Below are positions 1 to 64,000 of a stretch of DNA of 64,000 bases, one piece after another (position 1 is the stretch's first letter; every line of letters starts with the position of its first letter). Source of the stretch: an uncultured Victivallales bacterium (GTDB lineage Bacteria > Verrucomicrobiota > Lentisphaeria > Victivallales > UBA1829); contig CALXSJ010000007.1 of assembly GCA_944391115.1 (NCBI GenBank), positions 62,001-126,000 on the forward strand, in the 5' to 3' direction. The notes below the pieces were generated by a model. That model did not search any database, was not told the DNA's origin, and saw only the letters and a list, made by a program, of their open reading frames with translations. A program made the position numbers and the translations under genes.

Positions 1-915
1 TGTGCCCTGGACCATGACGGGAAACGCTTCGGCGGCAGCAGCGAGGGCGGTTCCTATGTGCACATGGATCCCAATGTCGAGGCATTCCGCCGTGCAAAAG
101 TGGAGGAAGCCGTGGAAGCCGTGAAACGCGGATACGACGGCATCCGCTACGACAATGCGCTGGTTCTGGAGTGTCATTCGACCCTCCATGAACACACCAT
201 GACCTATGCCCATGCCGTCTCCCTGATGCTGCGGGAGATCCGCGACGCGGTCCGGAAGGTGAATCCGCAGGCTGTGGTTTTCATCAACAACGCCGGACCG
301 GATCTGTATTCCGTTGCCGATCTGCACATGTATGAAAGCGGACTCAGCAGCGAAAGTTTCTTTTATGAGCAGGCGGGACGCGGCAAATTGAAGGCCTCCA
401 GCTACGCAGGCGCGCATAACCGCCTGCTGACGGCAAAGGTTCTCTGGGAGTTCGCCGGAAAAAGATACTGCGTTCACGATTATCCCGTCAACACCGGCAA
501 GGGCATTGGCGCCGCCTGGAGATCGGCCATCTTCACGCTGATGCACGACGGAATCTGCAGTTTCGGCGGTGCGATTGAAAACGTGGAGGGGTCGCGCCTG
601 CCGGAATACCGGATTGCATCGGAACTGCTGACCGGACTCGGACACCCGCTCGGGGAAATCGTTTCCTCCGGCAATCTGGCATACCGCGTTTACGACTCCG
701 GAACCATCCTGGTTCTGGAAACGAAGGGAATAAAAGGAACCGGAACGGTCTCCTGCGGTGCTCTTCCGCTCCGTGAGACGGCAGGATACGAACTGTCCTC
801 CCGGATCAGCCATGCACTTCTCCGGAGGCTTTCCGCATCGGAACTGCGGAACGGAATCCCACTGGAGCTCATGCCGGATGGATATGAAGTTCTTCAGATT
901 GGAACACCAGAATGA
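1..915 (+). CDS. TIM-barrel glycosidase-like protein, 3' part (partial)
   Basis: The reading frame is open from base 1, so the gene begins before the window; 304 residues are visible. The segment GYDGIRYDN (visible residues 44-52) looks like a barrel strand carrying an acidic catalytic or binding residue, and VVFINNAG further on looks like the next strand. The remaining C-terminal part reads as a small beta domain (YRVYDSGTILVLETKG). This layout resembles uncharacterised glycoside-hydrolase-like barrel proteins, but no family signature is certain. The next gene starts about 115 bases later on the same strand, so they may share a transcript. Function beyond carbohydrate-related is inference. 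Confidence 0.6.
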   Translation, partial: CALDHDGKRFGGSSEGGSYVHMDPNVEAFRRAKVEEAVEAVKRGYDGIRYDNALVLECHSTLHEHTMTYAHAVSLMLREIRDAVRKVNPQAVVFINNAGPDLYSVADLHMYESGLSSESFFYEQAGRGKLKASSYAGAHNRLLTAKVLWEFAGKRYCVHDYPVNTGKGIGAAWRSAIFTLMHDGICSFGGAIENVEGSRLPEYRIASELLTGLGHPLGEIVSSGNLAYRVYDSGTILVLETKGIKGTGTVSCGALPLRETAGYELSSRISHALLRRLSASELRNGIPLELMPDGYEVLQIGTPE

Positions 916-1030
916 ATCCGGAGAAGGACGGCAGAAAATGGAAACAGGAAAATTTCGCACAGGACAACGGCAAAACAGTTTTTCCGCATCGGAAACTACT
1001 GTAAAACAAAAATCGAACCGGAGGCAGATC

Positions 1031-4000
1031 ATGCTGAAATTATTTCTCTTTACTGTAATGTTTTGTTCCGCAATCGCGCTCTCCGCGGCGGAGGGGCGGG
1101 GAACTCCTCCCGAGAGGATTTTCCCGAAAATCAGAGATTATTTCACCTTCGGCATCTATGAATTCGGGAACAATCCCGCACACCAGGCTTTTTTAAGCAG
1201 GACTCAGAACATCGCGCCCGCGCAGTTGTACGACATCTATGCGAAAGCCTATGCGGAAAGCAATCTGAACACCGTTCTGACCGCGCATGACCACTACATG
1301 ACGCCGTGCGCGAAATACGGCATGAACCTGATCATGCACAAATATTTCTTCTATAACGCGAGAAATAATCCGGAACTGGCGAAAAAGCAGTGGTGCTCCT
1401 ATGTGGAAAGATACAGGAACAATCCCAATCTTCTCTCCTGGTATCTCTACGATGAAATTGAATCGCCGAAAATCAGCGAGGAGCTCGGGAAGATCCGGAA
1501 AGCCATTTTCCAAATCGATCAGACCCGCCCCTGCAGCGTGGTTACGAGCAGCGTTCACAAAAATGTCGCGGCGATGTTCCAGTACTATATGTGGGACTGC
1601 TACATGTTTTATACGGCGACGGCCGACGGCGGTTCCCTGGGCAGGCTGAAAACATTTGCGAGGCAGGCTGCTGCATCCGCTCCCTATATCAATGTGGCCG
1701 TCATTCAGGCGAATGACTACGGCAATTATGATCCCTCTCCCGCGGAGGTCCGCGCCCAGACCTTCACCGTGCTTGCCAACGGTTCCAACGGTGTGCTTTA
1801 TTACCTGGGACTCGTCCCTCTCTGCTCCTGGAGCAAGTGGACGCAGAAGGACAACTATTTCAACATTGCGAATCTGCGCGAAAAAGCGCTGCTGGATTTT
1901 TACGGCACCCCGAACGGAAAACTGCGCGCCATTGCGGAAATGGGGGAAAAGCTCCTGCCGCGGGGATATCTGCTTGTTTCCGGGAAATCTCTTCCCGACT
2001 TTCCCGGTCTGTCCGTCCGATGCGGGAAATATACGCAGACTCTCCCCCGGGAAGACAAGAACAAGATCCTCCGCGGCGTGACGGAGGATATTCCCGCTGT
2101 CGAAGCAGGAGTCTGGCAGCGGGAGGATGCGCTCGTCATCATTCCCTACAACAATGACGTCTGCAGGACCCGGAAAGCGGAAATCTCGTTCCGGGCTCCT
2201 TCCGAACGCCATTGCCTCTATAATCTCTGGACGCTGGAAAAGGTCAACTGGAAAAACGGCGGATCGTTCCGCGTGGAGCTCGCGCCGGGAGACGGCTGCT
2301 TCTATTTCTGTTCCACACCCGAAGCATTTGAAAAGGAGAAAGCCGTCATTCTGCACAAGGATACGGAACAGCGCTTGAAAAAGCTGCAATTTCATCTCCG
2401 GGAACCCGGCAGCCGGAAATATCTGGATCTGACGCAGGCTGACGCGCTGGCGGAACAGAGCCGCCAGCTGTTGTCCGAAGGAAAGAGCGCCGCGGCAAAT
2501 GCGCTGGCGAAACAGGCGGAGGCTGCATTCGCCAGCGCCCGGCAGAATTCAGCGGAATACACCTCGATTGAAACATCCATTGCAAAATGCAGGCAGATTC
2601 TTCTCCGCCTGAATGGTTTCCTGGCGGAAAAATCCCTTGTTTTCTATGATACTGCCTGGTGGCAGCCCCTGATGCCCGGCCATGATCTGGCGCGCCTGGA
2701 TTCCCCGATCGGACTGGGACTGCCCCGCCTTGATGCGATTCTCCAGAAACTGCGGCTTGCATCCGCCCGTTTCTACCCGCTCCTGTCCGCCTTCACGAAC
2801 GGGAAGGAGCAGGAAGGACTTGAGGCTAGTTTCAGTGAACTGGCAGGTGATCTGGAAAATATCTTCGCGGAACTGCGGAACTATAAATTTGAAAAAGGTC
2901 CGGATAAAATCCGTCTCGGGTTTCTTGCGCTGGAATTGCCGGGGGGAAGGAAAAACTTTACAAAGGACACATGGGAATTTGCAAATCTCTGCGTCAGAAA
3001 CGCCGCAATGATTTTCCTTTCCGATGACGGACGCTTTGTCAATGCGGAAGGGGAGGAGGTCGACCTGAATGAATTCGATCTCCTGTGGTGGGATTATTCC
3101 ACACCCGAAGGCGGCGCTTTTCTTGATCACGGAAAACAGGTCCGGGTTCCGAAGGCGCTGCTGTCTCCGCAGGTGATACGGCGGATCCGGGAATATCTGA
3201 GCACAGGAAAGGGACTTCTGCTGACAAAACTCGCCGCATTTTACGTCGTTCCGCTCGGCGTGGAGAAGGTCGAACCCAATTTTGTGCTTGTGAACCGGAA
3301 AACCTTCCTGACCGATGTTCTGATGGGCAGTCAGGTGACCTATAAAATCCAGCTCGGAATCAAACCGACTCCCGGCAATGACAATCATCCGCTGTTCCGC
3401 GGTTTTTCACCAACAGGAACCTTTTTCAAAGGAGAGGATCTGACGAAAACACGCAGTCTTGCCTCCTGGGTCTATCCGGCGGTTCCGGAAAACGGCAATG
3501 TGATCGGCCAGCGGGAAGCCTATTTCTCTCCGCTTCCGGATCAGAAATATTTCGACCTTGTGGAGTTCCCCTGCGGCAAAGGGCGGATCATCGCCTGCGC
3601 GTCGCCGGGCATCGAATTCGACCTGAACTTTTCCGACCGCGGAAAACGCTACTGGCATTATCTGGATATGCAGAAGTTCGTATTCAACCTTCTGGAATAT
3701 CTCGGCACGCCGGAAAAACGCCTTCCGTTCGTGAAACAGAAAATCACCCGTCCCTTCTTTCACGAGGACATTGCAAAAGCGGAACGGAATCCGGCGCTGA
3801 CCTGGAAGGCGTCCAGCGGAAATGCCGCACCGCTGTTCCATTCGGTGCGCGGTGGTGCCAATGTCTGGATCAGCGGGGAAAACAACGCTTTCATCGAATG
3901 CGATTTCGGAAAGACGGCGCTGATCGGCAAAGTTGTCGTGAACTCCTTCTTTTACAACAGCCGCTGGAACACCACGCATCTGCGTCTGAAAATCAAGGAT

Positions 4001-4222
4001 GAGAAAAGCGGCGCCTTTGTTGATCTCAATCCGCCGGCGGTCTATGAAAACGCCGATCTGATCTGGGAAGCGGCGCGCTTCTCCTTCGCACCCGTCCGAA
4101 CCTCCGCAATCCGGATCGAGGAAATCCGGCGCGCACCGGACCGGAAAGTACTGAAAGGCCATACGCAGGCGAGTCCGCCGAACGGCATCGCCAACATCAC
4201 CGTTTACGGAAAAACCGAATAA
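1031..4222 (+). CDS. Large secreted glycosidase-like multidomain protein
   Basis: The protein has 1063 residues. The ATG at 1031 is chosen over longer in-frame starts because GGAGG lies at 1020-1024 and the product then begins with a typical Sec signal peptide (residues 1-20, ending ALSAA). Residues about 35-380 look like a TIM barrel, with YLYDEIE at 138-144 resembling a strand-4 acid motif. Residues about 440-640 are helical and Ala/Lys/Glu rich. Residues about 670-790 resemble a class I amidotransferase-like or beta-galactosidase trimerisation fold (DLLWWDYST, then IREYLSTGKGLLLTKLAA). The last ~140 residues look like a galactose-binding F5/8-type domain (FIECDFGKTALIGKVVVNS). Probably an exported glycoside hydrolase of undefined family; the catalytic residues are not established. 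Confidence 0.72.
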   Translation: MLKLFLFTVMFCSAIALSAAEGRGTPPERIFPKIRDYFTFGIYEFGNNPAHQAFLSRTQNIAPAQLYDIYAKAYAESNLNTVLTAHDHYMTPCAKYGMNLIMHKYFFYNARNNPELAKKQWCSYVERYRNNPNLLSWYLYDEIESPKISEELGKIRKAIFQIDQTRPCSVVTSSVHKNVAAMFQYYMWDCYMFYTATADGGSLGRLKTFARQAAASAPYINVAVIQANDYGNYDPSPAEVRAQTFTVLANGSNGVLYYLGLVPLCSWSKWTQKDNYFNIANLREKALLDFYGTPNGKLRAIAEMGEKLLPRGYLLVSGKSLPDFPGLSVRCGKYTQTLPREDKNKILRGVTEDIPAVEAGVWQREDALVIIPYNNDVCRTRKAEISFRAPSERHCLYNLWTLEKVNWKNGGSFRVELAPGDGCFYFCSTPEAFEKEKAVILHKDTEQRLKKLQFHLREPGSRKYLDLTQADALAEQSRQLLSEGKSAAANALAKQAEAAFASARQNSAEYTSIETSIAKCRQILLRLNGFLAEKSLVFYDTAWWQPLMPGHDLARLDSPIGLGLPRLDAILQKLRLASARFYPLLSAFTNGKEQEGLEASFSELAGDLENIFAELRNYKFEKGPDKIRLGFLALELPGGRKNFTKDTWEFANLCVRNAAMIFLSDDGRFVNAEGEEVDLNEFDLLWWDYSTPEGGAFLDHGKQVRVPKALLSPQVIRRIREYLSTGKGLLLTKLAAFYVVPLGVEKVEPNFVLVNRKTFLTDVLMGSQVTYKIQLGIKPTPGNDNHPLFRGFSPTGTFFKGEDLTKTRSLASWVYPAVPENGNVIGQREAYFSPLPDQKYFDLVEFPCGKGRIIACASPGIEFDLNFSDRGKRYWHYLDMQKFVFNLLEYLGTPEKRLPFVKQKITRPFFHEDIAKAERNPALTWKASSGNAAPLFHSVRGGANVWISGENNAFIECDFGKTALIGKVVVNSFFYNSRWNTTHLRLKIKDEKSGAFVDLNPPAVYENADLIWEAARFSFAPVRTSAIRIEEIRRAPDRKVLKGHTQASPPNGIANITVYGKTE

Positions 4223-4248
4223 TTCGGGATGACAATCCCGCAGCGGAG

Positions 4249-4303
4249 CGGCAGGGTGCGGAGCCGGAAAAACCGGGCGCCGGTCCCTGCCGGACACTTT
4301 TTT
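4249..4303 (+). terminator. Rho-independent terminator after the large secreted protein gene
   Basis: CGGCAGGG (4249-4256) pairs with CCCTGCCG (4285-4292), with further pairing inside the loop, and six T follow at 4298-4303. It sits just past the stop at 4222 and also marks the end of the convergent LacI-type gene. Confidence 0.75.
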
Positions 4304-4477
4304 CAGCGGAAAAGAATTTGCGGGATCTGGCTGTTCCAGAAACCGGAAGGAAGGCGGCGTCTTGATTTCCAGAGAGTATTTGCCTGGAATATTGCTGATT
4401 TTTCTTTCCGTTTCCGGCCGCGGATCGGAAAATGCCTGATGCCGGCGATCTTGCCGTATATGGGGGCAGTGCTCCTG

Positions 4478-4891
4478 CTAGAGAATGATCCGTTTCTTGT
4501 CAAAATCAAAGGGGACGGGGAATATGTCTTTTCTCTGAAAAAGCGGATGTCCCGGAGGAAGATCAAAGGCGAGGATCCGGTCTGCGATGTATTGATCCGG
4601 AAAGCCGGTGTTTTCCGCGAAAAGACAGATGACACGATATTTCCGGCGCTGGAGCCTCTGCATCAGAAGATTCATTTTCGCCAGCGACTCTTCGGAATCG
4701 TTCTGAAAGACGAGGAGGGCTGTTTTGCGATGTTTCCCGGAGAAATTCCTGTAGCCGCTCCCTGCGGCCTCCTCACGGACCTTCAGACGGATCTCATCCC
4801 GGACTCCGTGCTTGTTGGAAAGAGCACGGGATACCTGCGAAACGGAAATGCCGAGCTTATCGGCGATATCAGACTGCTTCACTTTATGCAT
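4478..4891 (-). CDS. Truncated LacI-type regulator (HTH plus half of the sensor domain)
   Basis: The protein has 137 residues, against about 330 for a normal LacI-family regulator. Residues 1-55 are a good LacI helix-turn-helix (MHKVKQSDIADKLGISVSQVSRALSN) with the hinge-like VREEAAGSGYR. Residues 60-137 resemble only the first strands of the periplasmic-binding-like sensor (KTALLVFQND, then RILAFDLPP). The frame meets TAG at 4478, and no second half of a sensor appears in the remaining ~175 bases before the terminator of the convergent gene. The start codon lies inside the stop region of the upstream LacI gene (8-base overlap, ATGCATAA), which suggests coupled translation. It may be a degraded gene or a short partner that still binds DNA. 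Confidence 0.65.
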   Translation of the reverse strand: MHKVKQSDIADKLGISVSQVSRALSNKHGVRDEIRLKVREEAAGSGYRNFSGKHRKTALLVFQNDSEESLAKMNLLMQRLQRRKYRVICLFAENTGFPDQYIADRILAFDLPPGHPLFQRKDIFPVPFDFDKKRIIL

Positions 4892-5813
4892 CCCGGACCC
4901 TCCCCGCGGATCCGCGGACATGGAATTTTCCCGGGATTCGCGTGACAGATGGAATTGTCTTTCCCGCGAGTTTTTCTTTCAGCAGCATAATTCCCCTTTT
5001 CACGACAAGATCATTGTCGATTTCAATCGCTGTCAAGTTGAAATCCGCCGTGCGCGGCTGCTCATATACAATGACTGATACGTCTTCCGGAATCCGGACA
5101 CGGCATCGGGAAAAAATGTTCAGCAGGCGCTGATGGTCAAAATCTGATACCACGATGAATGCGGTGAATCCTTCCCGCAGAAGTTTCGGCAGAATCACCT
5201 GAATCCTGCCTGCGGGCTCATAATTTTCGTTGTAAACGCAATGACGGATGCCGAACGATTCCGCCGCGGAGAAAAATCCGTCCATCCCGCGATTGACGAC
5301 TTTCTGCGGCGCAGACAGGCTCACGGGATGCAGACGGGCGATGTGCCTGTGTCCAAGGGAAGCCAGATACCCTACGGCGGATTCCATCTCCCAGTCCGCA
5401 TCCGGCTGCACCGCTTCAATCCGTTCCAGCCTGCTGCCGTACTGATTCACCATAACCAGCGGAATCGTGAATTGCGGACACCAGACGTCCTCGATCCGGT
5501 CGGCGCCATTGGCGCAGATCGCTCCATCAAAAAATTTCTCATCGTTTGGTGTGAAATGACGGAAAGGCATGATGACGCCGTTGATTCCGTTCCGCTGAAG
5601 CTCCTTCAGACAGAGCACGTTCCAGTCGTCAATGCCGGGGGGCGAAAGAACCACAACGGAATTCTTTTTCCTGCCGTATTCCAGTTTCCCGGCTGTCTGC
5701 AGGATCTTTTTCCGGGTTTCAGGATCCACTCCTTTGCAGCCGTTCAGTGCGCGGGACGCCTGCGCCATGGAACAACCGGCCGCAGCGGCAATATCCTTGA
5801 TGCGTACTTTCAT
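4884..5813 (-). CDS. LacI-family transcriptional regulator
   Basis: The protein has 309 residues. Residues 1-50 form a LacI-type helix-turn-helix (IKDIAAAAGCSMAQASRALN) followed by hinge and a periplasmic-binding-protein-like sensor. It shows the usual LGHRHIARLH segment near residue 150 and a C-terminal PEDVSVIVYEQ segment. It therefore probably binds a palindromic operator and a sugar ligand in the cytoplasm. It is transcribed away from the glycosidase-like gene at 6123, whose promoter carries a 12-base palindrome, so that gene and possibly itself are the likely targets. The downstream truncated LacI gene overlaps it by 8 bases. Ligand unknown. Confidence 0.9.
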   Translation of the reverse strand: MKVRIKDIAAAAGCSMAQASRALNGCKGVDPETRKKILQTAGKLEYGRKKNSVVVLSPPGIDDWNVLCLKELQRNGINGVIMPFRHFTPNDEKFFDGAICANGADRIEDVWCPQFTIPLVMVNQYGSRLERIEAVQPDADWEMESAVGYLASLGHRHIARLHPVSLSAPQKVVNRGMDGFFSAAESFGIRHCVYNENYEPAGRIQVILPKLLREGFTAFIVVSDFDHQRLLNIFSRCRVRIPEDVSVIVYEQPRTADFNLTAIEIDNDLVVKRGIMLLKEKLAGKTIPSVTRIPGKFHVRGSAGRVRDA

Positions 5814-5828
5814 GGTATCATCCCGTTG

Positions 5829-5885
5829 ATTAAAAAAATTGGATGAACAGTGCGATGCCCTGCACTGCGAAAATCACTTCGTGCT
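5829..5885 (+). repeat. Degenerate third copy of the hairpin-rich intergenic repeat
   Basis: The segment aligns over about 55 bases with the start of the tandem copies at 37069 and 37218. It shares the A-rich start, the block GTGCGATGC, then CTGCA, a GAAAA run and CTTCGTGC. The first hairpin is kept with changed bases (AGTGC pairs with GCACT). The second and third hairpins are missing, so this is a 5' fragment. It lies in the upstream region of the first LacI gene. Confidence 0.6.
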
Positions 5886-6041
5886 CTCCTTGAAGAAAAA
5901 GCGTTCGGCGCCCGGAATTTAATATAGGATGGTGAAATTTGTTTTTCAAGCCGGGCGGAACCGAATAAAATCTTCATTTGTTTTCATTTGTGTTTTCAAA
6001 TTCATTTCATACGGGAATTAATGCATTCTGTTTGCAATTTA

Positions 6042-6053
6042 TTTTCATGAAAA
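6042..6053. promoter_or_regulatory. Palindrome TTTTCATGAAAA, candidate LacI-type operator
   Basis: This is a perfect 12-base palindrome ending five bases before the -35 box at 6058. Its place between a LacI-family gene and the divergent target promoter makes it a candidate operator. That assignment is inference. Confidence 0.45.
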
Positions 6054-6057
6054 ACAC

Positions 6058-6086
6058 TTGCCGGAAAAGATATTTTGCATTATAAT
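6058..6086 (+). promoter_or_regulatory. Sigma70-type promoter of the 6123 gene
   Basis: TTGCCG (6058-6063) and a perfect TATAAT (6081-6086) are separated by 17 bases. Transcription would start near 6093, which leaves little leader for the ATG at 6102 and favours the ATG at 6123. Confidence 0.75.
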
Positions 6087-6122
6087 GTCGACAGGAAAGC
6101 GATGGAAAGGATAAAAAGGGAA

Positions 6123-8246
6123 ATGACAGTTCTCCGCGGCTCATTCAGATTTCAGGAAAACGACGGAAGCCTGGTTTCGGTTTCAAGCGGAAACCATGAA
6201 CTTCCGCTGAGCGGGGCGCCGTTTTTCTCGCTGGGATTGCGCAGTCAGACCGGCGAACTTGTCACATTGAGTTCAGCGGATTTCCGTTTCTCCTGCACAG
6301 AGGAAAATGACGCTCTGCTGTTCCATCACAGCGGACATCCCGGATTTCCGGAACTGTGCGTCCGCACGGCGATCCGGGAACAGGACGGCATGCTTCATTT
6401 CCGCCCCGACGTAAGAAATGTCCCTTTTGAATATCTTCTGGAATGGATCGATCTGCCGCAGCCGGTCCTGCCGGAGGGGGGAACGATCTTCTGGCCGCAG
6501 CTGGAAGGAGTGCTGATCGATGATCCCCGCGCACGGCAGAACTCTCCGTGGAGCCGCTATCACGTTCTCGGTTTTCTGGGACGCACCGAAGGAATCGCAT
6601 ACAGCGAAGGCGGTTACTATCCCGGTGTCTGCCAGATGCAGTTCCTTTCCTGGGAAAAAGACGGATATGTCCTTTACTTCGGCGCGCATGACTTGAAACA
6701 CGGCACGAAAGCCGTGGAATATGAACCGCTTGAAGACGGAACCGTGCGTTTGAGTCTACAGACTTTCTGCGGCGGGGCGGAACCGTATCTGCCGGAGTTT
6801 GATTATGTCCTGAGCTTCCGCAGGGGGAACTGGATGGATGCTTGTTCCATTTACCGGGAGTGGATTTCCCATGACCCGCGGATGCCGGAAAAAGGCAGGC
6901 TGCCGGCGTTGGTGAAAGAATCTCCTGTTGTAGTCATTTACCCCGTGCGAGGATATGGCGACGACAAGGGGAGGATGGATACCTGCAACGAATATTATCC
7001 CTATGTCAACGCTCTTCCTCATGTGGAAAATTATGCGGAGCGTTTTGAATCGAAAGTCCTTGCACTGCTGATGCACTGGGAGGGAACTGCGCCGTGGGCG
7101 CCGCCATATGTCTGGCCGCCCTGCGGCGGGGAGGAGGAACTGAAAAAATTTTCGGATGCCCTGCATGCAGGAGGAAATTATCTGGGACTTTACTGTTCCG
7201 GCACCGCATGGACACAGAAAAGCTGCATTCTTGCCTATTCCCGGGAACGGGAATGCGAGGAGAAGGGACTGAAGCGGAACATGATCCGGGGACCGAAGGG
7301 GGAGATCGAGGCGGTCATCTGCTGTGCGCCGGAAGCCCAGCGCCTGGGGTTTGACATGTGTCTGACTGAAGAATGGCCGCGCAGGACATTATGCAATGAA
7401 TTCGAAAAAATCCGGAATGCCGATGTCGACTATGTGCAGTTTTTCGATCAGAATCTGGGAGGAGCGTATCATGCCTGTTATTCCCGGGCGCACAGGCATC
7501 CCGCCGTGCCGGGCGCATGGCAGACGGAAGCGATGCAGTCACTGCTTGCGGAAATGACGGAATCCCTCCGCGGGAAAGAAGTCCTGCTGGGTTGCGAGGG
7601 CGCGGCGGCGGATGCTTATCTCAGGCATCTTCCCTTCAACGATTTGCGCGCCTGCTGGAACTATACACGCGGAATTCCGGTCCCGGGATACCAGTTCGTG
7701 TTTCACGAATACTGCAATAACTTCATGGGCAATCAGTGCGGCATTCATGCGGCCGTTGACTGCCGGATTTCCCCCGGGCATTTGCTGTACCGGACGGCCT
7801 ATGCGTTTATTTCCGGGGACTTGCTTTCTGTTGTATTGAAGAATGCGGGAAGAATTCATTATGGCTGGGGGGCTTCATGGGATCTGCCGGAACCGGATCA
7901 GGAATCCGTCATCACGCTGATCCGCAATCTGAACGCCATGCGCCGGAAATACGGAAAGTTCCTTCAGTTCGGACGCATGGAAAAGATGCGGACGGAACTG
8001 ACATGCGGCGCCTGGGATCTTGCCGTGCACGGAAAAATCCTTTCCATGCCCTCCGTTCTGAGCTCTGCCTGGACCGCGCCGGATGGAGAACAGGCGGAAA
8101 TCTTCGTCAACTATCTGCCGGAGGCGCAGAAAATCAGACTGCGCAATCGCGGAAGAGAAAAAACAATGGAAATTCCGCCGCTGACAGCCATTGCTGTTCC
8201 GGAATCTGTATTTCAGTCCGAATCAGTCAGGGCATGCAGAATATGA
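6123..8246 (+). CDS. Glycosidase-like protein (DUF6259-type, tentative)
   Basis: The protein has 707 residues from the ATG at 6123. An ATG at 6102 and a TTG at 6075 are in frame, but the promoter at 6058-6086 would leave almost no leader for them. There is no signal peptide, so the protein is probably cytoplasmic. An N-terminal beta-rich half (about 1-270) is followed by a barrel-like half with HWEGTAPWAPPYVWPP near 317, FDQNLGGAYHACYS near 440, a GCEGAAADAYL segment near 485 and a C-terminal beta domain. This resembles large PVC/Bacteroidota proteins of the DUF6259 type thought to act on carbohydrates; the family name is from memory. It is divergent from a LacI regulator, which suggests sugar-dependent expression. 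Confidence 0.65.
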   Translation: MTVLRGSFRFQENDGSLVSVSSGNHELPLSGAPFFSLGLRSQTGELVTLSSADFRFSCTEENDALLFHHSGHPGFPELCVRTAIREQDGMLHFRPDVRNVPFEYLLEWIDLPQPVLPEGGTIFWPQLEGVLIDDPRARQNSPWSRYHVLGFLGRTEGIAYSEGGYYPGVCQMQFLSWEKDGYVLYFGAHDLKHGTKAVEYEPLEDGTVRLSLQTFCGGAEPYLPEFDYVLSFRRGNWMDACSIYREWISHDPRMPEKGRLPALVKESPVVVIYPVRGYGDDKGRMDTCNEYYPYVNALPHVENYAERFESKVLALLMHWEGTAPWAPPYVWPPCGGEEELKKFSDALHAGGNYLGLYCSGTAWTQKSCILAYSRERECEEKGLKRNMIRGPKGEIEAVICCAPEAQRLGFDMCLTEEWPRRTLCNEFEKIRNADVDYVQFFDQNLGGAYHACYSRAHRHPAVPGAWQTEAMQSLLAEMTESLRGKEVLLGCEGAAADAYLRHLPFNDLRACWNYTRGIPVPGYQFVFHEYCNNFMGNQCGIHAAVDCRISPGHLLYRTAYAFISGDLLSVVLKNAGRIHYGWGASWDLPEPDQESVITLIRNLNAMRRKYGKFLQFGRMEKMRTELTCGAWDLAVHGKILSMPSVLSSAWTAPDGEQAEIFVNYLPEAQKIRLRNRGREKTMEIPPLTAIAVPESVFQSESVRACRI

Positions 8247-8291
8247 ACATGGAAGGAAGGATATTCAACAGGAAAAACAGAGGAGGGAGTG

Positions 8292-9089
8292 ATGAATTCC
8301 GGAAAATACGGGAAATGCAGATTTACACTGATTGAACTTTTAATCGTTGTTGCAATTCTGGCGATTCTGGCGGCAATCCTGCTGCCGGCATTGAGCAGGG
8401 CACGGGAAACCGCATGGAAGATCAGCTGCCTGAATAACATCAAGGGTTATGCAGTGGGGCAGGCGATGTATGCGGGCGCCTATACCGGATACATGATCGG
8501 TGCAAATAACAGCTGGTTTTTCAGAATGTACGATATCATGAACGGGAAAACCTATGACAGCACCGGTATTGCCACTGCTTCCGAACATGAAAGGAAGCGT
8601 TTCCGCAAAGCGTTCCGCTGTCCGGGTTCTCCGCTGAATGAGGCCTTGTTTTATTATGCGACCAACAGGATGGTCAACACGGATTTGCTGCCTTACGGGA
8701 TCAACCAGTATGCATACTCTCATCTGAAATACGACCGTGTTGTAAAACCGTCCATCAAGCATCTGTTCGGAGACAGCGATGATGACGGGAAACACGGTTA
8801 TTTTATTGCGCTTAATAATTATGAGCTCGGCAACAGACACCGCGGCAACGCATCGCTGGGATATGCAGACGGCCATGCCGCAAGCACGGAGGCGAAAACA
8901 TTATGGGCGCCCGTTACCGTCATGGGAAAAATGGATCCGTATACAGGCGCAGTCATTGCCAGGAGCTCCTCCACAGCGGTGAACTGGGCGACTGCCGGAA
9001 AATATCTGAGGCATCATTGGGGGATTGTGGCAAATCCGAACTCAAGCGCAGAGGTGGATTTCATGACAAATCCGCCAAAAGGATATTAA
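8292..9089 (+). CDS. Type II secretion/pilus pseudopilin-like protein
   Basis: The protein has 265 residues; ATG at 8292 is supported by GGAGGG at 8282-8287. The N-terminus is a prepilin class III leader and helix: R10 then [20 protein letters not shown], with Glu15 at the +5 position after cleavage. The -1 residue is Arg rather than the usual Gly. The C-terminal part has the H-x8-ADGH pattern ([13 protein letters not shown]) common in Planctomycetota/Lentisphaerota pseudopilins (DUF1559-like). It lies between two glycosidase-like genes, 45 bases after one and 64 before the other, so all three may be one transcript. It probably forms part of a surface or periplasmic pseudopilus-like anchor; the exact role is unknown. 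Confidence 0.85.
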
Positions 9090-9153
9090 TTCCCCGCTTA
9101 TGGTCTGTGATACGGAAAATAGGAAAACATTACAAAAAAAGGAGAGCCATGTC

Positions 9154-12100
9154 ATGATGAAGTTTTATAAAACAGTTCCATTCCTGCTTGTGGCCGCATC
9201 GGTATTTTCCCTGTATGGTCGGGAGCGGGGGATTCCGATCTTTTCAGACAGCTTTCAAACCAGGGACACGTTTGCGGAAAACTGGATTGTCGGAAAGGGT
9301 TACGAAAGCCGGACCGCCTCCAGGGACGGCAGCGTGCATTTCACCGCCGGCGGATCCATGACAATGCGCCGTCCGACACCGGAAGAGTTCTACGCCGAAG
9401 CGGATTTCACGATCCGTCCCGATACGAAATGGTTTGCCGGAAAACCAATTGCTGAACGGCGGTCGGCATTCTGCGGATTCCGGATTGAGAATTTCTCCTT
9501 TTTCCTGCTCCCGCAGGGAAACACCTGGATGATATATCAACTTCCTGGCCAGAAGAAATCCCATGGAAAACAGACAAAGATTGAGGGATTCAAGGTTGGG
9601 AGTCCCGTCCATGTGGCTGTTTCGCGGAGCGTGGCCAATAATTCCGCGACTTACCGCTTTATCGTTAACGGCAAGGATGCGGGAAGTTTTACGACCAATG
9701 CTCCTGCCGCTGTTTCCGACTCCGGCGGGACAAAACAATTCAGTCCGCTGACTTTATTCAGTTTCGGCTTGTACATGGAAGTGGACAACTTCTCCTTGAG
9801 CGGAATCAGCAAGAAGGACAGCTCTCCGAATATGATTGTCAACAGCTCATTTGAATATGATGAAGACGGAATCCCCCCGTATTACTGCCGGACCGGAATG
9901 TACCATTTCGCAAAACACAGGGAAATTCCGTTTGAAAATTATCTGAAGGCATGGAAGGTGGATACCCGGGAAAAACATTCCGGGAAACAGTCCCTGAAAC
10001 TTGTGCTGGATGGTTCCAGTGCCGGAGGCTTTCAGCTCTGGACGCATGGGACCGGAACGGTGAAAGGTCTTCCCGGAGTATTCAGCGTCTGGATGAAATC
10101 GGATACGGAGAAGCTGCCGGTCAGGATTCGCTATGGACATTTAACGTGTGATGTTGCTGTCGGGAAAGAATGGAAGCGCTATGAACTCATGAACCCGGAA
10201 CTTCCGGGGACGGGACACTATTCTCCTGTTTCTCTCATGATCCGGGAAGATGTGCGCGGCACCCTCTGGATTGATGATCTCCAGGCGGAAGTGATTCCTC
10301 TTCCGCAGGAGAAGAAGGAAACGTACGCGACCGGCTACAGACCTTCCGATCTTGACAAGGCGAAATTTGCAAAAGCGGATCAGGTGAAACGCGCTCCCGG
10401 CTTCCGCATTCCGCTGCTCCCGCCGGATGCCGCACCGACTGTGAAACTGGATTCCTGGAAGGGGAAAGCCGTAAAACTCGATCAGTTCTATTTCAAAAAC
10501 GAAAAGCCCGCACGGAATACGGAAGCCTTCGTCGCCTGCGATGAGAAACAGCTTTACATCGGGTTCCGGAATTACGGGGAATCTCCGGAGGCACTTGCCC
10601 TTCCGCGCGAAGCACGGGATTCTTTTTCCGCCTTCGGCCGCGACGGACTCGAACTCTTCTTCAATGTATCGAATGAGAAGGATCAATATTATCATTTTGT
10701 TGCGAATTCAAATGGTTTGCAGACCGATCTTTTCCGCGATGATGCGCAATGGGATTCCGTCTGGAAATCGGAAGCTGCGGTCAATTCCGCCGCCGGCAGC
10801 GTGGATTATCTGATCACAATTCCCTTCAGCTCCTTTGCCGGTCCCGCCCTGAATTCCAGATGGCTTGTCAATCTTTGCCGGAATGATGTCCATGACAAAA
10901 GTAAAAAGGAATATCAGTGCCTCTTCAGAAATCATGTTCTCGGATACCGTCAGCAGCAGTTCTGGCCGGTTGCGGAACTTCCGGAAAAAATCATCCGCAA
11001 ATGGTCGCTCGGGGCAAGAAATGCGACAGTGACAGAAGCGGGAAAAAATCGTGTTGTTTATTCTTTCGCAATGGGAAACTGCACTGGAAACGACCGTGCA
11101 CTCGTTGCACAGGTTCTGGACAGAACCAATCAGAATGCTCTTCTCGGCGAGCGGAAATTCAATCTTGCTGCCGGCGAGAGTGTCCTTTCCGTTCCCGCCG
11201 CGGTTTCTTCGCGGAAGGTCCGGCTGATTCTGAAAGACGGCGGAAGCATCGTTTCCGATCAGATTTTCCTTCCGGTCAGGCGCAGTCCGCTTTCCGTGCT
11301 GGGCCGTCTCAATTACTATATGAACGAGCCGGAAGCTGAATTCAAACTGACGAGCAGCCTTGACGGAATCAAAAATATGACGGCAGTCCTGGAATGTGCC
11401 GGCAGACAGATCAAAGCAAAGCCGGGACCCGTTTTCCGCATGCGGCTTCCCTTGAAAGGAATCCCGGACGGCGTGCACGCACTTCATGTCCGTTTGCTCA
11501 ACAAGGACGGTTCCGTTGCGGCAGCGGCATCCTCGGAGCTTGTCAGGAAGCCTTACCGGAAAGGCGCAACGCAGATCAACCGTTTCTCCCGTTCGCTGGT
11601 CCATAACGGGAAACCCGTTTTTATGATCGCCCCGTTCTTCGGTGACTTCGGCTTTGCGCAAGTGTTTACGAAAAACATCTGCCTGAATATGCTGGATTTT
11701 GCATGCAGAAACGGATTCCGTACCGGTCATATTCTGATCGGTCCTGCAAAAGAATCCGTGGCGAACGGGAAAGCTTTCCTGAAAGCCGCCGCGCAAAAAG
11801 AGTTTCCTGTTATGCTCTGGACAAAATACGGTCATTCCTCTATTGCCACCATCAGCGACGAGGATATGATGCGGGAGCTGGACAGCCCCAACATTCTTTC
11901 CCAGATGATTATGGATGAGCCTGAACTTGTGATTTCTTCCGGAGAAGCCAGGGACTATCTGCGGAAAATGCGTCCGAATTTTCCCTATACGCCGGTTCAT
12001 ATGAACAACACCGTGATCGGCATCCCCAATCGCTATGGCAATCTGGAAACAGACATTCTGATGCTCGACAACTATTTGACCGCCGTGGAAAATCAGACGG

Positions 12101-12651
12101 TTGAACATATTGTCAAACATGCCGATATCATGCGGGAAATCGGCGCCGAAGACGGCAAGCCATGCTATTATTTTCTGGTTTGCACCAATTTCCCGCTGCA
12201 TTACAAGGAGCCGTCCTGCCGAGAACAGCTCGCCCAGTCTTACGGCGTGATTGCCGCGGGATGCACAGGAATATCCTATTATATCGGATTTCCGACGACG
12301 GAGGGATCATGGAGGGCCATGCTTCAGGTGAACAAGGAAGTCCTGAGCATGGAAGAGGCTCTTCTGAGCGAGGAAGACACCGTTGGAGCAAAGTGCGGCA
12401 GCGCTCCGGACAAGGTCCGCGTCCTGACAAAAAAGCACAAAGGCCATCTGTATCTTGTTTCCGTGAACATCAACCGGAATCCGGCGGGAAAAACCGTCTT
12501 CACTCTTCCTTCGGAATATCAATATGCCGAAGAAGCGGAAGTCTTGTTCGAAAACCGCACCATTCCAGTGAAGAACGGGCAGTTCTCCGATGATTTCCCC
12601 GGGCATTCACGCCATGTTTACAAACTGAAACTCAAACAGCGGACGCCATGA
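9154..12651 (+). CDS. Large secreted CBM9-containing glycosidase-like protein
   Basis: The protein has 1165 residues; ATG 9154 is supported by GGAGAG at 9141-9146, seven bases upstream. A signal peptide covers about residues 1-22. A concanavalin/LamG-like region (about 30-205) is followed by a CBM-like jelly roll beginning at NMIVNSSFEYDEDG (near 225), then a CBM9-like xylan/cellulose-binding domain (about 417-605; AFVACDEKQLYIGFR and DGLELFF). An Ig-like linker precedes a TIM-barrel-like region (about 810-1085) with MIMDEPELV, where Glu922 is a candidate acid residue. It is probably an exported enzyme or binding protein for plant or mucin polysaccharide. The catalytic family is not recognised. 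Confidence 0.72.
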   Translation: MMKFYKTVPFLLVAASVFSLYGRERGIPIFSDSFQTRDTFAENWIVGKGYESRTASRDGSVHFTAGGSMTMRRPTPEEFYAEADFTIRPDTKWFAGKPIAERRSAFCGFRIENFSFFLLPQGNTWMIYQLPGQKKSHGKQTKIEGFKVGSPVHVAVSRSVANNSATYRFIVNGKDAGSFTTNAPAAVSDSGGTKQFSPLTLFSFGLYMEVDNFSLSGISKKDSSPNMIVNSSFEYDEDGIPPYYCRTGMYHFAKHREIPFENYLKAWKVDTREKHSGKQSLKLVLDGSSAGGFQLWTHGTGTVKGLPGVFSVWMKSDTEKLPVRIRYGHLTCDVAVGKEWKRYELMNPELPGTGHYSPVSLMIREDVRGTLWIDDLQAEVIPLPQEKKETYATGYRPSDLDKAKFAKADQVKRAPGFRIPLLPPDAAPTVKLDSWKGKAVKLDQFYFKNEKPARNTEAFVACDEKQLYIGFRNYGESPEALALPREARDSFSAFGRDGLELFFNVSNEKDQYYHFVANSNGLQTDLFRDDAQWDSVWKSEAAVNSAAGSVDYLITIPFSSFAGPALNSRWLVNLCRNDVHDKSKKEYQCLFRNHVLGYRQQQFWPVAELPEKIIRKWSLGARNATVTEAGKNRVVYSFAMGNCTGNDRALVAQVLDRTNQNALLGERKFNLAAGESVLSVPAAVSSRKVRLILKDGGSIVSDQIFLPVRRSPLSVLGRLNYYMNEPEAEFKLTSSLDGIKNMTAVLECAGRQIKAKPGPVFRMRLPLKGIPDGVHALHVRLLNKDGSVAAAASSELVRKPYRKGATQINRFSRSLVHNGKPVFMIAPFFGDFGFAQVFTKNICLNMLDFACRNGFRTGHILIGPAKESVANGKAFLKAAAQKEFPVMLWTKYGHSSIATISDEDMMRELDSPNILSQMIMDEPELVISSGEARDYLRKMRPNFPYTPVHMNNTVIGIPNRYGNLETDILMLDNYLTAVENQTVEHIVKHADIMREIGAEDGKPCYYFLVCTNFPLHYKEPSCREQLAQSYGVIAAGCTGISYYIGFPTTEGSWRAMLQVNKEVLSMEEALLSEEDTVGAKCGSAPDKVRVLTKKHKGHLYLVSVNINRNPAGKTVFTLPSEYQYAEEAEVLFENRTIPVKNGQFSDDFPGHSRHVYKLKLKQRTP

Positions 12652-12692
12652 TAAAATAATCGGGTGCAGGCGGAAGAGATGGATCCCCGGAA

Positions 12693-12768
12693 CCGGAACG
12701 CGGGGGATTTTCTGGCGGGAATGGAGCTTTCCGGGAAAAATCCGCTGTTTTCCGCTCCCGCGTTCCGG
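12693..12768. repeat. Long nested inverted repeat (extended stem-loop)
   Basis: CCGGAACGCGGG (12693-12704) pairs perfectly with CCCGCGTTCCGG (12757-12768). Inside, GGATTTT (12705-12711) pairs with AAAATCC (12737-12743). Together they give a compound hairpin of 76 bases. There is no T-run after either arm, so a plain terminator is not obvious. Confidence 0.6.
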
Positions 12769-12897
12769 CATTGCGCAAAGCCTGGCGCCCGGTCGTGCAG
12801 AGTTGAGTGAATCCATCCGGCGCTGCGGAAATTTGCGGAATGCGCCGCTCCGGACCGTTCCTGATCCGGACTGCGGAACTCCGGAAACGCGCCCGGA

Positions 12898-12925
12898 TTG
12901 AAAAACAGGCGGATGATGCTATATT
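12898..12925 (+). promoter_or_regulatory. Sigma70-type promoter of the pyruvyl transferase-like gene
   Basis: TTGAAA (12898-12903) and TATATT (12920-12925) are 16 bases apart. The predicted start near 12932 gives a leader of about 34 bases to the GTG at 12966. Confidence 0.6.
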
Positions 12926-12965
12926 CCTTCAGCTGCGCTCGTCAGTGTGAGGATCAGACCGGGTT

Positions 12966-14183
12966 GTGAAGAATCTTCGTCAAAAATACAGGAACATCAT
13001 TCTGCGTGATTTCAGGACTCTGAAAAACGGGCGGGTGGTCAATTACAATATTGGAACCGCCGCTCATGCGCCTGGCAATATCGCGGTTCTGAAAAAATAT
13101 CTTGCGCCGGATACAAAAATCAGCATCTGGGCGGAGGCGCCTCTGTCTCCTCCGCTGGATGCCATGATGCGCCGCGGCTTTCCGGAGGTTCCGATCATCG
13201 CCGGCACCCTGAAAAACGGTGTGTTTTCCAGTCCGGAACTGGAATCGCTGGTCCGCGAGTCCGACCTTTTCCTGATCTCCTCCGGTTCTGGAATGCCGTT
13301 GAAACAGTCCATGCTGGAATATCATTCTCTGACCGGCAGGCCGTGCGGCGCATGGGCGGTCGGTTTCAGCCCGCAGGACGTGCCGGAGCTGAGAATCATG
13401 GATTTTGCCTTTTATCGCGACTCCATATCGGCGGATGAAGCTGTCAAGACGATGAAAGAATGTCCTCCGCTTCTGGGCGGTGCGCCGGACGCCGTTTTCC
13501 GCTTCGATTGCGCCGACGAAGAGGGCGCGTCTGCTTTCATGGCGGAAAAGGGGTTGGAACCCGGCAATTTCATCTGCTGCATTCCCGGGGCCCGGTATAC
13601 GCCCCGCTGGGAGTTTTTCGATACTCCGGTCCGGCCCGAAAGACTGAAACGGAATCAGGAGCGGGAGGAGCCGGACAACGGACCGCTCCGCGGCATTCTG
13701 ACGGAAGCGGTCCGCCGTTTCGGCGTAAAGGCGCTGATCTGCGCGGAACAGATCCCTGAAATGAGGATTGCCCGGGAAACCATTTATGAAAAACTGCCGG
13801 AGGATGTCCGCAGAGCTTCTGTGCTGCTGAACAGCTTCTGGGCTCCCGATCTGGCTCTGGCGGTCTACCGGAAAAGTCTGTGCGTATTCGGAATAGAAAT
13901 GCATTCTCAGGTCATGGCCGTCGGCAGCGGTGTTCCCGCTGCGGTCTTCCGGCATTCCGGATTCGGTTCCAAAAGCGAAATGTGGAGGGACATCGGTCTG
14001 GGCGACTGGCTGCTGGATATTGACGAACCGGATTATGCACGGCGCGGTCTGGAGGTGGTTTCCGGCATATTGTCTTCTTACGGAAAGGCGCTGGAAACGG
14101 TACGCGCCGCCGTGACGCAGATCGGCAGAGCGGAAAGAACGGCTGCGGAAGCGGCTTTTTTTCAGGCGGAAATGGGACCGTGA
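12966..14183 (+). CDS. Polysaccharide pyruvyl transferase-family protein
   Basis: The protein has 405 residues and starts with GTG at 12966, matching the upstream promoter; a GAGGA 13 bases upstream is a weak ribosome site. The sequence follows the polysaccharide pyruvyl transferase (CsaB/WcaK-like) pattern: NYNIGTAAHAPGNIAVL at the N-terminus, a two-Rossmann layout, and near the C-terminus EMHSQVMAVGSGVPAAVFRHSGFGSKSEMW, which resembles the conserved donor-binding region. Family members add pyruvate ketals to surface polysaccharides. In this lineage they also occur beside carbohydrate clusters with unknown acceptors. Not located next to other polysaccharide assembly genes here. Confidence 0.7.
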   Translation: MKNLRQKYRNIILRDFRTLKNGRVVNYNIGTAAHAPGNIAVLKKYLAPDTKISIWAEAPLSPPLDAMMRRGFPEVPIIAGTLKNGVFSSPELESLVRESDLFLISSGSGMPLKQSMLEYHSLTGRPCGAWAVGFSPQDVPELRIMDFAFYRDSISADEAVKTMKECPPLLGGAPDAVFRFDCADEEGASAFMAEKGLEPGNFICCIPGARYTPRWEFFDTPVRPERLKRNQEREEPDNGPLRGILTEAVRRFGVKALICAEQIPEMRIARETIYEKLPEDVRRASVLLNSFWAPDLALAVYRKSLCVFGIEMHSQVMAVGSGVPAAVFRHSGFGSKSEMWRDIGLGDWLLDIDEPDYARRGLEVVSGILSSYGKALETVRAAVTQIGRAERTAAEAAFFQAEMGP

Positions 14184-14254
14184 ACCGGTTTTTCCGCCCG
14201 CGGGGAAGAACCGCGTCGGAGAATATTTTTCATGCATCAAGGAGCAGACAGACA

Positions 14255-15025
14255 ATGACCGCAAGACTCACCGTTTTAGGTTCCTGTTCGGGAACGGAGC
14301 CGTTTCCGCCTCGGCATCATACCTCGTGGACCCTGGAAAAAGACGGCTGTCTTTACTGGTTTGACGCAGGGGAGAACTGTTCGTATTCCGCTTATTCCAG
14401 AGGAATGGATCTGCTGCGGAGCCGGGCCATATTTATTTCTCATGCCCATCTGGACCATACCGGAGGGCTGCCGCATCTGCTGTGGGTCATGGCGAAGGTG
14501 GCCGGACTCCGGAAAGAGCAGAACCCGCATCCCGCAATTTACACTCCGGACATGGAACAGGCGGAATATTTTGTCGCGGCACTGAATCATACGGAATTCG
14601 GGAAGGAGACCGCGTCCACTCCCATCCGGCCCGTCACGGACGGAAAGATTTTTGACGACGGCCGCATTCAGGTCTTTGCGTATCACAATCATCATCTGGG
14701 AACGCCGGAAGACGGTATCTGGCGATCCTATTCCTACCGGATTGAGACCGGAGGGAAAAAAATCGTCTATTCCGGAGACGTGGCAGGTCTGGAGGACCTC
14801 GGAGATCTTCCGCATGATGCGGATTTCCTGCTGATGGAAAGCGGTCATCACGATCCTCCGGAAATCTGCCGGAAGCTCCGGGATACCGGTTTCGCGGGAC
14901 AACTGGTATTGCTCCATCACGGCCGGAAAATTCTGTCGGATCCGGATTTTTACGCAGCGGAGTGCGGGAAAATTCTGGATGGCAGAGTGAAGATCGCGGA
15001 AGACGGCACTCTGCTGGAGATTTGA
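14255..15025 (+). CDS. MBL-fold metallohydrolase (RNase Z-like fold)
   Basis: The protein has 256 residues. ATG 14255 has AAGGAG at 14239-14244; the longer in-frame start at 14180 would overlap the previous gene and add a non-conserved tail. The metallo-beta-lactamase metal motif HAHLDH lies at 63-68, the middle aspartate at SGDVAG, and histidines at HNHHLG and the C-terminal LLHHGRK. These features suit a two-metal hydrolase of the RNase Z/arylsulfatase-like branch. The substrate cannot be told from sequence. Confidence 0.8.
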   Translation: MTARLTVLGSCSGTEPFPPRHHTSWTLEKDGCLYWFDAGENCSYSAYSRGMDLLRSRAIFISHAHLDHTGGLPHLLWVMAKVAGLRKEQNPHPAIYTPDMEQAEYFVAALNHTEFGKETASTPIRPVTDGKIFDDGRIQVFAYHNHHLGTPEDGIWRSYSYRIETGGKKIVYSGDVAGLEDLGDLPHDADFLLMESGHHDPPEICRKLRDTGFAGQLVLLHHGRKILSDPDFYAAECGKILDGRVKIAEDGTLLEI

Positions 15026-15042
15026 ACCGGGCCCGGACAAGG

Positions 15043-15078
15043 AAAAACTCCATCCTGCAATTGCTGCCGGATGGAGTT
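15043..15078 (-). terminator. Rho-independent terminator of the nitronate monooxygenase gene
   Basis: Read on the minus strand, AACTCCATCC pairs with GGATGGAGTT (15069-15078 with 15046-15055) and is followed by a run of T at 15043-15047. The stem has 10 perfect pairs. Confidence 0.75.
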
Positions 15079-15150
15079 CCGCCTCAGACACCGGAGAACC
15101 GCTTCCTGCCGGACTCCGGAATGTTCCGGAAACGCATCTGCTGAAACGGA

Positions 15151-16200
15151 TTATTCCCCTTCCAGCGTGTCGAAAAATTCCTTGACCGGGAAAATCCGGG
15201 TGGTCGCGCCGATATTGCATCCCGTCATGTAGAGGCCGTTTTCCGTGTCTCCGCGCCATGTCGCGAGCAGTGCGCGCGCAATGCAGAAAAGCGATTTTGC
15301 CGGATTGCAGGAACGCAGACAGCGGTAGGGGCAGGTGAAGCGTTCCCGGTTTCCGCTGAGAACACGCTGGACCAGCGGCGTTTTGAGAACTCTGACCGGC
15401 AGTCCGACCGGGCTCTTGATTACAACGACGTCTTCCGGTTTCGCGTCGACGAAAACCTGTTTGCTTTCCCGGGCGATGCCGGCCTCTTCCGTTGTGATGA
15501 AATAGGTGCCGATCTGAACGCCGTCGTAGCCCATCTTCAGGAATTTTTCAATGTCCGCGCGGGAGGCGACCTCTTCCGCCGCAATGAACGGAATATGGAG
15601 GTCGTAGCGTGTTGCGACTTCCTTGACTTCCGCGAAAAGCTTGTCCATGGAACAGGTCTCGGGATGTTCAATCATATCCAGAGTAAAACCGAGATGACCT
15701 CCGCATTTGGGCCCTTCGATAATCACGGCGTCCGGTTTCCGGTTGTATTTGCGGAGCCAGGTCTTGACGACGACTTCAAAAGCGCGTCCGCTGGAAATCA
15801 CGGGGATCAGGGCGATTTCGGCATCTCCGACATATTCCGGGAGCGGCAGAGGCAGTCCCGCTCCGGAGATGATGTAGTCAACGCCTTCGGCAACGGCGGT
15901 CCGGACAATTTCCTCGTAATTGGAGAGCGCCACCATGACATTGACGCCAAGAGGTTTCGCTCCTTGCGCCAGTTCCCGCGCCTTGCGGATTTCCAGCGCG
16001 AAATTCTCGTTGCACTCTTCCACAAAACGGATTTTGCCGCGTTCGACATCGCCGATGCCGACGCTGGCGATGGTTCCGTATCCGCCGTTTTTAATGACAG
16101 CCGAGGCCAGTTCCGCCATTCCGATGCGGACCCCCATTCCCGCCTGGATCACGGGATATTTGCTTTCCAGATGTCTTATTTTGAGTGATGGAAGTTTCAT
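15151..16200 (-). CDS. Nitronate monooxygenase / 2-nitropropane dioxygenase-family flavoprotein
   Basis: The protein has 349 residues and an FMN-binding TIM barrel. It shows PVIQAGMGVRIGMAELASAVIKNGGYGTIAS at the N-terminus, GAGLPLPLP, VIIEGPKCGGHLGF with the family histidine, FIAAEEVASRADIEKFLKMGYDGVQIGT for the phosphate site, and a CPYRCLRSC cysteine group near the C-terminus. Family members oxidise nitronates or reduce enoyl-ACP (FabK). The glycine-histidine segment favours the nitronate monooxygenase group, and the extra cysteines near residue 290 are typical of a broad anaerobe subgroup. It is a single gene with its own promoter, dyad and terminator. Confidence 0.88.
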   Translation of the reverse strand: MKLPSLKIRHLESKYPVIQAGMGVRIGMAELASAVIKNGGYGTIASVGIGDVERGKIRFVEECNENFALEIRKARELAQGAKPLGVNVMVALSNYEEIVRTAVAEGVDYIISGAGLPLPLPEYVGDAEIALIPVISSGRAFEVVVKTWLRKYNRKPDAVIIEGPKCGGHLGFTLDMIEHPETCSMDKLFAEVKEVATRYDLHIPFIAAEEVASRADIEKFLKMGYDGVQIGTYFITTEEAGIARESKQVFVDAKPEDVVVIKSPVGLPVRVLKTPLVQRVLSGNRERFTCPYRCLRSCNPAKSLFCIARALLATWRGDTENGLYMTGCNIGATTRIFPVKEFFDTLEGE

Positions 16201-16280
16201 ATATGCGCCGATATTATGTTTTCCCGGTTTTTCTTTTGCGGCCCGTCCGCCCAGAAAAAACCGAAACGATGAACTTTCTT

Positions 16281-16308
16281 ACAATAGCACGGGAATCTTC
16301 TTTTTCAA
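16281..16308 (-). promoter_or_regulatory. Minus-strand promoter of the nitronate monooxygenase gene
   Basis: On the minus strand, TTGAAA (16308-16303) and TATTGT (16286-16281) are separated by 16 bases. The -35 box is the left half of the inverted repeat at 16303-16323. Confidence 0.65.
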
Positions 16309-16323
16309 GCATTGCGCTTGAAA
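16303..16323. promoter_or_regulatory. Inverted repeat TTTCAAGC-N5-GCTTGAAA, candidate operator
   Basis: This is a perfect 8-base dyad with a 5-base spacer that covers the -35 box of the nitronate monooxygenase promoter. A repressor bound here would block transcription. The regulator is unknown. Confidence 0.5.
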
Positions 16324-16441
16324 CTGGAACTTTAAAATTACCATTTCCCTCCGGATGCCGCATGCAGGAAGGAAAACAGGAGAGACGGAAGGAGAATTCG
16401 AAACAGAGGAGGCTTTTTCCCGCTTTTCTTGCTTCCGGAAA

Positions 16442-16470
16442 TTGACTAATCCGGAATGTGAACTTATATT
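16442..16470 (+). promoter_or_regulatory. Sigma70-type promoter of the small membrane protein gene
   Basis: TTGACT (16442-16447) and TATATT (16465-16470) are separated by 17 bases, about 55 bases upstream of the start codon. Confidence 0.7.
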
Positions 16471-16525
16471 TAAAGATTCCCATTTCAAAAATTTGACAAG
16501 ATCATTTACGCTGAGGAAAAGAAAC

Positions 16526-17320
16526 ATGCTGACATTGCTTTGTGCGCTGGCCGCCGGAACCGCCGTCTGGCTGGGAACGGTCTACGGGCTGCAGGTGACT
16601 CCGCAGTGGGGAACCTTTTTCGGAATTCTCGCCATGCTGGTCATCCAGATTTCCATCTCCCTGATTGTCCGCCGCAGAACGACGAAAATCAATCTGCGGA
16701 TTCAGGGCATTATGCTGGACGTTCAGAAAAAGCTGGAGGCGAAACAGCAGCAGTTCATGCGCCGTCCGATGGATCCGAAGCAGATGATGCAGCAGTTTGT
16801 CCGTGAACAGAACGCAGGGCTGGAGCGCGCCATCGCCGCCTGTGAGGAATTCCGGGGGCTTTACAAGTGGAGTTTTCTGATGGAGCGGCAGATCAATACG
16901 ATGAAAATGGCGTTCAACTATCAGCTCAGACGGTATGACGAGGCGGACCGCCTGATGGCAAAATCGCTGCTGCTGGACCCTCAGTCCATTTCCATGAAGA
17001 TGGCACGCATGTACAAGCGCAATGAAGAGGGCATCGACCGTTTCTTCAAGAAGAAATGCAGGCGTCTCAAAGGGAAAAACTGTGTTCTGCCATATTCCCT
17101 GTATGCCTGGATCCTGATCCGTCAGGATAGGCCGGATGAGGCGTTCAAGGTCATGACCGAGGCGAAAAAGCGCGTGGAGAACGACGTGATTGTTCAGAAC
17201 TGGGAGGCGCTTGCGAACAAGAAGCCGAAAAGCTTTTCCAACGCCGGACTCGGGGAAATGTGGTACGCGCTGGCTCTGGAAGAGCCCAGAATGCCCAAAC
17301 CGCAGTACCGCTACCGCTGA
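16526..17320 (+). CDS. Membrane-anchored protein with TPR-like cytoplasmic part, unknown function
   Basis: The protein has 264 residues; ATG 16526 has GAGGAAA about eight bases upstream and lies downstream of a clear promoter. Two membrane segments (about 2-17 and 28-48) are followed by an amphipathic helix (TTKINLRIQGIMLDVQKKLEAKQQQF) and a helical domain with tandem-repeat character (YDEADRLMAKSLLLDPQSISMKMARMY), which suggests a TPR-like scaffold. I do not recognise a family. It ends five bases from the convergent ligase-like gene. A membrane adaptor role is inference. Confidence 0.7.
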   Translation: MLTLLCALAAGTAVWLGTVYGLQVTPQWGTFFGILAMLVIQISISLIVRRRTTKINLRIQGIMLDVQKKLEAKQQQFMRRPMDPKQMMQQFVREQNAGLERAIAACEEFRGLYKWSFLMERQINTMKMAFNYQLRRYDEADRLMAKSLLLDPQSISMKMARMYKRNEEGIDRFFKKKCRRLKGKNCVLPYSLYAWILIRQDRPDEAFKVMTEAKKRVENDVIVQNWEALANKKPKSFSNAGLGEMWYALALEEPRMPKPQYRYR

Positions 17321-17324
17321 TCCG

Positions 17325-19157
17325 TCATCCGTTGAAATATTCCGGGTTTTTCGGCGAGAGTTCCTGCGCTTTTTTCAATGCCTCCGCGGCTTCCGCGGCC
17401 CGGTGCGGAAGCGGCCGGAGAATCCGATACTTCCTGTAATAGTAGCCTGCGCGTTTCGGCGCACGCCGGATGGCCTCCTCCAGCAGGGCGATTCCTTCGT
17501 CGGCATACAGCGGCCCGAGCGCGAGATAATAGTTTGATGCCGCAGCATAGGGAAACGGCGATTCCGGCGCGATCCGGACGCATTCGCGAAGCATCCGTGC
17601 GACATCGTCGGGTGTCACCGGATTTCCTCCCGCGCGCGGCGTCCCGAACCGGACATCCGTGGCGGAATGAAGCTTTTCATAAGCCATTTCCGCGGCGACA
17701 ATCCGCGGAAGTTCCAGACACGGATACAGAATCAGACCCGCGGAGATCAGGAGAGACAGCGCCTTGACCGTTTTTTCCTCTTTTGCAGTCCGTGGAACGG
17801 GGTATTTCAGGAATTGGCCCGCCTCCTTTGAAACCAGAATCAGCGATCCCAGGGCGATCGCGGTTGCCGCGGCGCCGGGAGTTTCATAATCCAGTTCGAT
17901 CATGGCGTGAACGGTCCATGAGATGATGCCGAGCGTCATGCCGCACTGCATGATTCCGCCATTCTGGTTTTCGTCTGTCCGCAAGGTTCTGTAAAGAACG
18001 AAGAGTGCGGCAGCGCACGGGAGCAGCAGAAGCGCTGCGGCAAGCAGGAACGCGCACACCCCCGCCTGCGATCCGAGCGCGAGCAGAAAATTGTGCGGTC
18101 CGTGAGGGGCCTCGTCGTTGACCAGATCCTTGTAGAGCAGATATTCATGAAAAAACTCCCCCCATCCCGCGCCGGCGAACGGATGCGTCAGCATCATTTC
18201 GAAGGCCGCCTTGAAATAATCAAAACGGAAGAGCATGGATTTGAATCCGCGCCAGAATTTCACCATGACGATGAATCCCGCGAGCATGACGGGAATCAGG
18301 GCATAACAGAAGATCCGGAGTCTGCCCGGAATCCGGAAGAGGGGAATTACGAAGGCAACTCCGGCGATCAGAGCGAGAACCCCGCCGCGACTGCCTGTTT
18401 CCTTGAGCAGGAACAGATAGAGCAGCGCAGCGGGAGTGCAGAGGATCAGGCGCGCGGCCCATGGCGGTTCGACTTTTCCTCCGAACTTGTACAGGGAGGC
18501 GAGAATCAGCGGAAACACCATGGCGAGATAGCCGGCATACACGTTGCAGACTGCGAAGTCGCCGGAAACGCGGGATTCCAGCAGCCTGGTGGCGAACTGT
18601 CCGGTCAGGATCTGCTGTCCCGTTGCGCGTTCCTTTTCCTCGATGAATCTGCGTGTGTCCTCAAACCCGCTCCAGTACTGGTTCAAGGCGGAGTACACGG
18701 ACAACACCGCTCCGGTGAGAATCGCCGCGAAAAGCTGCCGCGCAAAATGTTCCGGATCGCGTTCCAGCATCAGGCAGAGCGCCGCCGCATAACAGCCCAG
18801 CCCGAAGCAGTAGACCGTGTTCTGCGCGGCGAAATCCCAGGTGGAGGCATGGAGCCAGCCGGGAAGAGAGGCGGCGGCGAGAAGCGCCCAGAGAAAAGCG
18901 TATCCGCGCAGAAGTGTATTCCGCACCGAGGGCGGAGGCATCAGCAGGATGCACAGAATCAGTGCGAACGCCGAGAAGGCCGGAAACAGCATGACGGACC
19001 AGGAACCGATGAGGATCCCGGTGAAATTGTCCCAGTAAATCATCGGCATCTCCGGCACGCCGACTGTGGAGGCGAACTTCAGCGGCAGAAGTGCTGTGAG
19101 AAACAGCAGAAACGCCCTCGGAAGAAATGCGAGTCTGTCACGGAATGTGCGGTTCAT
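17325..19157 (-). CDS. O-antigen ligase/polymerase-family membrane protein with C-terminal TPR
   Basis: The protein has 610 residues. About ten to twelve membrane segments occupy residues 10-490. A large periplasmic loop (about 300-355) contains FKAAFEMMLTHPFAGAGWGEFFHEY and EAPHGPHNFLLALGSQAG, the pattern of the Wzy_C/O-antigen ligase domain, where histidines and an arginine are thought to be functional. The last ~110 residues (LRECVRIAPESPFPYAAASNYY) look like TPR. Such proteins polymerise or ligate lipid-linked glycans at the outer face of the inner membrane. It is third in the pyrG-xerC-ligase run, 23 bases after xerC. Confidence 0.82.
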   Translation of the reverse strand: MNRTFRDRLAFLPRAFLLFLTALLPLKFASTVGVPEMPMIYWDNFTGILIGSWSVMLFPAFSAFALILCILLMPPPSVRNTLLRGYAFLWALLAAASLPGWLHASTWDFAAQNTVYCFGLGCYAAALCLMLERDPEHFARQLFAAILTGAVLSVYSALNQYWSGFEDTRRFIEEKERATGQQILTGQFATRLLESRVSGDFAVCNVYAGYLAMVFPLILASLYKFGGKVEPPWAARLILCTPAALLYLFLLKETGSRGGVLALIAGVAFVIPLFRIPGRLRIFCYALIPVMLAGFIVMVKFWRGFKSMLFRFDYFKAAFEMMLTHPFAGAGWGEFFHEYLLYKDLVNDEAPHGPHNFLLALGSQAGVCAFLLAAALLLLPCAAALFVLYRTLRTDENQNGGIMQCGMTLGIISWTVHAMIELDYETPGAAATAIALGSLILVSKEAGQFLKYPVPRTAKEEKTVKALSLLISAGLILYPCLELPRIVAAEMAYEKLHSATDVRFGTPRAGGNPVTPDDVARMLRECVRIAPESPFPYAAASNYYLALGPLYADEGIALLEEAIRRAPKRAGYYYRKYRILRPLPHRAAEAAEALKKAQELSPKNPEYFNG

Positions 19158-19180
19158 GCGGCTCCTTTCCCCGTGCCGTG

Positions 19181-20152
19181 TCAGGCGCGCGGATGCGCTT
19201 TGTTGTAGACCGCCTTCAGACGCTCCGCGCTGATGTGCGTGTAAATCTGCGTCGTGCTCAGGTTGGCGTGCCCGAGCAGCTCCTGCACGCTGCGCAGATC
19301 GGCTCCCGCGTCAAGAAGATGCGTGGCGAACGAATGGCGCAGTTTGTGCGGGGTCATATCCGAAGGCAGACCGGCGGCGGCCAGATAAAGTTTGAAGTTG
19401 CGCTGGAAGCTCCGCGGCGTCAGGCGTCCGCCGTCCTGATTGATGAAGAGCGGCGCCTCCCTCCGGGCGTCCGCCGTCCAGAGCGCGCGGATGCGGAGAT
19501 ATTTGCGCAGAGCCCGCTCCGCGGGTCCCCCGAGTCCGCAGAGACGTTCTTTTTTGCCTTTTCCGCGCACCTTCATGATTCCGCCGATGAGATCGACGGA
19601 AGAGAGATTCAGCCCGAGCGCCTCGCTGATGCGGAGTCCTCCCGAGTAGATCACCTCCAGAATCGCCCCGTCGCGCGCCGCGGAAAGCTGCGCGTTTTCC
19701 TCGGATTTCACGATTCCCTTTGCCGACGCGTCGCGCCAGACGGCATCCACGGAGTCCAGCAGGCGCGAAACCTCCGCGACGGTCATGTATTTGGGCAGGA
19801 GTTTCTGTTTTTTCGGAGAGGCCAGTCCGGCGAACGGATTGGATTCGACGATATGCTCCCGTTCCAGATAGCGGTAGAAGGAGCGGAGACCGGAAATTTT
19901 CCGGAGAATGGATGTCCGGGAGAGATTCTCGCCCTGGAGCGCCACGACGAAGGAGCGGGCGTCATGCACGGAGACCGAGTTCCACTCCACGCACTGTTCC
20001 GAGGCGTCCGCATTGAGGGTCAGGCGGGAAAACTGCTCAATGTCCATCCGGTAGCTTTCCAGCGTGTGCCCGGACGCGTTGCGCTCGCTGTTCAGATACG
20101 CGAGAAAGCCGCTCAGCGACCGGTCCGGATGTTTTGCGCCGTTTTCCGCCAT
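19181..20152 (-). CDS. xerC: Tyrosine recombinase XerC
   Basis: The protein has 323 residues. An N-terminal SAM-like core-binding domain (about 10-105) precedes the catalytic domain with all expected residues: Arg174 (GGLRISEA), a lysine in RGKGKKER near 198-200, His269 and Arg272 (PHKLRH), His295 (LLGH) and Tyr304 (TTQIYTH). It ends in HPRA as XerC/XerD proteins do. XerC resolves chromosome dimers at dif with XerD. Here it starts four bases after pyrG, and xerD is about 1.9 kb away on the other strand. The XerC/XerD split is judged from general resemblance. Confidence 0.85.
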   Translation of the reverse strand: MAENGAKHPDRSLSGFLAYLNSERNASGHTLESYRMDIEQFSRLTLNADASEQCVEWNSVSVHDARSFVVALQGENLSRTSILRKISGLRSFYRYLEREHIVESNPFAGLASPKKQKLLPKYMTVAEVSRLLDSVDAVWRDASAKGIVKSEENAQLSAARDGAILEVIYSGGLRISEALGLNLSSVDLIGGIMKVRGKGKKERLCGLGGPAERALRKYLRIRALWTADARREAPLFINQDGGRLTPRSFQRNFKLYLAAAGLPSDMTPHKLRHSFATHLLDAGADLRSVQELLGHANLSTTQIYTHISAERLKAVYNKAHPRA

Positions 20153-20156
20153 TGTC

Positions 20157-21761
20157 TCACCCCCGCGCCGCCATTGCGGCCTTGACGAAGTTCCGGAACA
20201 GCGGATGCGCCTCCAGCGGCGTGGACTTGAATTCGGGATGGAACTGGCAGGCCACGAACCACGGATGCGCTTCCAGCTCGATCATTTCCACAAGAGAACC
20301 GTCCGGCGACGTGCCGGCGACCCGCAGACCTTTTTCCTCAAGCGTCTTGCGGAAGGCGCTGTTGAATTCGTAACGGTGGCGGTGGCGTTCGGAAATGCGG
20401 TCCGTTCCGTAGGCGGCTTCCGCGCGGGAACCTTTGGCAAGCACGCACGGATAGGAGCCGAGCCGCATGGTTCCGCCTTTGTCGGTCACATGCTTCTGCT
20501 CCTCCATCAGCGCGATGACCGGATGCGCGGTTGACGCGTTGAATTCCGTGCTGTCCGCGTCCGCCATGCCGCATATGTCGCGCGCGAATTCGATTACGGC
20601 GCACTGCATGCCGAGACAGATGCCGAGGAAGGGGATGTTGTTTTCACGGGCGTAGCGGATCGCCTTGATTTTGCCGGAGACGCCCCGGTCCCCGAATCCG
20701 CCTGGCACCAGAATGCCGTTGAATCCGCGCAGCAGCTCCCCGGGTTCGCGGGCATCAAGCTCCTCGGCTTCGATCGGATGGATCTTCACCTGAACGCTGT
20801 TTGCGATTCCTCCGTGGGAGAGCGCCTCGTAGATGCTCTTGTAGGCGTCGCGCAAAGAGATGTATTTCCCGACGACGGCGATGTTCACGATTCCGTTTTC
20901 AGGGTTCAGGACCGTGTGGAGCATCGTCTGCCAGGAGCTCAGGTCAAGATGGTTTTCCGGAAGGCCGAGCAGACGCAGAATGCTCCGGTCCATGCCCTGT
21001 TTCTCAAGTTCGAGCGGAACCTCGTAGATCGAGTGTTTGACATCGAGTTCCTCGATGACCATTTCCCGCTTGACATTGCAGAAGAGCGCGAGTTTTTTCT
21101 TGTGGTCCTCCTCCATCGGAACCTCGCAGCGGCAGATCAGAACGTGCGGGATGATGCCGATGCTGCGCAGAATGCCGACGGACTGCTGCGAGGGTTTCGT
21201 CTTGAGCTCTCCCGCGGCGCGGATGAAAGGCACGAGCGTCAGATGCAGGAAGATGGAGTTCCCCTCTCCCGCGTCCTGATGAAACTGGCGGATCGCTTCA
21301 AGAAACGGGAGCGACTCGATGTCTCCGACCGTCCCTCCGATTTCCGTGATTGCGATATCGAGGTCCGGCGAGTCGAGAGAGGCGATCGCCGCCTTGATTT
21401 CGTCGGTGATGTGCGGAATGACCTGAACCGTTCCGCCGAGATAGCCGCCGTGCCGCTCGCGCGAGATGACCGTGCTGTAGATTCTGCCGGTCGTGTAGTT
21501 GCTTGCGCGGGAGCAGCGGATGCCCGAGAAGCGTTCATAGTGCCCGAGATCCAGATCGGTTTCCGCTCCGTCGTCCGTGACGAAGACCTCCCCGTGCTGG
21601 TACGGGGACATGGTGCCTGGATCGACGTTGAGATAGGGATCCAGCTTCTGCATGGCCACGCGGTAGCCGCGCTGCTTGAGAAGCATGGCGACGGAGGCAG
21701 CCGTGATGCCCTTTCCGAGGGAAGACACGACGCCGCCTGTGATGAAGATGTGTCTGGTCAT
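20157..21761 (-). CDS. pyrG: CTP synthase
   Basis: The protein has 534 residues, close to the usual 535-545. The N-terminal synthetase domain starts with [31 protein letters not shown] (P-loop). It continues with [39 protein letters not shown] and [17 protein letters not shown]. The C-terminal glutamine amidotransferase domain has [16 protein letters not shown] (nucleophile Cys) and FHPEF with the catalytic His and Glu. It amidates UTP to CTP with glutamine and ATP in the cytosol. It is first in the run with xerC and the ligase-like gene and is divergent from xerD. Confidence 0.97.
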
Positions 21762-21809
21762 TGGTTCCTGTCCTGATTTTGATTGAGAGAGATCAAAAAA
21801 GTATCCGGA

Positions 21810-21837
21810 ACAATACCACAGTTTGCGTGTTTATCAA
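21810..21837 (-). promoter_or_regulatory. Minus-strand promoter of pyrG
   Basis: On the minus strand TTGATA (21837-21832) and TATTGT (21815-21810) are 16 bases apart. They lie about 50 bases upstream of the pyrG start. Confidence 0.6.
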
Positions 21838-21936
21838 AGTCCCGGGCAAAAATAATGAAAGTTTTTTCCGGAGTTTCCCGATGCGGGAAAGCGGTGTTCC
21901 GGTGAGGAAAAAAGAGTTTTTTCTCCGGGGAATCCA

Positions 21937-21965
21937 TTGCAAGGCGCATCTCCCGCCGGTATATT
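21937..21965 (+). promoter_or_regulatory. Sigma70-type promoter of xerD
   Basis: TTGCAA (21937-21942) and TATATT (21960-21965) are separated by 17 bases. A small hairpin TTTCCCG-atg-CGGGAAA lies upstream at 21874-21890, between the two divergent promoters. Confidence 0.65.
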
Positions 21966-22049
21966 ATCCGGTCGGGCCGCGCGGACGGACCGGACTCGTC
22001 TCCGTTCCGCGCTTCCGCATGAGGAAAACAGCTTTGGAGGAGGATTTTC

Positions 22050-22943
22050 ATGGAACGGGCTCTGCAGCATTTCATCGGTTATCTTTCCCTGGAACGCGGA
22101 CTGGTCCGGAACTCCACCATGGCCTACCATTCCGACCTGACCGATTTCATTGCCGGACTCGGAGAGCGCGGGATCAGCTCCTTCGATGCCGTCACGCGGG
22201 ATGACATTATCGACTACCTGTCGGAATGCAAGGAGCGCGGCATGGAGGTGACGACGCTGGCGCGGCGTCTGGTGGCGATTAAAGTGTTCTTCCGCTATCT
22301 CTATCAGGAGCGCATCATCGGCGCGGACATCACGGACGTGATGGACTCCCCGAAGCTGTGGAGAATTCTGCCGGAGTTCATGTCGCCTGCCGAAGTGGAT
22401 GCGTTCCTGAACGCGTTTCCCGCCAATGCGAAGGATCCTCTCACGCTGCGCAACCGCTGCATCCTGGAAATGATGTACGCCTGCGGACTGCGGGTTTCCG
22501 AAGCCGCGGGCCTGAAGCTCGGATCGCTGAATTTTGACGAAAACATCGTCCGGGTTTTCGGCAAGGGTTCCAAGGAGCGGATTGTGCCGATGGGACGCAC
22601 GGCGGTCGGCATTCTGAAACGGTATCTGGAACGGTCGCGTCCCGAACTGATCGCGTCGCCGGAGGAGCCGATGCTTTTCGTTTCAAACCGCGGCAGGCCG
22701 CTTGACCGGGAGCGGATCTGGGCGATTGTCAAGGAGGCGGCGCGGATCGCGGGCATCCGCAAGAACATCCATCCGCATACGCTGCGGCACTCCTTTGCCA
22801 GCCATCTGCTGGAGAACGGCGCGGATCTGCGGATCATTCAGGAGATGCTCGGACACGCGGACATCAGCACCACGCAGATCTACACGCATGTCGATCAGCA
22901 GCGTCTGCTGTCCGTGCACAAGAGATTCCATCCGCGCGCCTGA
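22050..22943 (+). CDS. xerD: Tyrosine recombinase XerD
   Basis: The protein has 297 residues, the usual XerD length. GGAGGAGG precedes the ATG. Catalytic residues are complete: Arg148 (CGLRVSEA), Lys172 (GKGSKER), His243 and Arg246 (HPHTLRH), His269 (MLGH) and Tyr278 (TTQIYTHV). The C-terminus QQRLLSVHKRFHPRA is XerD-like. It acts with XerC on dif during chromosome dimer resolution. apbE follows 27 bases later and may be co-transcribed. Confidence 0.88.
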   Translation: MERALQHFIGYLSLERGLVRNSTMAYHSDLTDFIAGLGERGISSFDAVTRDDIIDYLSECKERGMEVTTLARRLVAIKVFFRYLYQERIIGADITDVMDSPKLWRILPEFMSPAEVDAFLNAFPANAKDPLTLRNRCILEMMYACGLRVSEAAGLKLGSLNFDENIVRVFGKGSKERIVPMGRTAVGILKRYLERSRPELIASPEEPMLFVSNRGRPLDRERIWAIVKEAARIAGIRKNIHPHTLRHSFASHLLENGADLRIIQEMLGHADISTTQIYTHVDQQRLLSVHKRFHPRA

Positions 22944-22970
22944 CGGAACGGAAAAGGAGGGCTTCCCGCA

Positions 22971-24038
22971 ATGAAATGGACCGCCGGAAACAAGGGAATT
23001 CCGCTGGCATCGGGTCTGCTCGTTCTCGTGACTGCCGCGTTTCTGTTTCTTTCCGGCGGAACTCCGGAGAGAGAAACCAGAACGTTTCCGGTCATGGGGA
23101 CCGTGTGCGGAATCGATCTTTACGGGAATTCCAGGGAAATCCTGAACCGGGCGGCCGACGATGCGCAGCGGGAGATCCGCCGCCTGGAAGCCATGTTCAA
23201 CATTTACGACCCGGACAGCGAGCTTTCCCGCCTGAACGCAGCCGCGTTTCATCATCCGTTCCGCTGTTCGGAGGAGCTCTGGGAGATTCTTCAGCAGGCA
23301 AGAAAGTATTACGTTCTTTCGGACGGCGCGTTTGACGTCACGGTCAAGCCGCTGATGAAACTCTGGGGATTTCACCGGAAACGTTCCGGCGTTCCGGCGC
23401 GGGAGGAAATCGAGGCAGCCAGAAAACTGGTCGGACTGGACAAAGTGATTTTCAATGATGCGGACAGAACCGTCCGCTTTTCCGTCGACGGAATTGGAAT
23501 TGATCTCGGCGGAATCGCCAAGGGATATGCGCTGGACAAGGCGCGGGAAAAGGTGCTGCGTCACGGCGTTGACACCGGCATTCTTGATCTCGGCGGCAAT
23601 CTGTTCTGTCTGCCGGAGCCGATCCCGGGAAAAGGCCGTTCCGCCTATCGCGTCGGCATCCGCAATCCGCTGGACAAAAACCGGATCATGACCGTGGTGC
23701 CGATGCGCGACGCCGCGATCGCCACTAGCGGGGATTATGAGCGTTATGTCGTCATTGACAGCAGACATTACACGCATATCATGGATGCGAAGACCGGATA
23801 TCCCGCATCCCATATGCTTTCGGTCTCCGTGATCGCTCCGAAAGGGGTTGATTCCGATGCGCTTTCCACCTCGGTTTTTCTGAAAGGCGCGGTTCTTGCG
23901 CGGAAGGTCAGAGAGGAAAATCCGGCGATCCGGATTCTCATTGTGCGCAGGGATCCGGAAAATCCCGCGCGGATTCTGGTGGAACGCTTCGGCGATGCAT
24001 GGGAAAAAGAGATTGCCGTTGAACCGCGTTCCGAATAA
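22971..24038 (+). CDS. apbE: FAD:protein FMN transferase ApbE
   Basis: The protein has 355 residues. A single N-terminal hydrophobic segment (about 11-30) exports and anchors it. The ApbE motifs follow: RTFPVMGTVCGIDLYG, SDGAFDVTVKPLMKLWGF, GIGIDLGGIAKGYALDKA, ATSGDYERY and HIMDAKTGYPA with the metal-binding Asp/Thr region. ApbE attaches FMN to threonine in periplasmic redox proteins such as Rnf and Nqr subunits. No flavoprotein target is encoded nearby. Confidence 0.93.
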   Translation: MKWTAGNKGIPLASGLLVLVTAAFLFLSGGTPERETRTFPVMGTVCGIDLYGNSREILNRAADDAQREIRRLEAMFNIYDPDSELSRLNAAAFHHPFRCSEELWEILQQARKYYVLSDGAFDVTVKPLMKLWGFHRKRSGVPAREEIEAARKLVGLDKVIFNDADRTVRFSVDGIGIDLGGIAKGYALDKAREKVLRHGVDTGILDLGGNLFCLPEPIPGKGRSAYRVGIRNPLDKNRIMTVVPMRDAAIATSGDYERYVVIDSRHYTHIMDAKTGYPASHMLSVSVIAPKGVDSDALSTSVFLKGAVLARKVREENPAIRILIVRRDPENPARILVERFGDAWEKEIAVEPRSE

Positions 24039-24047
24039 AGCCTGATT

Positions 24048-24080
24048 CCGGAGATCTCCGGCGCGGATTCCCCGCGCCGG
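24048..24080. terminator. Paired palindromes between convergent apbE and batA
   Basis: CCGGAGATCTCCGG (24048-24061) is a perfect palindrome that overlaps a 9-pair hairpin CCGGCGCGG-attcc-CCGCGCCGG (24058-24080). The site lies between two convergent gene ends and probably stops transcription from both sides, though there is no T-run. Confidence 0.5.
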
Positions 24081-24118
24081 CCAAGCTGCTGAACGGACGG
24101 GTGAAACAGTTTTCCCCT

Positions 24119-25162
24119 TCAGGGTATGGATACGCGAAGCGCGTGCTCGTAAACGAACCCCGCCAGCAGGAATGCGATTGCAAGGCCGCAGAACAGCGGA
24201 TAGAATTCCTTCCAGTTCACGATGATGTTCTGCTCAACGCTGGTTTTTTCCAGCTTGTCGATCTGCTCCATGGCTTTTGCCATCGACTCGCCGTCGGCCG
24301 CCTTGTAGTAGACGCCGCCGGTGGTGTCCGCCATTTCACGCAGGAGTTTTTCGTCGAAGCTTCCCGTTACCGGCTGGAAGGAGCTCCCGAGCATGGAGTC
24401 GAACTTCATGACCGAATTCTGCGAACCGATGCCGACCGTGTAGAGCGTGATATCGAAAGTTTCCGCAAGTTTTGCCGCCTGTCTCGGCGTGACTTTCGCA
24501 TTCACATTGTTCGCGCCGTCGGTGAACAGCACGATGATGCTGCGCTTGGAGTCGGAGTCCTTCAGACGCTGAACGGCGCTTGCCACAGGTCCGGCAATGC
24601 CGGTCGCGTCTCCGATCGAACCGGATTCCAGACGGTCCAGGTTTGCGATCAGCCATGCGTGATCCAGCGTCGGCGGGCAGACCACATACGGCAGCGGCGC
24701 AAACGCGATCAGGCCGATCCGGTCGTTCGGGCGTGCTTGGATGAATTTTGCGATCTCCTCCTTGGCTGTGCCGAGGCGGTCTTTGACTCTGCCGGAGGCC
24801 AGCGCCACTTCCAGTTCCCGTTCCGTGCGGATGCCCGGCGGAACGTCGATGGCGCGCATGCTTCCCGAGAGATCCAGCGCCACCATGATGTCGATCCCGT
24901 CCGCTCTGCGGCGGATCTCCTCCATTCCTTCACGGGGTCCGGCAAGCGCGGTAATCAGCATCACGCCGCCCGCCGCATACAGCAGGAACGGAATCAGTTT
25001 CCGGAGATGGAAGCGCCGGAGCTCCGGTCCGGCAGCCGCCCGGAACGGGCGCAGCGACGGCACGCGCAGCGCGGGCACGGGTTTGAACCAGGCGCGCAGC
25101 AGCACCAGCGCCAGCGGGATCAGAAGAAAGAACATATAGGGATGTGCAAAGGTATGAGTCAT
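24119..25162 (-). CDS. batA: BatA-like von Willebrand factor A membrane protein
   Basis: The protein has 347 residues. Two membrane segments lie near the N-terminus (about 8-23 and 56-74) and one at the C-terminus (about 318-338), enclosing a VWA domain. The MIDAS metal site is seen as MVALDLSGSMRA (DxSGS), with FTDGANN further on. This is the BatA arrangement of Bacteroides-aerotolerance-type operons, associated with MoxR ATPases and cell-envelope stress. It overlaps the upstream gene by four bases (ATGA) and is last in the moxR-DUF58-DUF4381-like-batA run. A BatB-like second VWA gene does not follow. Confidence 0.85.
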   Translation of the reverse strand: MTHTFAHPYMFFLLIPLALVLLRAWFKPVPALRVPSLRPFRAAAGPELRRFHLRKLIPFLLYAAGGVMLITALAGPREGMEEIRRRADGIDIMVALDLSGSMRAIDVPPGIRTERELEVALASGRVKDRLGTAKEEIAKFIQARPNDRIGLIAFAPLPYVVCPPTLDHAWLIANLDRLESGSIGDATGIAGPVASAVQRLKDSDSKRSIIVLFTDGANNVNAKVTPRQAAKLAETFDITLYTVGIGSQNSVMKFDSMLGSSFQPVTGSFDEKLLREMADTTGGVYYKAADGESMAKAMEQIDKLEKTSVEQNIIVNWKEFYPLFCGLAIAFLLAGFVYEHALRVSIP

Positions 25163-26139
25163 GGTGTCTGCTCCTTTTTGTTTTCCTCCGCCGGAATGGT
25201 TTCCGTGACAAGGCGTTCGGCCTTTTCCGCGGCGTTTTCAAAAAGCGCGCGGTCAGCGGGGAGCCGGGCGAACTTGACCATGTCGGCGGCGGAGAGGAAC
25301 TCCTTCAGAAAGTCGCGCTGAGCGTCCGAGAGACCGCCTCCGCCCCGTTCAAGATCGCCGAGGAATTCACCGGTTGTCTGATGGCCTGCGCGGAGCCGGA
25401 AGCGCTGTTCCAGATAATCGCGCACAATGTCGGTCAGCTCCGCAACGGAGTTTTCCAGCGGAATGCCGCCGGAGCGGACGCGCCCGATCAGCGCATGGAT
25501 GGCATTGACCGCTACCTCCCACGGGGAGAGAATGCGCGCGGCGCGTTTCCACCTTCTGCGGATCAGATATGCGGCAAGCGCGACCACCAGAAGAACGGCG
25601 GCTGCAATTGCTGCATAAAGCGGCAGTTTCGACGCCGTTTTTCCGTCAATTCGGGAGGCAATCTCCAGATCGGCGGATTCCACGGGAAGCGGATTTGAAC
25701 GGAAGGCGGGAATTTTCAAGGTCAGCGTCTGATTGTTGCTGAAAGATGCGTTCAGACGCCCGTCCTTGATTTCTCCTTCGGCGTATGACTGAAGCGGCAC
25801 TTCGCCGTTCCAGAGCGTATAACCCCAGCGGATTTTGCTCAGGAGGAATCTGGGTTCCGCGCAGAGCTGGCTTCCGTCGGCTGGTTCCGCCGTCAGAAGG
25901 GAGGGATTCACGCCCCACGGGACACGGAATTCCGCATTCAGGGTGAATTTTTCTCCGAGATGCACGGTGTCATTGCGAAGCGCCGGCTCGGATACCACTG
26001 TGACAAGTTCACCGGATTTCGAGACTTTGTACCATTTGATTCCGGCGGCGGCACAGAAGACGAGCGCCCCGAGAAGCACAATGGAACAGAGTTGGAGAAA
26101 CAGTTTGAAGAATCTGATTTTTTTCATTTCCTTTTTCAT
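25159..26139 (-). CDS. DUF4381-like membrane protein of the MoxR/Bat operon
   Basis: The protein has 326 residues; ATG 26139 has GGAGG nine bases upstream. A membrane segment near residues 12-30, an extracytoplasmic beta domain (about 35-170), a second membrane segment (LYAAIAAAVLLVVALAAYL, about 172-192) and a cytoplasmic helical part (SVAELTDIVRDYLEQRFRLRAGHQTTGEFLGDL) are visible. The helical part is like the DUF4381 protein of MoxR clusters, where it sits between the DUF58 and VWA genes as here. The name is from general resemblance and gene order. Probably assembles with BatA at the membrane. Confidence 0.7.
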   Translation of the reverse strand: MKKEMKKIRFFKLFLQLCSIVLLGALVFCAAAGIKWYKVSKSGELVTVVSEPALRNDTVHLGEKFTLNAEFRVPWGVNPSLLTAEPADGSQLCAEPRFLLSKIRWGYTLWNGEVPLQSYAEGEIKDGRLNASFSNNQTLTLKIPAFRSNPLPVESADLEIASRIDGKTASKLPLYAAIAAAVLLVVALAAYLIRRRWKRAARILSPWEVAVNAIHALIGRVRSGGIPLENSVAELTDIVRDYLEQRFRLRAGHQTTGEFLGDLERGGGGLSDAQRDFLKEFLSAADMVKFARLPADRALFENAAEKAERLVTETIPAEENKKEQTP

Positions 26140-26142
26140 CTG

Positions 26143-27033
26143 CTACGCCCTCCCCGCGCTCATTTTCCCGCGTCTTGTCCGGAAAAAGGCCATCAGCGGC
26201 CTGACCAGATCCTCGTTGCAGCGGATGTCCACCATGTCGACCTTTGCGCGGCGGCAGGCTTCGCGATTGGCGTCGTGAAGATTCCGTGCGGCGGCGTCAT
26301 AAGCGGCGCTGCCTCGTCCGTCGGCTTCGAAATCAAGCACGGCGCCGTTCTCGGCGCCTTCCAGGGTGATCCCGTAAAGTTTCGGCAGGTGCAGTTCGGC
26401 CTCGTCCAGCACGCGCACGGCGATCAGGTCGTGTTTGCGGTTGACGATTTTCAGGCTTTTCTCATAATCCTTGTCGTCGAGGAAATCGCTGACGAGGAAG
26501 ATGACGGATTTCTTTTTCAGCGTTTCGGCGAGCGACTCCAGCGCCTTTCCGATATCGGTGCCGCGGCGTCTGGGTTCCATGGCGACCAGTTCGCGGATCA
26601 CGCGCAGGACGTGTTTGCGTCCGGAGCGGGGCGGCAGATAGAGTTCCGTCTCGTCCGTGAAGATCAGGAGTCCGACCTTGTCGTTGTTGCGGATGGCGCT
26701 GAATGCGAGAAGCGCGGCGGCTTCGATCATCTGTTCGCGCTTGTCCTTCTCCCCCGCTCCGAAGAGCCCGGAGGCGGAGGCGTCCACCGCAAGCATCACC
26801 GTGAGCTCGCGTTCCTCGCTGTATTTCTTGATGAACGGAGAGCCCATGCGCGCGGTCACGTTCCAGTCGATGTCGCGGACGTCGTCCTCGGGCGTGTACT
26901 CCCGGACTTCGCTGAACTCGATCCCGCGTCCCTTGAACACGCTGTGATACGCGCCCCCGGTGATCTCGTCGACAAGACGGCGGGTCTTGATCTCTATTTT
27001 TTTCACTTTTGAAAGCAGTTCACCGGCTGACAT
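26143..27033 (-). CDS. DUF58-domain protein (VWA-like)
   Basis: The protein has 296 residues. The conserved DUF58 region GRGIEFSEVREYTPEDDVRDIDWNVTARMGSPFIKKYSEERE is clear near residues 35-76. A VWA-like fold follows, with MLAVDASASGLFG and VIFLVSDFLDD. There is no membrane segment. It follows moxR (95-base gap) and leads into the DUF4381-like gene by three bases. Members are partners of MoxR AAA+ chaperones in envelope and stress functions. Confidence 0.9.
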   Translation of the reverse strand: MSAGELLSKVKKIEIKTRRLVDEITGGAYHSVFKGRGIEFSEVREYTPEDDVRDIDWNVTARMGSPFIKKYSEERELTVMLAVDASASGLFGAGEKDKREQMIEAAALLAFSAIRNNDKVGLLIFTDETELYLPPRSGRKHVLRVIRELVAMEPRRRGTDIGKALESLAETLKKKSVIFLVSDFLDDKDYEKSLKIVNRKHDLIAVRVLDEAELHLPKLYGITLEGAENGAVLDFEADGRGSAAYDAAARNLHDANREACRRAKVDMVDIRCNEDLVRPLMAFFRTRRGKMSAGRA

Positions 27034-27128
27034 TGCGACAAACTCCCATTTCTGTGATTGAAGATGCGCCCCGCCGCGCCCTTTTCCGCCGGCGGCGGCA
27101 CATGCTGTGGTTTGTTCCGGTGCGGAAA

Positions 27129-28151
27129 TCAGGGCGTTTTCAGCTCGTCAAGGATCGTCCGGATGACATCGTCCGGCGTCAGTCCTTCGGCCTCCGCCTC
27201 ATAGCTGAGCAGGAGACGGTGCCGGAGCACGTCCGGAGCAAGCGATTTGACGTCCTGCGGAATCACATAGGCGCGTCCGGCGAGGAACGCTTCGCCCTTC
27301 GCGGCAAGCGCAAGGGAAATCGCGGCGCGCGGAGAGGCGCCGAACTGAAGCAGGTTGTCCAGCGAATCCAGCTTCACGCCGTCCTGGCGGGCGGAAAGCT
27401 CCGAACGCCGTTTCGGACGCGTCGCGCACACGATATCGAGAATGTATTCGAGAATTTTCTCGTCCATGTAGATTTTGTCAACCCATTCGCGCGCCTTTGC
27501 GACATCCGCAAGCGTGGCGACCGCCAGCGCCTGGAGGCGGAGTTCGGGATGCGCCATGCGTTCGACGATGACACGCTCCTCGGCGCGGTTCGGATAATCG
27601 ACCTTCAGCTTGAACATGAAACGGTCGACCTGCGCCTCGGGAAGCGGATAAGTTCCCTCCTGTTCGATCGGGTTCTGCGTGGCGAGCACCAGGAACGGCG
27701 TCGGCATCGGATAGGTGTTTCCGGCAATGGTCGCCTGACGCTCCTGCATGCACTCCAGAAGCGCGCTCTGGACTTTCGCCGGGGCGCGGTTGATTTCATC
27801 CGCGAGGATCAGGTTCGCGAAGACCGGTCCCTTCTTGACGGAGAACGTGTGTTCCTGCGGGTTGTAGATATTGGTTCCGACGACGTCGGCCGGCAGCAGG
27901 TCCGGCGTGAACTGGATCCGGGAAAATTCCCCGTTGAGCGTCTGCGCCAGGGTTTTCACCGCCAGGGTTTTCGCCAGTCCCGGCACGCCTTCGAGCAGGA
28001 CATGTCCGTCGGAAATCATCGCGAGCAGAAGGCGGTCCACAAGTTTCTGCTGCCCGGAAAGAATTCTTCCCATTTCCGTCCTGATGTTTTTTGCGAATGC
28101 GGAAACTTCCGTGATATTGGCTTGCAGTTCCTGCAGTTCATCCTGTTTCAT
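27129..28151 (-). CDS. moxR: MoxR-family AAA+ ATPase
   Basis: The protein has 340 residues. The ATG at 28151 has GGGAGGG just upstream; the longer frame to 28211 lacks such a site. Walker A is LLEGVPGLAKTLAVKTLA, Walker B LILADEINRAPAKVQSALLECMQERQ, sensor 1 VLATQNPIEQEGTYPLPEAQVDRFMFKL, and a C-terminal lid follows. MoxR ATPases act as chaperones for partner VWA and DUF58 proteins, which follow here in order. Confidence 0.93.
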   Translation of the reverse strand: MKQDELQELQANITEVSAFAKNIRTEMGRILSGQQKLVDRLLLAMISDGHVLLEGVPGLAKTLAVKTLAQTLNGEFSRIQFTPDLLPADVVGTNIYNPQEHTFSVKKGPVFANLILADEINRAPAKVQSALLECMQERQATIAGNTYPMPTPFLVLATQNPIEQEGTYPLPEAQVDRFMFKLKVDYPNRAEERVIVERMAHPELRLQALAVATLADVAKAREWVDKIYMDEKILEYILDIVCATRPKRRSELSARQDGVKLDSLDNLLQFGASPRAAISLALAAKGEAFLAGRAYVIPQDVKSLAPDVLRHRLLLSYEAEAEGLTPDDVIRTILDELKTP

Positions 28152-28297
28152 AAAAGAGTCCCTCCCGTTTTCGTTAAGGCTTTCGGTTTTTGCATCCAAA
28201 TCTTCGACCATAGACAGCCGGAGGAAGGCAAAGTTCGCGGGGAAATGAACTTTTCAGCAAAGATCCGCTCCGCCGGATGCGCCCTGCAAATGCCGCG

Positions 28298-29299
28298 TCA
28301 GCGCGGAAGAAGCCGTGCGGAAACCAGAAGAGGCACGGCCGCCGCGTCGCCGAATACAATCAGATTGTCTTCCCGCATGCCCGCGCGTTTCACTTCGAAA
28401 ACAATCCGGCTGCCGCCGGGAAAAATCTTCCCGACCGTCACTCCCGGATTCATCGCGAACGCCTTCAGATTCACTCTGTCGATATCGACGGATTTCGGAA
28501 AGGTGTATTCCAGCATCCAGGAGCCTTTTGCATAAACGGAAAAGAAATTGATGTAATATCCGCCGACGGGAATATCCTGGTTTCTGCCGGTCGGATAAAC
28601 CTCGCGGGAGCTCATCAAATCGAATTTGAACGGAAAGGAGACGGTGCAGCCGCCCGACTGCCGGACCAGCTGAAGCGGGTCGATCCCCCTTCCCGGTTTC
28701 ATCCCCGCGATGACCGAGAGCGGTTTTTCCGAACCGGCGGGAAATTCGTTTTCCACCCAGAATGCCTTGTTTTTCAGATCCCAGACCAGCGTGGAGGAGA
28801 TCGGGAATCCCGCCCTGCGGCAGAGTTCGCCGAGAATCAGGGAGGTTCCTCCGTCGATCATTTTCCTGTGATTGACGGAGGATGCCGTCAGATTCACCGT
28901 CATTTCCATGTCGGCCACGGTGTTCAGCGCCATGGAATAAATGGCGTGCGCATCTTTCGCCGGATCGCCGGACAGACCGTCGGGAAAGGTTTTCCGGAAC
29001 AGGTTTTCGATATACTCTTTTTTGTCAAACGCGCCTTTTTCCATCCGGTATTCGGCTTGATCCGCGCCTTCGGGAAGCTCGGAGGGAGAGATGAAACGGA
29101 AGGCGCCCGCCATGGAATGCATGGTTTCGGAAAGACTGTTCAGAAGCGCGGTATCCTGCACCACCTTCTGCTCATGCACTTCGATCTTTTTTGTGACGGA
29201 CCTGCCGTAGAAGCCGAAAATCGTCAAAAGCACCACAGAGGCCGCCAGAGCGCCGCCCAGAAAGGGATACAAGCGATGTCTTTTAATCGTTTTCGTCAT
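28298..29299 (-). CDS. Single-pass membrane protein, unknown
   Basis: The protein has 333 residues. One membrane segment (about 12-30) follows a basic cytoplasmic tail. A coiled-coil-like stretch (VTKKIEVHEQKVVQDTALLNSLSETMH) and a large extracytoplasmic part come next. The topology recalls PilO-like or Amuc_1100-type Verrucomicrobia/Lentisphaerae proteins, but I cannot identify a family. It lies 63 bases after tonB and before moxR on the same strand, so it may belong to either group. Function unassigned. Confidence 0.65.
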   Translation of the reverse strand: MTKTIKRHRLYPFLGGALAASVVLLTIFGFYGRSVTKKIEVHEQKVVQDTALLNSLSETMHSMAGAFRFISPSELPEGADQAEYRMEKGAFDKKEYIENLFRKTFPDGLSGDPAKDAHAIYSMALNTVADMEMTVNLTASSVNHRKMIDGGTSLILGELCRRAGFPISSTLVWDLKNKAFWVENEFPAGSEKPLSVIAGMKPGRGIDPLQLVRQSGGCTVSFPFKFDLMSSREVYPTGRNQDIPVGGYYINFFSVYAKGSWMLEYTFPKSVDIDRVNLKAFAMNPGVTVGKIFPGGSRIVFEVKRAGMREDNLIVFGDAAAVPLLVSARLLPR

Positions 29300-29362
29300 T
29301 TTAAGCTTTTCACTTTCTGTTTATTATCATGATGTTGCATAATATGACGATAAAATGACGGT

Positions 29363-30352
29363 CTAGAGGGAATCGATTTCCATCGTGACGGCAAATTCCA
29401 TTGCCTTGGGCGGATTCGGGAGCGCCTTCAGTTTTCCGATCAGTTCCTCCACCGAGGCGTCCATGGCGCGGTTTCCCGAACGGCGGAAGATGTCTGCGGA
29501 AAGCACCCGTCCCGCACTGTCGATCTTCAGGCGGATTTCCACTTTCGGCATGGTCCCGCCGAGCGCCGCCTGATTCGGCTGATTCCACTGCCGTTTCAGA
29601 TAGGCGGCGACTTTGTCGTAGTAGGCGATCAGATCCTGATCCAGCACGCCGACGGGACCGCCTCCGCCTCCGGCGAGTCCCCGTCCGCCGCGCATTCCGT
29701 AACGGCTGGCATTCGGGCTTCCCGTTCCGCCGGTTTCCGATGCCCAGTTTTTCAGAATGTTCCGGATGTCCTGTCTGCGGGAGTCGGAGCTCCGGCGCGG
29801 CGCAGAGCGTTTTCCCGTTCCGTGGCGGACAATCTTCGTGCTCTTCTGAATTTCCGCCGCGGTTTTCCATTTCGGTTTCGGCTTGACGGGTTTCGGTTTC
29901 GGAGGAATTTTTGCTTCCGGCACAGCTTTCGGTTCGGCTTTGACTACTTTCGGTTCGGTCTTGACGGGCTCCGGTTTCGGTTTGGCCGGTTCAGACTGGA
30001 CCGGCGCGGGCTCCGGTTCGGGAGCGGGATCGGGCACTTCCGGGATGTCGGAAATCGGTCCCGGGTCGCCGTAGTCGGGCGTTCCGAGGGGATCCGCGCG
30101 TTTCGGATCGGGAAATCTGGACGGCCGCTCATTGTCGTTCGGCGGACTGTCCACAAGCGAAACTTTTGTCACGCTGACCGGCGGATCAATCAGATTGGAA
30201 AGGGAATACAAAAGAAAAGGAACAAGGATCAGTCCGATATGAAAGAGGGAAACGGAACCGAAAATCAGTGTTCGCTTTCCTCCTCCGACATAAGGCAGGG
30301 GCGCGGCTCCCGGCTCCATGCAGTGACGCCGTCCGTCAAATTGCCCCGTCAT
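29363..30352 (-). CDS. tonB: TonB-family energy transducer
   Basis: The protein has 329 residues. A cytoplasmic N-terminus precedes a membrane anchor (about 27-50). A long Pro/Lys/Glu-rich spacer (EPEPAPVQSEPAKPKPEPVKTEPK and PKPKPVKPKPKWK, about 105-170) would span the periplasm. The C-terminal TonB domain has LKRQWNQPNQAALGGTMPKVEIRLKIDSAGRVLSADIFRRSGNRAMDASVEELI. It transfers proton-motive energy from ExbB/ExbD to outer-membrane transporters. Its start overlaps the exbD stop. Confidence 0.88.
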   Translation of the reverse strand: MTGQFDGRRHCMEPGAAPLPYVGGGKRTLIFGSVSLFHIGLILVPFLLYSLSNLIDPPVSVTKVSLVDSPPNDNERPSRFPDPKRADPLGTPDYGDPGPISDIPEVPDPAPEPEPAPVQSEPAKPKPEPVKTEPKVVKAEPKAVPEAKIPPKPKPVKPKPKWKTAAEIQKSTKIVRHGTGKRSAPRRSSDSRRQDIRNILKNWASETGGTGSPNASRYGMRGGRGLAGGGGGPVGVLDQDLIAYYDKVAAYLKRQWNQPNQAALGGTMPKVEIRLKIDSAGRVLSADIFRRSGNRAMDASVEELIGKLKALPNPPKAMEFAVTMEIDSL

Positions 30353-30756
30353 TTATCCACCTCGGTAATCAGGGAAATGTCCGTGAATCCGGCATTTTTG
30401 ACGTCTTTCATCACCTGAATGACGGAACCGTAAAGAAGATCGCGGTCCGCCCGGAGAAAGACTTTGATCTTCGCGCCCTCGGGCGACGCCTTGAGTTCCC
30501 TGAGGCGCGCAATCAGTCTTGCCGGACTCAGAATCTTCTTTTCAAACTCAATGTCTCCGTTCTTCTTCACATTGATGACACGCGAGAATTCATCCGGCTT
30601 CATTTCGGAGGCGTTCATTTTCGGCGGCGACACATCAATGCTGTACTCCAGCAGCGGCGCGGTGATCATGAAGATGATGAGCAGAAAGAACACCGTGTCC
30701 ATCAGGGGCGTGATGTTGATTTCGTCGTAGGATTTCGACTGGAACCGTCTGCGCAT
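30349..30756 (-). CDS. exbD: ExbD/TolR-type biopolymer transport protein
   Basis: The protein has 135 residues. A short cytoplasmic start (RRFQSKSYDEINITPLMDTVFFLLIIFMITAPLLE) contains the single membrane helix with the conserved Asp of the proton path (Asp20, in PLMDTV). A periplasmic domain follows (IKVFLRADRDLLYGSVIQVMKDVKNAGF). It forms the proton-driven stator with ExbB. It lies 15 bases after exbB. Confidence 0.93.
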   Translation of the reverse strand: MRRRFQSKSYDEINITPLMDTVFFLLIIFMITAPLLEYSIDVSPPKMNASEMKPDEFSRVINVKKNGDIEFEKKILSPARLIARLRELKASPEGAKIKVFLRADRDLLYGSVIQVMKDVKNAGFTDISLITEVDK

Positions 30757-30771
30757 GGCCTCCGCCTCCGG

Positions 30772-31488
30772 TCAGCGGGAAGTGCTGAGCTGTTCGATCT
30801 TGAGCTTGACGATGAACTCCTCGACAAAGTTGTCCATCTGAACGATTGTGGCTTTTATCAGGCTTGTGATGATGTTGTAGCCGACGACGGACGGGATGGC
30901 GACAAGCAGACCCAGCACCGTTGTCAGCAGCGCGCCGCTGACGCCGGGGGCAAGCGTCTGGATGTCCGCCTTTCCCATGATTGCCAGATCCGTGAACGCC
31001 AGCATGATCCCCCACACCGTTCCGAAAAGCCCGAGGAACGGGCTGATTGTGATGGCCGTGGCCAGAAAGATCATTTTTCTTTCCAGTTCCAGAATCTGAT
31101 CGGCGACCGCCTGTTCAAGAGACGCTCTGACAACGTCGATTTCCGTAGCGTTCAAGGCGCGCCGTCCTCCGCCCGGAAGTTCAATGTCCAGCATTCTGAT
31201 CCGGTCGTAGCCCGCCTCGCAGACCCGTGCGGACGGACTCGGCTCGTCCGCGATTCCCTCGTTCATCGAAAGCGGATTGCGCCGCTCCCGGAACCGGCGG
31301 AGAAAAGACGCGCAGTCGTTGTGGGCGCGCCGGAGTCCGATTCCCTTTTCCAGCATCAGCGTCCAGGTGAATACCGAAAACACGAACAGGAGGACAACAA
31401 TCCCCTGCCCCATGCCGTCGGAATTCCGGAACGCATAGTAGAGACTTGATTGCGCAATCGTCAACATCCCAGGATCCATCATGGTCAT
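30772..31488 (-). CDS. exbB: ExbB/MotA/TolQ-type proton channel protein
   Basis: The protein has 238 residues. ATG 31488 is preceded by GCGAGG; the longer frame to 31551 lacks a ribosome site. Membrane helices occur at about 23-40, 135-160 and 172-195. The conserved core IFLATAITISPFLGLFGTVWGIMLAFTDLA and the following GVSGALLTTVLGLLVAIPSVVGYN are the TolQ/ExbB signature. It forms the pentameric stator that energises TonB. First of exbB-exbD-tonB. A dyad lies in its upstream region. Confidence 0.92.
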   Translation of the reverse strand: MTMMDPGMLTIAQSSLYYAFRNSDGMGQGIVVLLFVFSVFTWTLMLEKGIGLRRAHNDCASFLRRFRERRNPLSMNEGIADEPSPSARVCEAGYDRIRMLDIELPGGGRRALNATEIDVVRASLEQAVADQILELERKMIFLATAITISPFLGLFGTVWGIMLAFTDLAIMGKADIQTLAPGVSGALLTTVLGLLVAIPSVVGYNIITSLIKATIVQMDNFVEEFIVKLKIEQLSTSR

Positions 31489-31528
31489 ACAGCCTCGCAG
31501 AAATACTTTGTATTCAGTGGAACAGCCC

Positions 31529-31572
31529 TGCCGGGTAATGTATATCCGCAATTCCGGAAAAACTACCCGGCA
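31529..31572. promoter_or_regulatory. Dyad TGCCGGGTA-N26-TACCCGGCA upstream of exbB
   Basis: These are perfect 9-base arms (31529-31537 and 31564-31572) around an AT-richer centre that includes minus-strand TATACATT, a possible -10 box for exbB. The arm spacing and location suggest an operator or a regulatory loop. No regulator is identified. Confidence 0.45.
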
Positions 31573-31636
31573 ACGGAAAAAAACACCGGATTTTTTTCAG
31601 GATTCCGATGAAACACACGGGATTTCCGAATTGACG

Positions 31637-31658
31637 GACCGTCAAAAAAATGACGGTC
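31637..31658 (-). terminator. Hairpin at the end of the SanA-like gene
   Basis: GACCGTCA (31637-31644) pairs with TGACGGTC (31651-31658) around six A. It begins on the stop codon of the SanA-like gene. A second match TTGACGG-a-CCGTCAA (31631-31645) overlaps it and could form alternatively. A terminator role is likely but there is no T-run directly after the stem. Confidence 0.45.
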
Positions 31659-32382
31659 AGGAAACATCCGCCTCGTCCGGAATGACAATCTCCTCGCCGA
31701 GAAAACGGGGACTGCGGTGAAGAATCTTCACATCCAGCCATGCCAGCGTCCGGGCAAGAACTTCGCGCAGTTCCATTTTCAGACGGTAGGAGGGCCATAC
31801 GGCGCCGGGATCCGCCGCCGCGAATCCCACGGCGTCCATGCGGTGTCCCGCGGCGATGAACAGCGCCCGTCTGCAGTGGAATTCCTGGGAAATGATGGTC
31901 AGACTGGTGATACGGAAAACTTTTTTCGCCCGGACGACGGAATCCAGCGTGCGGAACCCGGCATAGTCGGGATAGATGTCGCCGGGACGGACCCCCTTCT
32001 CAATCAGCGCGCTGCGCATTGCCGTGGCCTCGTCATATTCCCTGCGCCCGTTGTCTCCGGAAACGATGAGCTTGCGGATTTTTCCCTTTTTGTAAAGGGC
32101 GGCCGCCGCATCAATCCGTGCGGTGAAATACCGGTTCGGGAAATTGCCGGTCCGGGGGTTGGTTCCGAGCAGCAGCCCCACGTGCCGTTCCGGTATTTCC
32201 TCCGCGGAATGGTAGACCCGTCTGCCGTGCAAAAGCACCGTCAGATTGGCGATCAGCAGGAGCGCTCCCGCAAGGACGGCGCAGAGTGCGCATGCAGCCA
32301 GGAGGCGCCGGAGGTGTTTTGAATGCGGAAAACTCCGGTCCCGGAACAGATCGGAAAATGCGATGTGCCTGAAATCCGCCAT
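31657..32382 (-). CDS. SanA/YdcF-like DUF218 membrane protein
   Basis: The protein has 241 residues. A membrane anchor (about 27-48) is followed by a DUF218 domain: HVGLLLGTNPRTGNFPNRYFTARIDAAAALYKKGKIRKLIVSGDN, then MRSALIEKGVRPGDIYPDYAGFRTLDSVVRAKKVF and LTIISQEFHCRRALFIAAGHR. It matches SanA-type proteins linked to envelope barrier function; the biochemical activity is not known. It follows ugd by 21 bases and is probably in the same transcript. Confidence 0.85.
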   Translation of the reverse strand: MADFRHIAFSDLFRDRSFPHSKHLRRLLAACALCAVLAGALLLIANLTVLLHGRRVYHSAEEIPERHVGLLLGTNPRTGNFPNRYFTARIDAAAALYKKGKIRKLIVSGDNGRREYDEATAMRSALIEKGVRPGDIYPDYAGFRTLDSVVRAKKVFRITSLTIISQEFHCRRALFIAAGHRMDAVGFAAADPGAVWPSYRLKMELREVLARTLAWLDVKILHRSPRFLGEEIVIPDEADVS

Positions 32383-32403
32383 GAATCCGCTGCTCCGGAA
32401 TGT

Positions 32404-33783
32404 TCAGAAATGCGTCAGCGCCGGTTTGCCGAGCGGAAAGACGTTGAATCCGATCGAATAAAGGCGTTTGTGATCGAGAATGTTCCGTCCGTCGAAAATG
32501 AATGCGGGTTTTTCCATCAGGGTGAAGATTTTCCCGTAGTCATAGGCTGTGAACTCCTTCCAGTCCGTAATCAGGGCAATGGCATGAGCTCCCCTGACAG
32601 CTTCATAGGGATCTTCGAAATATTCAATTTTTCCTTCCGTTCCGGCGAGGTCGGCGCGGGCGTTCTCCATCGCCTTCGGATCGTAAATTGCAAGCGATGC
32701 GTGTTCACCGATCAGCAGATTCGAAATATGAATCGCCGGCGATTCCCGGGTGTCTCCCGTGTCGGCCTTGAACGCGAAACCGAAGAGCGCGATCCGTTTG
32801 TTGGAAACCGTGTTGAACATGTTCTTGACGATGCGCTCGGCGAAACGCCGCTCCTGATATTCGTTCATCCGGACAACCTGTTCCCAGTAGGCGGCGACTT
32901 CCGGCAGATTGTAGCATTCGCACAGATAGACCAGATTCAGAATGTCTTTCTTGAAGCAGGAACCGCCGAATCCGACGCCCGCACGCAGGAATTTGCCGCC
33001 GATCCGTGAGTCCATCCCGATGGCGTGCGAGACTTCCTGAATGTCGGCTTCGGTTTTTTCGCAGAGCGCCGAGATGCTGTTGATGGAGGAGATCCTCTGG
33101 GCGAGCATGGCGTTGGAGACGAGCTTTGACATTTCGCTGCTCCAGACATTGGTGGTGAGAATTTTCTCCCGCGGCACCCAGTGCGCATAGATTTCAACAA
33201 GACGTTCCATGGAATCGTGTCCGTCCGGCGTGGTCATGGAGCCGATCAGAACGCGGTCCGGATGTTCCAGGTCGGCGACGGCGGTTCCCTCCGCCAGGAA
33301 TTCCGGGTTGGAGAGCACGGAAAAGTTCAATCCCTTCGTGTTGGACTGCAGAATTCGGTGGATGGCTTCCGCCGCACGCACGGGGAGCGTGCTTTTTTCC
33401 ACGACGATCTTGTCTTCCGTCGCACATTCCATGATGAGACGCGCGGATTTCTCCCAGAACTGGAGGTCGGCGGCTTTTCCCGCTCCGGAGCCGAAGGTTT
33501 TTGTCGGGGTGTTGACGCTGACGAAGATGATTTTCGATTCCCGGATTCCTTTTTCCACGTCGGTTGTGAAAAACAGATTGCGTCCGCGGGACTGTGCGAC
33601 AAGCTGTTCCAGACCGGGTTCATAAATCGGAAGACGGTCTGAATTCCAGCGTGCGATGCGGTCCGCGTTGATGTCCGCAACGGTGACTTTGTATTCCGGG
33701 CATTTCGCCGCGATCATCGCCATGGTCGGTCCGCCGACGTATCCGGCGCCGATGCAGAGAATGGTTTTGTCCTGATCCATCAT
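32404..33783 (-). CDS. ugd: UDP-glucose 6-dehydrogenase, eukaryote-like type
   Basis: The protein has 459 residues. NAD-binding motif is [10 protein letters not shown], followed by [10 protein letters not shown] and [10 protein letters not shown]-like ([20 protein letters not shown]). The substrate and catalytic region is SNPEFLAEG (Glu161), Lys220, Asn224 and [21 protein letters not shown] with catalytic Cys276 and Asp280. From memory of human UGDH, this long and nearly gap-free pattern is much closer to the animal enzyme than to E. coli Ugd. It oxidises UDP-glucose to UDP-glucuronate for surface glycans. A terminator from the aminotransferase lies upstream and the SanA-like gene downstream. 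Confidence 0.94.
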
Positions 33784-33850
33784 GTTTCACTGTCTCCCGT
33801 AAAATCGTTTCCCGGATAATCTAGCCTGCCGGGGACTGATATGCCAGCGG

Positions 33851-33890
33851 AAAAAGACGGCAGACAGGAAAAAATTTCCTTTTCTGCCGT
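33851..33890 (-). terminator. Terminator of the aminotransferase gene
   Basis: On the minus strand ACGGCAG (33890-33884) pairs with CTGCCGT (33863-33857), with inner AAGGAAA/TTTCCT-type pairing, and is followed by T-rich sequence at 33855-33851. Confidence 0.7.
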
Positions 33891-33904
33891 TTGTGCCGGA
33901 CGGT

Positions 33905-35098
33905 CTACTGCCGCACCGCTTCCGCTGCCCGCCGGATGCCCGGACCCGCGGCACGAATCACTTTCTCATCCACGCAGAACGCCATCCGGAAGTAGCCAGG
34001 ACCGCCGAATGCACTTCCCGGCACGGCGAGCACGCGTTCCTTTACCAGCGCATTGATGAAGACTTTGTCATCCGGAACGGGCGACTGCGGAAAGAAGTAA
34101 AACGCTCCCTTCGGCATGGTGAACCGGATTCCGGCTTCCGTGAGAACTTCGGCCATTGCGGCACGGCGCGCGCGGTAGATGTTCAGGTCGACCTGTGCGC
34201 CGGCGCATTCCAGCAGAATCTGCTGGGCCACCGCGGGTGCGTTTACAAAACCGAGAATGCGGTTGCAGAGAATCAGGCCGTTCATCAGTTCCTCAATTCC
34301 CTCCATCGCCGGATTCGCGGCGAGATACCCGATTCGTTCGCCTGCAAGGGACAGACTCTTGGAAAACGAGCCGATCACGACGCTGTGCGGGAAATATTCA
34401 AACACGGAAGGAATGTCCGCATTGTCGAAGTTCAGGAACCGGTAGGGTTCGTCCGCGACGATGTAGATCGCGCGGCCGTACCGCGATTCGGCTTCGCTTA
34501 CGATCTTTGCCAGCGCCTGGAGCTGACTCCTTGTGTAAATCTGTCCGGTCGGGTTGTGCGGGGAGTTGAGAATGATCGCGCGCGTTTTCTCATTGACCGC
34601 CCGGCTGACCGCGTCAATGTCAAGTTCAAAAGTGAAGTCGACGGATTTCACGGGAACGAGGCGTCCGCCGAAATTGCCGGCGTAAAAACCGTACTCCACA
34701 AAATACGGACTTGGCGTGATGACTTCGTCCCCCGCGGAAAGAACCGTGCGGAAAAACACGTTGATTCCGCCGGCCGCGCCGCAGGTCACGACCACGCTGG
34801 AGGCGGGAACCTTCACACCCTGTTCGGCGGTGAGCAGTTCCCCGAGTTTCTCCCGGAGCGCCGGATATCCGGCATTCGGCATGTAGCCGATGGAGAAGGG
34901 GTCCTTCGAACGGACGGCGATTTTTTCAAGGGCGGTTCCGACTTCCGGGGGAGGGGGAAGATCCGGATTGCCGAGGCTGAAATCATAAACATTGTCGCTG
35001 CCATATTTCTTCCGGAGTTCGATTCCCGCCTCGAACATTTTCCGGATTCCGGAGGAATTCGCCAGAAAATTCCTGATTTCATTTGTAACTGTCTGCAT
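33905..35098 (-). CDS. Class I/II pyridoxal-phosphate aminotransferase
   Basis: The protein has 397 residues. ATG 35098 has AGGGAGA eight bases upstream; the longer frame to 35200 is rejected because it covers the promoter. Features include YDFSLGNPDLPPP, GYMPNAGYPALREKL, CGAAGGINVFFRTVL, LNSPHNPTGQIY, IYIVADEPYRFL with the PLP Asp, and SFSKSLSLAGERIGYL with the PLP lysine. It is of the AspC-like fold I group and may act on aspartate, aromatic amino acids or alanine; substrate not determinable. It has its own promoter and terminator. Confidence 0.9.
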   Translation of the reverse strand: MQTVTNEIRNFLANSSGIRKMFEAGIELRKKYGSDNVYDFSLGNPDLPPPPEVGTALEKIAVRSKDPFSIGYMPNAGYPALREKLGELLTAEQGVKVPASSVVVTCGAAGGINVFFRTVLSAGDEVITPSPYFVEYGFYAGNFGGRLVPVKSVDFTFELDIDAVSRAVNEKTRAIILNSPHNPTGQIYTRSQLQALAKIVSEAESRYGRAIYIVADEPYRFLNFDNADIPSVFEYFPHSVVIGSFSKSLSLAGERIGYLAANPAMEGIEELMNGLILCNRILGFVNAPAVAQQILLECAGAQVDLNIYRARRAAMAEVLTEAGIRFTMPKGAFYFFPQSPVPDDKVFINALVKERVLAVPGSAFGGPGYFRMAFCVDEKVIRAAGPGIRRAAEAVRQ

Positions 35099-35190
35099 AA
35101 GCGTTTCTCCCTGAAGAAGTTCTGTATTTATCAGCCGCGCGGGGACGTGAAAAGGGAAAAATCCTCCATGGGCGACGGCGGCCATGGGGT

Positions 35191-35219
35191 ATTTTAGCAT
35201 TTCAAAAGTGTTTTTACAA
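35191..35219 (-). promoter_or_regulatory. Minus-strand promoter of the aminotransferase gene
   Basis: On the minus strand, TTGTAA (35219-35214) and TAAAAT (35196-35191) are separated by 17 bases. A leader of about 85 bases runs to the ATG at 35098. Confidence 0.7.
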
Positions 35220-35274
35220 CCCCGTTCCCGGAGAAGAATGGCTCAAAAGTCCGGTTTTTCAGCCAAAAATCCGA

Positions 35275-35303
35275 TTGCGCGCCATGCTGCGGAATGATAT
35301 GGT
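35275..35303 (+). promoter_or_regulatory. Promoter of the GH2 gene
   Basis: TTGCGC (35275-35280) and TATGGT (35298-35303) are separated by 17 bases, about 34 bases before the start codon. Confidence 0.6.
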
Positions 35304-35336
35304 AGCAGCGGATGAACAACAAGAAAGGGCTTCCCG

Positions 35337-37037
35337 ATGATAAAAACCTATCCTCTTTATCCTTCCCGCAGCATTCTGAATCTGGATGGTGTCTGGGATT
35401 TCTGCTTCGTTGGAGAAACCGGACTTGAACAGCTGGATCCCTCGGATTTCCGTTTCAGCGATGTCATGTGCGTGCCGGGTGCATTCGACTGTTCGCCGGA
35501 CTATTACGGCAAACGCGGCGTGGCGCTCTACCGGACGGAATTCTCACTGGAAAACGAGACGCCGAATGCGCTCTTGAAGCTCGGCGGTCTCGGCCTGCGC
35601 GCCCGTCTGTGGATCGACGGCCGGGAGATCGGATTCGTGAAACTCCCCTACTCCGGCGTCGAACTGGAAACGGGAAGACTTTCCGCGGGAAAACATACGC
35701 TTTCCGCCGCCGTTGACAACCGCTTCGATCCGGAAAAGATGAAGCTGTTTCTGCCCTACTACGACTTTTACGCGTTCGGCGGATTCTACCGGAGCGTTTC
35801 GCTGCATCTTCTGCCGGAGGCCTTCCGGATCGACCGCGTTCAGGTGCGCACGCTCGACTGCCGGACGGGAAAGGTCAATCTGCGTTTTCTCTTCAAAGGG
35901 GACGTTCCCGACACTCTTACCGCACGGATCCGCTTCGATACGCAGTCCGCGTTCGAAACGGTCTCTCTGACGGTCCGGAACGGCGCCGCCTCTCTGGATG
36001 CGGCGGTGCCGGATTTCCGGCTCTGGTCCACGGAGACGCCCAATCTCCACAGCCTTGAAGTGAAGGCTGCGGGAGATCATATTGTCGAATCGTTCGGCAT
36101 CCGGGAGATCCGTGCGGAGAAGAATCAGATTCTGCTGAATGGTGTGCCGGTCCGGCTGAAAGGGTTCAACCGGCATGAGTCGCATCCGGAATTCGGCCCT
36201 GCGACTCCGGAACAGGTCATGATCGAGGATCTGCAGAATCTGCGCAGGTTGAACTGCAACTTCATCCGCGGCTGCCATTATCCGCAGGATCAGCGTTTTC
36301 TCGACCTCTGCGACCGGATGGGATTCCTGGTCTGGGAGGAGAGCCTCGGCTGGGGCAATACCGCGGAACAGATGGCGGATGCGGAATTCCAGGATCTCCA
36401 GGAACAGCAGACCCGTCTGATGGTGCGGAACAGCATCAACCATCCGAGCGTCATCATCTGGGCGTTTCTGAACGAGTTCCAGTCCTTCACGGAGGAAGGG
36501 CGGGCGATTTGCACGAGATTGTCCGATGCGATCCGGGAGGAGGATGCGAGCCGTCTTGTCACCTTCGCATGCTGCCATGTGAGAAACGACATCTGCACGG
36601 ATCTCATGGACATCATTGCCTACAACACCTATCCCGGCTGGATTTCCGATGACGCTGCGGAGGAACCTCCGTCGTATATCCGGGAAAACCGTGATACGAT
36701 CATCGCCCGTTTCCGGACTTACAATCCTCCGGACAAGCCGATTCTGGTCAGCGAAATGGGATGCTGCGGTCTGTATGGACAGCATGACCGCGGCGGCGCG
36801 CAATGGTCCGAGGAATTTCAGGCGGAGTATCTGGAGGAGGTCATCCGCCGGGTCTTTGAATCGCCGGAACTCTGCGGTCTTTCGATCTGGCAGTTCAATG
36901 ATGCGAAAAGTTACTGCCGGACGGGCGCCAACATCCGCTGCAAGCCGCTGGCTCAGAATCTGGCCGGTGTGTTCGATCAGTACAGACGTCCGAAACTTGC
37001 CGCGGAAACAGTCCGGAAACTGTTTGCGGAAATCTGA
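35337..37037 (+). CDS. Glycoside hydrolase family 2 enzyme (beta-glucuronidase/galactosidase-like)
   Basis: The protein has 566 residues and no signal peptide, so it is probably cytoplasmic. A sugar-binding jelly roll (about 10-170; LDGVWDFCF and GVALYRTEFSLE) precedes an Ig-like domain (about 170-270). The catalytic barrel (about 270-566) follows, with RLKGFNRHESHPEFGPA and NCNFIRGCHYPQDQRFLDLCDRMGFLVWEE. Glu380 (WAFLNEF) is the expected acid/base and Glu473 (ILVSEMG) the nucleophile. Overall closer to beta-glucuronidases, but substrate is inferred only. A NADH:flavin oxidoreductase lies on the opposite strand beyond a repeat block. Confidence 0.9.
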   Translation: MIKTYPLYPSRSILNLDGVWDFCFVGETGLEQLDPSDFRFSDVMCVPGAFDCSPDYYGKRGVALYRTEFSLENETPNALLKLGGLGLRARLWIDGREIGFVKLPYSGVELETGRLSAGKHTLSAAVDNRFDPEKMKLFLPYYDFYAFGGFYRSVSLHLLPEAFRIDRVQVRTLDCRTGKVNLRFLFKGDVPDTLTARIRFDTQSAFETVSLTVRNGAASLDAAVPDFRLWSTETPNLHSLEVKAAGDHIVESFGIREIRAEKNQILLNGVPVRLKGFNRHESHPEFGPATPEQVMIEDLQNLRRLNCNFIRGCHYPQDQRFLDLCDRMGFLVWEESLGWGNTAEQMADAEFQDLQEQQTRLMVRNSINHPSVIIWAFLNEFQSFTEEGRAICTRLSDAIREEDASRLVTFACCHVRNDICTDLMDIIAYNTYPGWISDDAAEEPPSYIRENRDTIIARFRTYNPPDKPILVSEMGCCGLYGQHDRGGAQWSEEFQAEYLEEVIRRVFESPELCGLSIWQFNDAKSYCRTGANIRCKPLAQNLAGVFDQYRRPKLAAETVRKLFAEI

Positions 37038-37068
37038 CCTCCTGCGGAAGCGCTGATTGTCCCGGGGG

Positions 37069-37194
37069 AATTTATTCAAAAAATCAGGTTAACGGTGCGA
37101 TGCTCTGCATCGCTGAAAATTGCTTCGTGCAGGACTTTCAGTCCTGCCGCGGTCCAGCTGCGCAAGCTGGCCGCCGGAGGCGAAAACCCCTGAT
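37069..37194 (+). repeat. Hairpin-rich intergenic repeat, copy 1
   Basis: The copy opens with AATTTAT, an A-run and CAGGTTAACG. Three hairpins follow: GCGATG-ctctg-CATCGC, GCAGGACT-ttc-AGTCCTGC and CCAGCT-gcgca-AGCTGG. It ends with GCCGGAGGCGAAAACCCC and TGAT. Confidence 0.8.
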
Positions 37195-37217
37195 ACCGCG
37201 CCTGCCTGCATCGTGGT

Positions 37218-37340
37218 AATTTATAAAAATCAGGTTAACGGTGCGATGCTCCGCATCGCCAAAAACAGCTTCGTGCAGGACTGTCAGGTCCTGCCGTGGT
37301 CCAGTTGCGCAAGCTGGCCGCCGGAGGCGAAAACCCCGAT
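37218..37340 (+). repeat. Hairpin-rich intergenic repeat, copy 2
   Basis: It is about 85% identical by eye to copy 1 over the same length. Hairpin 1 keeps its stem (GCGATGC-tcc-GCATCGC), hairpin 2 keeps GCAGGAC with GTCCTGC while its loop differs, and hairpin 3 changes CCAGCT to CCAGTT, which still allows a G-U pair. Substitutions therefore tend to keep pairing. Confidence 0.8.
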
Positions 37341-37370
37341 GATCCCCCATGTGCTCCGCACCGGGGCGGA

Positions 37371-38462
37371 TCATTTCCGTTCCCGGGGACAGGAGAACCC
37401 GCGGCCCGTCACAATCGGCCGGAAACAGGCGTTGCATGAGACGCATGCCGCGCGTGTTCCGTCGCCTGCAAGCCAGCGGCTGAGAAGTCCCGGTTCGCGG
37501 ATCAGCGGACGCGAAAGCGAGATCATGTCGCACGTTCCGGATTCGATCAGGGAAAGCGCTTTGGCCGGATGTCGTATGCCGCCGACCAGAATCACAGGGA
37601 TCCGAAGAACGGCTTTCAGTTGCCGCGCTGCGTCTTCGTAATAGACCTTGTCCCCGTCCGCGGTGTCCTGCACCCGGACCGGAGACAGCGCGGTCCCGGC
37701 TGGGGGAATTCCCCCGGAAAGCTCGACGCCGTTCAGTCCGCGCCTTTCCAGTTCCCGGCAGACTTCCCTGCACTCTTCCTGCGTGAATCCATCCGGGACA
37801 AAGTCTTCCGAGTTGATCTTGATCAGGACGGGATAATCTTCTCCGACCGCCGCCCGGACCGCGTCATACACTTCATAGACCATGCGTGCCCGGCCGGAGA
37901 GCGTTCCCCCGTAATCATCCGTGCGGCGGTTGTAATACGGAGAAAGAAACTGGCTCAGAAGATAGCCGTGCGCGGCATGAATCTGGACGGCGTCGAACCC
38001 GGCGCGTCTTGCGCGGCAAGCGGCTGCGGCGAACGCGGCTTTCAGGTTGCGGATTCCGTCAGGAGTCAGCGCGCGGCATTCCTTTTTCCCGGGCGCCTGC
38101 GCAAATGCGGAAGGTCCCGCCGCGCCCGGAGCTGCGGTATTGCCTCCCGCATGGGCGAGCTGGAGTGCGATTTTCGCCCCGCGCGAATGAATGCGTGCAA
38201 TGGTTTCCCGCCAGCGTGGAATCGCGTCATCCGCTGCGGCGGAGGCCTGAAGAGCCGAGGCGCGTCCCTCCGGAGACACAAAGGCGTGTCCGGAAACGAT
38301 CAGTCCGACTTCATGTTCGGCAAGCAGGGCAAGAACATCGGAAAGTTTTTCCGTGTAAAACCCGTTTTCATCCGCCAGTCCCTCGTGAGTTGCGGAACGG
38401 ACGAAACGGTTGCGGATGGAAAGCCCGCCGATACGGACCGGAGTAAACAGTTTATTTTCCAT
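37371..38462 (-). CDS. NADH:flavin oxidoreductase (Old Yellow Enzyme family)
   Basis: The protein has 363 residues. Old Yellow Enzyme features are FTPVRIGGLSIRNRFVRSATHEG, IALQLAHAGGNTA, FDAVQIHAAHGYLLSQFLSPYYNRRTDDYGG (active-site His-Ala-Ala-His), VLIKINSEDF, GVELSGG, PVILVGGIRHP and ISLSRPLIREP, with FMN-binding residues. A C-terminal CVSCNACF motif is present without the extra FeS/FAD domains of 2,4-dienoyl-CoA reductase-type enzymes, consistent with the ~360-residue length. It reduces activated double bonds; substrate unknown. Confidence 0.92.
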   Translation of the reverse strand: MENKLFTPVRIGGLSIRNRFVRSATHEGLADENGFYTEKLSDVLALLAEHEVGLIVSGHAFVSPEGRASALQASAAADDAIPRWRETIARIHSRGAKIALQLAHAGGNTAAPGAAGPSAFAQAPGKKECRALTPDGIRNLKAAFAAAACRARRAGFDAVQIHAAHGYLLSQFLSPYYNRRTDDYGGTLSGRARMVYEVYDAVRAAVGEDYPVLIKINSEDFVPDGFTQEECREVCRELERRGLNGVELSGGIPPAGTALSPVRVQDTADGDKVYYEDAARQLKAVLRIPVILVGGIRHPAKALSLIESGTCDMISLSRPLIREPGLLSRWLAGDGTRAACVSCNACFRPIVTGRGFSCPRERK

Positions 38463-38627
38463 GGCTGACGCTCCTCTCTGTTGAATCCCGGAGATACTCT
38501 ACACCGTTTTCCGGCAGGTGTCAAGATCTTCCGGTCTGCGCTCTCTTTCCGGCGGTTTTCTGCCCCCTTCGTCTCCGGATCAAATGCCGGGCGCCGGCGG
38601 AGGGAAAATGCCCGGGAGTCATAAAGC

Positions 38628-38649
38628 GCGCAAAAATCCGCTTTTGCGC
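38628..38649. promoter_or_regulatory. Hairpin GCGCAAAA-N6-TTTTGCGC upstream of thrS
   Basis: This is a perfect 8-base inverted repeat that ends immediately before a weak -35-like TTGATA (38650-38655), which is 16 bases from TACATT (38672-38677). It may act as an operator or as a terminator for upstream transcription. Confidence 0.45.
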
Positions 38650-38719
38650 TTGATACTTCGCGAACGTGATGTACATTAATTGCCGAATTTCATCATTATT
38701 AACGAAGGAATAGGGTAAA

Positions 38720-40450
38720 ATGGCTAAGTTTCCTCTTGAAACCATAAGGCACAGCGCGTCGCATCTGATGGCGGCGGCGGTCCTGGAACTGTATCCCGAC
38801 GTCAAGTTTGATATCGGCCCGAGCACGGAAGACGGTTTTTACTATGATTTCGATTTCGGAACATGCAAGCTGACGCCTGATGATCTTGTGAAAATCGAAG
38901 AGAAAATGGCCGAACTTGCGGCAAGGAAACTGCCGATCACCCGTTTTGAACGCTCCCGTGCGGAAGCCGTCGCGCTCCTGACGGAGAAAAAGCAGAACTT
39001 CAAGCTCGAACGCCTTGCGGACATTCCCGAAGGCGAAGCGATCTCCTTTTATCAGCTCGGCGACTTTGTCGATCTCTGCCGTGGCCCGCATGTGGACAGC
39101 ACCGGCGACATCGGCGCATTCAAGCTGACCGGCATCGCAGGTTCCTATTACCGCGGCAAGGAATCCAATCCGATGCTGACGCGCATCTACGGAACCGCTT
39201 TCGCCGATCCGAAGGAGCTCCGGGAACATCTGCGGAAAATCGAGGAGGCGAAGAAGCGCGATCACCGGAAAATCGGAAAGGAGCTGGATCTCTTCAGCGT
39301 TTCCGAAACCGTCGGCCCCGGCCTCGTCCTCTGGCATCCGCGCGGCGCGCTGATCCGCAACATCATCGAGACTTTCTGGCGCGGCGAGCACATGGCCAAC
39401 GGCTATGATCTCCTGTATACGCCGCACATCGGCCGCGCCAACCTCTGGGAGACCAGCGGCCATCTGGGCTTCTACAAGGACAGCATGTATTCGCCGATGG
39501 ACATCGACGACGTCGATTATTTCGTGAAGCCGATGAACTGCCCGTTCCACATTGAAATCTACAAGTCGCGCGTCCGTTCCTACCGCGAGCTGCCCTGCCG
39601 CTGGGCCGAGCTCGGGACCGTCTACCGCTATGAAAAGAGCGGCGTGCTGCACGGACTGATGCGCGTGCGCGGCTTCACGCAGGACGATGCGCACATCATC
39701 TGCACTCCGGAACAGATCGAGTCCGAAATCGAGGAGGTGCTCCGTTTCTGCCTTCATATCTGGAAGACCTTCCAGTTCAAGGAGATCAAAGCGTATCTTT
39801 CGACCCGTCCGGAAAAGGCGGTCGGCGATCCGGCCCGCTGGGAGCAGGCGCAGAAATCGCTGGTCAACGCCATTGAGAAGAGCGGGCTCGCCTACGAGGT
39901 GGACGAGGGCGGCGGCGCATTCTACGGACCCAAGATCGACCTGAAGGTGAAGGACGCGATCGGACGCGAATGGCAGACCTCCACCATTCAGTTCGACTTC
40001 AATCTCCCGGAGCGTTTCCAGATTCACTACATCGGAGAGGACGGCCAGCGGCACCAGCCTTACATGGTGCACCGGGCGCTCTTCGGATCGCTCGAACGCT
40101 TCTTCGGCATTCTGATCGAACATTACGCCGGAGCCTTCCCCGCGTGGCTCGCGCCGGAGCAGGTGCGCCTGATTCCGATCACGGAACGGCAGCATGAATA
40201 CTGCCTGAACGCTGCAAAGGAACTGAAAAAGGCCGGATTCCGCGTCGAGTGCGACATCCGCAAGGAGAGCATGGGCGCGAAAATCAAGGATGCCAGAAAC
40301 ATGCGTGTGCCGTTCATGGCGGTTGTCGGCGACCGGGAGATGCAGGAAAACACCTTCTCCATCCGGTCGCGGCGCGAAGACCAGCTCGGCGCGATGGATC
40401 TCGCAACTTTTGTAAAAAAATTGCGGAATGACGTTGAAAACAAGCTTTAA
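38720..40450 (+). CDS. thrS: Threonyl-tRNA synthetase, TGS-less
   Basis: The protein has 576 residues, against about 640 for E. coli. It starts directly in the editing domain (RHSASHLMAAAVLELYPDVKFDIGPSTEDGFYYDFDF, with the HxxxH pair), so the N-terminal TGS domain is missing. The catalytic domain has MNCPFHIEIYKS (zinc Cys), RYEKSGVLHGLMRVRGFTQDDAHIICT (motif 2), DEGGGAFYGPKIDL, and QPYMVHRALFGSLERFFGILIEHYAGAFP (motif 3). The anticodon domain is at the C-terminus. AGGAATAGGG precedes the ATG, and no upstream in-frame start extends it. It charges tRNA-Thr and heads the translation cluster. Confidence 0.95.
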   Translation: MAKFPLETIRHSASHLMAAAVLELYPDVKFDIGPSTEDGFYYDFDFGTCKLTPDDLVKIEEKMAELAARKLPITRFERSRAEAVALLTEKKQNFKLERLADIPEGEAISFYQLGDFVDLCRGPHVDSTGDIGAFKLTGIAGSYYRGKESNPMLTRIYGTAFADPKELREHLRKIEEAKKRDHRKIGKELDLFSVSETVGPGLVLWHPRGALIRNIIETFWRGEHMANGYDLLYTPHIGRANLWETSGHLGFYKDSMYSPMDIDDVDYFVKPMNCPFHIEIYKSRVRSYRELPCRWAELGTVYRYEKSGVLHGLMRVRGFTQDDAHIICTPEQIESEIEEVLRFCLHIWKTFQFKEIKAYLSTRPEKAVGDPARWEQAQKSLVNAIEKSGLAYEVDEGGGAFYGPKIDLKVKDAIGREWQTSTIQFDFNLPERFQIHYIGEDGQRHQPYMVHRALFGSLERFFGILIEHYAGAFPAWLAPEQVRLIPITERQHEYCLNAAKELKKAGFRVECDIRKESMGAKIKDARNMRVPFMAVVGDREMQENTFSIRSRREDQLGAMDLATFVKKLRNDVENKL

Positions 40451-40514
40451 GCGTGCTATTTTAAAGGTTCGTGAGCCATTTTCGGAAAAAGAACTCTAAC
40501 TGGAGGGTCATGCC

Positions 40515-41030
40515 ATTAGTAAGCTGCTGAAAACGGATAGTCGGGCGTATGCGGACAAAAATCTGCTTGTCATCGGCCCGAAGGGGGAACAACTCGGCCT
40601 GATGAAACTGATTCCGGCTTGCCAGGCGGCGAAGGATGCCGGTCTGGATCTTGTTCTGGTCGCGGAGGCCAGCGATCCGCCCGTCTGCCGGATCATGAAC
40701 TTCGGAAAGCTCTGCTACGAGCAGAAAAAGAAGCTCAAGGATCAGAAGAGGAATCAGCAGGCTCAGAAGGTCAAGGAGATCAAGTTCCGTCTGAATATCG
40801 CGGATCACGACTACGGGCACAAGATCGACCAGGGAGTGGAGTTCCTGGGGGACGGCTGCAAGCTGAAGGTCACGATCACCTTCAAAGGCAGGGAGATGGC
40901 GCATCCGGAGATCGGGTTCGATCTTGCGAACAGAATTGCCGAAGACCTGAAAGACGCGGGCGTCGTCGAAGGCGCTCCGAAACTTCTGGGAAAAAATATC
41001 AACATGTCCTTCAATCCGAAGGGCCACTGA
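40515..41030 (+). CDS. infC: Translation initiation factor IF-3, apparent AUU start
   Basis: The protein has 171 residues. The frame reads back past the first ATG (40602) through clearly conserved IF-3 sequence (DSRAYADKNLLVIGPKGEQLGLM) to a stop at 40497. The only plausible start is ATT at 40515, eight bases after GGAGG (40502-40506). An ATG at 40510 is out of frame and yields a six-residue peptide. The N-domain, a lysine-rich linker (YEQKKKLKDQKRNQQAQKVKEIKFR) and the C-domain (FLGDGCKLKVTITFKGREMAHPEIGFDL) are complete. AUU starts let IF-3 repress its own translation in E. coli. Between thrS and rpmI. Confidence 0.92.
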   Translation: MSKLLKTDSRAYADKNLLVIGPKGEQLGLMKLIPACQAAKDAGLDLVLVAEASDPPVCRIMNFGKLCYEQKKKLKDQKRNQQAQKVKEIKFRLNIADHDYGHKIDQGVEFLGDGCKLKVTITFKGREMAHPEIGFDLANRIAEDLKDAGVVEGAPKLLGKNINMSFNPKGH

Positions 41031-41095
41031 GACAGGCCGAGCGGCATCTGCCGTCTCAGAAGAGAAAACTCTATTAAGCAAGAAGGAGAAAAACG

Positions 41096-41293
41096 ATGCC
41101 TAAGATGAAGACGAGGAAGTGCATTTCCAAGCGAGTGAAACGCACGGGAACCGGCAAGTTCAAGTACTACAAGGCCGGACGCAGACACCTGATGACCGGT
41201 AAGGGCGGCAAGAGAAAACGTCATCTGAGAAGAGACGGCATTCTTCAGGCCAGCGAAATGAAACGCATCGCCAAGGCTCTGCCTTACGGCTGA
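41096..41293 (+). CDS. rpmI: Ribosomal protein bL35
   Basis: The protein has 65 residues, the normal bL35 length. MPKMKTRKCISKRVKRTGTGKF and RRHLMTGKGGKRKRHLRR are diagnostic basic stretches. It binds 23S rRNA in the large subunit. An AGAAGGAG site precedes the start. It lies between infC and rplT as in most bacteria, and the cluster is usually autoregulated by L20. Confidence 0.97.
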   Translation: MPKMKTRKCISKRVKRTGTGKFKYYKAGRRHLMTGKGGKRKRHLRRDGILQASEMKRIAKALPYG

Positions 41294-41325
41294 CGCAAAC
41301 CCCTTAACACCGGAGACAAGTTGAA

Positions 41326-41676
41326 ATGAGAGTTACAGCCGCAGTTCCTTCCAGAAAGCGCCGCAAACGCGCAATTGAAAGAGCCAAAGGTTTTTACGGT
41401 GCGAGCAGCAAGAGAATCCGCACCGTATATGACGCGGTCGACAAGGCCGACGCCCATGCGTATGTCGGCAGAAAACAGAAGAAGCGCCAGTACAGAAGAC
41501 TCTGGACCGTTCGCATCAACGCCGCCTGCAGAATGATGGATTTCACCTACAGCAAGCTGATGAACGGTCTCAAGAAAGCCAACATCAACATCAACAGAAA
41601 AGTGATCGCCGATCTCGCGGTCAACGATATGGAAGCGTTTAAAGCCCTGGTCGAAAAAGCCAAGGCCGCCTGCTGA
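41326..41676 (+). CDS. rplT: Ribosomal protein bL20
   Basis: The protein has 116 residues, the normal bL20 length. It begins MRVTAAVPSRKRRKRAIERAKGFYGASSKRIRT with the conserved basic N-terminal extension, followed by RKQKKRQYRRLWTVRINAACR and the globular C-domain. It assembles early onto 23S rRNA and often represses its own operon. A terminator follows before pheS. Confidence 0.97.
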   Translation: MRVTAAVPSRKRRKRAIERAKGFYGASSKRIRTVYDAVDKADAHAYVGRKQKKRQYRRLWTVRINAACRMMDFTYSKLMNGLKKANININRKVIADLAVNDMEAFKALVEKAKAAC

Positions 41677-41701
41677 CCATATTTACAAAGTATTCTAATC
41701 A

Positions 41702-41740
41702 ATGCGGGCTGCCGGCAGGCCGGTGGACCCGCATTTTTTA
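41702..41740 (+). terminator. Terminator between rplT and pheS
   Basis: ATGCGGG (41702-41708) pairs with CCCGCAT (41728-41734), with inner GCCGGC/GCCGG pairing, and six T follow from 41734. It may reduce read-through from the ribosomal genes into pheST. No Phe-rich leader peptide is present in the 25 bases before it. Confidence 0.8.
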
Positions 41741-41766
41741 TTTTACATCAGGAAAGAGATACGACA

Positions 41767-42786
41767 ATGCTCAATGAACTGCTTGCAAAACTCGACGCTG
41801 TCACAGCCGAGGCGAAAACACTTCTCGCCGACGCAAAAACCGCTGCGGACGTCGAAAATGCCAAAAACAAACTGACCGGGCGGAACGGCGCACTTACCGC
41901 GCTTGCCCCGATGATGGGAAAAATCGCGAAAGAGGACAAGCCGACAGCCGGAAAGGCCTTCAATGAAGCCAAAAACACCGTTCAGGCGATGATCGAGGAA
42001 GCGCGCGAACGTCTCGGCGCATCCAAGGTCTCGGCGGAGGCCGTCGATGTGACGCTTCCCGGACGCAGATGGCCGGTCGGACGCAAACATCCTGTCAGTC
42101 AGACCATCGACGAATGCTGCGCGATTTTCCGCAGAATGGGATTCGTCGTTGCGGAAGGTCCTGAAATCGAGACGGTGAAAAACTGCTTCGATGCGCTGAA
42201 CGCTCCGGTCGACCATCCGTCGCGCGATCCGAAGGACACTTTCTACTTCGATGATGGAAGACTGCTCCGGACACAGACCTCCACCGTGCAGATCCGCACA
42301 ATGCTTGCTCAGAAGCCGCCGATCCGGATTGTTTCGCCGGGGCGGTGCTTCCGCCGTGACACTCCGGATGCCACGCACGGCGTGCACTTCCACCAGATTG
42401 AGGGACTTTACATCGACCATGACGTATCCCTTGCCGACCTCAAGAGCACGCTGGAGGCTTTCGCGACGGAATTTTTCGGCGACTCGGTCGCCATCCGGAT
42501 GCGCCCGCATTTCTTCCCGTTCACGGAGCCCAGCGTCGAGTGCGACTTCTCCTGCGTCATGTGCGGCGGGAAAGGCTGCCGCGTCTGCAAAAATTCCGGC
42601 TGGCTGGAAATTCTCGGCTGCGGCATGGTGAATCCGAACGTTCTGCGCAACGTCGGGATCAACCCTGAAAAATGGCAGGGATTCGCGTTTGGCATGGGAA
42701 TTGAACGTCTGACAATGCTCAAACACAGGATCGGCGATCTGAGACTCTTCTCCGAAAACGATCTGCGTTTCCTCAAACAGTTCTAA
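41767..42786 (+). CDS. pheS: Phenylalanyl-tRNA synthetase alpha subunit
   Basis: The protein has 339 residues. An N-terminal coiled coil binds tRNA. The class II core has HPVSQTIDECCAIFRRMGFVVAEGPEIE, DTFYFDDGRLLRTQTSTVQIRTM, GRCFRRDTPDATHGVHFHQIEGLYID, FFPFTEPSVECDF and GFAFGMGIERLTMLKHRIGDLRLF. A cysteine group CDFSCVMCGGKGCRVCKNSGW could bind zinc, as in some other PheS proteins. It charges tRNA-Phe as a heterotetramer with PheT, which follows 16 bases later. AGGAAAGAG precedes the ATG. Confidence 0.97.
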   Translation: MLNELLAKLDAVTAEAKTLLADAKTAADVENAKNKLTGRNGALTALAPMMGKIAKEDKPTAGKAFNEAKNTVQAMIEEARERLGASKVSAEAVDVTLPGRRWPVGRKHPVSQTIDECCAIFRRMGFVVAEGPEIETVKNCFDALNAPVDHPSRDPKDTFYFDDGRLLRTQTSTVQIRTMLAQKPPIRIVSPGRCFRRDTPDATHGVHFHQIEGLYIDHDVSLADLKSTLEAFATEFFGDSVAIRMRPHFFPFTEPSVECDFSCVMCGGKGCRVCKNSGWLEILGCGMVNPNVLRNVGINPEKWQGFAFGMGIERLTMLKHRIGDLRLFSENDLRFLKQF

Positions 42787-42802
42787 GAAGGAGCGATTCC
42801 AG

Positions 42803-45211
42803 ATGAAAGTATCACTGAACTGGCTGAAAAATTATATCGAACTGAAGTCTACGCCCGAGGAACTGGCGAACACGCTGACGATGGCGGGACTTGAAGTGGA
42901 AGAGATCACAACCCGCGGCGTGATTCCCTCCGGCGTAGTTGTCGCAAAAATCGTCAGCCGCGAAAAACACCCGAATTCCGACCATCTGTCCGTCTGCCAG
43001 GTCGATGCGGGAGGCGGGAACATCCTTCAGATCGTCTGCGGCGCTCCGAACTGCGACGCGGGCAATGTGGTTCCTCTGGCGACCATCGGCACGGTTTTTC
43101 CTGATCCGGAAGGGGGGAAGGACTTCGTTATCAGCAAATGCAGACTGCGGGGCATCGAGTCTTTCGGCATGATGTGCAGCGAACGCGAGCTCGGAATCAG
43201 CGATGAGCACGGCGGGCTGATGATCCTGCCCGCGGACTATGTTCCCGGCACACCGCTCAACGATCTGATTGAAAAGGACACCGTTTATACGGTGGAGATC
43301 ACACCGAACCGTCCGGACTGGCTTTCCCACTGGGGCGTTGCGCGCGACATTGCGGCGCTCTGCGGCGGAAGGCGTTCCTTCCCGCACATGAGTCTGCCGT
43401 CGCCGGAGGGATTTGAGGACTGGAGCAGTCTTGTCACAGTCGAAGCGCAGGATCTCTGCCCGGAATACACGGCGCGCGTCGTCCGGGGCGTCACGGTCAG
43501 GGAGAGTCCGCAGTGGCTCAAGGACCGTCTGGAAGCCGTCGGCATCCGCTCGATCAACAACATCGTCGACATCACCAACTTTGTCATGATGGAGTTCGGG
43601 GAACCGCTCCACGCGTTCGACACCCGTTTTCTGGAAGGGAAGAAAATCGTCGTCCGCCGCGCCGCGGACAAGGAGAAGATCGTCGCGCTCGACGGAAAGG
43701 AATATGAACTGGACAGCAGCATGCTGGTGATTGCCGATGAGAAAAAGCCGGTCGCGATCGCCGGCGTCATGGGCGGCGAATACAGCGGCGTGCTTCCGGA
43801 TACGACCGAGGTTCTGATCGAGAGCGCCTATTTCAATCCGACAAGCATCCGCATGACCTCGCGCAAGCTCGGGCTTTCAAGCGACTCCTCCTACCGCTTC
43901 GAGCGCGGTGTGGACCGCGACATGCTGGAAAATGCCAGCTCCCGGGCGGTCTCGCTGATTCTGGAACTGGCGGGCGGCAAGCTGGTCAGTCCGCTGGTGA
44001 AGGTCGAAACGCTCAAGGAGGAGCATCCGCGCATTCTCTGCCATTTCTCGAAGATCACAAGTCTCCTGGGGATGGAGGTTCCGAACATGCGCATGGTGGA
44101 GATCTTCCGCGCCCTCGGGCTCGGCGTCTCCGACATTACGGATGACACCTGTCTCGTCACGGTGCCCTCGTTCCGCGCGGACATCCGGGAGACCGCCGAT
44201 CTCGCCGAGGAAGTCGCCCGCATTCACGGCCTGGACAAACTGCCGCGCATTCCGGTCAATGCCAAGCGGACCGTTTCGTTCCGCTCCGACGCCTATGCCG
44301 CGCTGGAACAGCTTCGCGACCAGTTCGTCGCCGCAGGCCTTTACGAATGCGTGAACACCAGTCTGATCGATGAAAAGGCGGCGCTCGGCGACCTGATCTT
44401 TGAAAAGGACGACCTGCTCGCCGTCAACAATCCGATCAGTCTGGATCTTGCGATTCTGCGTCCCTCCCTGCTTCCGGGCATGCTGGCGACGGTCAAGCGG
44501 AACATTTCGCGCAAGAACAGCGATCTGGCGCTGTTCGAAATCGGGCGCGTCTTCTGCAAGAATCCGGCGAAATATCCGGAGGAGCGCGACGAGCTTGCCA
44601 TTCTCATGACAGGAAGAGCGCACCCCGAACGCTATTCGGCGGAACGTGCCGTGACATTTGATTTCTACGACATCAAAGGCGTTCTGGAGTCCGTTCTGGA
44701 AACGCGCCGGACGGCCGATTACAAATTTGTCGCGGCGAAGGATCCGCGCTTCACGGACGGCGTCTGCGCACAGCTCATGATCGACGGCAAAGCTGCCGGC
44801 GTGCTCGGCAAGCTGAACGACAAGATGACCAAAGGCATGCGTCTCCAGCATGATCTCTACGGCGCGGTGATCCAGCTGGATCAGCTGCTGAACGCGAAGG
44901 AGAAATCCGGTCTTTACGTTCCGATCTCCCAGTTCCCGCCGGTGACGCGAGATGTGGCTTTCCTCGCTCCCGCGGACATGGAGAACAGCACCGTGATCGA
45001 CTTCATCCGGAACGCCCGGGTGCCGAATCTGGTCAGTGTCGAAATCTTCGACCTCTTCAAGGGTGCGCCGCTGAAAGAGGGAACGCGCAGCATGGCCTAC
45101 ACGCTCACGTTCCGTTCCGATGAGCGGACGCTGACCGACCAGGAAGTCAACGAGGCGCATGAAAAACTGCGCGCAAAGCTGGTTTCCGGTCTTGGTGTCG
45201 AATTGCGCTGA
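42803..45211 (+). CDS. pheT: Phenylalanyl-tRNA synthetase beta subunit
   Basis: The protein has 802 residues, the usual length. MKVSLNWLKNYIELKSTPEELANTLTMAGLEVEEI begins the N-terminal domain. An OB-fold tRNA-binding domain (VVVAKIVSREKHPNSDHLSVCQVDAG), the B3/B4 editing domain (GIRSINNIVDITNFVMMEFGEPLHAFD), the B5 helix-turn-helix region, a catalytic-like module and the C-terminal ferredoxin-fold anticodon domain (FPPVTRDVAFLAPADMENSTVIDFI) are all recognisable. A 10-pair hairpin lies after the stop. Confidence 0.97.
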   Translation: MKVSLNWLKNYIELKSTPEELANTLTMAGLEVEEITTRGVIPSGVVVAKIVSREKHPNSDHLSVCQVDAGGGNILQIVCGAPNCDAGNVVPLATIGTVFPDPEGGKDFVISKCRLRGIESFGMMCSERELGISDEHGGLMILPADYVPGTPLNDLIEKDTVYTVEITPNRPDWLSHWGVARDIAALCGGRRSFPHMSLPSPEGFEDWSSLVTVEAQDLCPEYTARVVRGVTVRESPQWLKDRLEAVGIRSINNIVDITNFVMMEFGEPLHAFDTRFLEGKKIVVRRAADKEKIVALDGKEYELDSSMLVIADEKKPVAIAGVMGGEYSGVLPDTTEVLIESAYFNPTSIRMTSRKLGLSSDSSYRFERGVDRDMLENASSRAVSLILELAGGKLVSPLVKVETLKEEHPRILCHFSKITSLLGMEVPNMRMVEIFRALGLGVSDITDDTCLVTVPSFRADIRETADLAEEVARIHGLDKLPRIPVNAKRTVSFRSDAYAALEQLRDQFVAAGLYECVNTSLIDEKAALGDLIFEKDDLLAVNNPISLDLAILRPSLLPGMLATVKRNISRKNSDLALFEIGRVFCKNPAKYPEERDELAILMTGRAHPERYSAERAVTFDFYDIKGVLESVLETRRTADYKFVAAKDPRFTDGVCAQLMIDGKAAGVLGKLNDKMTKGMRLQHDLYGAVIQLDQLLNAKEKSGLYVPISQFPPVTRDVAFLAPADMENSTVIDFIRNARVPNLVSVEIFDLFKGAPLKEGTRSMAYTLTFRSDERTLTDQEVNEAHEKLRAKLVSGLGVELR

Positions 45212-45225
45212 AGCGCCTTTCTTGC

Positions 45226-45253
45226 GCGGAAGCGGGATGTTTTCCGCTTCCGC
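45226..45253. terminator. Hairpin GCGGAAGCGG-N8-CCGCTTCCGC after pheT
   Basis: This 10-pair perfect stem lies 15 bases beyond the pheT stop and before the antiporter gene. There is no T-run after it, so a Rho-independent terminator is only probable. Confidence 0.5.
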
Positions 45254-45292
45254 CGCATATTCGGATACGCCGGGGCAAACAAAGGATGATTC

Positions 45293-46624
45293 ATGGATAT
45301 TGAAGATTTTTCCGCGAACCGCGGACCGCGCCTGAGGGCTTTGATTCCCTTCGGTGTGTTCCTTGTGTTTTACATGGGACTTTCAATTGCATCTGGCGAT
45401 TTTTACCGGGTGCCGATGACGGTTGCGTTTCTCGTCGCCTCGGCTTCCGCGCTGGTGCTGAATCACAAGGCGTCGCTGCGGAGCAAAATCGACCTTTTCG
45501 CGCACGGCATGGGCGACATCAACATCATGACGATGTGCCTGATTTTTGTACTGGCCGGCGCGTTTGCCGAAACCGCGCGGCGGATGGGGGCCGTGGATTC
45601 CACCATTCAGATTGCGCTCTCGTTCATTCCTCCCGACCTGATGCTTTGCGGCCTGTTCGTTGTCGCCTGTTTCATCTCTCTTGCGATCGGGACGTCGGTC
45701 GGTACGATTGTGGCGCTGACGCCGATTGCGCTCGGCGTGACGCAGACACTGGGCATTTCCGGGGGACTCTGCCTCGGCGCCGTGGTCGGAGGTTCCATGT
45801 TCGGCGACAATCTCTCCATGATTTCGGACACCACCATCGCCGCGACCCGGACGCAGGGCATTGAGATGCGGGAGAAATTCACCGCGAATCTTCATATTGC
45901 GGCTCCGGCCGCGGTCGTGACCGTGATTCTGTATCTGATTCTGAGTCATGCGGGAGCCGCCGTCGCAGTGAAGCCCCTGAACTTGAAAATGGTTCTCGAC
46001 GTGATTCCGTATCTCTGCGTTCTTGTTCTGGCGCTGACCGGACTGAACGTCATGGCGCTGCTGATGCTCGGCACGCTGCTTGCCGGAGTGATCGGGATCG
46101 TGAACGGTTCGTTCAGTTTCTGGGAGTTTCTCGCCGCCGCGGGAGTGGGAGCCAGGAGCATGGCGGACACACTGATTGTTGCGCTTCTGGCGGGCGGACT
46201 GCTGAAGGTGATCCGTTATAACGGCGGAATCGAATATCTGATGCGGAAGATTGAGCGTCTGGTCCGGGGGCGCAGGAGCTGTGAATTCGGGATTGCGCTG
46301 CTTGTGGGAGTCGTGAATATCTTTACGGCGAACAACACCGTGGCGATTGTGATTGCCGGCCCGATTGCAAAGGATCTGGCGAAACGCTACGATGTGACTC
46401 CGGCGCGTTCCGCAAGCATTCTGGACACGACGTCATGCATCGTGCAGGGCATGATCCCCTACGGGGCGCAGATCCTGTCCGCCGTCGGACTGGCAGGCGC
46501 CGCGGCAGTCAGCGCTTCGGAGGTGATGAAATTTCTCTGCTATCCCTATGCGCTGGCGCTTTGTCTGCTTGCCTCCATTCTGTTTTTCCGCGGAAACAGA
46601 AACCGTTCCTGCGGAACTTCCTGA
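45293..46624 (+). CDS. Na+/H+ antiporter, NhaC family
   Basis: The protein has 443 residues and about twelve membrane segments. The conserved NhaC-type pieces are GAFAETARRMGAVDSTIQIAL, AIGTSVGTIVALTPIALG, GAVVGGSMFGDNLSMISDTTIAATRTQGIEMREKF (transport-core Asp/Asn) and VNIFTANNTVAIVIAGPIAK. It exchanges sodium or a metabolite pair (e.g. malate/lactate in some relatives) for protons. The start at 45293 follows AAAGGATG. Neighbours give no substrate clue. Confidence 0.85.
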   Translation: MDIEDFSANRGPRLRALIPFGVFLVFYMGLSIASGDFYRVPMTVAFLVASASALVLNHKASLRSKIDLFAHGMGDINIMTMCLIFVLAGAFAETARRMGAVDSTIQIALSFIPPDLMLCGLFVVACFISLAIGTSVGTIVALTPIALGVTQTLGISGGLCLGAVVGGSMFGDNLSMISDTTIAATRTQGIEMREKFTANLHIAAPAAVVTVILYLILSHAGAAVAVKPLNLKMVLDVIPYLCVLVLALTGLNVMALLMLGTLLAGVIGIVNGSFSFWEFLAAAGVGARSMADTLIVALLAGGLLKVIRYNGGIEYLMRKIERLVRGRRSCEFGIALLVGVVNIFTANNTVAIVIAGPIAKDLAKRYDVTPARSASILDTTSCIVQGMIPYGAQILSAVGLAGAAAVSASEVMKFLCYPYALALCLLASILFFRGNRNRSCGTS

Positions 46625-46725
46625 CTCTTTTCCGGAGAAGCTGCTTGCTTTTTGCCTTTCGACGGTTATTTTTAACCCGTGAGGGAAAACGCAAATTCCA
46701 GCGGAACTGAAAGAACGGAGGTTTC

Positions 46726-46947
46726 ATGATGAAAAGATGGATTGCACTGCTTCTTCTCTGTGCGGCGGCCGGACTGTTGTCCGCGTGCGGCGACAACGGA
46801 ACATCGGAAACCGTGAAAAGCGCGGATAAAACGGCGGATTATCTGAGCGGGAACAAGTCTGTCGAGCAGGGGAGGAAAATTGCCCGGAAACTTGACAAAA
46901 CGAATTCGGATTACAACAAGAAACTGGAAAATGCGCTGAACGAGTGA
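46726..46947 (+). CDS. Small lipoprotein, unknown function
   Basis: The protein has 73 residues with a lipoprotein signal peptide: a hydrophobic core and LLSAC, Cys21 being the lipid site. GGAGG lies 4 bases before ATG 46726 and 7 before ATG 46729, either of which may be used. A promoter-like TTGCTT-16-TATTTT occurs at 46645-46672. The mature part is a charged helical peptide (VEQGRKIARKLDKTNSDYNKKLENALNE). No family recognised; small entericidin-like or envelope spacer roles are possible. Confidence 0.75.
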   Translation: MMKRWIALLLLCAAAGLLSACGDNGTSETVKSADKTADYLSGNKSVEQGRKIARKLDKTNSDYNKKLENALNE

Positions 46948-47175
46948 TGTTTCCCCGTTTTTGTCCCGGCCGGAATCCGCTGTCCCGTTCCGGATGTGTC
47001 TTCCCGGAATATTTTCCGCATTCGGCGCTGCCGCCTGTGCGGCAGCCGCCCATCGGTCTTCCGGAAGAAAGCTCTGGAAAAAGTGTTCAGTCCGTCGATA
47101 TTTTTTTGCTTTTTCAAGATTTTGCAGTAAATTGAAGGCGGATTGCATTTAGGAACCCATGCGGATGCGGTGCGG

Positions 47176-47850
47176 ATGAAATATCAGAAAAACAAAACGG
47201 GGATGATTGATAAAGTCAAACGCAGTTTTCTGCGGATGACTTCTCCGTTCGAATTCGGGGGATCCCGGAGATCCGGTTCGCTGGCGTCCATCAATTTCCC
47301 TCCGGAAATGGCACAGCGCGACGCGGCATACTGCTGCGCCCTGAAGTTGCTGAGAGTCAATCTGTTTTCCCATTCCGACGAGGAGCGGCGGGGGATCTAT
47401 TCTCTTGCGGCGGCCCTGATCGGCATTTCTCTGGAAAAAGCGGAAAGCATCTACAAGGCCGCCCGGAATGAGCGCCGCACTCTGGAGTATGCGGAGATGA
47501 TCCGTTTCGCCGTTCTGGTGAAAAACCTTCTGGGAACCCTGAGAGATCTTGCGGATTATCAGTATTTCATTGACCAGACGGAGAATGGCATGACTGCGTT
47601 TTTCGGGAACACGCTCATCAATAATTTCAAGATATCGGACGGGACGTTTTCCAACAGTGAGATCGGGATTTACAATCTGCTGATCGGCATGCTGGATGAT
47701 GCGGAATCCACGGTTCTGGCCTCTCAGACGCAGACGCGCAAGCTTCTGACGAAGTCCGAAATGGAACGTTATGAAAAAGCTTATGCGGCCTATCTTGCCG
47801 TCTTTGAAAAAATGGATCCGAAAAATCCGCAATTCATGCCTGAAATATGA
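47176..47850 (+). CDS. Unknown helical protein
   Basis: The protein has 224 residues from ATG 47176. A TTG at 47143 and an ATG at 47203 are alternatives, and none has a strong ribosome site. The N-terminus is basic, and the remainder is predicted mostly helical (EKAESIYKAARNERRTLEYAEMIRFAVLVKNLLGTLRDL). There is no signal peptide or membrane segment. I do not recognise a family. The GC-rich hairpin at 47027-47046 lies in the gap before it. It precedes the transporter operon, but the 250-base gap argues for separate transcription. Confidence 0.6.
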   Translation: MKYQKNKTGMIDKVKRSFLRMTSPFEFGGSRRSGSLASINFPPEMAQRDAAYCCALKLLRVNLFSHSDEERRGIYSLAAALIGISLEKAESIYKAARNERRTLEYAEMIRFAVLVKNLLGTLRDLADYQYFIDQTENGMTAFFGNTLINNFKISDGTFSNSEIGIYNLLIGMLDDAESTVLASQTQTRKLLTKSEMERYEKAYAAYLAVFEKMDPKNPQFMPEI

Positions 47851-48103
47851 TATTTTCCGGATCTTCTCTTCCGGATCTTCCGTTTTTTCCGTAATTTTTC
47901 ATGTTTCCCGGTACAAAAAAACTTGTAAAATGCTGTTCCCGCATTATTTTTAGGCTTCCAGGCCGTGTGTTTCGCACATGACCGATGGGTGAGGAGTTGG
48001 CTGCTCCTTTCGTAAAATCAATACTAAACAGCTTCCGGAAAAGTTGCAGCGGGCAGCAGTACGGGAGCAAGATTCTCCATTGCGCATGGAGACCGGCAAG
48101 AAA

Positions 48104-50686
48104 ATGAAACGCAGAGTCTTTTTCACAACACTGCTGTCGGCGGGGATCACTGCAGTTGCATCCCTGTTGTTTGTTCCAGGATTGAATGCCGCCGACGCAA
48201 AGAAAACCGCGTCGGATTCCGGAAAAGCCGCAGCGGGCAGTCAGGTTTTGAAGGTTCCGCTGAGGGTCATGTCCCTTCCCGATCCGAAATCGACGGATCC
48301 CAATACCAAGGTCCAGCTGGAAATCCTTCGGGAATTCCGCAGACTGCATCCGAACATCGAGCTTTCTCCGTTCAGCGGAATTGAGATTCAGAACATCGGC
48401 ATGGAATCCCGGCTGATGCTTGCGATTGCCGGCGGTGCGGCGCCGGACGTGATCAATGTTAATTTCCGTATGTCCGATACCTATATTCAGCAGAACTTCC
48501 TCTGGCCGCTCGACAAATATATTGAAAACGATCCCGAGCTGAAAAGCATTAATAATTTTCTCAAAAGTCTTCCCGCTGCGATTCGTCCGATCGTTTATCG
48601 CGAAGGTCCGGCTGTTGGCGGTTTCCCGGCCGGAAGGCATGTCTGGGCGGTGGGAAGCAAAATTCTGGTCCGCGCCCTTTTCTGGCGGAAAGACATTTTC
48701 CAGGATGCGGGACTCGATCCGGAAAAACCGCCGAAGAACTGGGACGAGCTTCTGGAATGCGCACGGCGGATCTCCGACCCCGCGCGCAATAAATATGGAA
48801 TCAGCATGGCGAGCGGCGCTTCGTCATCATGGGATTTCATGTCTTACCTCTGGAGCGCCGGCGGGGATGCTGTGGTGCAGGACCCGAAAACCGGACAGTG
48901 GAAGGCCGCATTCGGTTCGCGGGAAGCAGCGATGGCGCTGGATTTCTACATGCGCCTCGCAACGGAACGCTGGCAGGATTCCGACGGCACGATTCAGCAC
49001 GGTTATTCCACTTTGAATTCGGATGAGCGTTCGGTGAAACTTGCCCAGCAGGCCGGAAAGCTCGGCATGTATTCCCAGTATCTGGGCGATGAACGGATGG
49101 GCGGGGATATTGATCCGGCGCTTGTCGGCATTGCTCCGTTCCCGGCCGGTCCCTCCGGAAAGGGAGCTTCGGAAATCAACGCGACGCTCAGCGGAATCTT
49201 TGCAGGCATTGCGGGCAGAACGAATTCGGAAGGGAAGTATGTTTCCGCGGATAAGATCCGCGATGCCGCCTGGGAATACATCAGCTTCATGAATTCCAAG
49301 GCCGCGCGCAAAATTTATGCGGAAACAATGGTCAGCCTTGGACAGGGCCGCTCCCTGACACCGGTTTATCTCCGGGAGTTCGGCTATACGGAATACCTGA
49401 AATACTTTCCGCCGTCCTGGGAACAGGCTTTCAATCAGGCCTTGCGGGATGGCAAGCCCGAGCCTTACGGGCGGAACTGCCAGATGGTGTATATCTATCT
49501 GACCCAGCCGCTGGACGAGGCCATGCAGCTGTTCCGGGACGGCAAGCTTCCGGAAGGCGATTCTCCCGAGATCAAGGAACAGCGCATTCAGATCCTTCAG
49601 GATATTCTGAAGAAGGCGGAAAACCGCACCAATGAACGGATGATCGGTTATATCTCTCCGCAGGAGCGGCAGAAACGCACCACGGTTGCCATCATTGTCG
49701 CCATTCTGATCGCCTGTCTCTTCTGTTTTGTGATTTACAATATCTGGAAGGTCTTTTCGCCGAAAGATTCGTATTCGGGCAAAAAGCGCGGCTGGGATTT
49801 CAAACGGAACTGGCTTGGTTATCTGATTATGATTCCCGCGCTGGTCAGCATCCTGATCTGGACGTATTATCCCATGATAACGGGTTCGCAGCTGTTCTTC
49901 CAGGAGTACCGTGTGGTGGGCGACAGCCGCTGGGTCGGATTTGACAATCTGGCCGGAGTGCTGTTCAGTGATGAATGGTGGTCTGCAATCTGGAACACTT
50001 TCCGCTACATGATGTTTATTCTGACCATCGGTTTTCTCGCCCCGATTATCCTGGCGATTCTGCTTCAGGAGGTTTCCCACGGGAAAATCGTTTACCGGAC
50101 GCTTTACTACCTGCCGGCGGTCATGAGCGGTCTGGTCGTAATCTTCATGTGGAAACTGTTTTATCAGGCGGGGTCTTCGGGAATTCTCAACCAGACTCTA
50201 AACAGTCTTGCGGGACTGATCGGTCTGGAATTTACGCCGCAGGACTGGCTGAATGATGCGAAATGGGCCATGATGGCATGCGTGCTGCCTACAATCTGGG
50301 CGGGCGCGGGCCCCGGATGCCTGATTTATCTTGCCGCTCTGAAAGGCGTTCCGGATGAAACCTATGAGGCGGCGGAGATCGACGGAGCGAACTTCTTCCA
50401 GAAAATCTGGCATGTGACGCTTCCGACCCTGAAAGCGCTGATTATCATCAACTTTGTCGGAGCCTTTATTGCATCGGCGCAGTCCGGAGGCATGATCCTC
50501 ATCATGACATTCGGACGTGCGAACACCGAGGTGGCTGAGCTGCATATCTTCAAGGAAGCTTATACGAACCTGCAGTTCGGAAGCGCCATTTCCATGGCGT
50601 GGGTGCTTGGAATGATGACACTGCTGTTCACCATTTACAATCTCAAGAGACTTTCCAAGATGGAATTCAAGACTACGGGGAAATAA
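48104..50686 (+). CDS. Extracellular solute-binding protein fused to MalF-type ABC permease
   Basis: The protein has 860 residues from ATG 48104, which starts a Sec signal (MKRRVFFTTLLSAGITAVAS); TTG 48044 and ATG 48086 are alternatives. Residues about 45-520 are a family 1 sugar-binding protein (LEILREFRRLHPNIELSPFSG, MLAIAGGAAPDVINV, RKDIFQDAGLDPEKPPKNWDELLECARRI). A membrane helix lies near 545-570. The permease domain (about 590-860) has typical helices and the EAA loop EAAEIDGANFFQKIWHVTLPTLKAL near 755. SBP and permease are normally separate proteins. The second permease starts two bases later. No ATPase gene is nearby, so a shared ATPase is likely. Substrate unknown. Confidence 0.9.
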   Translation: MKRRVFFTTLLSAGITAVASLLFVPGLNAADAKKTASDSGKAAAGSQVLKVPLRVMSLPDPKSTDPNTKVQLEILREFRRLHPNIELSPFSGIEIQNIGMESRLMLAIAGGAAPDVINVNFRMSDTYIQQNFLWPLDKYIENDPELKSINNFLKSLPAAIRPIVYREGPAVGGFPAGRHVWAVGSKILVRALFWRKDIFQDAGLDPEKPPKNWDELLECARRISDPARNKYGISMASGASSSWDFMSYLWSAGGDAVVQDPKTGQWKAAFGSREAAMALDFYMRLATERWQDSDGTIQHGYSTLNSDERSVKLAQQAGKLGMYSQYLGDERMGGDIDPALVGIAPFPAGPSGKGASEINATLSGIFAGIAGRTNSEGKYVSADKIRDAAWEYISFMNSKAARKIYAETMVSLGQGRSLTPVYLREFGYTEYLKYFPPSWEQAFNQALRDGKPEPYGRNCQMVYIYLTQPLDEAMQLFRDGKLPEGDSPEIKEQRIQILQDILKKAENRTNERMIGYISPQERQKRTTVAIIVAILIACLFCFVIYNIWKVFSPKDSYSGKKRGWDFKRNWLGYLIMIPALVSILIWTYYPMITGSQLFFQEYRVVGDSRWVGFDNLAGVLFSDEWWSAIWNTFRYMMFILTIGFLAPIILAILLQEVSHGKIVYRTLYYLPAVMSGLVVIFMWKLFYQAGSSGILNQTLNSLAGLIGLEFTPQDWLNDAKWAMMACVLPTIWAGAGPGCLIYLAALKGVPDETYEAAEIDGANFFQKIWHVTLPTLKALIIINFVGAFIASAQSGGMILIMTFGRANTEVAELHIFKEAYTNLQFGSAISMAWVLGMMTLLFTIYNLKRLSKMEFKTTGK

Positions 50687-50688
50687 TT

Positions 50689-53013
50689 ATGGCTATTATC
50701 GGCAAAGTAGAAAAAAAGAGTCTGAAGGTCAAGATTCTGAATATTTCAATCCACGTGCTGCTCCTTCTGGGCGCGGTCACGATGGTTTATCCGCTTCTCC
50801 TGATGGTTTCCGGATCCTTCAAGAGCGAGGTCGACTTTTCGGAGTTTTCCCTTCTGCCCGAGTTCATTTACAATCATGAACTCCTGTTCCAGAAACATCT
50901 TGCAACGAAATTCAACGGACAGAACAATCTGTTTTTCAATGCGTTCCGGGAACCTGTCGGATCCGTGAACAATGTGCGGAAACCCGAAAACCCGTCCCGG
51001 GTGAGATTTGACGACTACAAGGCGTTTCTTGCGGAAATGAAGGAGCGGAAACCGCATTACTGGCGCGGAATCGGGATGGCGAACGAGACCGGAGTTTATC
51101 CAATGGTGCTTCGCGATTTCCGTATCTGGCTCTCCAAAAAATACGGCAAGGGCGAAGAGGGGATCAAAAAGCTGAATGAGGCGTGCGACACGGATTACAC
51201 TTCCTGGGACGCCGTCGGACTTCCGGTGGAACGCTTCCATACCAGGAAGATTTCAACGGATTACAGCAAGGGAATCCTCAAGGAAATTCTCGAATTCAAA
51301 AATACCCAGATCAGCGGTCTTCACACATACTGGGTGGATCTTGACGGATTTTTCGTAGACAGCCTGCGCAAGAATGTTGCGCGGGAGCTCACCGATCTGA
51401 ACAGGGAGCTCAAGACAAAATACAATTCCTGGCTCGACATTGCCCTGCCGAGAAGCTATCCGAAAGGCAAGGGCGAATTTACCAAGCTGTGGAGCAAGTA
51501 CGTCCGTGAGGATGTGAACTACGCTTTCCTGCGTCTGGATTCTTCCGCCACCCCGCTTTGGATCAAATTCCTCAGAGAGAAATATAAAGACATCAAAGAG
51601 GTCAATGCCCTGCATGGGAGCAATGCAAAAACGTTTGAGGATCTCAAACTGCCGGCAAGGGAGCCGGATGGCGGGCAGCTCAAGACCGACTGGAGTGAAT
51701 TTGTCTCTCTGGCACTTCCGCCGCAGTACATTCATCTGGAAACGCTTGCGGGCGAATACCGCGACTGGTTGAAAAAGAAGTATGGCACGATTGCCCGTTT
51801 GAACGATGTCTATGATATGGGTTACAAGTCCATTGACGCCATTCCGCTTCCCAAGGAGCATCCTGCGGAAAATCTGGCAATGGCGAAGGACTGGACGGAA
51901 TTTGTCAACACGATGGGAGCGGAGGAAATCGCTCTTGTCCGGACCGCCATTTCCGCATACCGCGATTTTGTCGAAAGCAAGTATATGCTGCCGGACAAGA
52001 GTGTGGATTACAAAAAAATGTCCGTGGATTACAAGAGCACGATCAAAAGCAAACTGGAGATTCCGTTCTATTCCAAGTATCCTGCGTCTCCGGACATCAG
52101 CATGAGCGTGAAAGAGCAGTATCAGGAATTTGTGAAGAATCCCGCCAATGCCGATCTCCGTCTCGTTGCGGATGTCGCGAAAATGCAGCCGCTGTGGCAC
52201 AAGTTCCTGCAGAACAAATACAAGGATGTCGCCGCCGTCAACAATGCCTGGGGAGCGGTTTACACAACCTGGGACAGAATTGCTCCTCCGATCCGGGAAT
52301 ATGAGTGGTTCTCCGTTCTGGACCACAAATGGGATCTGGTGAAGGAATATCTGAAACGGAATTACGTCATGGTGATTGATACGATCATCACCAACGGAAA
52401 TGCCGCTAAGAACACCCTGATTTACTGTGCGCTCGCAGTGCTTGCGGCGCTGATCGTGAATCCGCTGTGCGCCTATGCGCTTTCCCGCTACAAAATGGCG
52501 CCCGCATACAAGATTCTGCTGTTTCTGATGCTCCCGATGGCATTTCCCCCGATGGTGCTCGGAATTCCGCAGTTCCTTCTCATCAAGAATCTGAATCTTC
52601 TGAATACATTCGGAGCTCTGATTCTGCCGACGATGGCGAACGGCTACATGATCTTCCTTCTGAAAGGATTCTTTGACAGCCTGCCGAAGGAACTCTTTGA
52701 ATCCGCGGCAATTGACGGGGCGAGTGAATGGACCGTCTTCTGGCAGATTGCCATGGGGCTTTCCACGCCGATCCTTTCCGTGCTGGCGCTGAACACCTTT
52801 ACGCTGGCATACGGCAACTTCATGATGGCATTCCTGCTCTGTCAGGACAAGTCGATGTGGACCATGATGGTGCATCTGTATCAGCTGCAGATCCGGTCGA
52901 GCCAGGCAGTGGGTTTCGCCGCCCTGATCATTGCGGCCATTCCGACTCTGCTGGTGTTCGTCTTCTGTCAGAACATCATCATCAAGGGCATTGTCGTTCC
53001 GACGGAAAAGTGA
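50689..53013 (+). CDS. MalG-type ABC sugar permease with ~480-residue repeat insertion
   Basis: The protein has 774 residues; family members have about 280. Membrane helix 1 covers about 18-42 and the second helix only appears at about 571-592. The EAA loop ESAAIDGASEWTVFWQIAMG (671-690) and four further helices follow. The inserted region (about 65-545) should face outwards. It holds degenerate repeats of about 65-75 residues, for example LWIKFLREKYKDIKEVN (290-306), YRDWLKKKYGTIARLND (357-373) and LWHKFLQNKYKDVAAVNNAWG (502-522), each followed by Y/T-x-S/T-W/F-D-x-I/L and proline. Similar YG-x-I-x-x-LN-x-AWG motifs occur in GH42-like glycosidases. The insert may bind glycans for the fused SBP. 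Function is inference. Confidence 0.92.
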   Translation: MAIIGKVEKKSLKVKILNISIHVLLLLGAVTMVYPLLLMVSGSFKSEVDFSEFSLLPEFIYNHELLFQKHLATKFNGQNNLFFNAFREPVGSVNNVRKPENPSRVRFDDYKAFLAEMKERKPHYWRGIGMANETGVYPMVLRDFRIWLSKKYGKGEEGIKKLNEACDTDYTSWDAVGLPVERFHTRKISTDYSKGILKEILEFKNTQISGLHTYWVDLDGFFVDSLRKNVARELTDLNRELKTKYNSWLDIALPRSYPKGKGEFTKLWSKYVREDVNYAFLRLDSSATPLWIKFLREKYKDIKEVNALHGSNAKTFEDLKLPAREPDGGQLKTDWSEFVSLALPPQYIHLETLAGEYRDWLKKKYGTIARLNDVYDMGYKSIDAIPLPKEHPAENLAMAKDWTEFVNTMGAEEIALVRTAISAYRDFVESKYMLPDKSVDYKKMSVDYKSTIKSKLEIPFYSKYPASPDISMSVKEQYQEFVKNPANADLRLVADVAKMQPLWHKFLQNKYKDVAAVNNAWGAVYTTWDRIAPPIREYEWFSVLDHKWDLVKEYLKRNYVMVIDTIITNGNAAKNTLIYCALAVLAALIVNPLCAYALSRYKMAPAYKILLFLMLPMAFPPMVLGIPQFLLIKNLNLLNTFGALILPTMANGYMIFLLKGFFDSLPKELFESAAIDGASEWTVFWQIAMGLSTPILSVLALNTFTLAYGNFMMAFLLCQDKSMWTMMVHLYQLQIRSSQAVGFAALIIAAIPTLLVFVFCQNIIIKGIVVPTEK

Positions 53014-53038
53014 CCTTGTTCCCTCAAGGAGTCTTTTC

Positions 53039-53076
53039 AGCGGTTTCTCCGGAATGCGGAGAAACCGCTTTTTTTG
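53039..53076 (+). terminator. Strong Rho-independent terminator of the ABC transporter operon
   Basis: AGCGGTTTCTCCG (53039-53051) pairs perfectly with CGGAGAAACCGCT (53057-53069) around a 5-base loop and is followed by a T-run to 53075. Confidence 0.95.
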
Positions 53077-53085
53077 TTTGGGAAC

Positions 53086-53114
53086 TTGACAAAGCGCATT
53101 CCCAATAGTATTGT
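53086..53114 (+). promoter_or_regulatory. Sigma70-type promoter of the FimT-like gene
   Basis: A perfect TTGACA (53086-53091) lies 17 bases from TATTGT (53109-53114), right after the terminator. Confidence 0.75.
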
Positions 53115-53169
53115 TCGAAGAAGTTGAACGGGAATCTGTCCGCTTCCGGACAACCGGTGAGGAGAAATC

Positions 53170-53952
53170 ATGAAAAGAATTTGTCGCTATACTCTGGTGG
53201 AGCTCCTGGTCGTTGTGGCGATTGCCGCCGTCATTCTGGGGGTTGCGACTCCCGCGTTCTCCGTCATGATGAAGGGGGGGGCCATGACAAGCTCCACCCG
53301 GGAACTTGCCGCGAAAATCAAGGCCGCCCGCTCCTATGCTGTGACAAACAATTCTTACGTCGCGGTGGTGTTTCCGACGGAAAAGGACTGGAGCGGCATC
53401 CGCCTTTCCATGAATTCGTGCGTCTACCGCCCGTGTCTTGTTTACAGGGATGCGAACGGAGACTGGTTTTTCGACACCTGGATTGACGGGGAGCAATGGA
53501 GTGTTCTGAACAAGGGAATTGCCATGATACCCCATGCCGGCGGTACAACGGATCCGGAATTCGCCCGGGAGGAAAATCTCTGGAACGGCGGGACAACACA
53601 GGCTGTGAAAAGTATCCGGAATGTTCCTCTCGGTCCTCTCAAGGATATTTCAAAGACGGATGATGAGGAGCCGCAGGAGGTCTGCCGGGCCATCATTTTC
53701 AAACCGAACGGCCAGCTGGCGGATGTGGATGTCGGCGAGCAGCTGCGGTTCCGGCTGATTGAAGGAACGGTCATCAGAAGCGGTGCGGATGTCAAAGCCA
53801 TGCCGACCAGTGTTTTCACGGAAGGATCGAAAACTTATCTGATAGCAAAGACATTCGCCATTCATCCTCTGACCTGCAGAATGAAAATCGAGGATTTCAA
53901 ATTCGAATGGGATCCGAGCGGTTCGTCTCTCGGAAAAAAGGCGGTGGATTGA
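53170..53952 (+). CDS. FimT/GspH-like pseudopilin
   Basis: The protein has 260 residues with GAGGAG upstream. The N-terminus is MKRICRYTLVELLVVVAIAAVILGV: class III prepilin helix with Glu11 at +5 after cleavage at Arg6-Tyr7. The -1 residue is again Arg rather than Gly. TSSTRELAAKIKAARSYAVTNNSYVAVVF is the GspH/FimT-like start of the globular part. It is probably a minor pseudopilin of a type II secretion or pilus-like system. It is a lone gene with its own promoter. Confidence 0.85.
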   Translation: MKRICRYTLVELLVVVAIAAVILGVATPAFSVMMKGGAMTSSTRELAAKIKAARSYAVTNNSYVAVVFPTEKDWSGIRLSMNSCVYRPCLVYRDANGDWFFDTWIDGEQWSVLNKGIAMIPHAGGTTDPEFAREENLWNGGTTQAVKSIRNVPLGPLKDISKTDDEEPQEVCRAIIFKPNGQLADVDVGEQLRFRLIEGTVIRSGADVKAMPTSVFTEGSKTYLIAKTFAIHPLTCRMKIEDFKFEWDPSGSSLGKKAVD

Positions 53953-54034
53953 CGGATGTCCGTCCGATTTCCGGCATACGGAACCGCGGTGCCGGTTTTC
54001 AAGTATCATCCATATCGGAAAAGGGGGGATCGGG

Positions 54035-54544
54035 ATGAGATTTTTTTCTTTGTCTGCTCCGGTTTGCGCGCTTTCCGCGCTCCTGCTTTGTTCCTGCCAC
54101 AGTGCGGAGGAGCCGCTTCGCGGTCTTCCGCTGGGGATCATCGGCATTGAGGAGCCGGTTTTCGTGATGCCTTTCGAGACGCCGTTTGCCGCGAAAATCG
54201 ACACCGGCGCGGATACCTCCTCCATTGATGCGGAAGAGATCCGCCTGATTCAGCGCGACGGCGGGAAATTCGTATCCTTCAAAATTCGCCAGCGCGGCAC
54301 GCAAAAAGAGCATTCCTTTGAACTGCCGCTGAAGCGCAGGACCTCCATTGTGCGGCATGGCAGTCAAGCACAGCCGAGATATACCGTCATGCTGACGGTC
54401 CGGATTGGACCGTTGACCATGGAGCGCGAGTTTTCACTGGCGGACCGGAAAAACTTCAAGTATCAGGTTCTGATCGGCAGAAACATAATTTCCGGCATGG
54501 CCGCCGTCGATCCCTCCCGGCGGAATCTGACAGGTGCGCTATGA
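54035..54544 (+). CDS. Putative ATP-dependent zinc protease-like lipoprotein (retropepsin-like)
   Basis: The protein has 169 residues. The lipoprotein signal ends in LLLCSC (Cys19 or 21). The mature part has FAAKIDTGADTSSIDAEEI, the aspartic-protease-like motif of the PF05618/RimB-type family, and YQVLIGRNII near the end. In other bacteria such genes lie beside RimK/glutamate-ligase-like genes, as here (next two genes). Its annotation as zinc protease is historical; the DTGA motif suggests a retropepsin fold. The stop overlaps the next start (ATGA). Confidence 0.85.
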   Translation: MRFFSLSAPVCALSALLLCSCHSAEEPLRGLPLGIIGIEEPVFVMPFETPFAAKIDTGADTSSIDAEEIRLIQRDGGKFVSFKIRQRGTQKEHSFELPLKRRTSIVRHGSQAQPRYTVMLTVRIGPLTMEREFSLADRKNFKYQVLIGRNIISGMAAVDPSRRNLTGAL

Positions 54545-56091
54545 CGATGCCGCGTCCGGGAAAAAGCATCTGCATCATTGTCGGCATTCTGCTTCTGCTT
54601 GCCGCGGCGATCGCGGCTTTCAAGATCTGCGTGCTGCATTATTCCTTTTCACGTTCCGTCAATGCCGAGCTCTGGGTCATGGAATGCCGGATCCGTTTTA
54701 CGGCGGACGGCGGTCCGGTCACGGCGAGACTTTCTCTGCCCTACGAAATTCCCGGATATTATCTTGTCGTCACAAGCCAGACGCCGGATTACACCTTTGC
54801 CGTTCAGGAACGCGACGGGCGGACTTTTTCCGTCTGGCAGTCGCCGGAGCGCAGAGGCCGGCAGGCGCTTTCCTGCCAGATATCGTTCATTCCGGATGCC
54901 GGTGCGGCCGCCGCCATGGAAGAGCCCCCGGAGACGCCGGAACGTCCCCGCTGGCCATCCGGGCAGAAGCAGTTTGCCGAGCAGCTGCTCCGGAACCTGG
55001 ATCCGGAAGGCAGACTTTCCGTTCCGGAGTTCGTCAAGGCTCTTTTCAAACAGATCCGGAAGGGCGACAGTCCTGCGGTGTCCGTGCTGTTTGCGGACAA
55101 ACGCCGCGGCGCTCCTTTTCTTCAGGTTGTCCGGAATCTTCTGGCAATGAAAAAAATTGCCTCGCGGGAGGTGGAAGGGGTTTTTCTGAACGACAAGCGC
55201 CGCCGCCAGTCGCCGGCTCTCATGCTGGAGATTTATTACGGCGGATCTTTTCACCGGTATGATCCGGTTTCCGGGGCGGTCAGTGTGCAGAAGGATTTCA
55301 TTCCGCTGCGGATCGGGGATGAGCCGCTGTTTGCATTGTCCGGCGGGAGGCAGGCGGCATTGCGTTTTTCCGCGCTGAAGACCAATATCAGCGCCGCGGG
55401 TCTGAACCGCCTGCGCGGGAGCTTTGTCGAGCATTCCTGGCTGATGGACATCATCGGCTATGAACTGCCGATTTCGGAACAGAACGTGTTCAAGCGTCTG
55501 GCGCTTCTTCCGCTGGCGGTGCTTCTGATTGTGGTGGTGCGCAACATCATCGGGCTGCAGTCCATGGGGACGTTCATGCCGGTGCTGATCGCGCTGGCGT
55601 TCCTGGAAACAGGTCTGGCTGCGGGGCTGATCGCTTTTCTCCTGATTCTGGCAGTCGGTCTTTCGGCGCGTGCGCTGCTGACGCATATGAATCTCCTGAT
55701 GGTGCCGCGCATTTCGGCCGTTGTGGTGATTGTGATTCTGCTGATGAAGGCGATCAGCGTGTTTTCCTACGCATTCGGATTCACGCAGGGGCAGTCGATC
55801 ACCTTTTTCCCGCTGATTATTCTGGCGTGGACGATTGAACGGGCCTCGATGGTGTGGGAGGAAGACGGTCCCGGGACGATGTTCCGGCAGCTCGCAGTCA
55901 GCCTGGCGGCGTGCATTCCCTGCTATTTCATTTTGAACAACGATTATCTCCAGTATCTCTTTTTCACGTTTCAGGAGTTCAATCTGGTGATTCTCGCATT
56001 GATTCTGCTGCTCGGAACCTATACGGGCTACCGTCTGACGGAATTGAAACGCTTCAAACCGCTGGTGTCTTCATGTTCGGATCACTCCTGA
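54541..56091 (+). CDS. UUP1-like membrane protein (inactive transglutaminase plus 7TM)
   Basis: The protein has 516 residues. One N-terminal membrane helix (about 10-30) precedes a periplasmic domain (about 35-290). The domain resembles an inactive transglutaminase-like fold (FVKALFKQIRKG, then a region without the Cys-His-Asp triad). Seven membrane segments follow from about residue 320 to the C-terminus (LLPLAVLLIVVVRNIIGLQSMGTFMPVLIALAF and onwards). This fits the UUP1-type protein encoded between the zinc-protease-like and glutamate-ligase-like genes. Overlaps both neighbours. Biological role not established. Confidence 0.8.
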   Translation: MTMPRPGKSICIIVGILLLLAAAIAAFKICVLHYSFSRSVNAELWVMECRIRFTADGGPVTARLSLPYEIPGYYLVVTSQTPDYTFAVQERDGRTFSVWQSPERRGRQALSCQISFIPDAGAAAAMEEPPETPERPRWPSGQKQFAEQLLRNLDPEGRLSVPEFVKALFKQIRKGDSPAVSVLFADKRRGAPFLQVVRNLLAMKKIASREVEGVFLNDKRRRQSPALMLEIYYGGSFHRYDPVSGAVSVQKDFIPLRIGDEPLFALSGGRQAALRFSALKTNISAAGLNRLRGSFVEHSWLMDIIGYELPISEQNVFKRLALLPLAVLLIVVVRNIIGLQSMGTFMPVLIALAFLETGLAAGLIAFLLILAVGLSARALLTHMNLLMVPRISAVVVIVILLMKAISVFSYAFGFTQGQSITFFPLIILAWTIERASMVWEEDGPGTMFRQLAVSLAACIPCYFILNNDYLQYLFFTFQEFNLVILALILLLGTYTGYRLTELKRFKPLVSSCSDHS

Positions 56092-57035
56092 ACGCTTTCG
56101 CCTCGCCCGCCGCGCTGCGGAATGCGGGGGTTCTCGGCATGAACCGGCGCAATCACGACTATATTGCCGCATACAACAGGCGCCGCTATTATCCGATGGT
56201 TGACGACAAGCTTGTCACCAAGGAGCTTGCGCTGAAGGCCGGCGTTCCCACCGCGGGCCTGATCGGCGCCATCCGCTGCCAGCATGATGCGAAAAACTTC
56301 ATGCGCATGACGGAAAACAGTCCCGCTTTTGTCATCAAACCGGGACATGGAAGCGGGGGACGCGGCATCCTTGTCATCAAAAGTCACAACGGGGAGGAGT
56401 TCCGGAAGGCGGACGGTTCCATCATCGGCAGTCAGCAGATTTACTCGCATATCACGAACATTCTGAGCGGGCTTTACAGTCTGGGCGGGCAGGTTGACTA
56501 CGCACTGTTTGAAGAGTGCATTTCCTTTTCGGATGTTTTTTCCGACTTCAGTTTTCAAGGGGTGCCGGATATCCGGATCATCGTCTTCCGGGGATATCCC
56601 GTCATGGCGATGATGCGGCTGGCCACCAGACGTTCGGACGGGCGCGCCAACCTGCACCAGGGCGCGGTAGGAGTCGGACTGAGCATCCGGGACGGAAAAC
56701 CGCGCAGGGCGGTCATGCTCGATCAGCCGGTCACGCGCCATCCGGATACCGGCCGGATGCTCTCCGAGCTGGCTGTTCCGGACTGGGACAGGCATCTCGA
56801 ACTGGCCGCGCGCTGCGCTGAGATGATTAAACTGGGCTACTTCGGCGCGGACATTGTCAACGACCGGGAAAAAGGGCCGCTTCTGCTGGAGCTCAACGCC
56901 CGGCCCGGACTCGGGATCCAGATCGCCAACCACGCCGGTCTGCGTTCACGCCTGGAGCTGATCGGGACTCTTCCTTCGTCCGCACTGCCTTCCGCGGCGG
57001 AAAAGATCGCTTTTGCGCAGGCGCATTTCGACTGA
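56073..57035 (+). CDS. Alpha-L-glutamate ligase-like ATP-grasp protein
   Basis: The protein has 320 residues. ATG 56073 lies inside the previous gene (19-base overlap), which suggests translational coupling. Conserved features are LGMNRRNHDYIAAYNRRRYYPMVDDKLVTKELALKAGVPTAGLIG, VIKPGHGSGGRGILVI (glycine-rich ATP-grasp loop), DIRIIVFRGYPVMAMMRLATRRSDGRANLHQGAVGVGL and LLLELNARPGLGIQIANHAGL with the metal-binding Glu/Asn. RimK-related. The three overlapping genes form one unit, whose substrate is unknown. Confidence 0.9.
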   Translation: MFGSLLNAFASPAALRNAGVLGMNRRNHDYIAAYNRRRYYPMVDDKLVTKELALKAGVPTAGLIGAIRCQHDAKNFMRMTENSPAFVIKPGHGSGGRGILVIKSHNGEEFRKADGSIIGSQQIYSHITNILSGLYSLGGQVDYALFEECISFSDVFSDFSFQGVPDIRIIVFRGYPVMAMMRLATRRSDGRANLHQGAVGVGLSIRDGKPRRAVMLDQPVTRHPDTGRMLSELAVPDWDRHLELAARCAEMIKLGYFGADIVNDREKGPLLLELNARPGLGIQIANHAGLRSRLELIGTLPSSALPSAAEKIAFAQAHFD

Positions 57036-57076
57036 ACGGACGATTTCCCGTTTCGCATTTCTTTCCCGGTCCGGAC

Positions 57077-57105
57077 TTGACACTTTTCCGAATTGCGTGT
57101 ATATT
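57077..57105 (+). promoter_or_regulatory. Sigma70-type promoter of the ilvB leader
   Basis: A perfect TTGACA (57077-57082) and TATATT (57100-57105) are separated by 17 bases. Transcription would start near 57112, leaving a leader of about 180 bases before ilvB. Confidence 0.85.
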
Positions 57106-57138
57106 TAAAACTTCTTTTACAAATGAGGTTTTTCAAAT

Positions 57139-57234
57139 ATGGAAACAGGAATATTTCCAGAGGGCAGACATGTCGTCGTACGCGGCCCGGCCGTGTCGGT
57201 GGCACCCCGGCCGGGTCCAGATTCGCCAGTCTGA
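57139..57234 (+). CDS. Valine-rich leader peptide, candidate ilv attenuator
   Basis: A 31-codon frame starts at ATG 57139, ten bases after GAGG (57125-57128) and 27 bases from the predicted transcript start. It encodes GRHVVVRGPAVSVAPRPG, with three valine codons in a row (57172-57180) and two more nearby. A strong hairpin covers its 3' half: CCCGGCC (57186-57192) with GGCCGGG (57209-57215), plus GTG with CAC inside. An earlier stem TGGAAA/TTTCCA spans 57140-57159. E. coli ilvB has a valine-rich leader (IvbL) of similar size. No T-run terminator is evident before ilvB, so the mechanism is unproven. Confidence 0.5.
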   Translation: METGIFPEGRHVVVRGPAVSVAPRPGPDSPV

Positions 57235-57292
57235 GCGCATTTCCGCGCAATCCTTGTTTCCAGCATAAAAATTTAAATTCCGGATCAGTGAC

Positions 57293-59014
57293 ATGATGAT
57301 GAAAAACACAGCAAAAGAACCGCAGCAGCCGATCAAAGGCGCCGAAATCGTGATTAAAACCCTGGAGCGTCTCGGCGTCGAAACCATTTTCGCATATCCC
57401 GGCGGGCAGTCCATTGAACTTCACCAGGCGCTCGGGAAATCCAGCCTCCGGGTCATTCTTCCGCGCCATGAGCAGGGCGGAGCGTTCGCGGCGGACGGTT
57501 TCGCGCGCATTTCCGGCAGGACCGGCGTCTGCATGGCGACCAGCGGCCCCGGCGCGACAAACCTCATCACCGGCATCGCCGATGCCTACATGGACTCGAT
57601 TCCCGTCGTCTTCATCACCGGGCAGGTCGGGGCGCAGTTCATCGGGAAAAACGCGTTTCAGGAAACGGACATCATCGGCGTCACGCGTCCCGTCGTCAAA
57701 CACAGCTATCTTGTGCTGAACGTCAATGACATTCCGCGTACGCTCTGCGAGGCGTTCAAGCTCGCTTCAGAGGGACGTCCGGGGCCTGTCGTCGTGGATA
57801 TTCCGAAGAATGTTCAGCAGGCGCTCGCCGTTCCCGTGTTTCCGGAAGAGGTCAAAGTCAAATCCCTCACTGCGGATCTCACCGTAAAGCCCTCCGACAT
57901 CGAGGCGATCCGGAAGGCGATCCGGAAGGCGCAGCGTCCCTGCATTTACGCGGGCGGCGGGATCATTTCCTCCGGCGCGTCCGAAGAGCTGCGCACGTTC
58001 GCGCATTCCTATAATATTCCCGTGACAACCACACTGATGGCGCTCGGCGCGTTTCCCGAGGACGATCCGCTCTCCCTCCGCTGGCTCGGCATGCACGGGA
58101 CCTACTATGCGAACTACGCGGCGAATGAATGCGACCTTCTGATCGCCCTCGGCGCCCGCTTTGACGACCGCGTCACCGGGCCTGTCGACACGTTTGCGCA
58201 GGACGCCTATATCATTCACGTCGATATCGATGTCTCCGAGATCAACAAGAACAAACGCGTCGATCTCGGCGTGATCGCGGATGTCCGGGAGGTTCTTGCC
58301 GAACTCAACCGGAAACCGGTCCGCAAGGATTACACCGAATGGCTGAACCGGATCGGAGAATGGAAGAAAGAGCATCCGCTCTCCTATGTGAAATCGAAGC
58401 CGCATACGCCGCCGCAGCCGCAGTATGTGATTGAAAAACTGTATGAACTGACCGGCGGAAACGCTGTGATCGTTCCCGGCGTCGGGCAGCATCAGATGTG
58501 GTCCGCGCAGTTTTACAAGTACAAATATCCGCGTCAGTTCCTCACTTCCGGCGGACTCGGCTCCATGGGATTCGGGCTGCCTGCCGCGATGGGTGCGAAA
58601 GTCGCCTGTCCGGACAAGCTGGTCATCAACATCGACGGCGACGGTTCCTTCCAGATGAACATCCAGGAGCTCGGCACGCTCTACGCCGAGGAGATCGACG
58701 TCAAGATGATCATCCTCAACAACCAGCATCTCGGCATGGTCGCCCAGTGGGAGGACCGTTTTTACGGAAGTTTCCACTGCAACACGATTCTCGAAGACCG
58801 CGACAAGCAGTACTATCCCGATTTCGTGACGATTGCACGCGGCTACAAGATTCCGGGGCGCGTCATTCACGAGCGCGAGGAGGTCGAGGATGCCATCCGC
58901 GAGATGCTCGCGTCGAAAGGGCCGTTCCTGATCGACTGTCACACGGGCTATCAGGAGCACGTGCTCCCGATGATCGCGCCGGGAAAATGCTACAAGGATA
59001 TGATCCTGAAGTGA
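57293..59014 (+). CDS. ilvB: Acetolactate synthase large subunit
   Basis: The protein has 573 residues, typical of the biosynthetic catalytic subunit. Features include VETIFAYPGGQSIELHQAL, the catalytic Glu60 (PRHEQGGAFAADGFARISGRTGVCMATSGPGATNLITGIADAYMDSIP), GNAFQET-like GKNAFQETDIIGVT, and the thiamine-diphosphate motif GDGSFQMNIQELGTLYAEEIDVKMIILNN with LGMVAQWEDRFY. It condenses two pyruvates, or pyruvate and 2-oxobutyrate, in branched-chain amino acid synthesis. No ilvN regulatory subunit follows; bioF comes next. Three consecutive ATG codons (57293, 57296, 57299) make the exact start uncertain. Confidence 0.95.
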   Translation: MMMKNTAKEPQQPIKGAEIVIKTLERLGVETIFAYPGGQSIELHQALGKSSLRVILPRHEQGGAFAADGFARISGRTGVCMATSGPGATNLITGIADAYMDSIPVVFITGQVGAQFIGKNAFQETDIIGVTRPVVKHSYLVLNVNDIPRTLCEAFKLASEGRPGPVVVDIPKNVQQALAVPVFPEEVKVKSLTADLTVKPSDIEAIRKAIRKAQRPCIYAGGGIISSGASEELRTFAHSYNIPVTTTLMALGAFPEDDPLSLRWLGMHGTYYANYAANECDLLIALGARFDDRVTGPVDTFAQDAYIIHVDIDVSEINKNKRVDLGVIADVREVLAELNRKPVRKDYTEWLNRIGEWKKEHPLSYVKSKPHTPPQPQYVIEKLYELTGGNAVIVPGVGQHQMWSAQFYKYKYPRQFLTSGGLGSMGFGLPAAMGAKVACPDKLVINIDGDGSFQMNIQELGTLYAEEIDVKMIILNNQHLGMVAQWEDRFYGSFHCNTILEDRDKQYYPDFVTIARGYKIPGRVIHEREEVEDAIREMLASKGPFLIDCHTGYQEHVLPMIAPGKCYKDMILK

Positions 59015-59020
59015 CAAGCC

Positions 59021-60172
59021 ATGCTGCCGGATTTCATTGTCAAAGCCATGGAGGGCGTCGAATCGCTCGGTCTCAAGCGCACGCTCCGCGCCGTGGAGCG
59101 GCGTTCTCCGCGTGAAATCGTGATCGGGGGACGGCATCTCGTTGATTTCTCCTCCAACGACTATATGGCGCTTTCCATGCGGCCCGAGCTGATCGGGCGC
59201 GCGTGCGAATGGACGCGCCGGTTCGGCGCCGGTTCGGCCGCCTCCCGCCTGATTTCCGGCACCACGGAGGCTTGCCTGCTTCTGGAAGAGAAACTCGCTG
59301 CGTGGAAAGGATTCGAAGCGGCGATGATTCTTTCTTCCGGATATGCCGGAAACGTAGGGACAATCGCCGCGCTCTCAGGCCGTTCCCGCACGATTCTCGC
59401 GGACAAGCTCAATCATGCCAGCCTCAATCAGGGCTGCCTGCTTTCCGGCGGAGAGTTCAAGCGCTACGCGCACTGCGACTGGGATCGCCTGGAACGGATG
59501 CTTGCAAACGCAGGGGAGGGAGACAAACTCATCGTCAGCGACACGGTGTTCAGCATGGACGGCGACATTGCCGATCTTGCACGGCTCCGCGAAATCGCAG
59601 AGCGCCATCATGCCCTTCTTTATCTGGACGACGCGCACGGGAGCGGCGTTCTCGGAGAACACGGTCACGGTCTCGCGACGCCCGCACTCTGCGATGTCGC
59701 GCTTTCCACTTTCAGCAAGGCGCTCGGTTCGTTCGGTTCCTGCGTCTGCTGTTCCCGTGCGATGAAGGAGTATCTGGTGAACCATTGCGCTTCCTTCATT
59801 TTCAGCACGGCATTGCCGCCCGCCGTGCTCGGTGCGGTCGATGCCGCGATCGATCTGCTGCGGACGGATGAGATGGAACAGGCGCGGGCCGCGCTCTTCC
59901 GCCGCGCGGATTTTCTCCGGAATGGGCTCCGCGAACTGGGATTCGACACCGGAAAATCCGAAACGATGATCGTGCCGCTTCTGATCGGGGAGACGGAACG
60001 GACCACGGAGTTTTCAACGCGCCTTCAGGAGGAGGGGATTCTCGGAGTCGCCATCCGTCCGCCGACGGTTCCGCGCGGCACCGCCCGCATCCGCCTGTCG
60101 CTGAACGCCGCCCATACCGACGCGGATGTGGAGCATCTTCTTGAAGCCGTCCGCCGGATTGCGGGCCGCTGA
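59021..60172 (+). CDS. bioF: 8-amino-7-oxononanoate synthase (BioF) family
   Basis: The protein has 383 residues. The alpha-oxoamine synthase motifs are VDFSSNDYMALSMRPELIGRACEWTRRFGAGSAASRLISGTTEACLLLEEKLAAWKGFEAAMILSSGYAGN, IVSDTVFSMDGDIADL, LYLDDAHGSGVLGEHG, and STFSKALGSFG with PLP lysine 233. It condenses pimeloyl-ACP/CoA with alanine in biotin synthesis; close relatives use other acyl donors and glycine. It starts six bases after ilvB and is probably co-transcribed. No other bio gene is in view, so the biotin role is likely but not certain. Confidence 0.85.
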   Translation: MLPDFIVKAMEGVESLGLKRTLRAVERRSPREIVIGGRHLVDFSSNDYMALSMRPELIGRACEWTRRFGAGSAASRLISGTTEACLLLEEKLAAWKGFEAAMILSSGYAGNVGTIAALSGRSRTILADKLNHASLNQGCLLSGGEFKRYAHCDWDRLERMLANAGEGDKLIVSDTVFSMDGDIADLARLREIAERHHALLYLDDAHGSGVLGEHGHGLATPALCDVALSTFSKALGSFGSCVCCSRAMKEYLVNHCASFIFSTALPPAVLGAVDAAIDLLRTDEMEQARAALFRRADFLRNGLRELGFDTGKSETMIVPLLIGETERTTEFSTRLQEEGILGVAIRPPTVPRGTARIRLSLNAAHTDADVEHLLEAVRRIAGR

Positions 60173-60175
60173 ATT

Positions 60176-60216
60176 CCGGAAGCATTCCGCACTCCTTCCG
60201 GGATGCGGCTTTTTTT
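60176..60216 (+). terminator. Terminator after bioF
   Basis: CCGCA (60187-60191) pairs with TGCGG (60204-60208), with further imperfect pairing inside, and seven T follow at 60210-60216. An alternative stem CCGGAAG/CTTCCGG (60176-60182 with 60195-60201) overlaps it. Confidence 0.75.
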
Positions 60217-60315
60217 GAAAAACATCCGGACCGGAATTCGAAATTTGCATAAACCGGTGTATAGTATTCAGTTTCAGGAAAAAATAATCACTTTTGTCAA
60301 TACAGGAAAAAGGCC

Positions 60316-63300
60316 ATGTTCAAAACAAGATCGGGGCAGGCGGACTTTCCGGCAATGGAGCGCGACGTGCTTCAGTACTGGAAAGAGGGGAATGTCTTTC
60401 AGAAGTCACTGGAGAACCGCAAAGGGTGCGATGAATTCGTTTTCTATGACGGACCTCCGTTTGCAACGGGTCTTCCGCACTACGGACATCTTCTGGCGGG
60501 AACCATCAAGGATGTCGTGCCCCGCTATCAGACGATGCGCGGAAAATACTGCGAGCGCACCTTCGGGTGGGACTGCCACGGGCTGCCCGTCGAATACGAG
60601 ATGGAGAAGGAACTCAGACTGTCCGGCAAGAAGGAGATTGAGAATTACGGAATCGGAAAGTTCAACGAGGCCTGCCGGGGAATCGTTCTGCGCTACACCG
60701 CCGAATGGGAGACCGTCGTCACGCGCATGGGCCGCTGGGTCGATTTCCGCAACGGATACCGCACGATGGACACCAAATACATGGAGTCCATCTGGAACGT
60801 CTTCAAGCGCCTGTGGGACGAAGGGCTGATCTACGAGGGATACAAGATTCTGCCCTACTGTCCGCGCTGCTCGACGCCGCTGTCCAATTTCGAGGCGAAT
60901 CAGGGATATCAGGAAGTGACCGATCCGGCGATCACGATCCGCTTCAAGGTGCGCGGGGAGGAGAACAGTTATTTCCTCGCATGGACGACGACCCCGTGGA
61001 CGCTTCCGTCCAACATGGCGCTCACCGCCGGTCCGGACATTGATTACGTGAAGGTCCGCGACGGGGAGGATTTCTATTATCTCGCCGAGGCGCGGCTCTC
61101 CGCCTATTACAAAAAGGACGCAATGCCTGAAATCGTCGCGAGGATGAAAGGGGTTGATCTCAAGGGAATGGAGTATGAACCGCTGTTCCCCTACTTCGCC
61201 GGTCTGCGGGAAAAAGGCGCGTTCCGGATGATTAACGCCGACTTCGTCAGCACCGAGGACGGCACGGGCATCGTGCATACCGCGCCGGGATTCGGCGAGG
61301 ATGACGCGGCCGCCGGAAAAGCCAACGGCATTCCCGACGTCTGTCCGATCGACGAGGAATGCCGCTTTACAAACGCGGTGCCCGATTACGCGGGCGTCTA
61401 TGTCAAGGACGCGGACAAGGAGATCATGCGCCGCCTCAAGGAGGAGGGAAAGCTTGTCCACCGCGGCACGATCAATCACAACTATCCGCACTGCTGGCGC
61501 GACGACTCCCCGCTCATCTACAAGGCGGTTTCAACCTGGTTTGTCCGCATCGACCGGATCAAGGAGAAGATGCTGGCGGCGAATGAGCAGATGTCCTGGG
61601 TTCCGTCGCACATCAAGGAAGGACGCTTCGGCAAATGGCTTGAGAACGCGCGCGACTGGGCGATCAGCCGGAACCGTTACTGGGGATGCCCGCTGCCGAT
61701 CTGGCGCAACCGCGAAACGGGGGAGACGGTCTGCGTCGGTTCCGTCGCGGAGCTCGAACAGCTCTCCGGCCAGAAAATCAGCGACATCCACAAGCATTTC
61801 GTCGATCCGATCAAGCTCAAAGGGCGTGCCGGAACGGTCCTGACGCGCGTTCCCGAGGTTCTCGACTGCTGGTTCGAGAGCGGTTCGATGCCCTATGCCC
61901 AGAACCATTACCCCTTTGAAAACAAGGAGCGCTTTGAAAAGAACTTCCCCGCCGACTTCATCGCGGAGGGGCAGGATCAGACCCGCGGATGGTTCTATAC
62001 GCTGACGGTTCTTGCGTCCGCGCTCTTCAACAAGCCCGCCGCGCGCAATGTGATTGTCAACGGCATGATTCTGGCCGAAAACGGGCAGAAGATGTCCAAG
62101 CGTCTCAAGAATTATCCGGACCCGATGTACATCGTCGAGACCTACGGGGCGGATGCGCTGCGGCTTTTCCTGCTCGGTTCGCCGGTTGTCCGCGCGGAGG
62201 ACCTCAAGTTCTCCGAGAACGGCGTCAAGGAGGTCATGCGCGCGGTGATTCTGCCGATCTGGAACTCGTTCAGCTTCTTCACGACCTATGCGAACGTCGA
62301 CGGCTGGGAGCCCGCTTCCGACGGGAAGGCGCCCGACAAGCTCGAAAATCCGCTCGACCGCTGGATTCTCGCGTCGCTCGCCGACATGGTCGAGGAGATC
62401 CGCGGCGCGATGGACACCTTCCATCTCCAGAAGGCGGCGAACAGTTTCGAAAAGTTCGTGGAGAACCTCACGAACTGGTACATCCGCCGGAGCCGCCGCC
62501 GCTTCTGGAAGAGCCAGAACGACAGCGACAAGAACGAGGCGTATGCCACGCTCTATTATGCGCTGCTCACTTTCACCAAATGCGCCGCGCCGTTCATTCC
62601 GTTCATCACCGAGGAAATCTACCGCACGCTCCGCACGGAGTCGATGCCGGAATCCGTCCATCTCTGCGACTATCCCGAGGCGGAAACCTGGCGGCGCGAC
62701 GCGTATCTGGAAAAGCAGATGGATGCGGCGATGAAGGCGGTTTCACTGGGCCGTTTCCTCCGCACCCAGCGCAATCTCAAGGTCCGCCAGCCGCTCAAGC
62801 GGGCGATCCTCGTCTCCTCCGATCCGGAGATCCGCAGGATGCTGACGGAAACCGGAGAGATCATAGCGGAAGAACTGAATGTGAAGGCAATCGACGTCCG
62901 CGCCGACGAAGAGGAGCTTGTCAATCTCTCCGCCAAGGCGAATTTCAAGACGCTCGGACGGAAGCTCGGACCCCAGATGAAGGAAGCCGCCGCGCTGATT
63001 CAGGCGCTTCCCTCCGGACAGATTGCTTCCGTTCTGCGCGGCGAGACTGTTTCGATCACGCTCAAATCCGGTACGGTTGTCGCACTTGGCAGGGATGATC
63101 TGAGCATCCAGCGCGAGGAAAAGGCGGGGCTTCCCGTCGCCACCGGCGAGGGCGTCACGATTGCGCTCGACACGGAACTGGACACGGCGCTGATGCAGGA
63201 AGGGTTCGCCCGCGAATTCGTCAGCAAGGTGCAGAATCTCCGCAAGGAGATGGATCTCGACGTGTCCGACCGGATCGCCGTGACTTTCCGTTCGACTCCG

Positions 63301-63444
63301 GAGGTCGCCGATGCCGTCAAGGTGTTCCATGACTACATCGCGAACGAGACGCTTGCCGTTTCCCTTGAACCTTCAGACGCAGTCGATGCACCGGAATCCG
63401 ACCTCAACGGTCATCCGTGCGCACTCGCAGTGAGAAAGGCGTGA
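60316..63444 (+). CDS. ileS: Isoleucyl-tRNA synthetase, type 2 (eukaryote/archaea-like)
   Basis: The protein has 1042 residues. The HIGH-type motif is HYGH (55-58) within FYDGPPFATGLPHYGHLLAGTIKDVVPRYQTMRG, and the KMSKS motif is KMSKR near 592-596 (AENGQKMSKRLKNYPDP). The CP1 editing region (AWTTTPWTLPSNMALTAGPD, GTGIVHTAPGFGEDD) is intact. The residues around the active site match type-2 enzymes, found in eukaryotes, archaea and some bacteria, many of which resist mupirocin, rather than the E. coli HIGH/KMSKS type 1. trpS follows eight bases later. Confidence 0.95.
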   Translation: MFKTRSGQADFPAMERDVLQYWKEGNVFQKSLENRKGCDEFVFYDGPPFATGLPHYGHLLAGTIKDVVPRYQTMRGKYCERTFGWDCHGLPVEYEMEKELRLSGKKEIENYGIGKFNEACRGIVLRYTAEWETVVTRMGRWVDFRNGYRTMDTKYMESIWNVFKRLWDEGLIYEGYKILPYCPRCSTPLSNFEANQGYQEVTDPAITIRFKVRGEENSYFLAWTTTPWTLPSNMALTAGPDIDYVKVRDGEDFYYLAEARLSAYYKKDAMPEIVARMKGVDLKGMEYEPLFPYFAGLREKGAFRMINADFVSTEDGTGIVHTAPGFGEDDAAAGKANGIPDVCPIDEECRFTNAVPDYAGVYVKDADKEIMRRLKEEGKLVHRGTINHNYPHCWRDDSPLIYKAVSTWFVRIDRIKEKMLAANEQMSWVPSHIKEGRFGKWLENARDWAISRNRYWGCPLPIWRNRETGETVCVGSVAELEQLSGQKISDIHKHFVDPIKLKGRAGTVLTRVPEVLDCWFESGSMPYAQNHYPFENKERFEKNFPADFIAEGQDQTRGWFYTLTVLASALFNKPAARNVIVNGMILAENGQKMSKRLKNYPDPMYIVETYGADALRLFLLGSPVVRAEDLKFSENGVKEVMRAVILPIWNSFSFFTTYANVDGWEPASDGKAPDKLENPLDRWILASLADMVEEIRGAMDTFHLQKAANSFEKFVENLTNWYIRRSRRRFWKSQNDSDKNEAYATLYYALLTFTKCAAPFIPFITEEIYRTLRTESMPESVHLCDYPEAETWRRDAYLEKQMDAAMKAVSLGRFLRTQRNLKVRQPLKRAILVSSDPEIRRMLTETGEIIAEELNVKAIDVRADEEELVNLSAKANFKTLGRKLGPQMKEAAALIQALPSGQIASVLRGETVSITLKSGTVVALGRDDLSIQREEKAGLPVATGEGVTIALDTELDTALMQEGFAREFVSKVQNLRKEMDLDVSDRIAVTFRSTPEVADAVKVFHDYIANETLAVSLEPSDAVDAPESDLNGHPCALAVRKA

Positions 63445-63452
63445 GGTGCAGC

Positions 63453-64000
63453 ATGGGAAAACGGATTCTCACCGGCATCCAGCCGTCCGGCATTCTGCAC
63501 ATCGGCAACTATTTCGGGGCGATGAAAGCCTCGATCGAGCTCCAGAACCAGAATCCCGGGGATACGTATCTGTTCATCGCGGATCTGCATTCGCTGACGG
63601 TCAACCCGAAGCCCGATGATCTGCGCATGCGCGTCCGGCGTCTTGCGCTCGACTATCTCGCATGCGGGCTGGACCCCGAAAAGACCGCGTTCTTCCGGCA
63701 GTCCGACATCCGCGGCGTCTGCGAACTCACGTGGATCCTGAACACGATCACCGGGCTCGGGCTTCTTGAGCGCGCGCACAGCTACAAGGACAAGATCGCC
63801 AAAGGCTTTGTCCCGAACAACGGGCTTTTCTCCTATCCGGTTCTGATGGCGGCGGACATTCTGCTTTACAAATCCAACGCGGTACCCGTCGGCAAGGATC
63901 AGAAGCAGCATCTGGAGATCACGCGTGACATTGCAATCCGGTTCAATCAGATGTACGGCGATGTCTTCGTGATTCCGGAGCCGATCATCAGCGAATCCGT
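63453..64000 (+). CDS. trpS: Tryptophanyl-tRNA synthetase, 5' part (partial)
   Basis: The gene is cut by the window end; 182 residues are visible from ATG 63453, preceded by GTGAGG. MGKRILTGIQPSGILHIGNYFGAMKASIELQ holds the HIGH-like HIGN motif. FIADLHSLTVNPKPDDLRMRVRRLALDYLACGLDPEKTAFFRQSDI and YPVLMAADILLYKSNAVPVGKDQKQHLEITRDIAIRFN are class Ic TrpRS features. It activates tryptophan for tRNA-Trp and follows ileS closely. Confidence 0.97.
   Translation, partial: MGKRILTGIQPSGILHIGNYFGAMKASIELQNQNPGDTYLFIADLHSLTVNPKPDDLRMRVRRLALDYLACGLDPEKTAFFRQSDIRGVCELTWILNTITGLGLLERAHSYKDKIAKGFVPNNGLFSYPVLMAADILLYKSNAVPVGKDQKQHLEITRDIAIRFNQMYGDVFVIPEPIISES

Follow-up and report, generated by a model that had tools for sequence, protein, structure and literature searches.

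What can be the use of some 480 extra residues between the first and second transmembrane helices (TM1 and TM2) of a sugar-importer permease? The question is raised by a gene in a 64,000-nucleotide stretch of DNA (the window) from an uncultured Victivallales bacterium, a member of the Verrucomicrobiota, which are known for polysaccharide breakdown. An earlier note on this DNA had described the product as a MalG-type permease with an enlarged TM1-TM2 loop, and alignment to E. coli MalG confirms this; residues 4-54 and 92-290 of the latter align pairwise to residues 7-60 and 580-769 of the permease. Since E. coli MalG is aligned on both sides of the gap, about 480 residues are inserted between TM1 and TM2. 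The gene starts with an ATG at 50689, directly 3' of the stop of a gene fusing an SBP to a MalF-type permease, and the operon is surrounded in the window by housekeeping genes. Its main features are:

48104..50686, + strand: SBP-MalF fusion gene (signal peptide, SBP_bac_1, one linking TM, MalF-type TMD)
50689..53013, + strand: MalG-type permease gene, 774 codons (open reading frame; BPD_transp_1, E 3.7e-15; model core overlays E. coli MalG)
50755..50811, + strand: TM1 (residues 23-41), N-terminus inside (hydropathy; lysine-rich N-terminus)
50818..52398, + strand: predicted periplasmic loop (residues 44-570; topology; loop model with pLDDT 93.3)
52399..53010, + strand: MalG transmembrane domain (residues 571-774; Pfam BPD_transp_1; alignment to and model overlay on E. 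coli MalG)
52699..52770, + strand: cytoplasmic coupling loop, EAA motif ESAAIDGA (residues 671-678; sequence; invariant columns in alignment A1)

The BPD_transp_1 match (PF00528) lies in the C-terminal part of the permease and is over the cut-off. The NCBIfam MalG family is also matched (E 1.2e-21), and because its 77.6 bits fall short of the equivalog cut-off of 261, the protein is classed from its sequence as MalG-type and not as an orthologue of MalG proper. In the fusion partner, Pfam finds both SBP_bac_1 and BPD_transp_1; the solved SBPs nearest to its SBP domain bind trehalose/maltose and arabino-oligosaccharides. A single MalK-type ATPase is found in the genome (one PF17912 match), unlinked to the permease pair, and would presumably power the importer. 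Its core, motif, partner and ATPase mark the system as a CUT1 importer. It shares with E. coli MalFGK2-MalE (CUT1, type I; PDB 2r6g, 3puv), whose SBP contacts lie on periplasmic loops, the MalG core fold (overlay on 3puv_G with Z 19.4 over 242 residues), the EAA motif, the two-permease design and a MalK-type ATPase. Directly 3' of the permease, at 53170-53952 of the window, lies a GspH-like / Verru_Chthon cassette D-like pseudopilin gene.

The N-terminus of the permease is lysine-rich, and the EAA loop, between TM4 and TM5, is cytoplasmic; therefore, the loop between TM1 and TM2 (residues 577-595) must, on this predicted topology, sit in the periplasm. A cytoplasmic loop is thereby ruled out, and the extracytoplasmic placement proposed earlier stands. 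The loop contains seven tandem units of about 70 residues:

50866..51072, + strand: unit 0 (residues 60-128), divergent (model; detected in relatives; not significant by leave-one-out in the 774-aa permease)
51103..51333, + strand: unit 1 (139-215; leave-one-out E 2e-11; model)
51334..51537, + strand: unit 2 (216-283; leave-one-out E 3.7e-10; model)
51541..51738, + strand: unit 3 (285-350; leave-one-out E 6.1e-17; overlays GH42 enzymes)
51745..51936, + strand: unit 4 (353-416; leave-one-out E 1.1e-18; gapped in five-unit forms in alignment A1)
51940..52167, + strand: unit 5 (418-493; leave-one-out E 4.5e-6; gapped in five-unit forms in alignment A1)
52174..52323, + strand: unit 6 (496-545; leave-one-out E 1.2e-10; model), continuing into the helix before TM2

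In the leave-one-out test, each unit was searched with a profile from all other unit positions, and 200 shuffles per unit served as control. Positions 1-6 were recovered at E 5e-6 to 1e-18 (13-54 bits), whereas shuffled units reached at most 6.5 bits. Position 0 (residues 64-116) was not significant by this test in the 774-aa permease; it is found in several relatives by unit profiles, which were trained on the same family, and is modelled with the same secondary structure as the other units. For these two reasons, seven units are counted and not six. The earlier note had thus recognised a genuine array, six of its units being significant, and only its count of about six has to give way once the divergent unit 0 is included. 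The range 50881-52324 that it gave covers residues 65-545 and stops with the last unit, and W-x-E/K-F/Y-V segments stand near residues 268, 335, 402 and 478 as it had claimed.

For the whole permease, modelled by AlphaFold2 with 36 relatives, the mean pLDDT is 85.6 and most loop blocks are above 88; for the loop alone with 45 relatives, pLDDT is 93.3 and pTM 0.88. The same order appears seven times in both models: a long helix, a second helix, a short turn, a third helix, and a three-residue strand that leads into the next unit. In the last unit, a helix before TM2 replaces the strand. Disorder of the loop is ruled out by the pLDDT of 93, and the insert is predicted to form ordered repeats, not a single known non-repeat domain. 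In a Foldseek search with the model of the whole loop, no row came below E 0.001; the best were GH42-like enzymes, starting at 0.23. Since only single units align to known structures, the array as modelled has as a whole no known fold match, which does not prove the fold new.

The origin of the unit is indicated by both sequence and structure. PF02449 (GH42) matches the loop at E 1.1e-20, above the gathering cut-off, and among 20 loops Pfam finds GH42 in 18 and GH14 in seven. A profile search of the PDB returned, above noise, almost only GH42, GH14 and GH50 enzymes, mostly through one short motif placed after the catalytic acid/base. Unit 3 overlays the GH42 exo-carrageenase 6ptm (Z 8.7, rmsd 1.7 Å, 65 residues), and one unit also overlays, with lower Z, other GH42 enzymes (Z 6-7) as well as GH14, GH50, GH167 and related enzymes. 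While Z values of 6-8 alone could reflect common arrangements, the agreement of sequence and structure makes it likely that the unit is homologous to the helical subdomain after the acid/base strand of GH42/GH14-type glycosidases, so that the GH42 likeness suspected at the outset is borne out. In GH42 beta-galactosidases, GH14 beta-amylases and GH50 agarases, the unit occurs once, inside a TIM barrel, whereas the permease loop has it seven times and no barrel; a glycosidase subdomain has been reused as a structural repeat. The GH42 enzymes and several other large proteins of the same genome have one unit each. The latter (loci L205-L209; 721-1784 aa) are not full GH42 matches, and the GH42-type module therefore appears to be widely reused.

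The earlier note had regarded such an importer as unusual. Among 388 sampled Verrucomicrobiota genomes, a match to the loop with E no higher than 1e-12 occurs in 121 by hand count from the table, that is, in about a third, so the trait is widespread and not a one-off; weaker ones, near 1e-7, probably come from genuine GH42 enzymes. No relative was found in plasmid records, and a scan of genome contigs gave three close relatives only. Within the order, the SBP-MalF fusion lies directly upstream at each of the 37 loci that no contig end truncates. At 20 loci outside the order, the distance is at most 330 bases in 15, 1.1 kb in one and 5 kb in two (18 in all within 5 kb), and the genes are unlinked in two. 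The fusion itself is found in 131 genomes, 115 of which also have a loop match. Of the remaining 16, some of them fragmentary assemblies, eleven encode at another place a long MalG (open frames of 490-664 residues) that has diverged too far for the loop profile. In six genomes, the loop is present but no fusion match was found at the limit applied. Repeat-loop importers are thus widespread in Verrucomicrobiota and nearly always paired with the SBP-MalF fusion, and the linkage that the earlier note had asked about is real. The neighbours of the relatives' loci vary, several being genes for carbohydrate use.

Loop lengths across the family range from 221 to 608 residues and fall into clusters of about 221-290, 314-340, 367-403 (the commonest, with five units), 460-490, 523-541 (seven units, including the 774-aa permease) and 605-608 (eight units). 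Length follows the number of detected units (r 0.83), and the steps from five to seven and from seven to eight units are close to whole-unit lengths. Between species, units that share a position resemble each other more closely than units at different positions do inside one protein, and the array is therefore old. The genome that encodes the 774-aa permease has a second pair (L038, contig C4, 8094-12783), a shorter-loop MalG with an SBP-MalF fusion, beside GH123-type and heparinase II/III-like genes; these neighbours hint at a different substrate. In genome G006, of the same family, the fusion and the long MalG (L049, 6190-11674) are each broken only by three in-frame TAG codons and otherwise open. 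TAG reassignment or readthrough is possible there; PylS was not found in G006, which leaves an explanation through PylS without support.

A functional signal comes from comparing how far the parts of the importer have diverged. In 30 paired systems, some of them related, with Kimura distances and both TMDs controlled for, loop distance follows the distance of the SBP domain (partial r 0.54, 95% 0.45-0.61) and hardly that of the TMD of its own protein (partial r 0.10). With rate-matched columns the values are 0.83 and -0.03. With equal column numbers, loop and SBP reach 0.54 and loop and own TMD 0.13, while the TMDs of MalF and MalG, a pair that must interact, reach 0.55. Plain, uncorrected distances also give a positive partial r between loop and MalF (0.42). 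The loop-SBP signal is common to all units. It supports docking of the SBP, although a common selective pressure from the substrate could produce it as well.

We therefore lean, with modest confidence, towards the view that the enlarged MalG-P1 loop serves in the periplasm as a docking scaffold for the tethered SBP. In this CUT1-type (MalFGK2-like) oligosaccharide importer, the MalF partner carries the SBP fused to its N-terminus, and the P1 loop of MalG has grown into seven units that probably derive from the GH42/GH14-type helical subdomain after the acid/base strand. The array, itself non-enzymatic, would dock and orient the tethered SBP above the translocation pore, and so do what in E. 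coli falls to MalF-P2 and the short MalG-P1 loop. We infer both a physical contact between array and SBP and a role of this contact in transport. Besides the co-divergence and the pairing with the SBP-MalF fusion, docking is suggested by the place of the insertion in P1, the very MalG loop contacted by MalE in E. coli; according to work cited in PMC3150292, MalE contacts MalF-P2 and MalG-P1, its N-lobe facing MalG. The E. coli system differs in having a free SBP, MalF-P2 (residues 91-271) as the large SBP-contacting loop, and a short MalG-P1 without glycosidase-type units. Some points count against docking: a precise docking surface might not tolerate the nearly threefold range of loop lengths, the co-divergence could also have arisen from shared selection by a changing substrate, the 30 systems are few and partly related, and the loop follows MalF too in the uncorrected distances. 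A broader formulation is put forward more tentatively, as somewhat short of probable: that a tandem-amplified glycosidase subdomain is a standard non-catalytic scaffold of Verrucomicrobiota sugar importers that docks a permease-tethered SBP, so that the task of MalF-P2 would have been solved independently a second time.

The array might alternatively act as a rail on which non-catalytic subdomains bind periplasmic oligosaccharides and raise their concentration near the SBP. Descent of the units from subdomains adjoining a glycosidase active site would suit this, and a shared substrate could likewise account for the fast evolution of the loop and its co-divergence with the SBP; however, no conserved sugar-binding residue was identified in the units, their most conserved positions (LN, KY, DW-F) look structural, and the parent subdomain on its own is not known to serve as a carbohydrate-binding module. 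We consider the rail unlikely. Glycan contact by the repeats, as first proposed, is possible but found no direct support, the only functional signal, co-divergence with the SBP, pointing to docking. Slightly less likely still is that the array serves some other periplasmic partner (a hydrolase, peptidoglycan, or an outer-membrane porin or receptor) as a spacer or a docking surface, and so ties the importer to the remainder of an uptake route. Whole-unit length steps would suit a spacer, and large enzymes of the same genome bear the same unit, but no constant third gene was seen beside the permease pair at the relatives' loci compared, and the specific co-divergence of loop and SBP would be left unexplained.

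One residue bears on the last alternative:

51085..51087, + strand: Glu133, where glycosidases have the acid/base (invariant among 15 long forms, missing from the short ones)

That the permease contains an active GH42-like beta-galactosidase domain in its loop is barely conceivable: the Pfam score exceeds the gathering cut-off and Glu133 is retained in long forms, but the best match is confined to profile positions 144-264 of 376, which follow the acid/base, and recurs three times, short forms have lost Glu133, and the models lack the TIM barrel and the nucleophile strand. The complete (beta/alpha)8 barrel that bears the acid/base and the nucleophile Glu in a GH42 glycosidase is thus missing. 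An active glycosidase is thus ruled out as a candidate; with the barrel missing, catalysis by the loop is very unlikely, and the permease should not be taken for a GH42 enzyme. Glu133, just after the strand leading into unit 1, is possibly a vestige of the acid/base. Annotators should not call such permeases beta-galactosidases.

The importer is a real, ordered and recurrent variant of a well-known machine. GlnPQ and OpuA, which import amino acids and betaine, are not known to have a repeat loop on a second membrane subunit. What they share with the SBP-MalF fusion is a binding domain covalently linked to a membrane subunit (PMC8025302, PMC11065425). The nearest precedent, by description only, is the loop of Thermotogales MalG1/MalG2, with about 500 hydrophilic residues between TM1 and TM2 (here residues 44-570), in 2008 without known relatives, fold or function (PMC2246101); it is the main uncertainty about novelty. 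The same source describes malE, malF and malG as separate genes, so the SBP is not fused there. No description of importers combining an SBP-MalF fusion with a repeat-loop MalG was found in the literature searched. An importer architecture is defined for about a third of the sampled Verrucomicrobiota genomes, and its natural series of loop lengths lends itself to tests of binding-protein docking on ABC importers.

Further variants were seen among the relatives. In one family (L053, L061, L063, L068 and L073), MalG has about 57 extra residues and added hydrophobic segments between TM3 and TM4. A 673-aa reading frame with about 13 hydrophobic segments (L074, 7399-9417) looks like a single-polypeptide MalF-MalG fusion, and at L141 (2382-6596) the SBP-MalF fusion is unusually long, with 1405 aa and extra hydrophobic segments.
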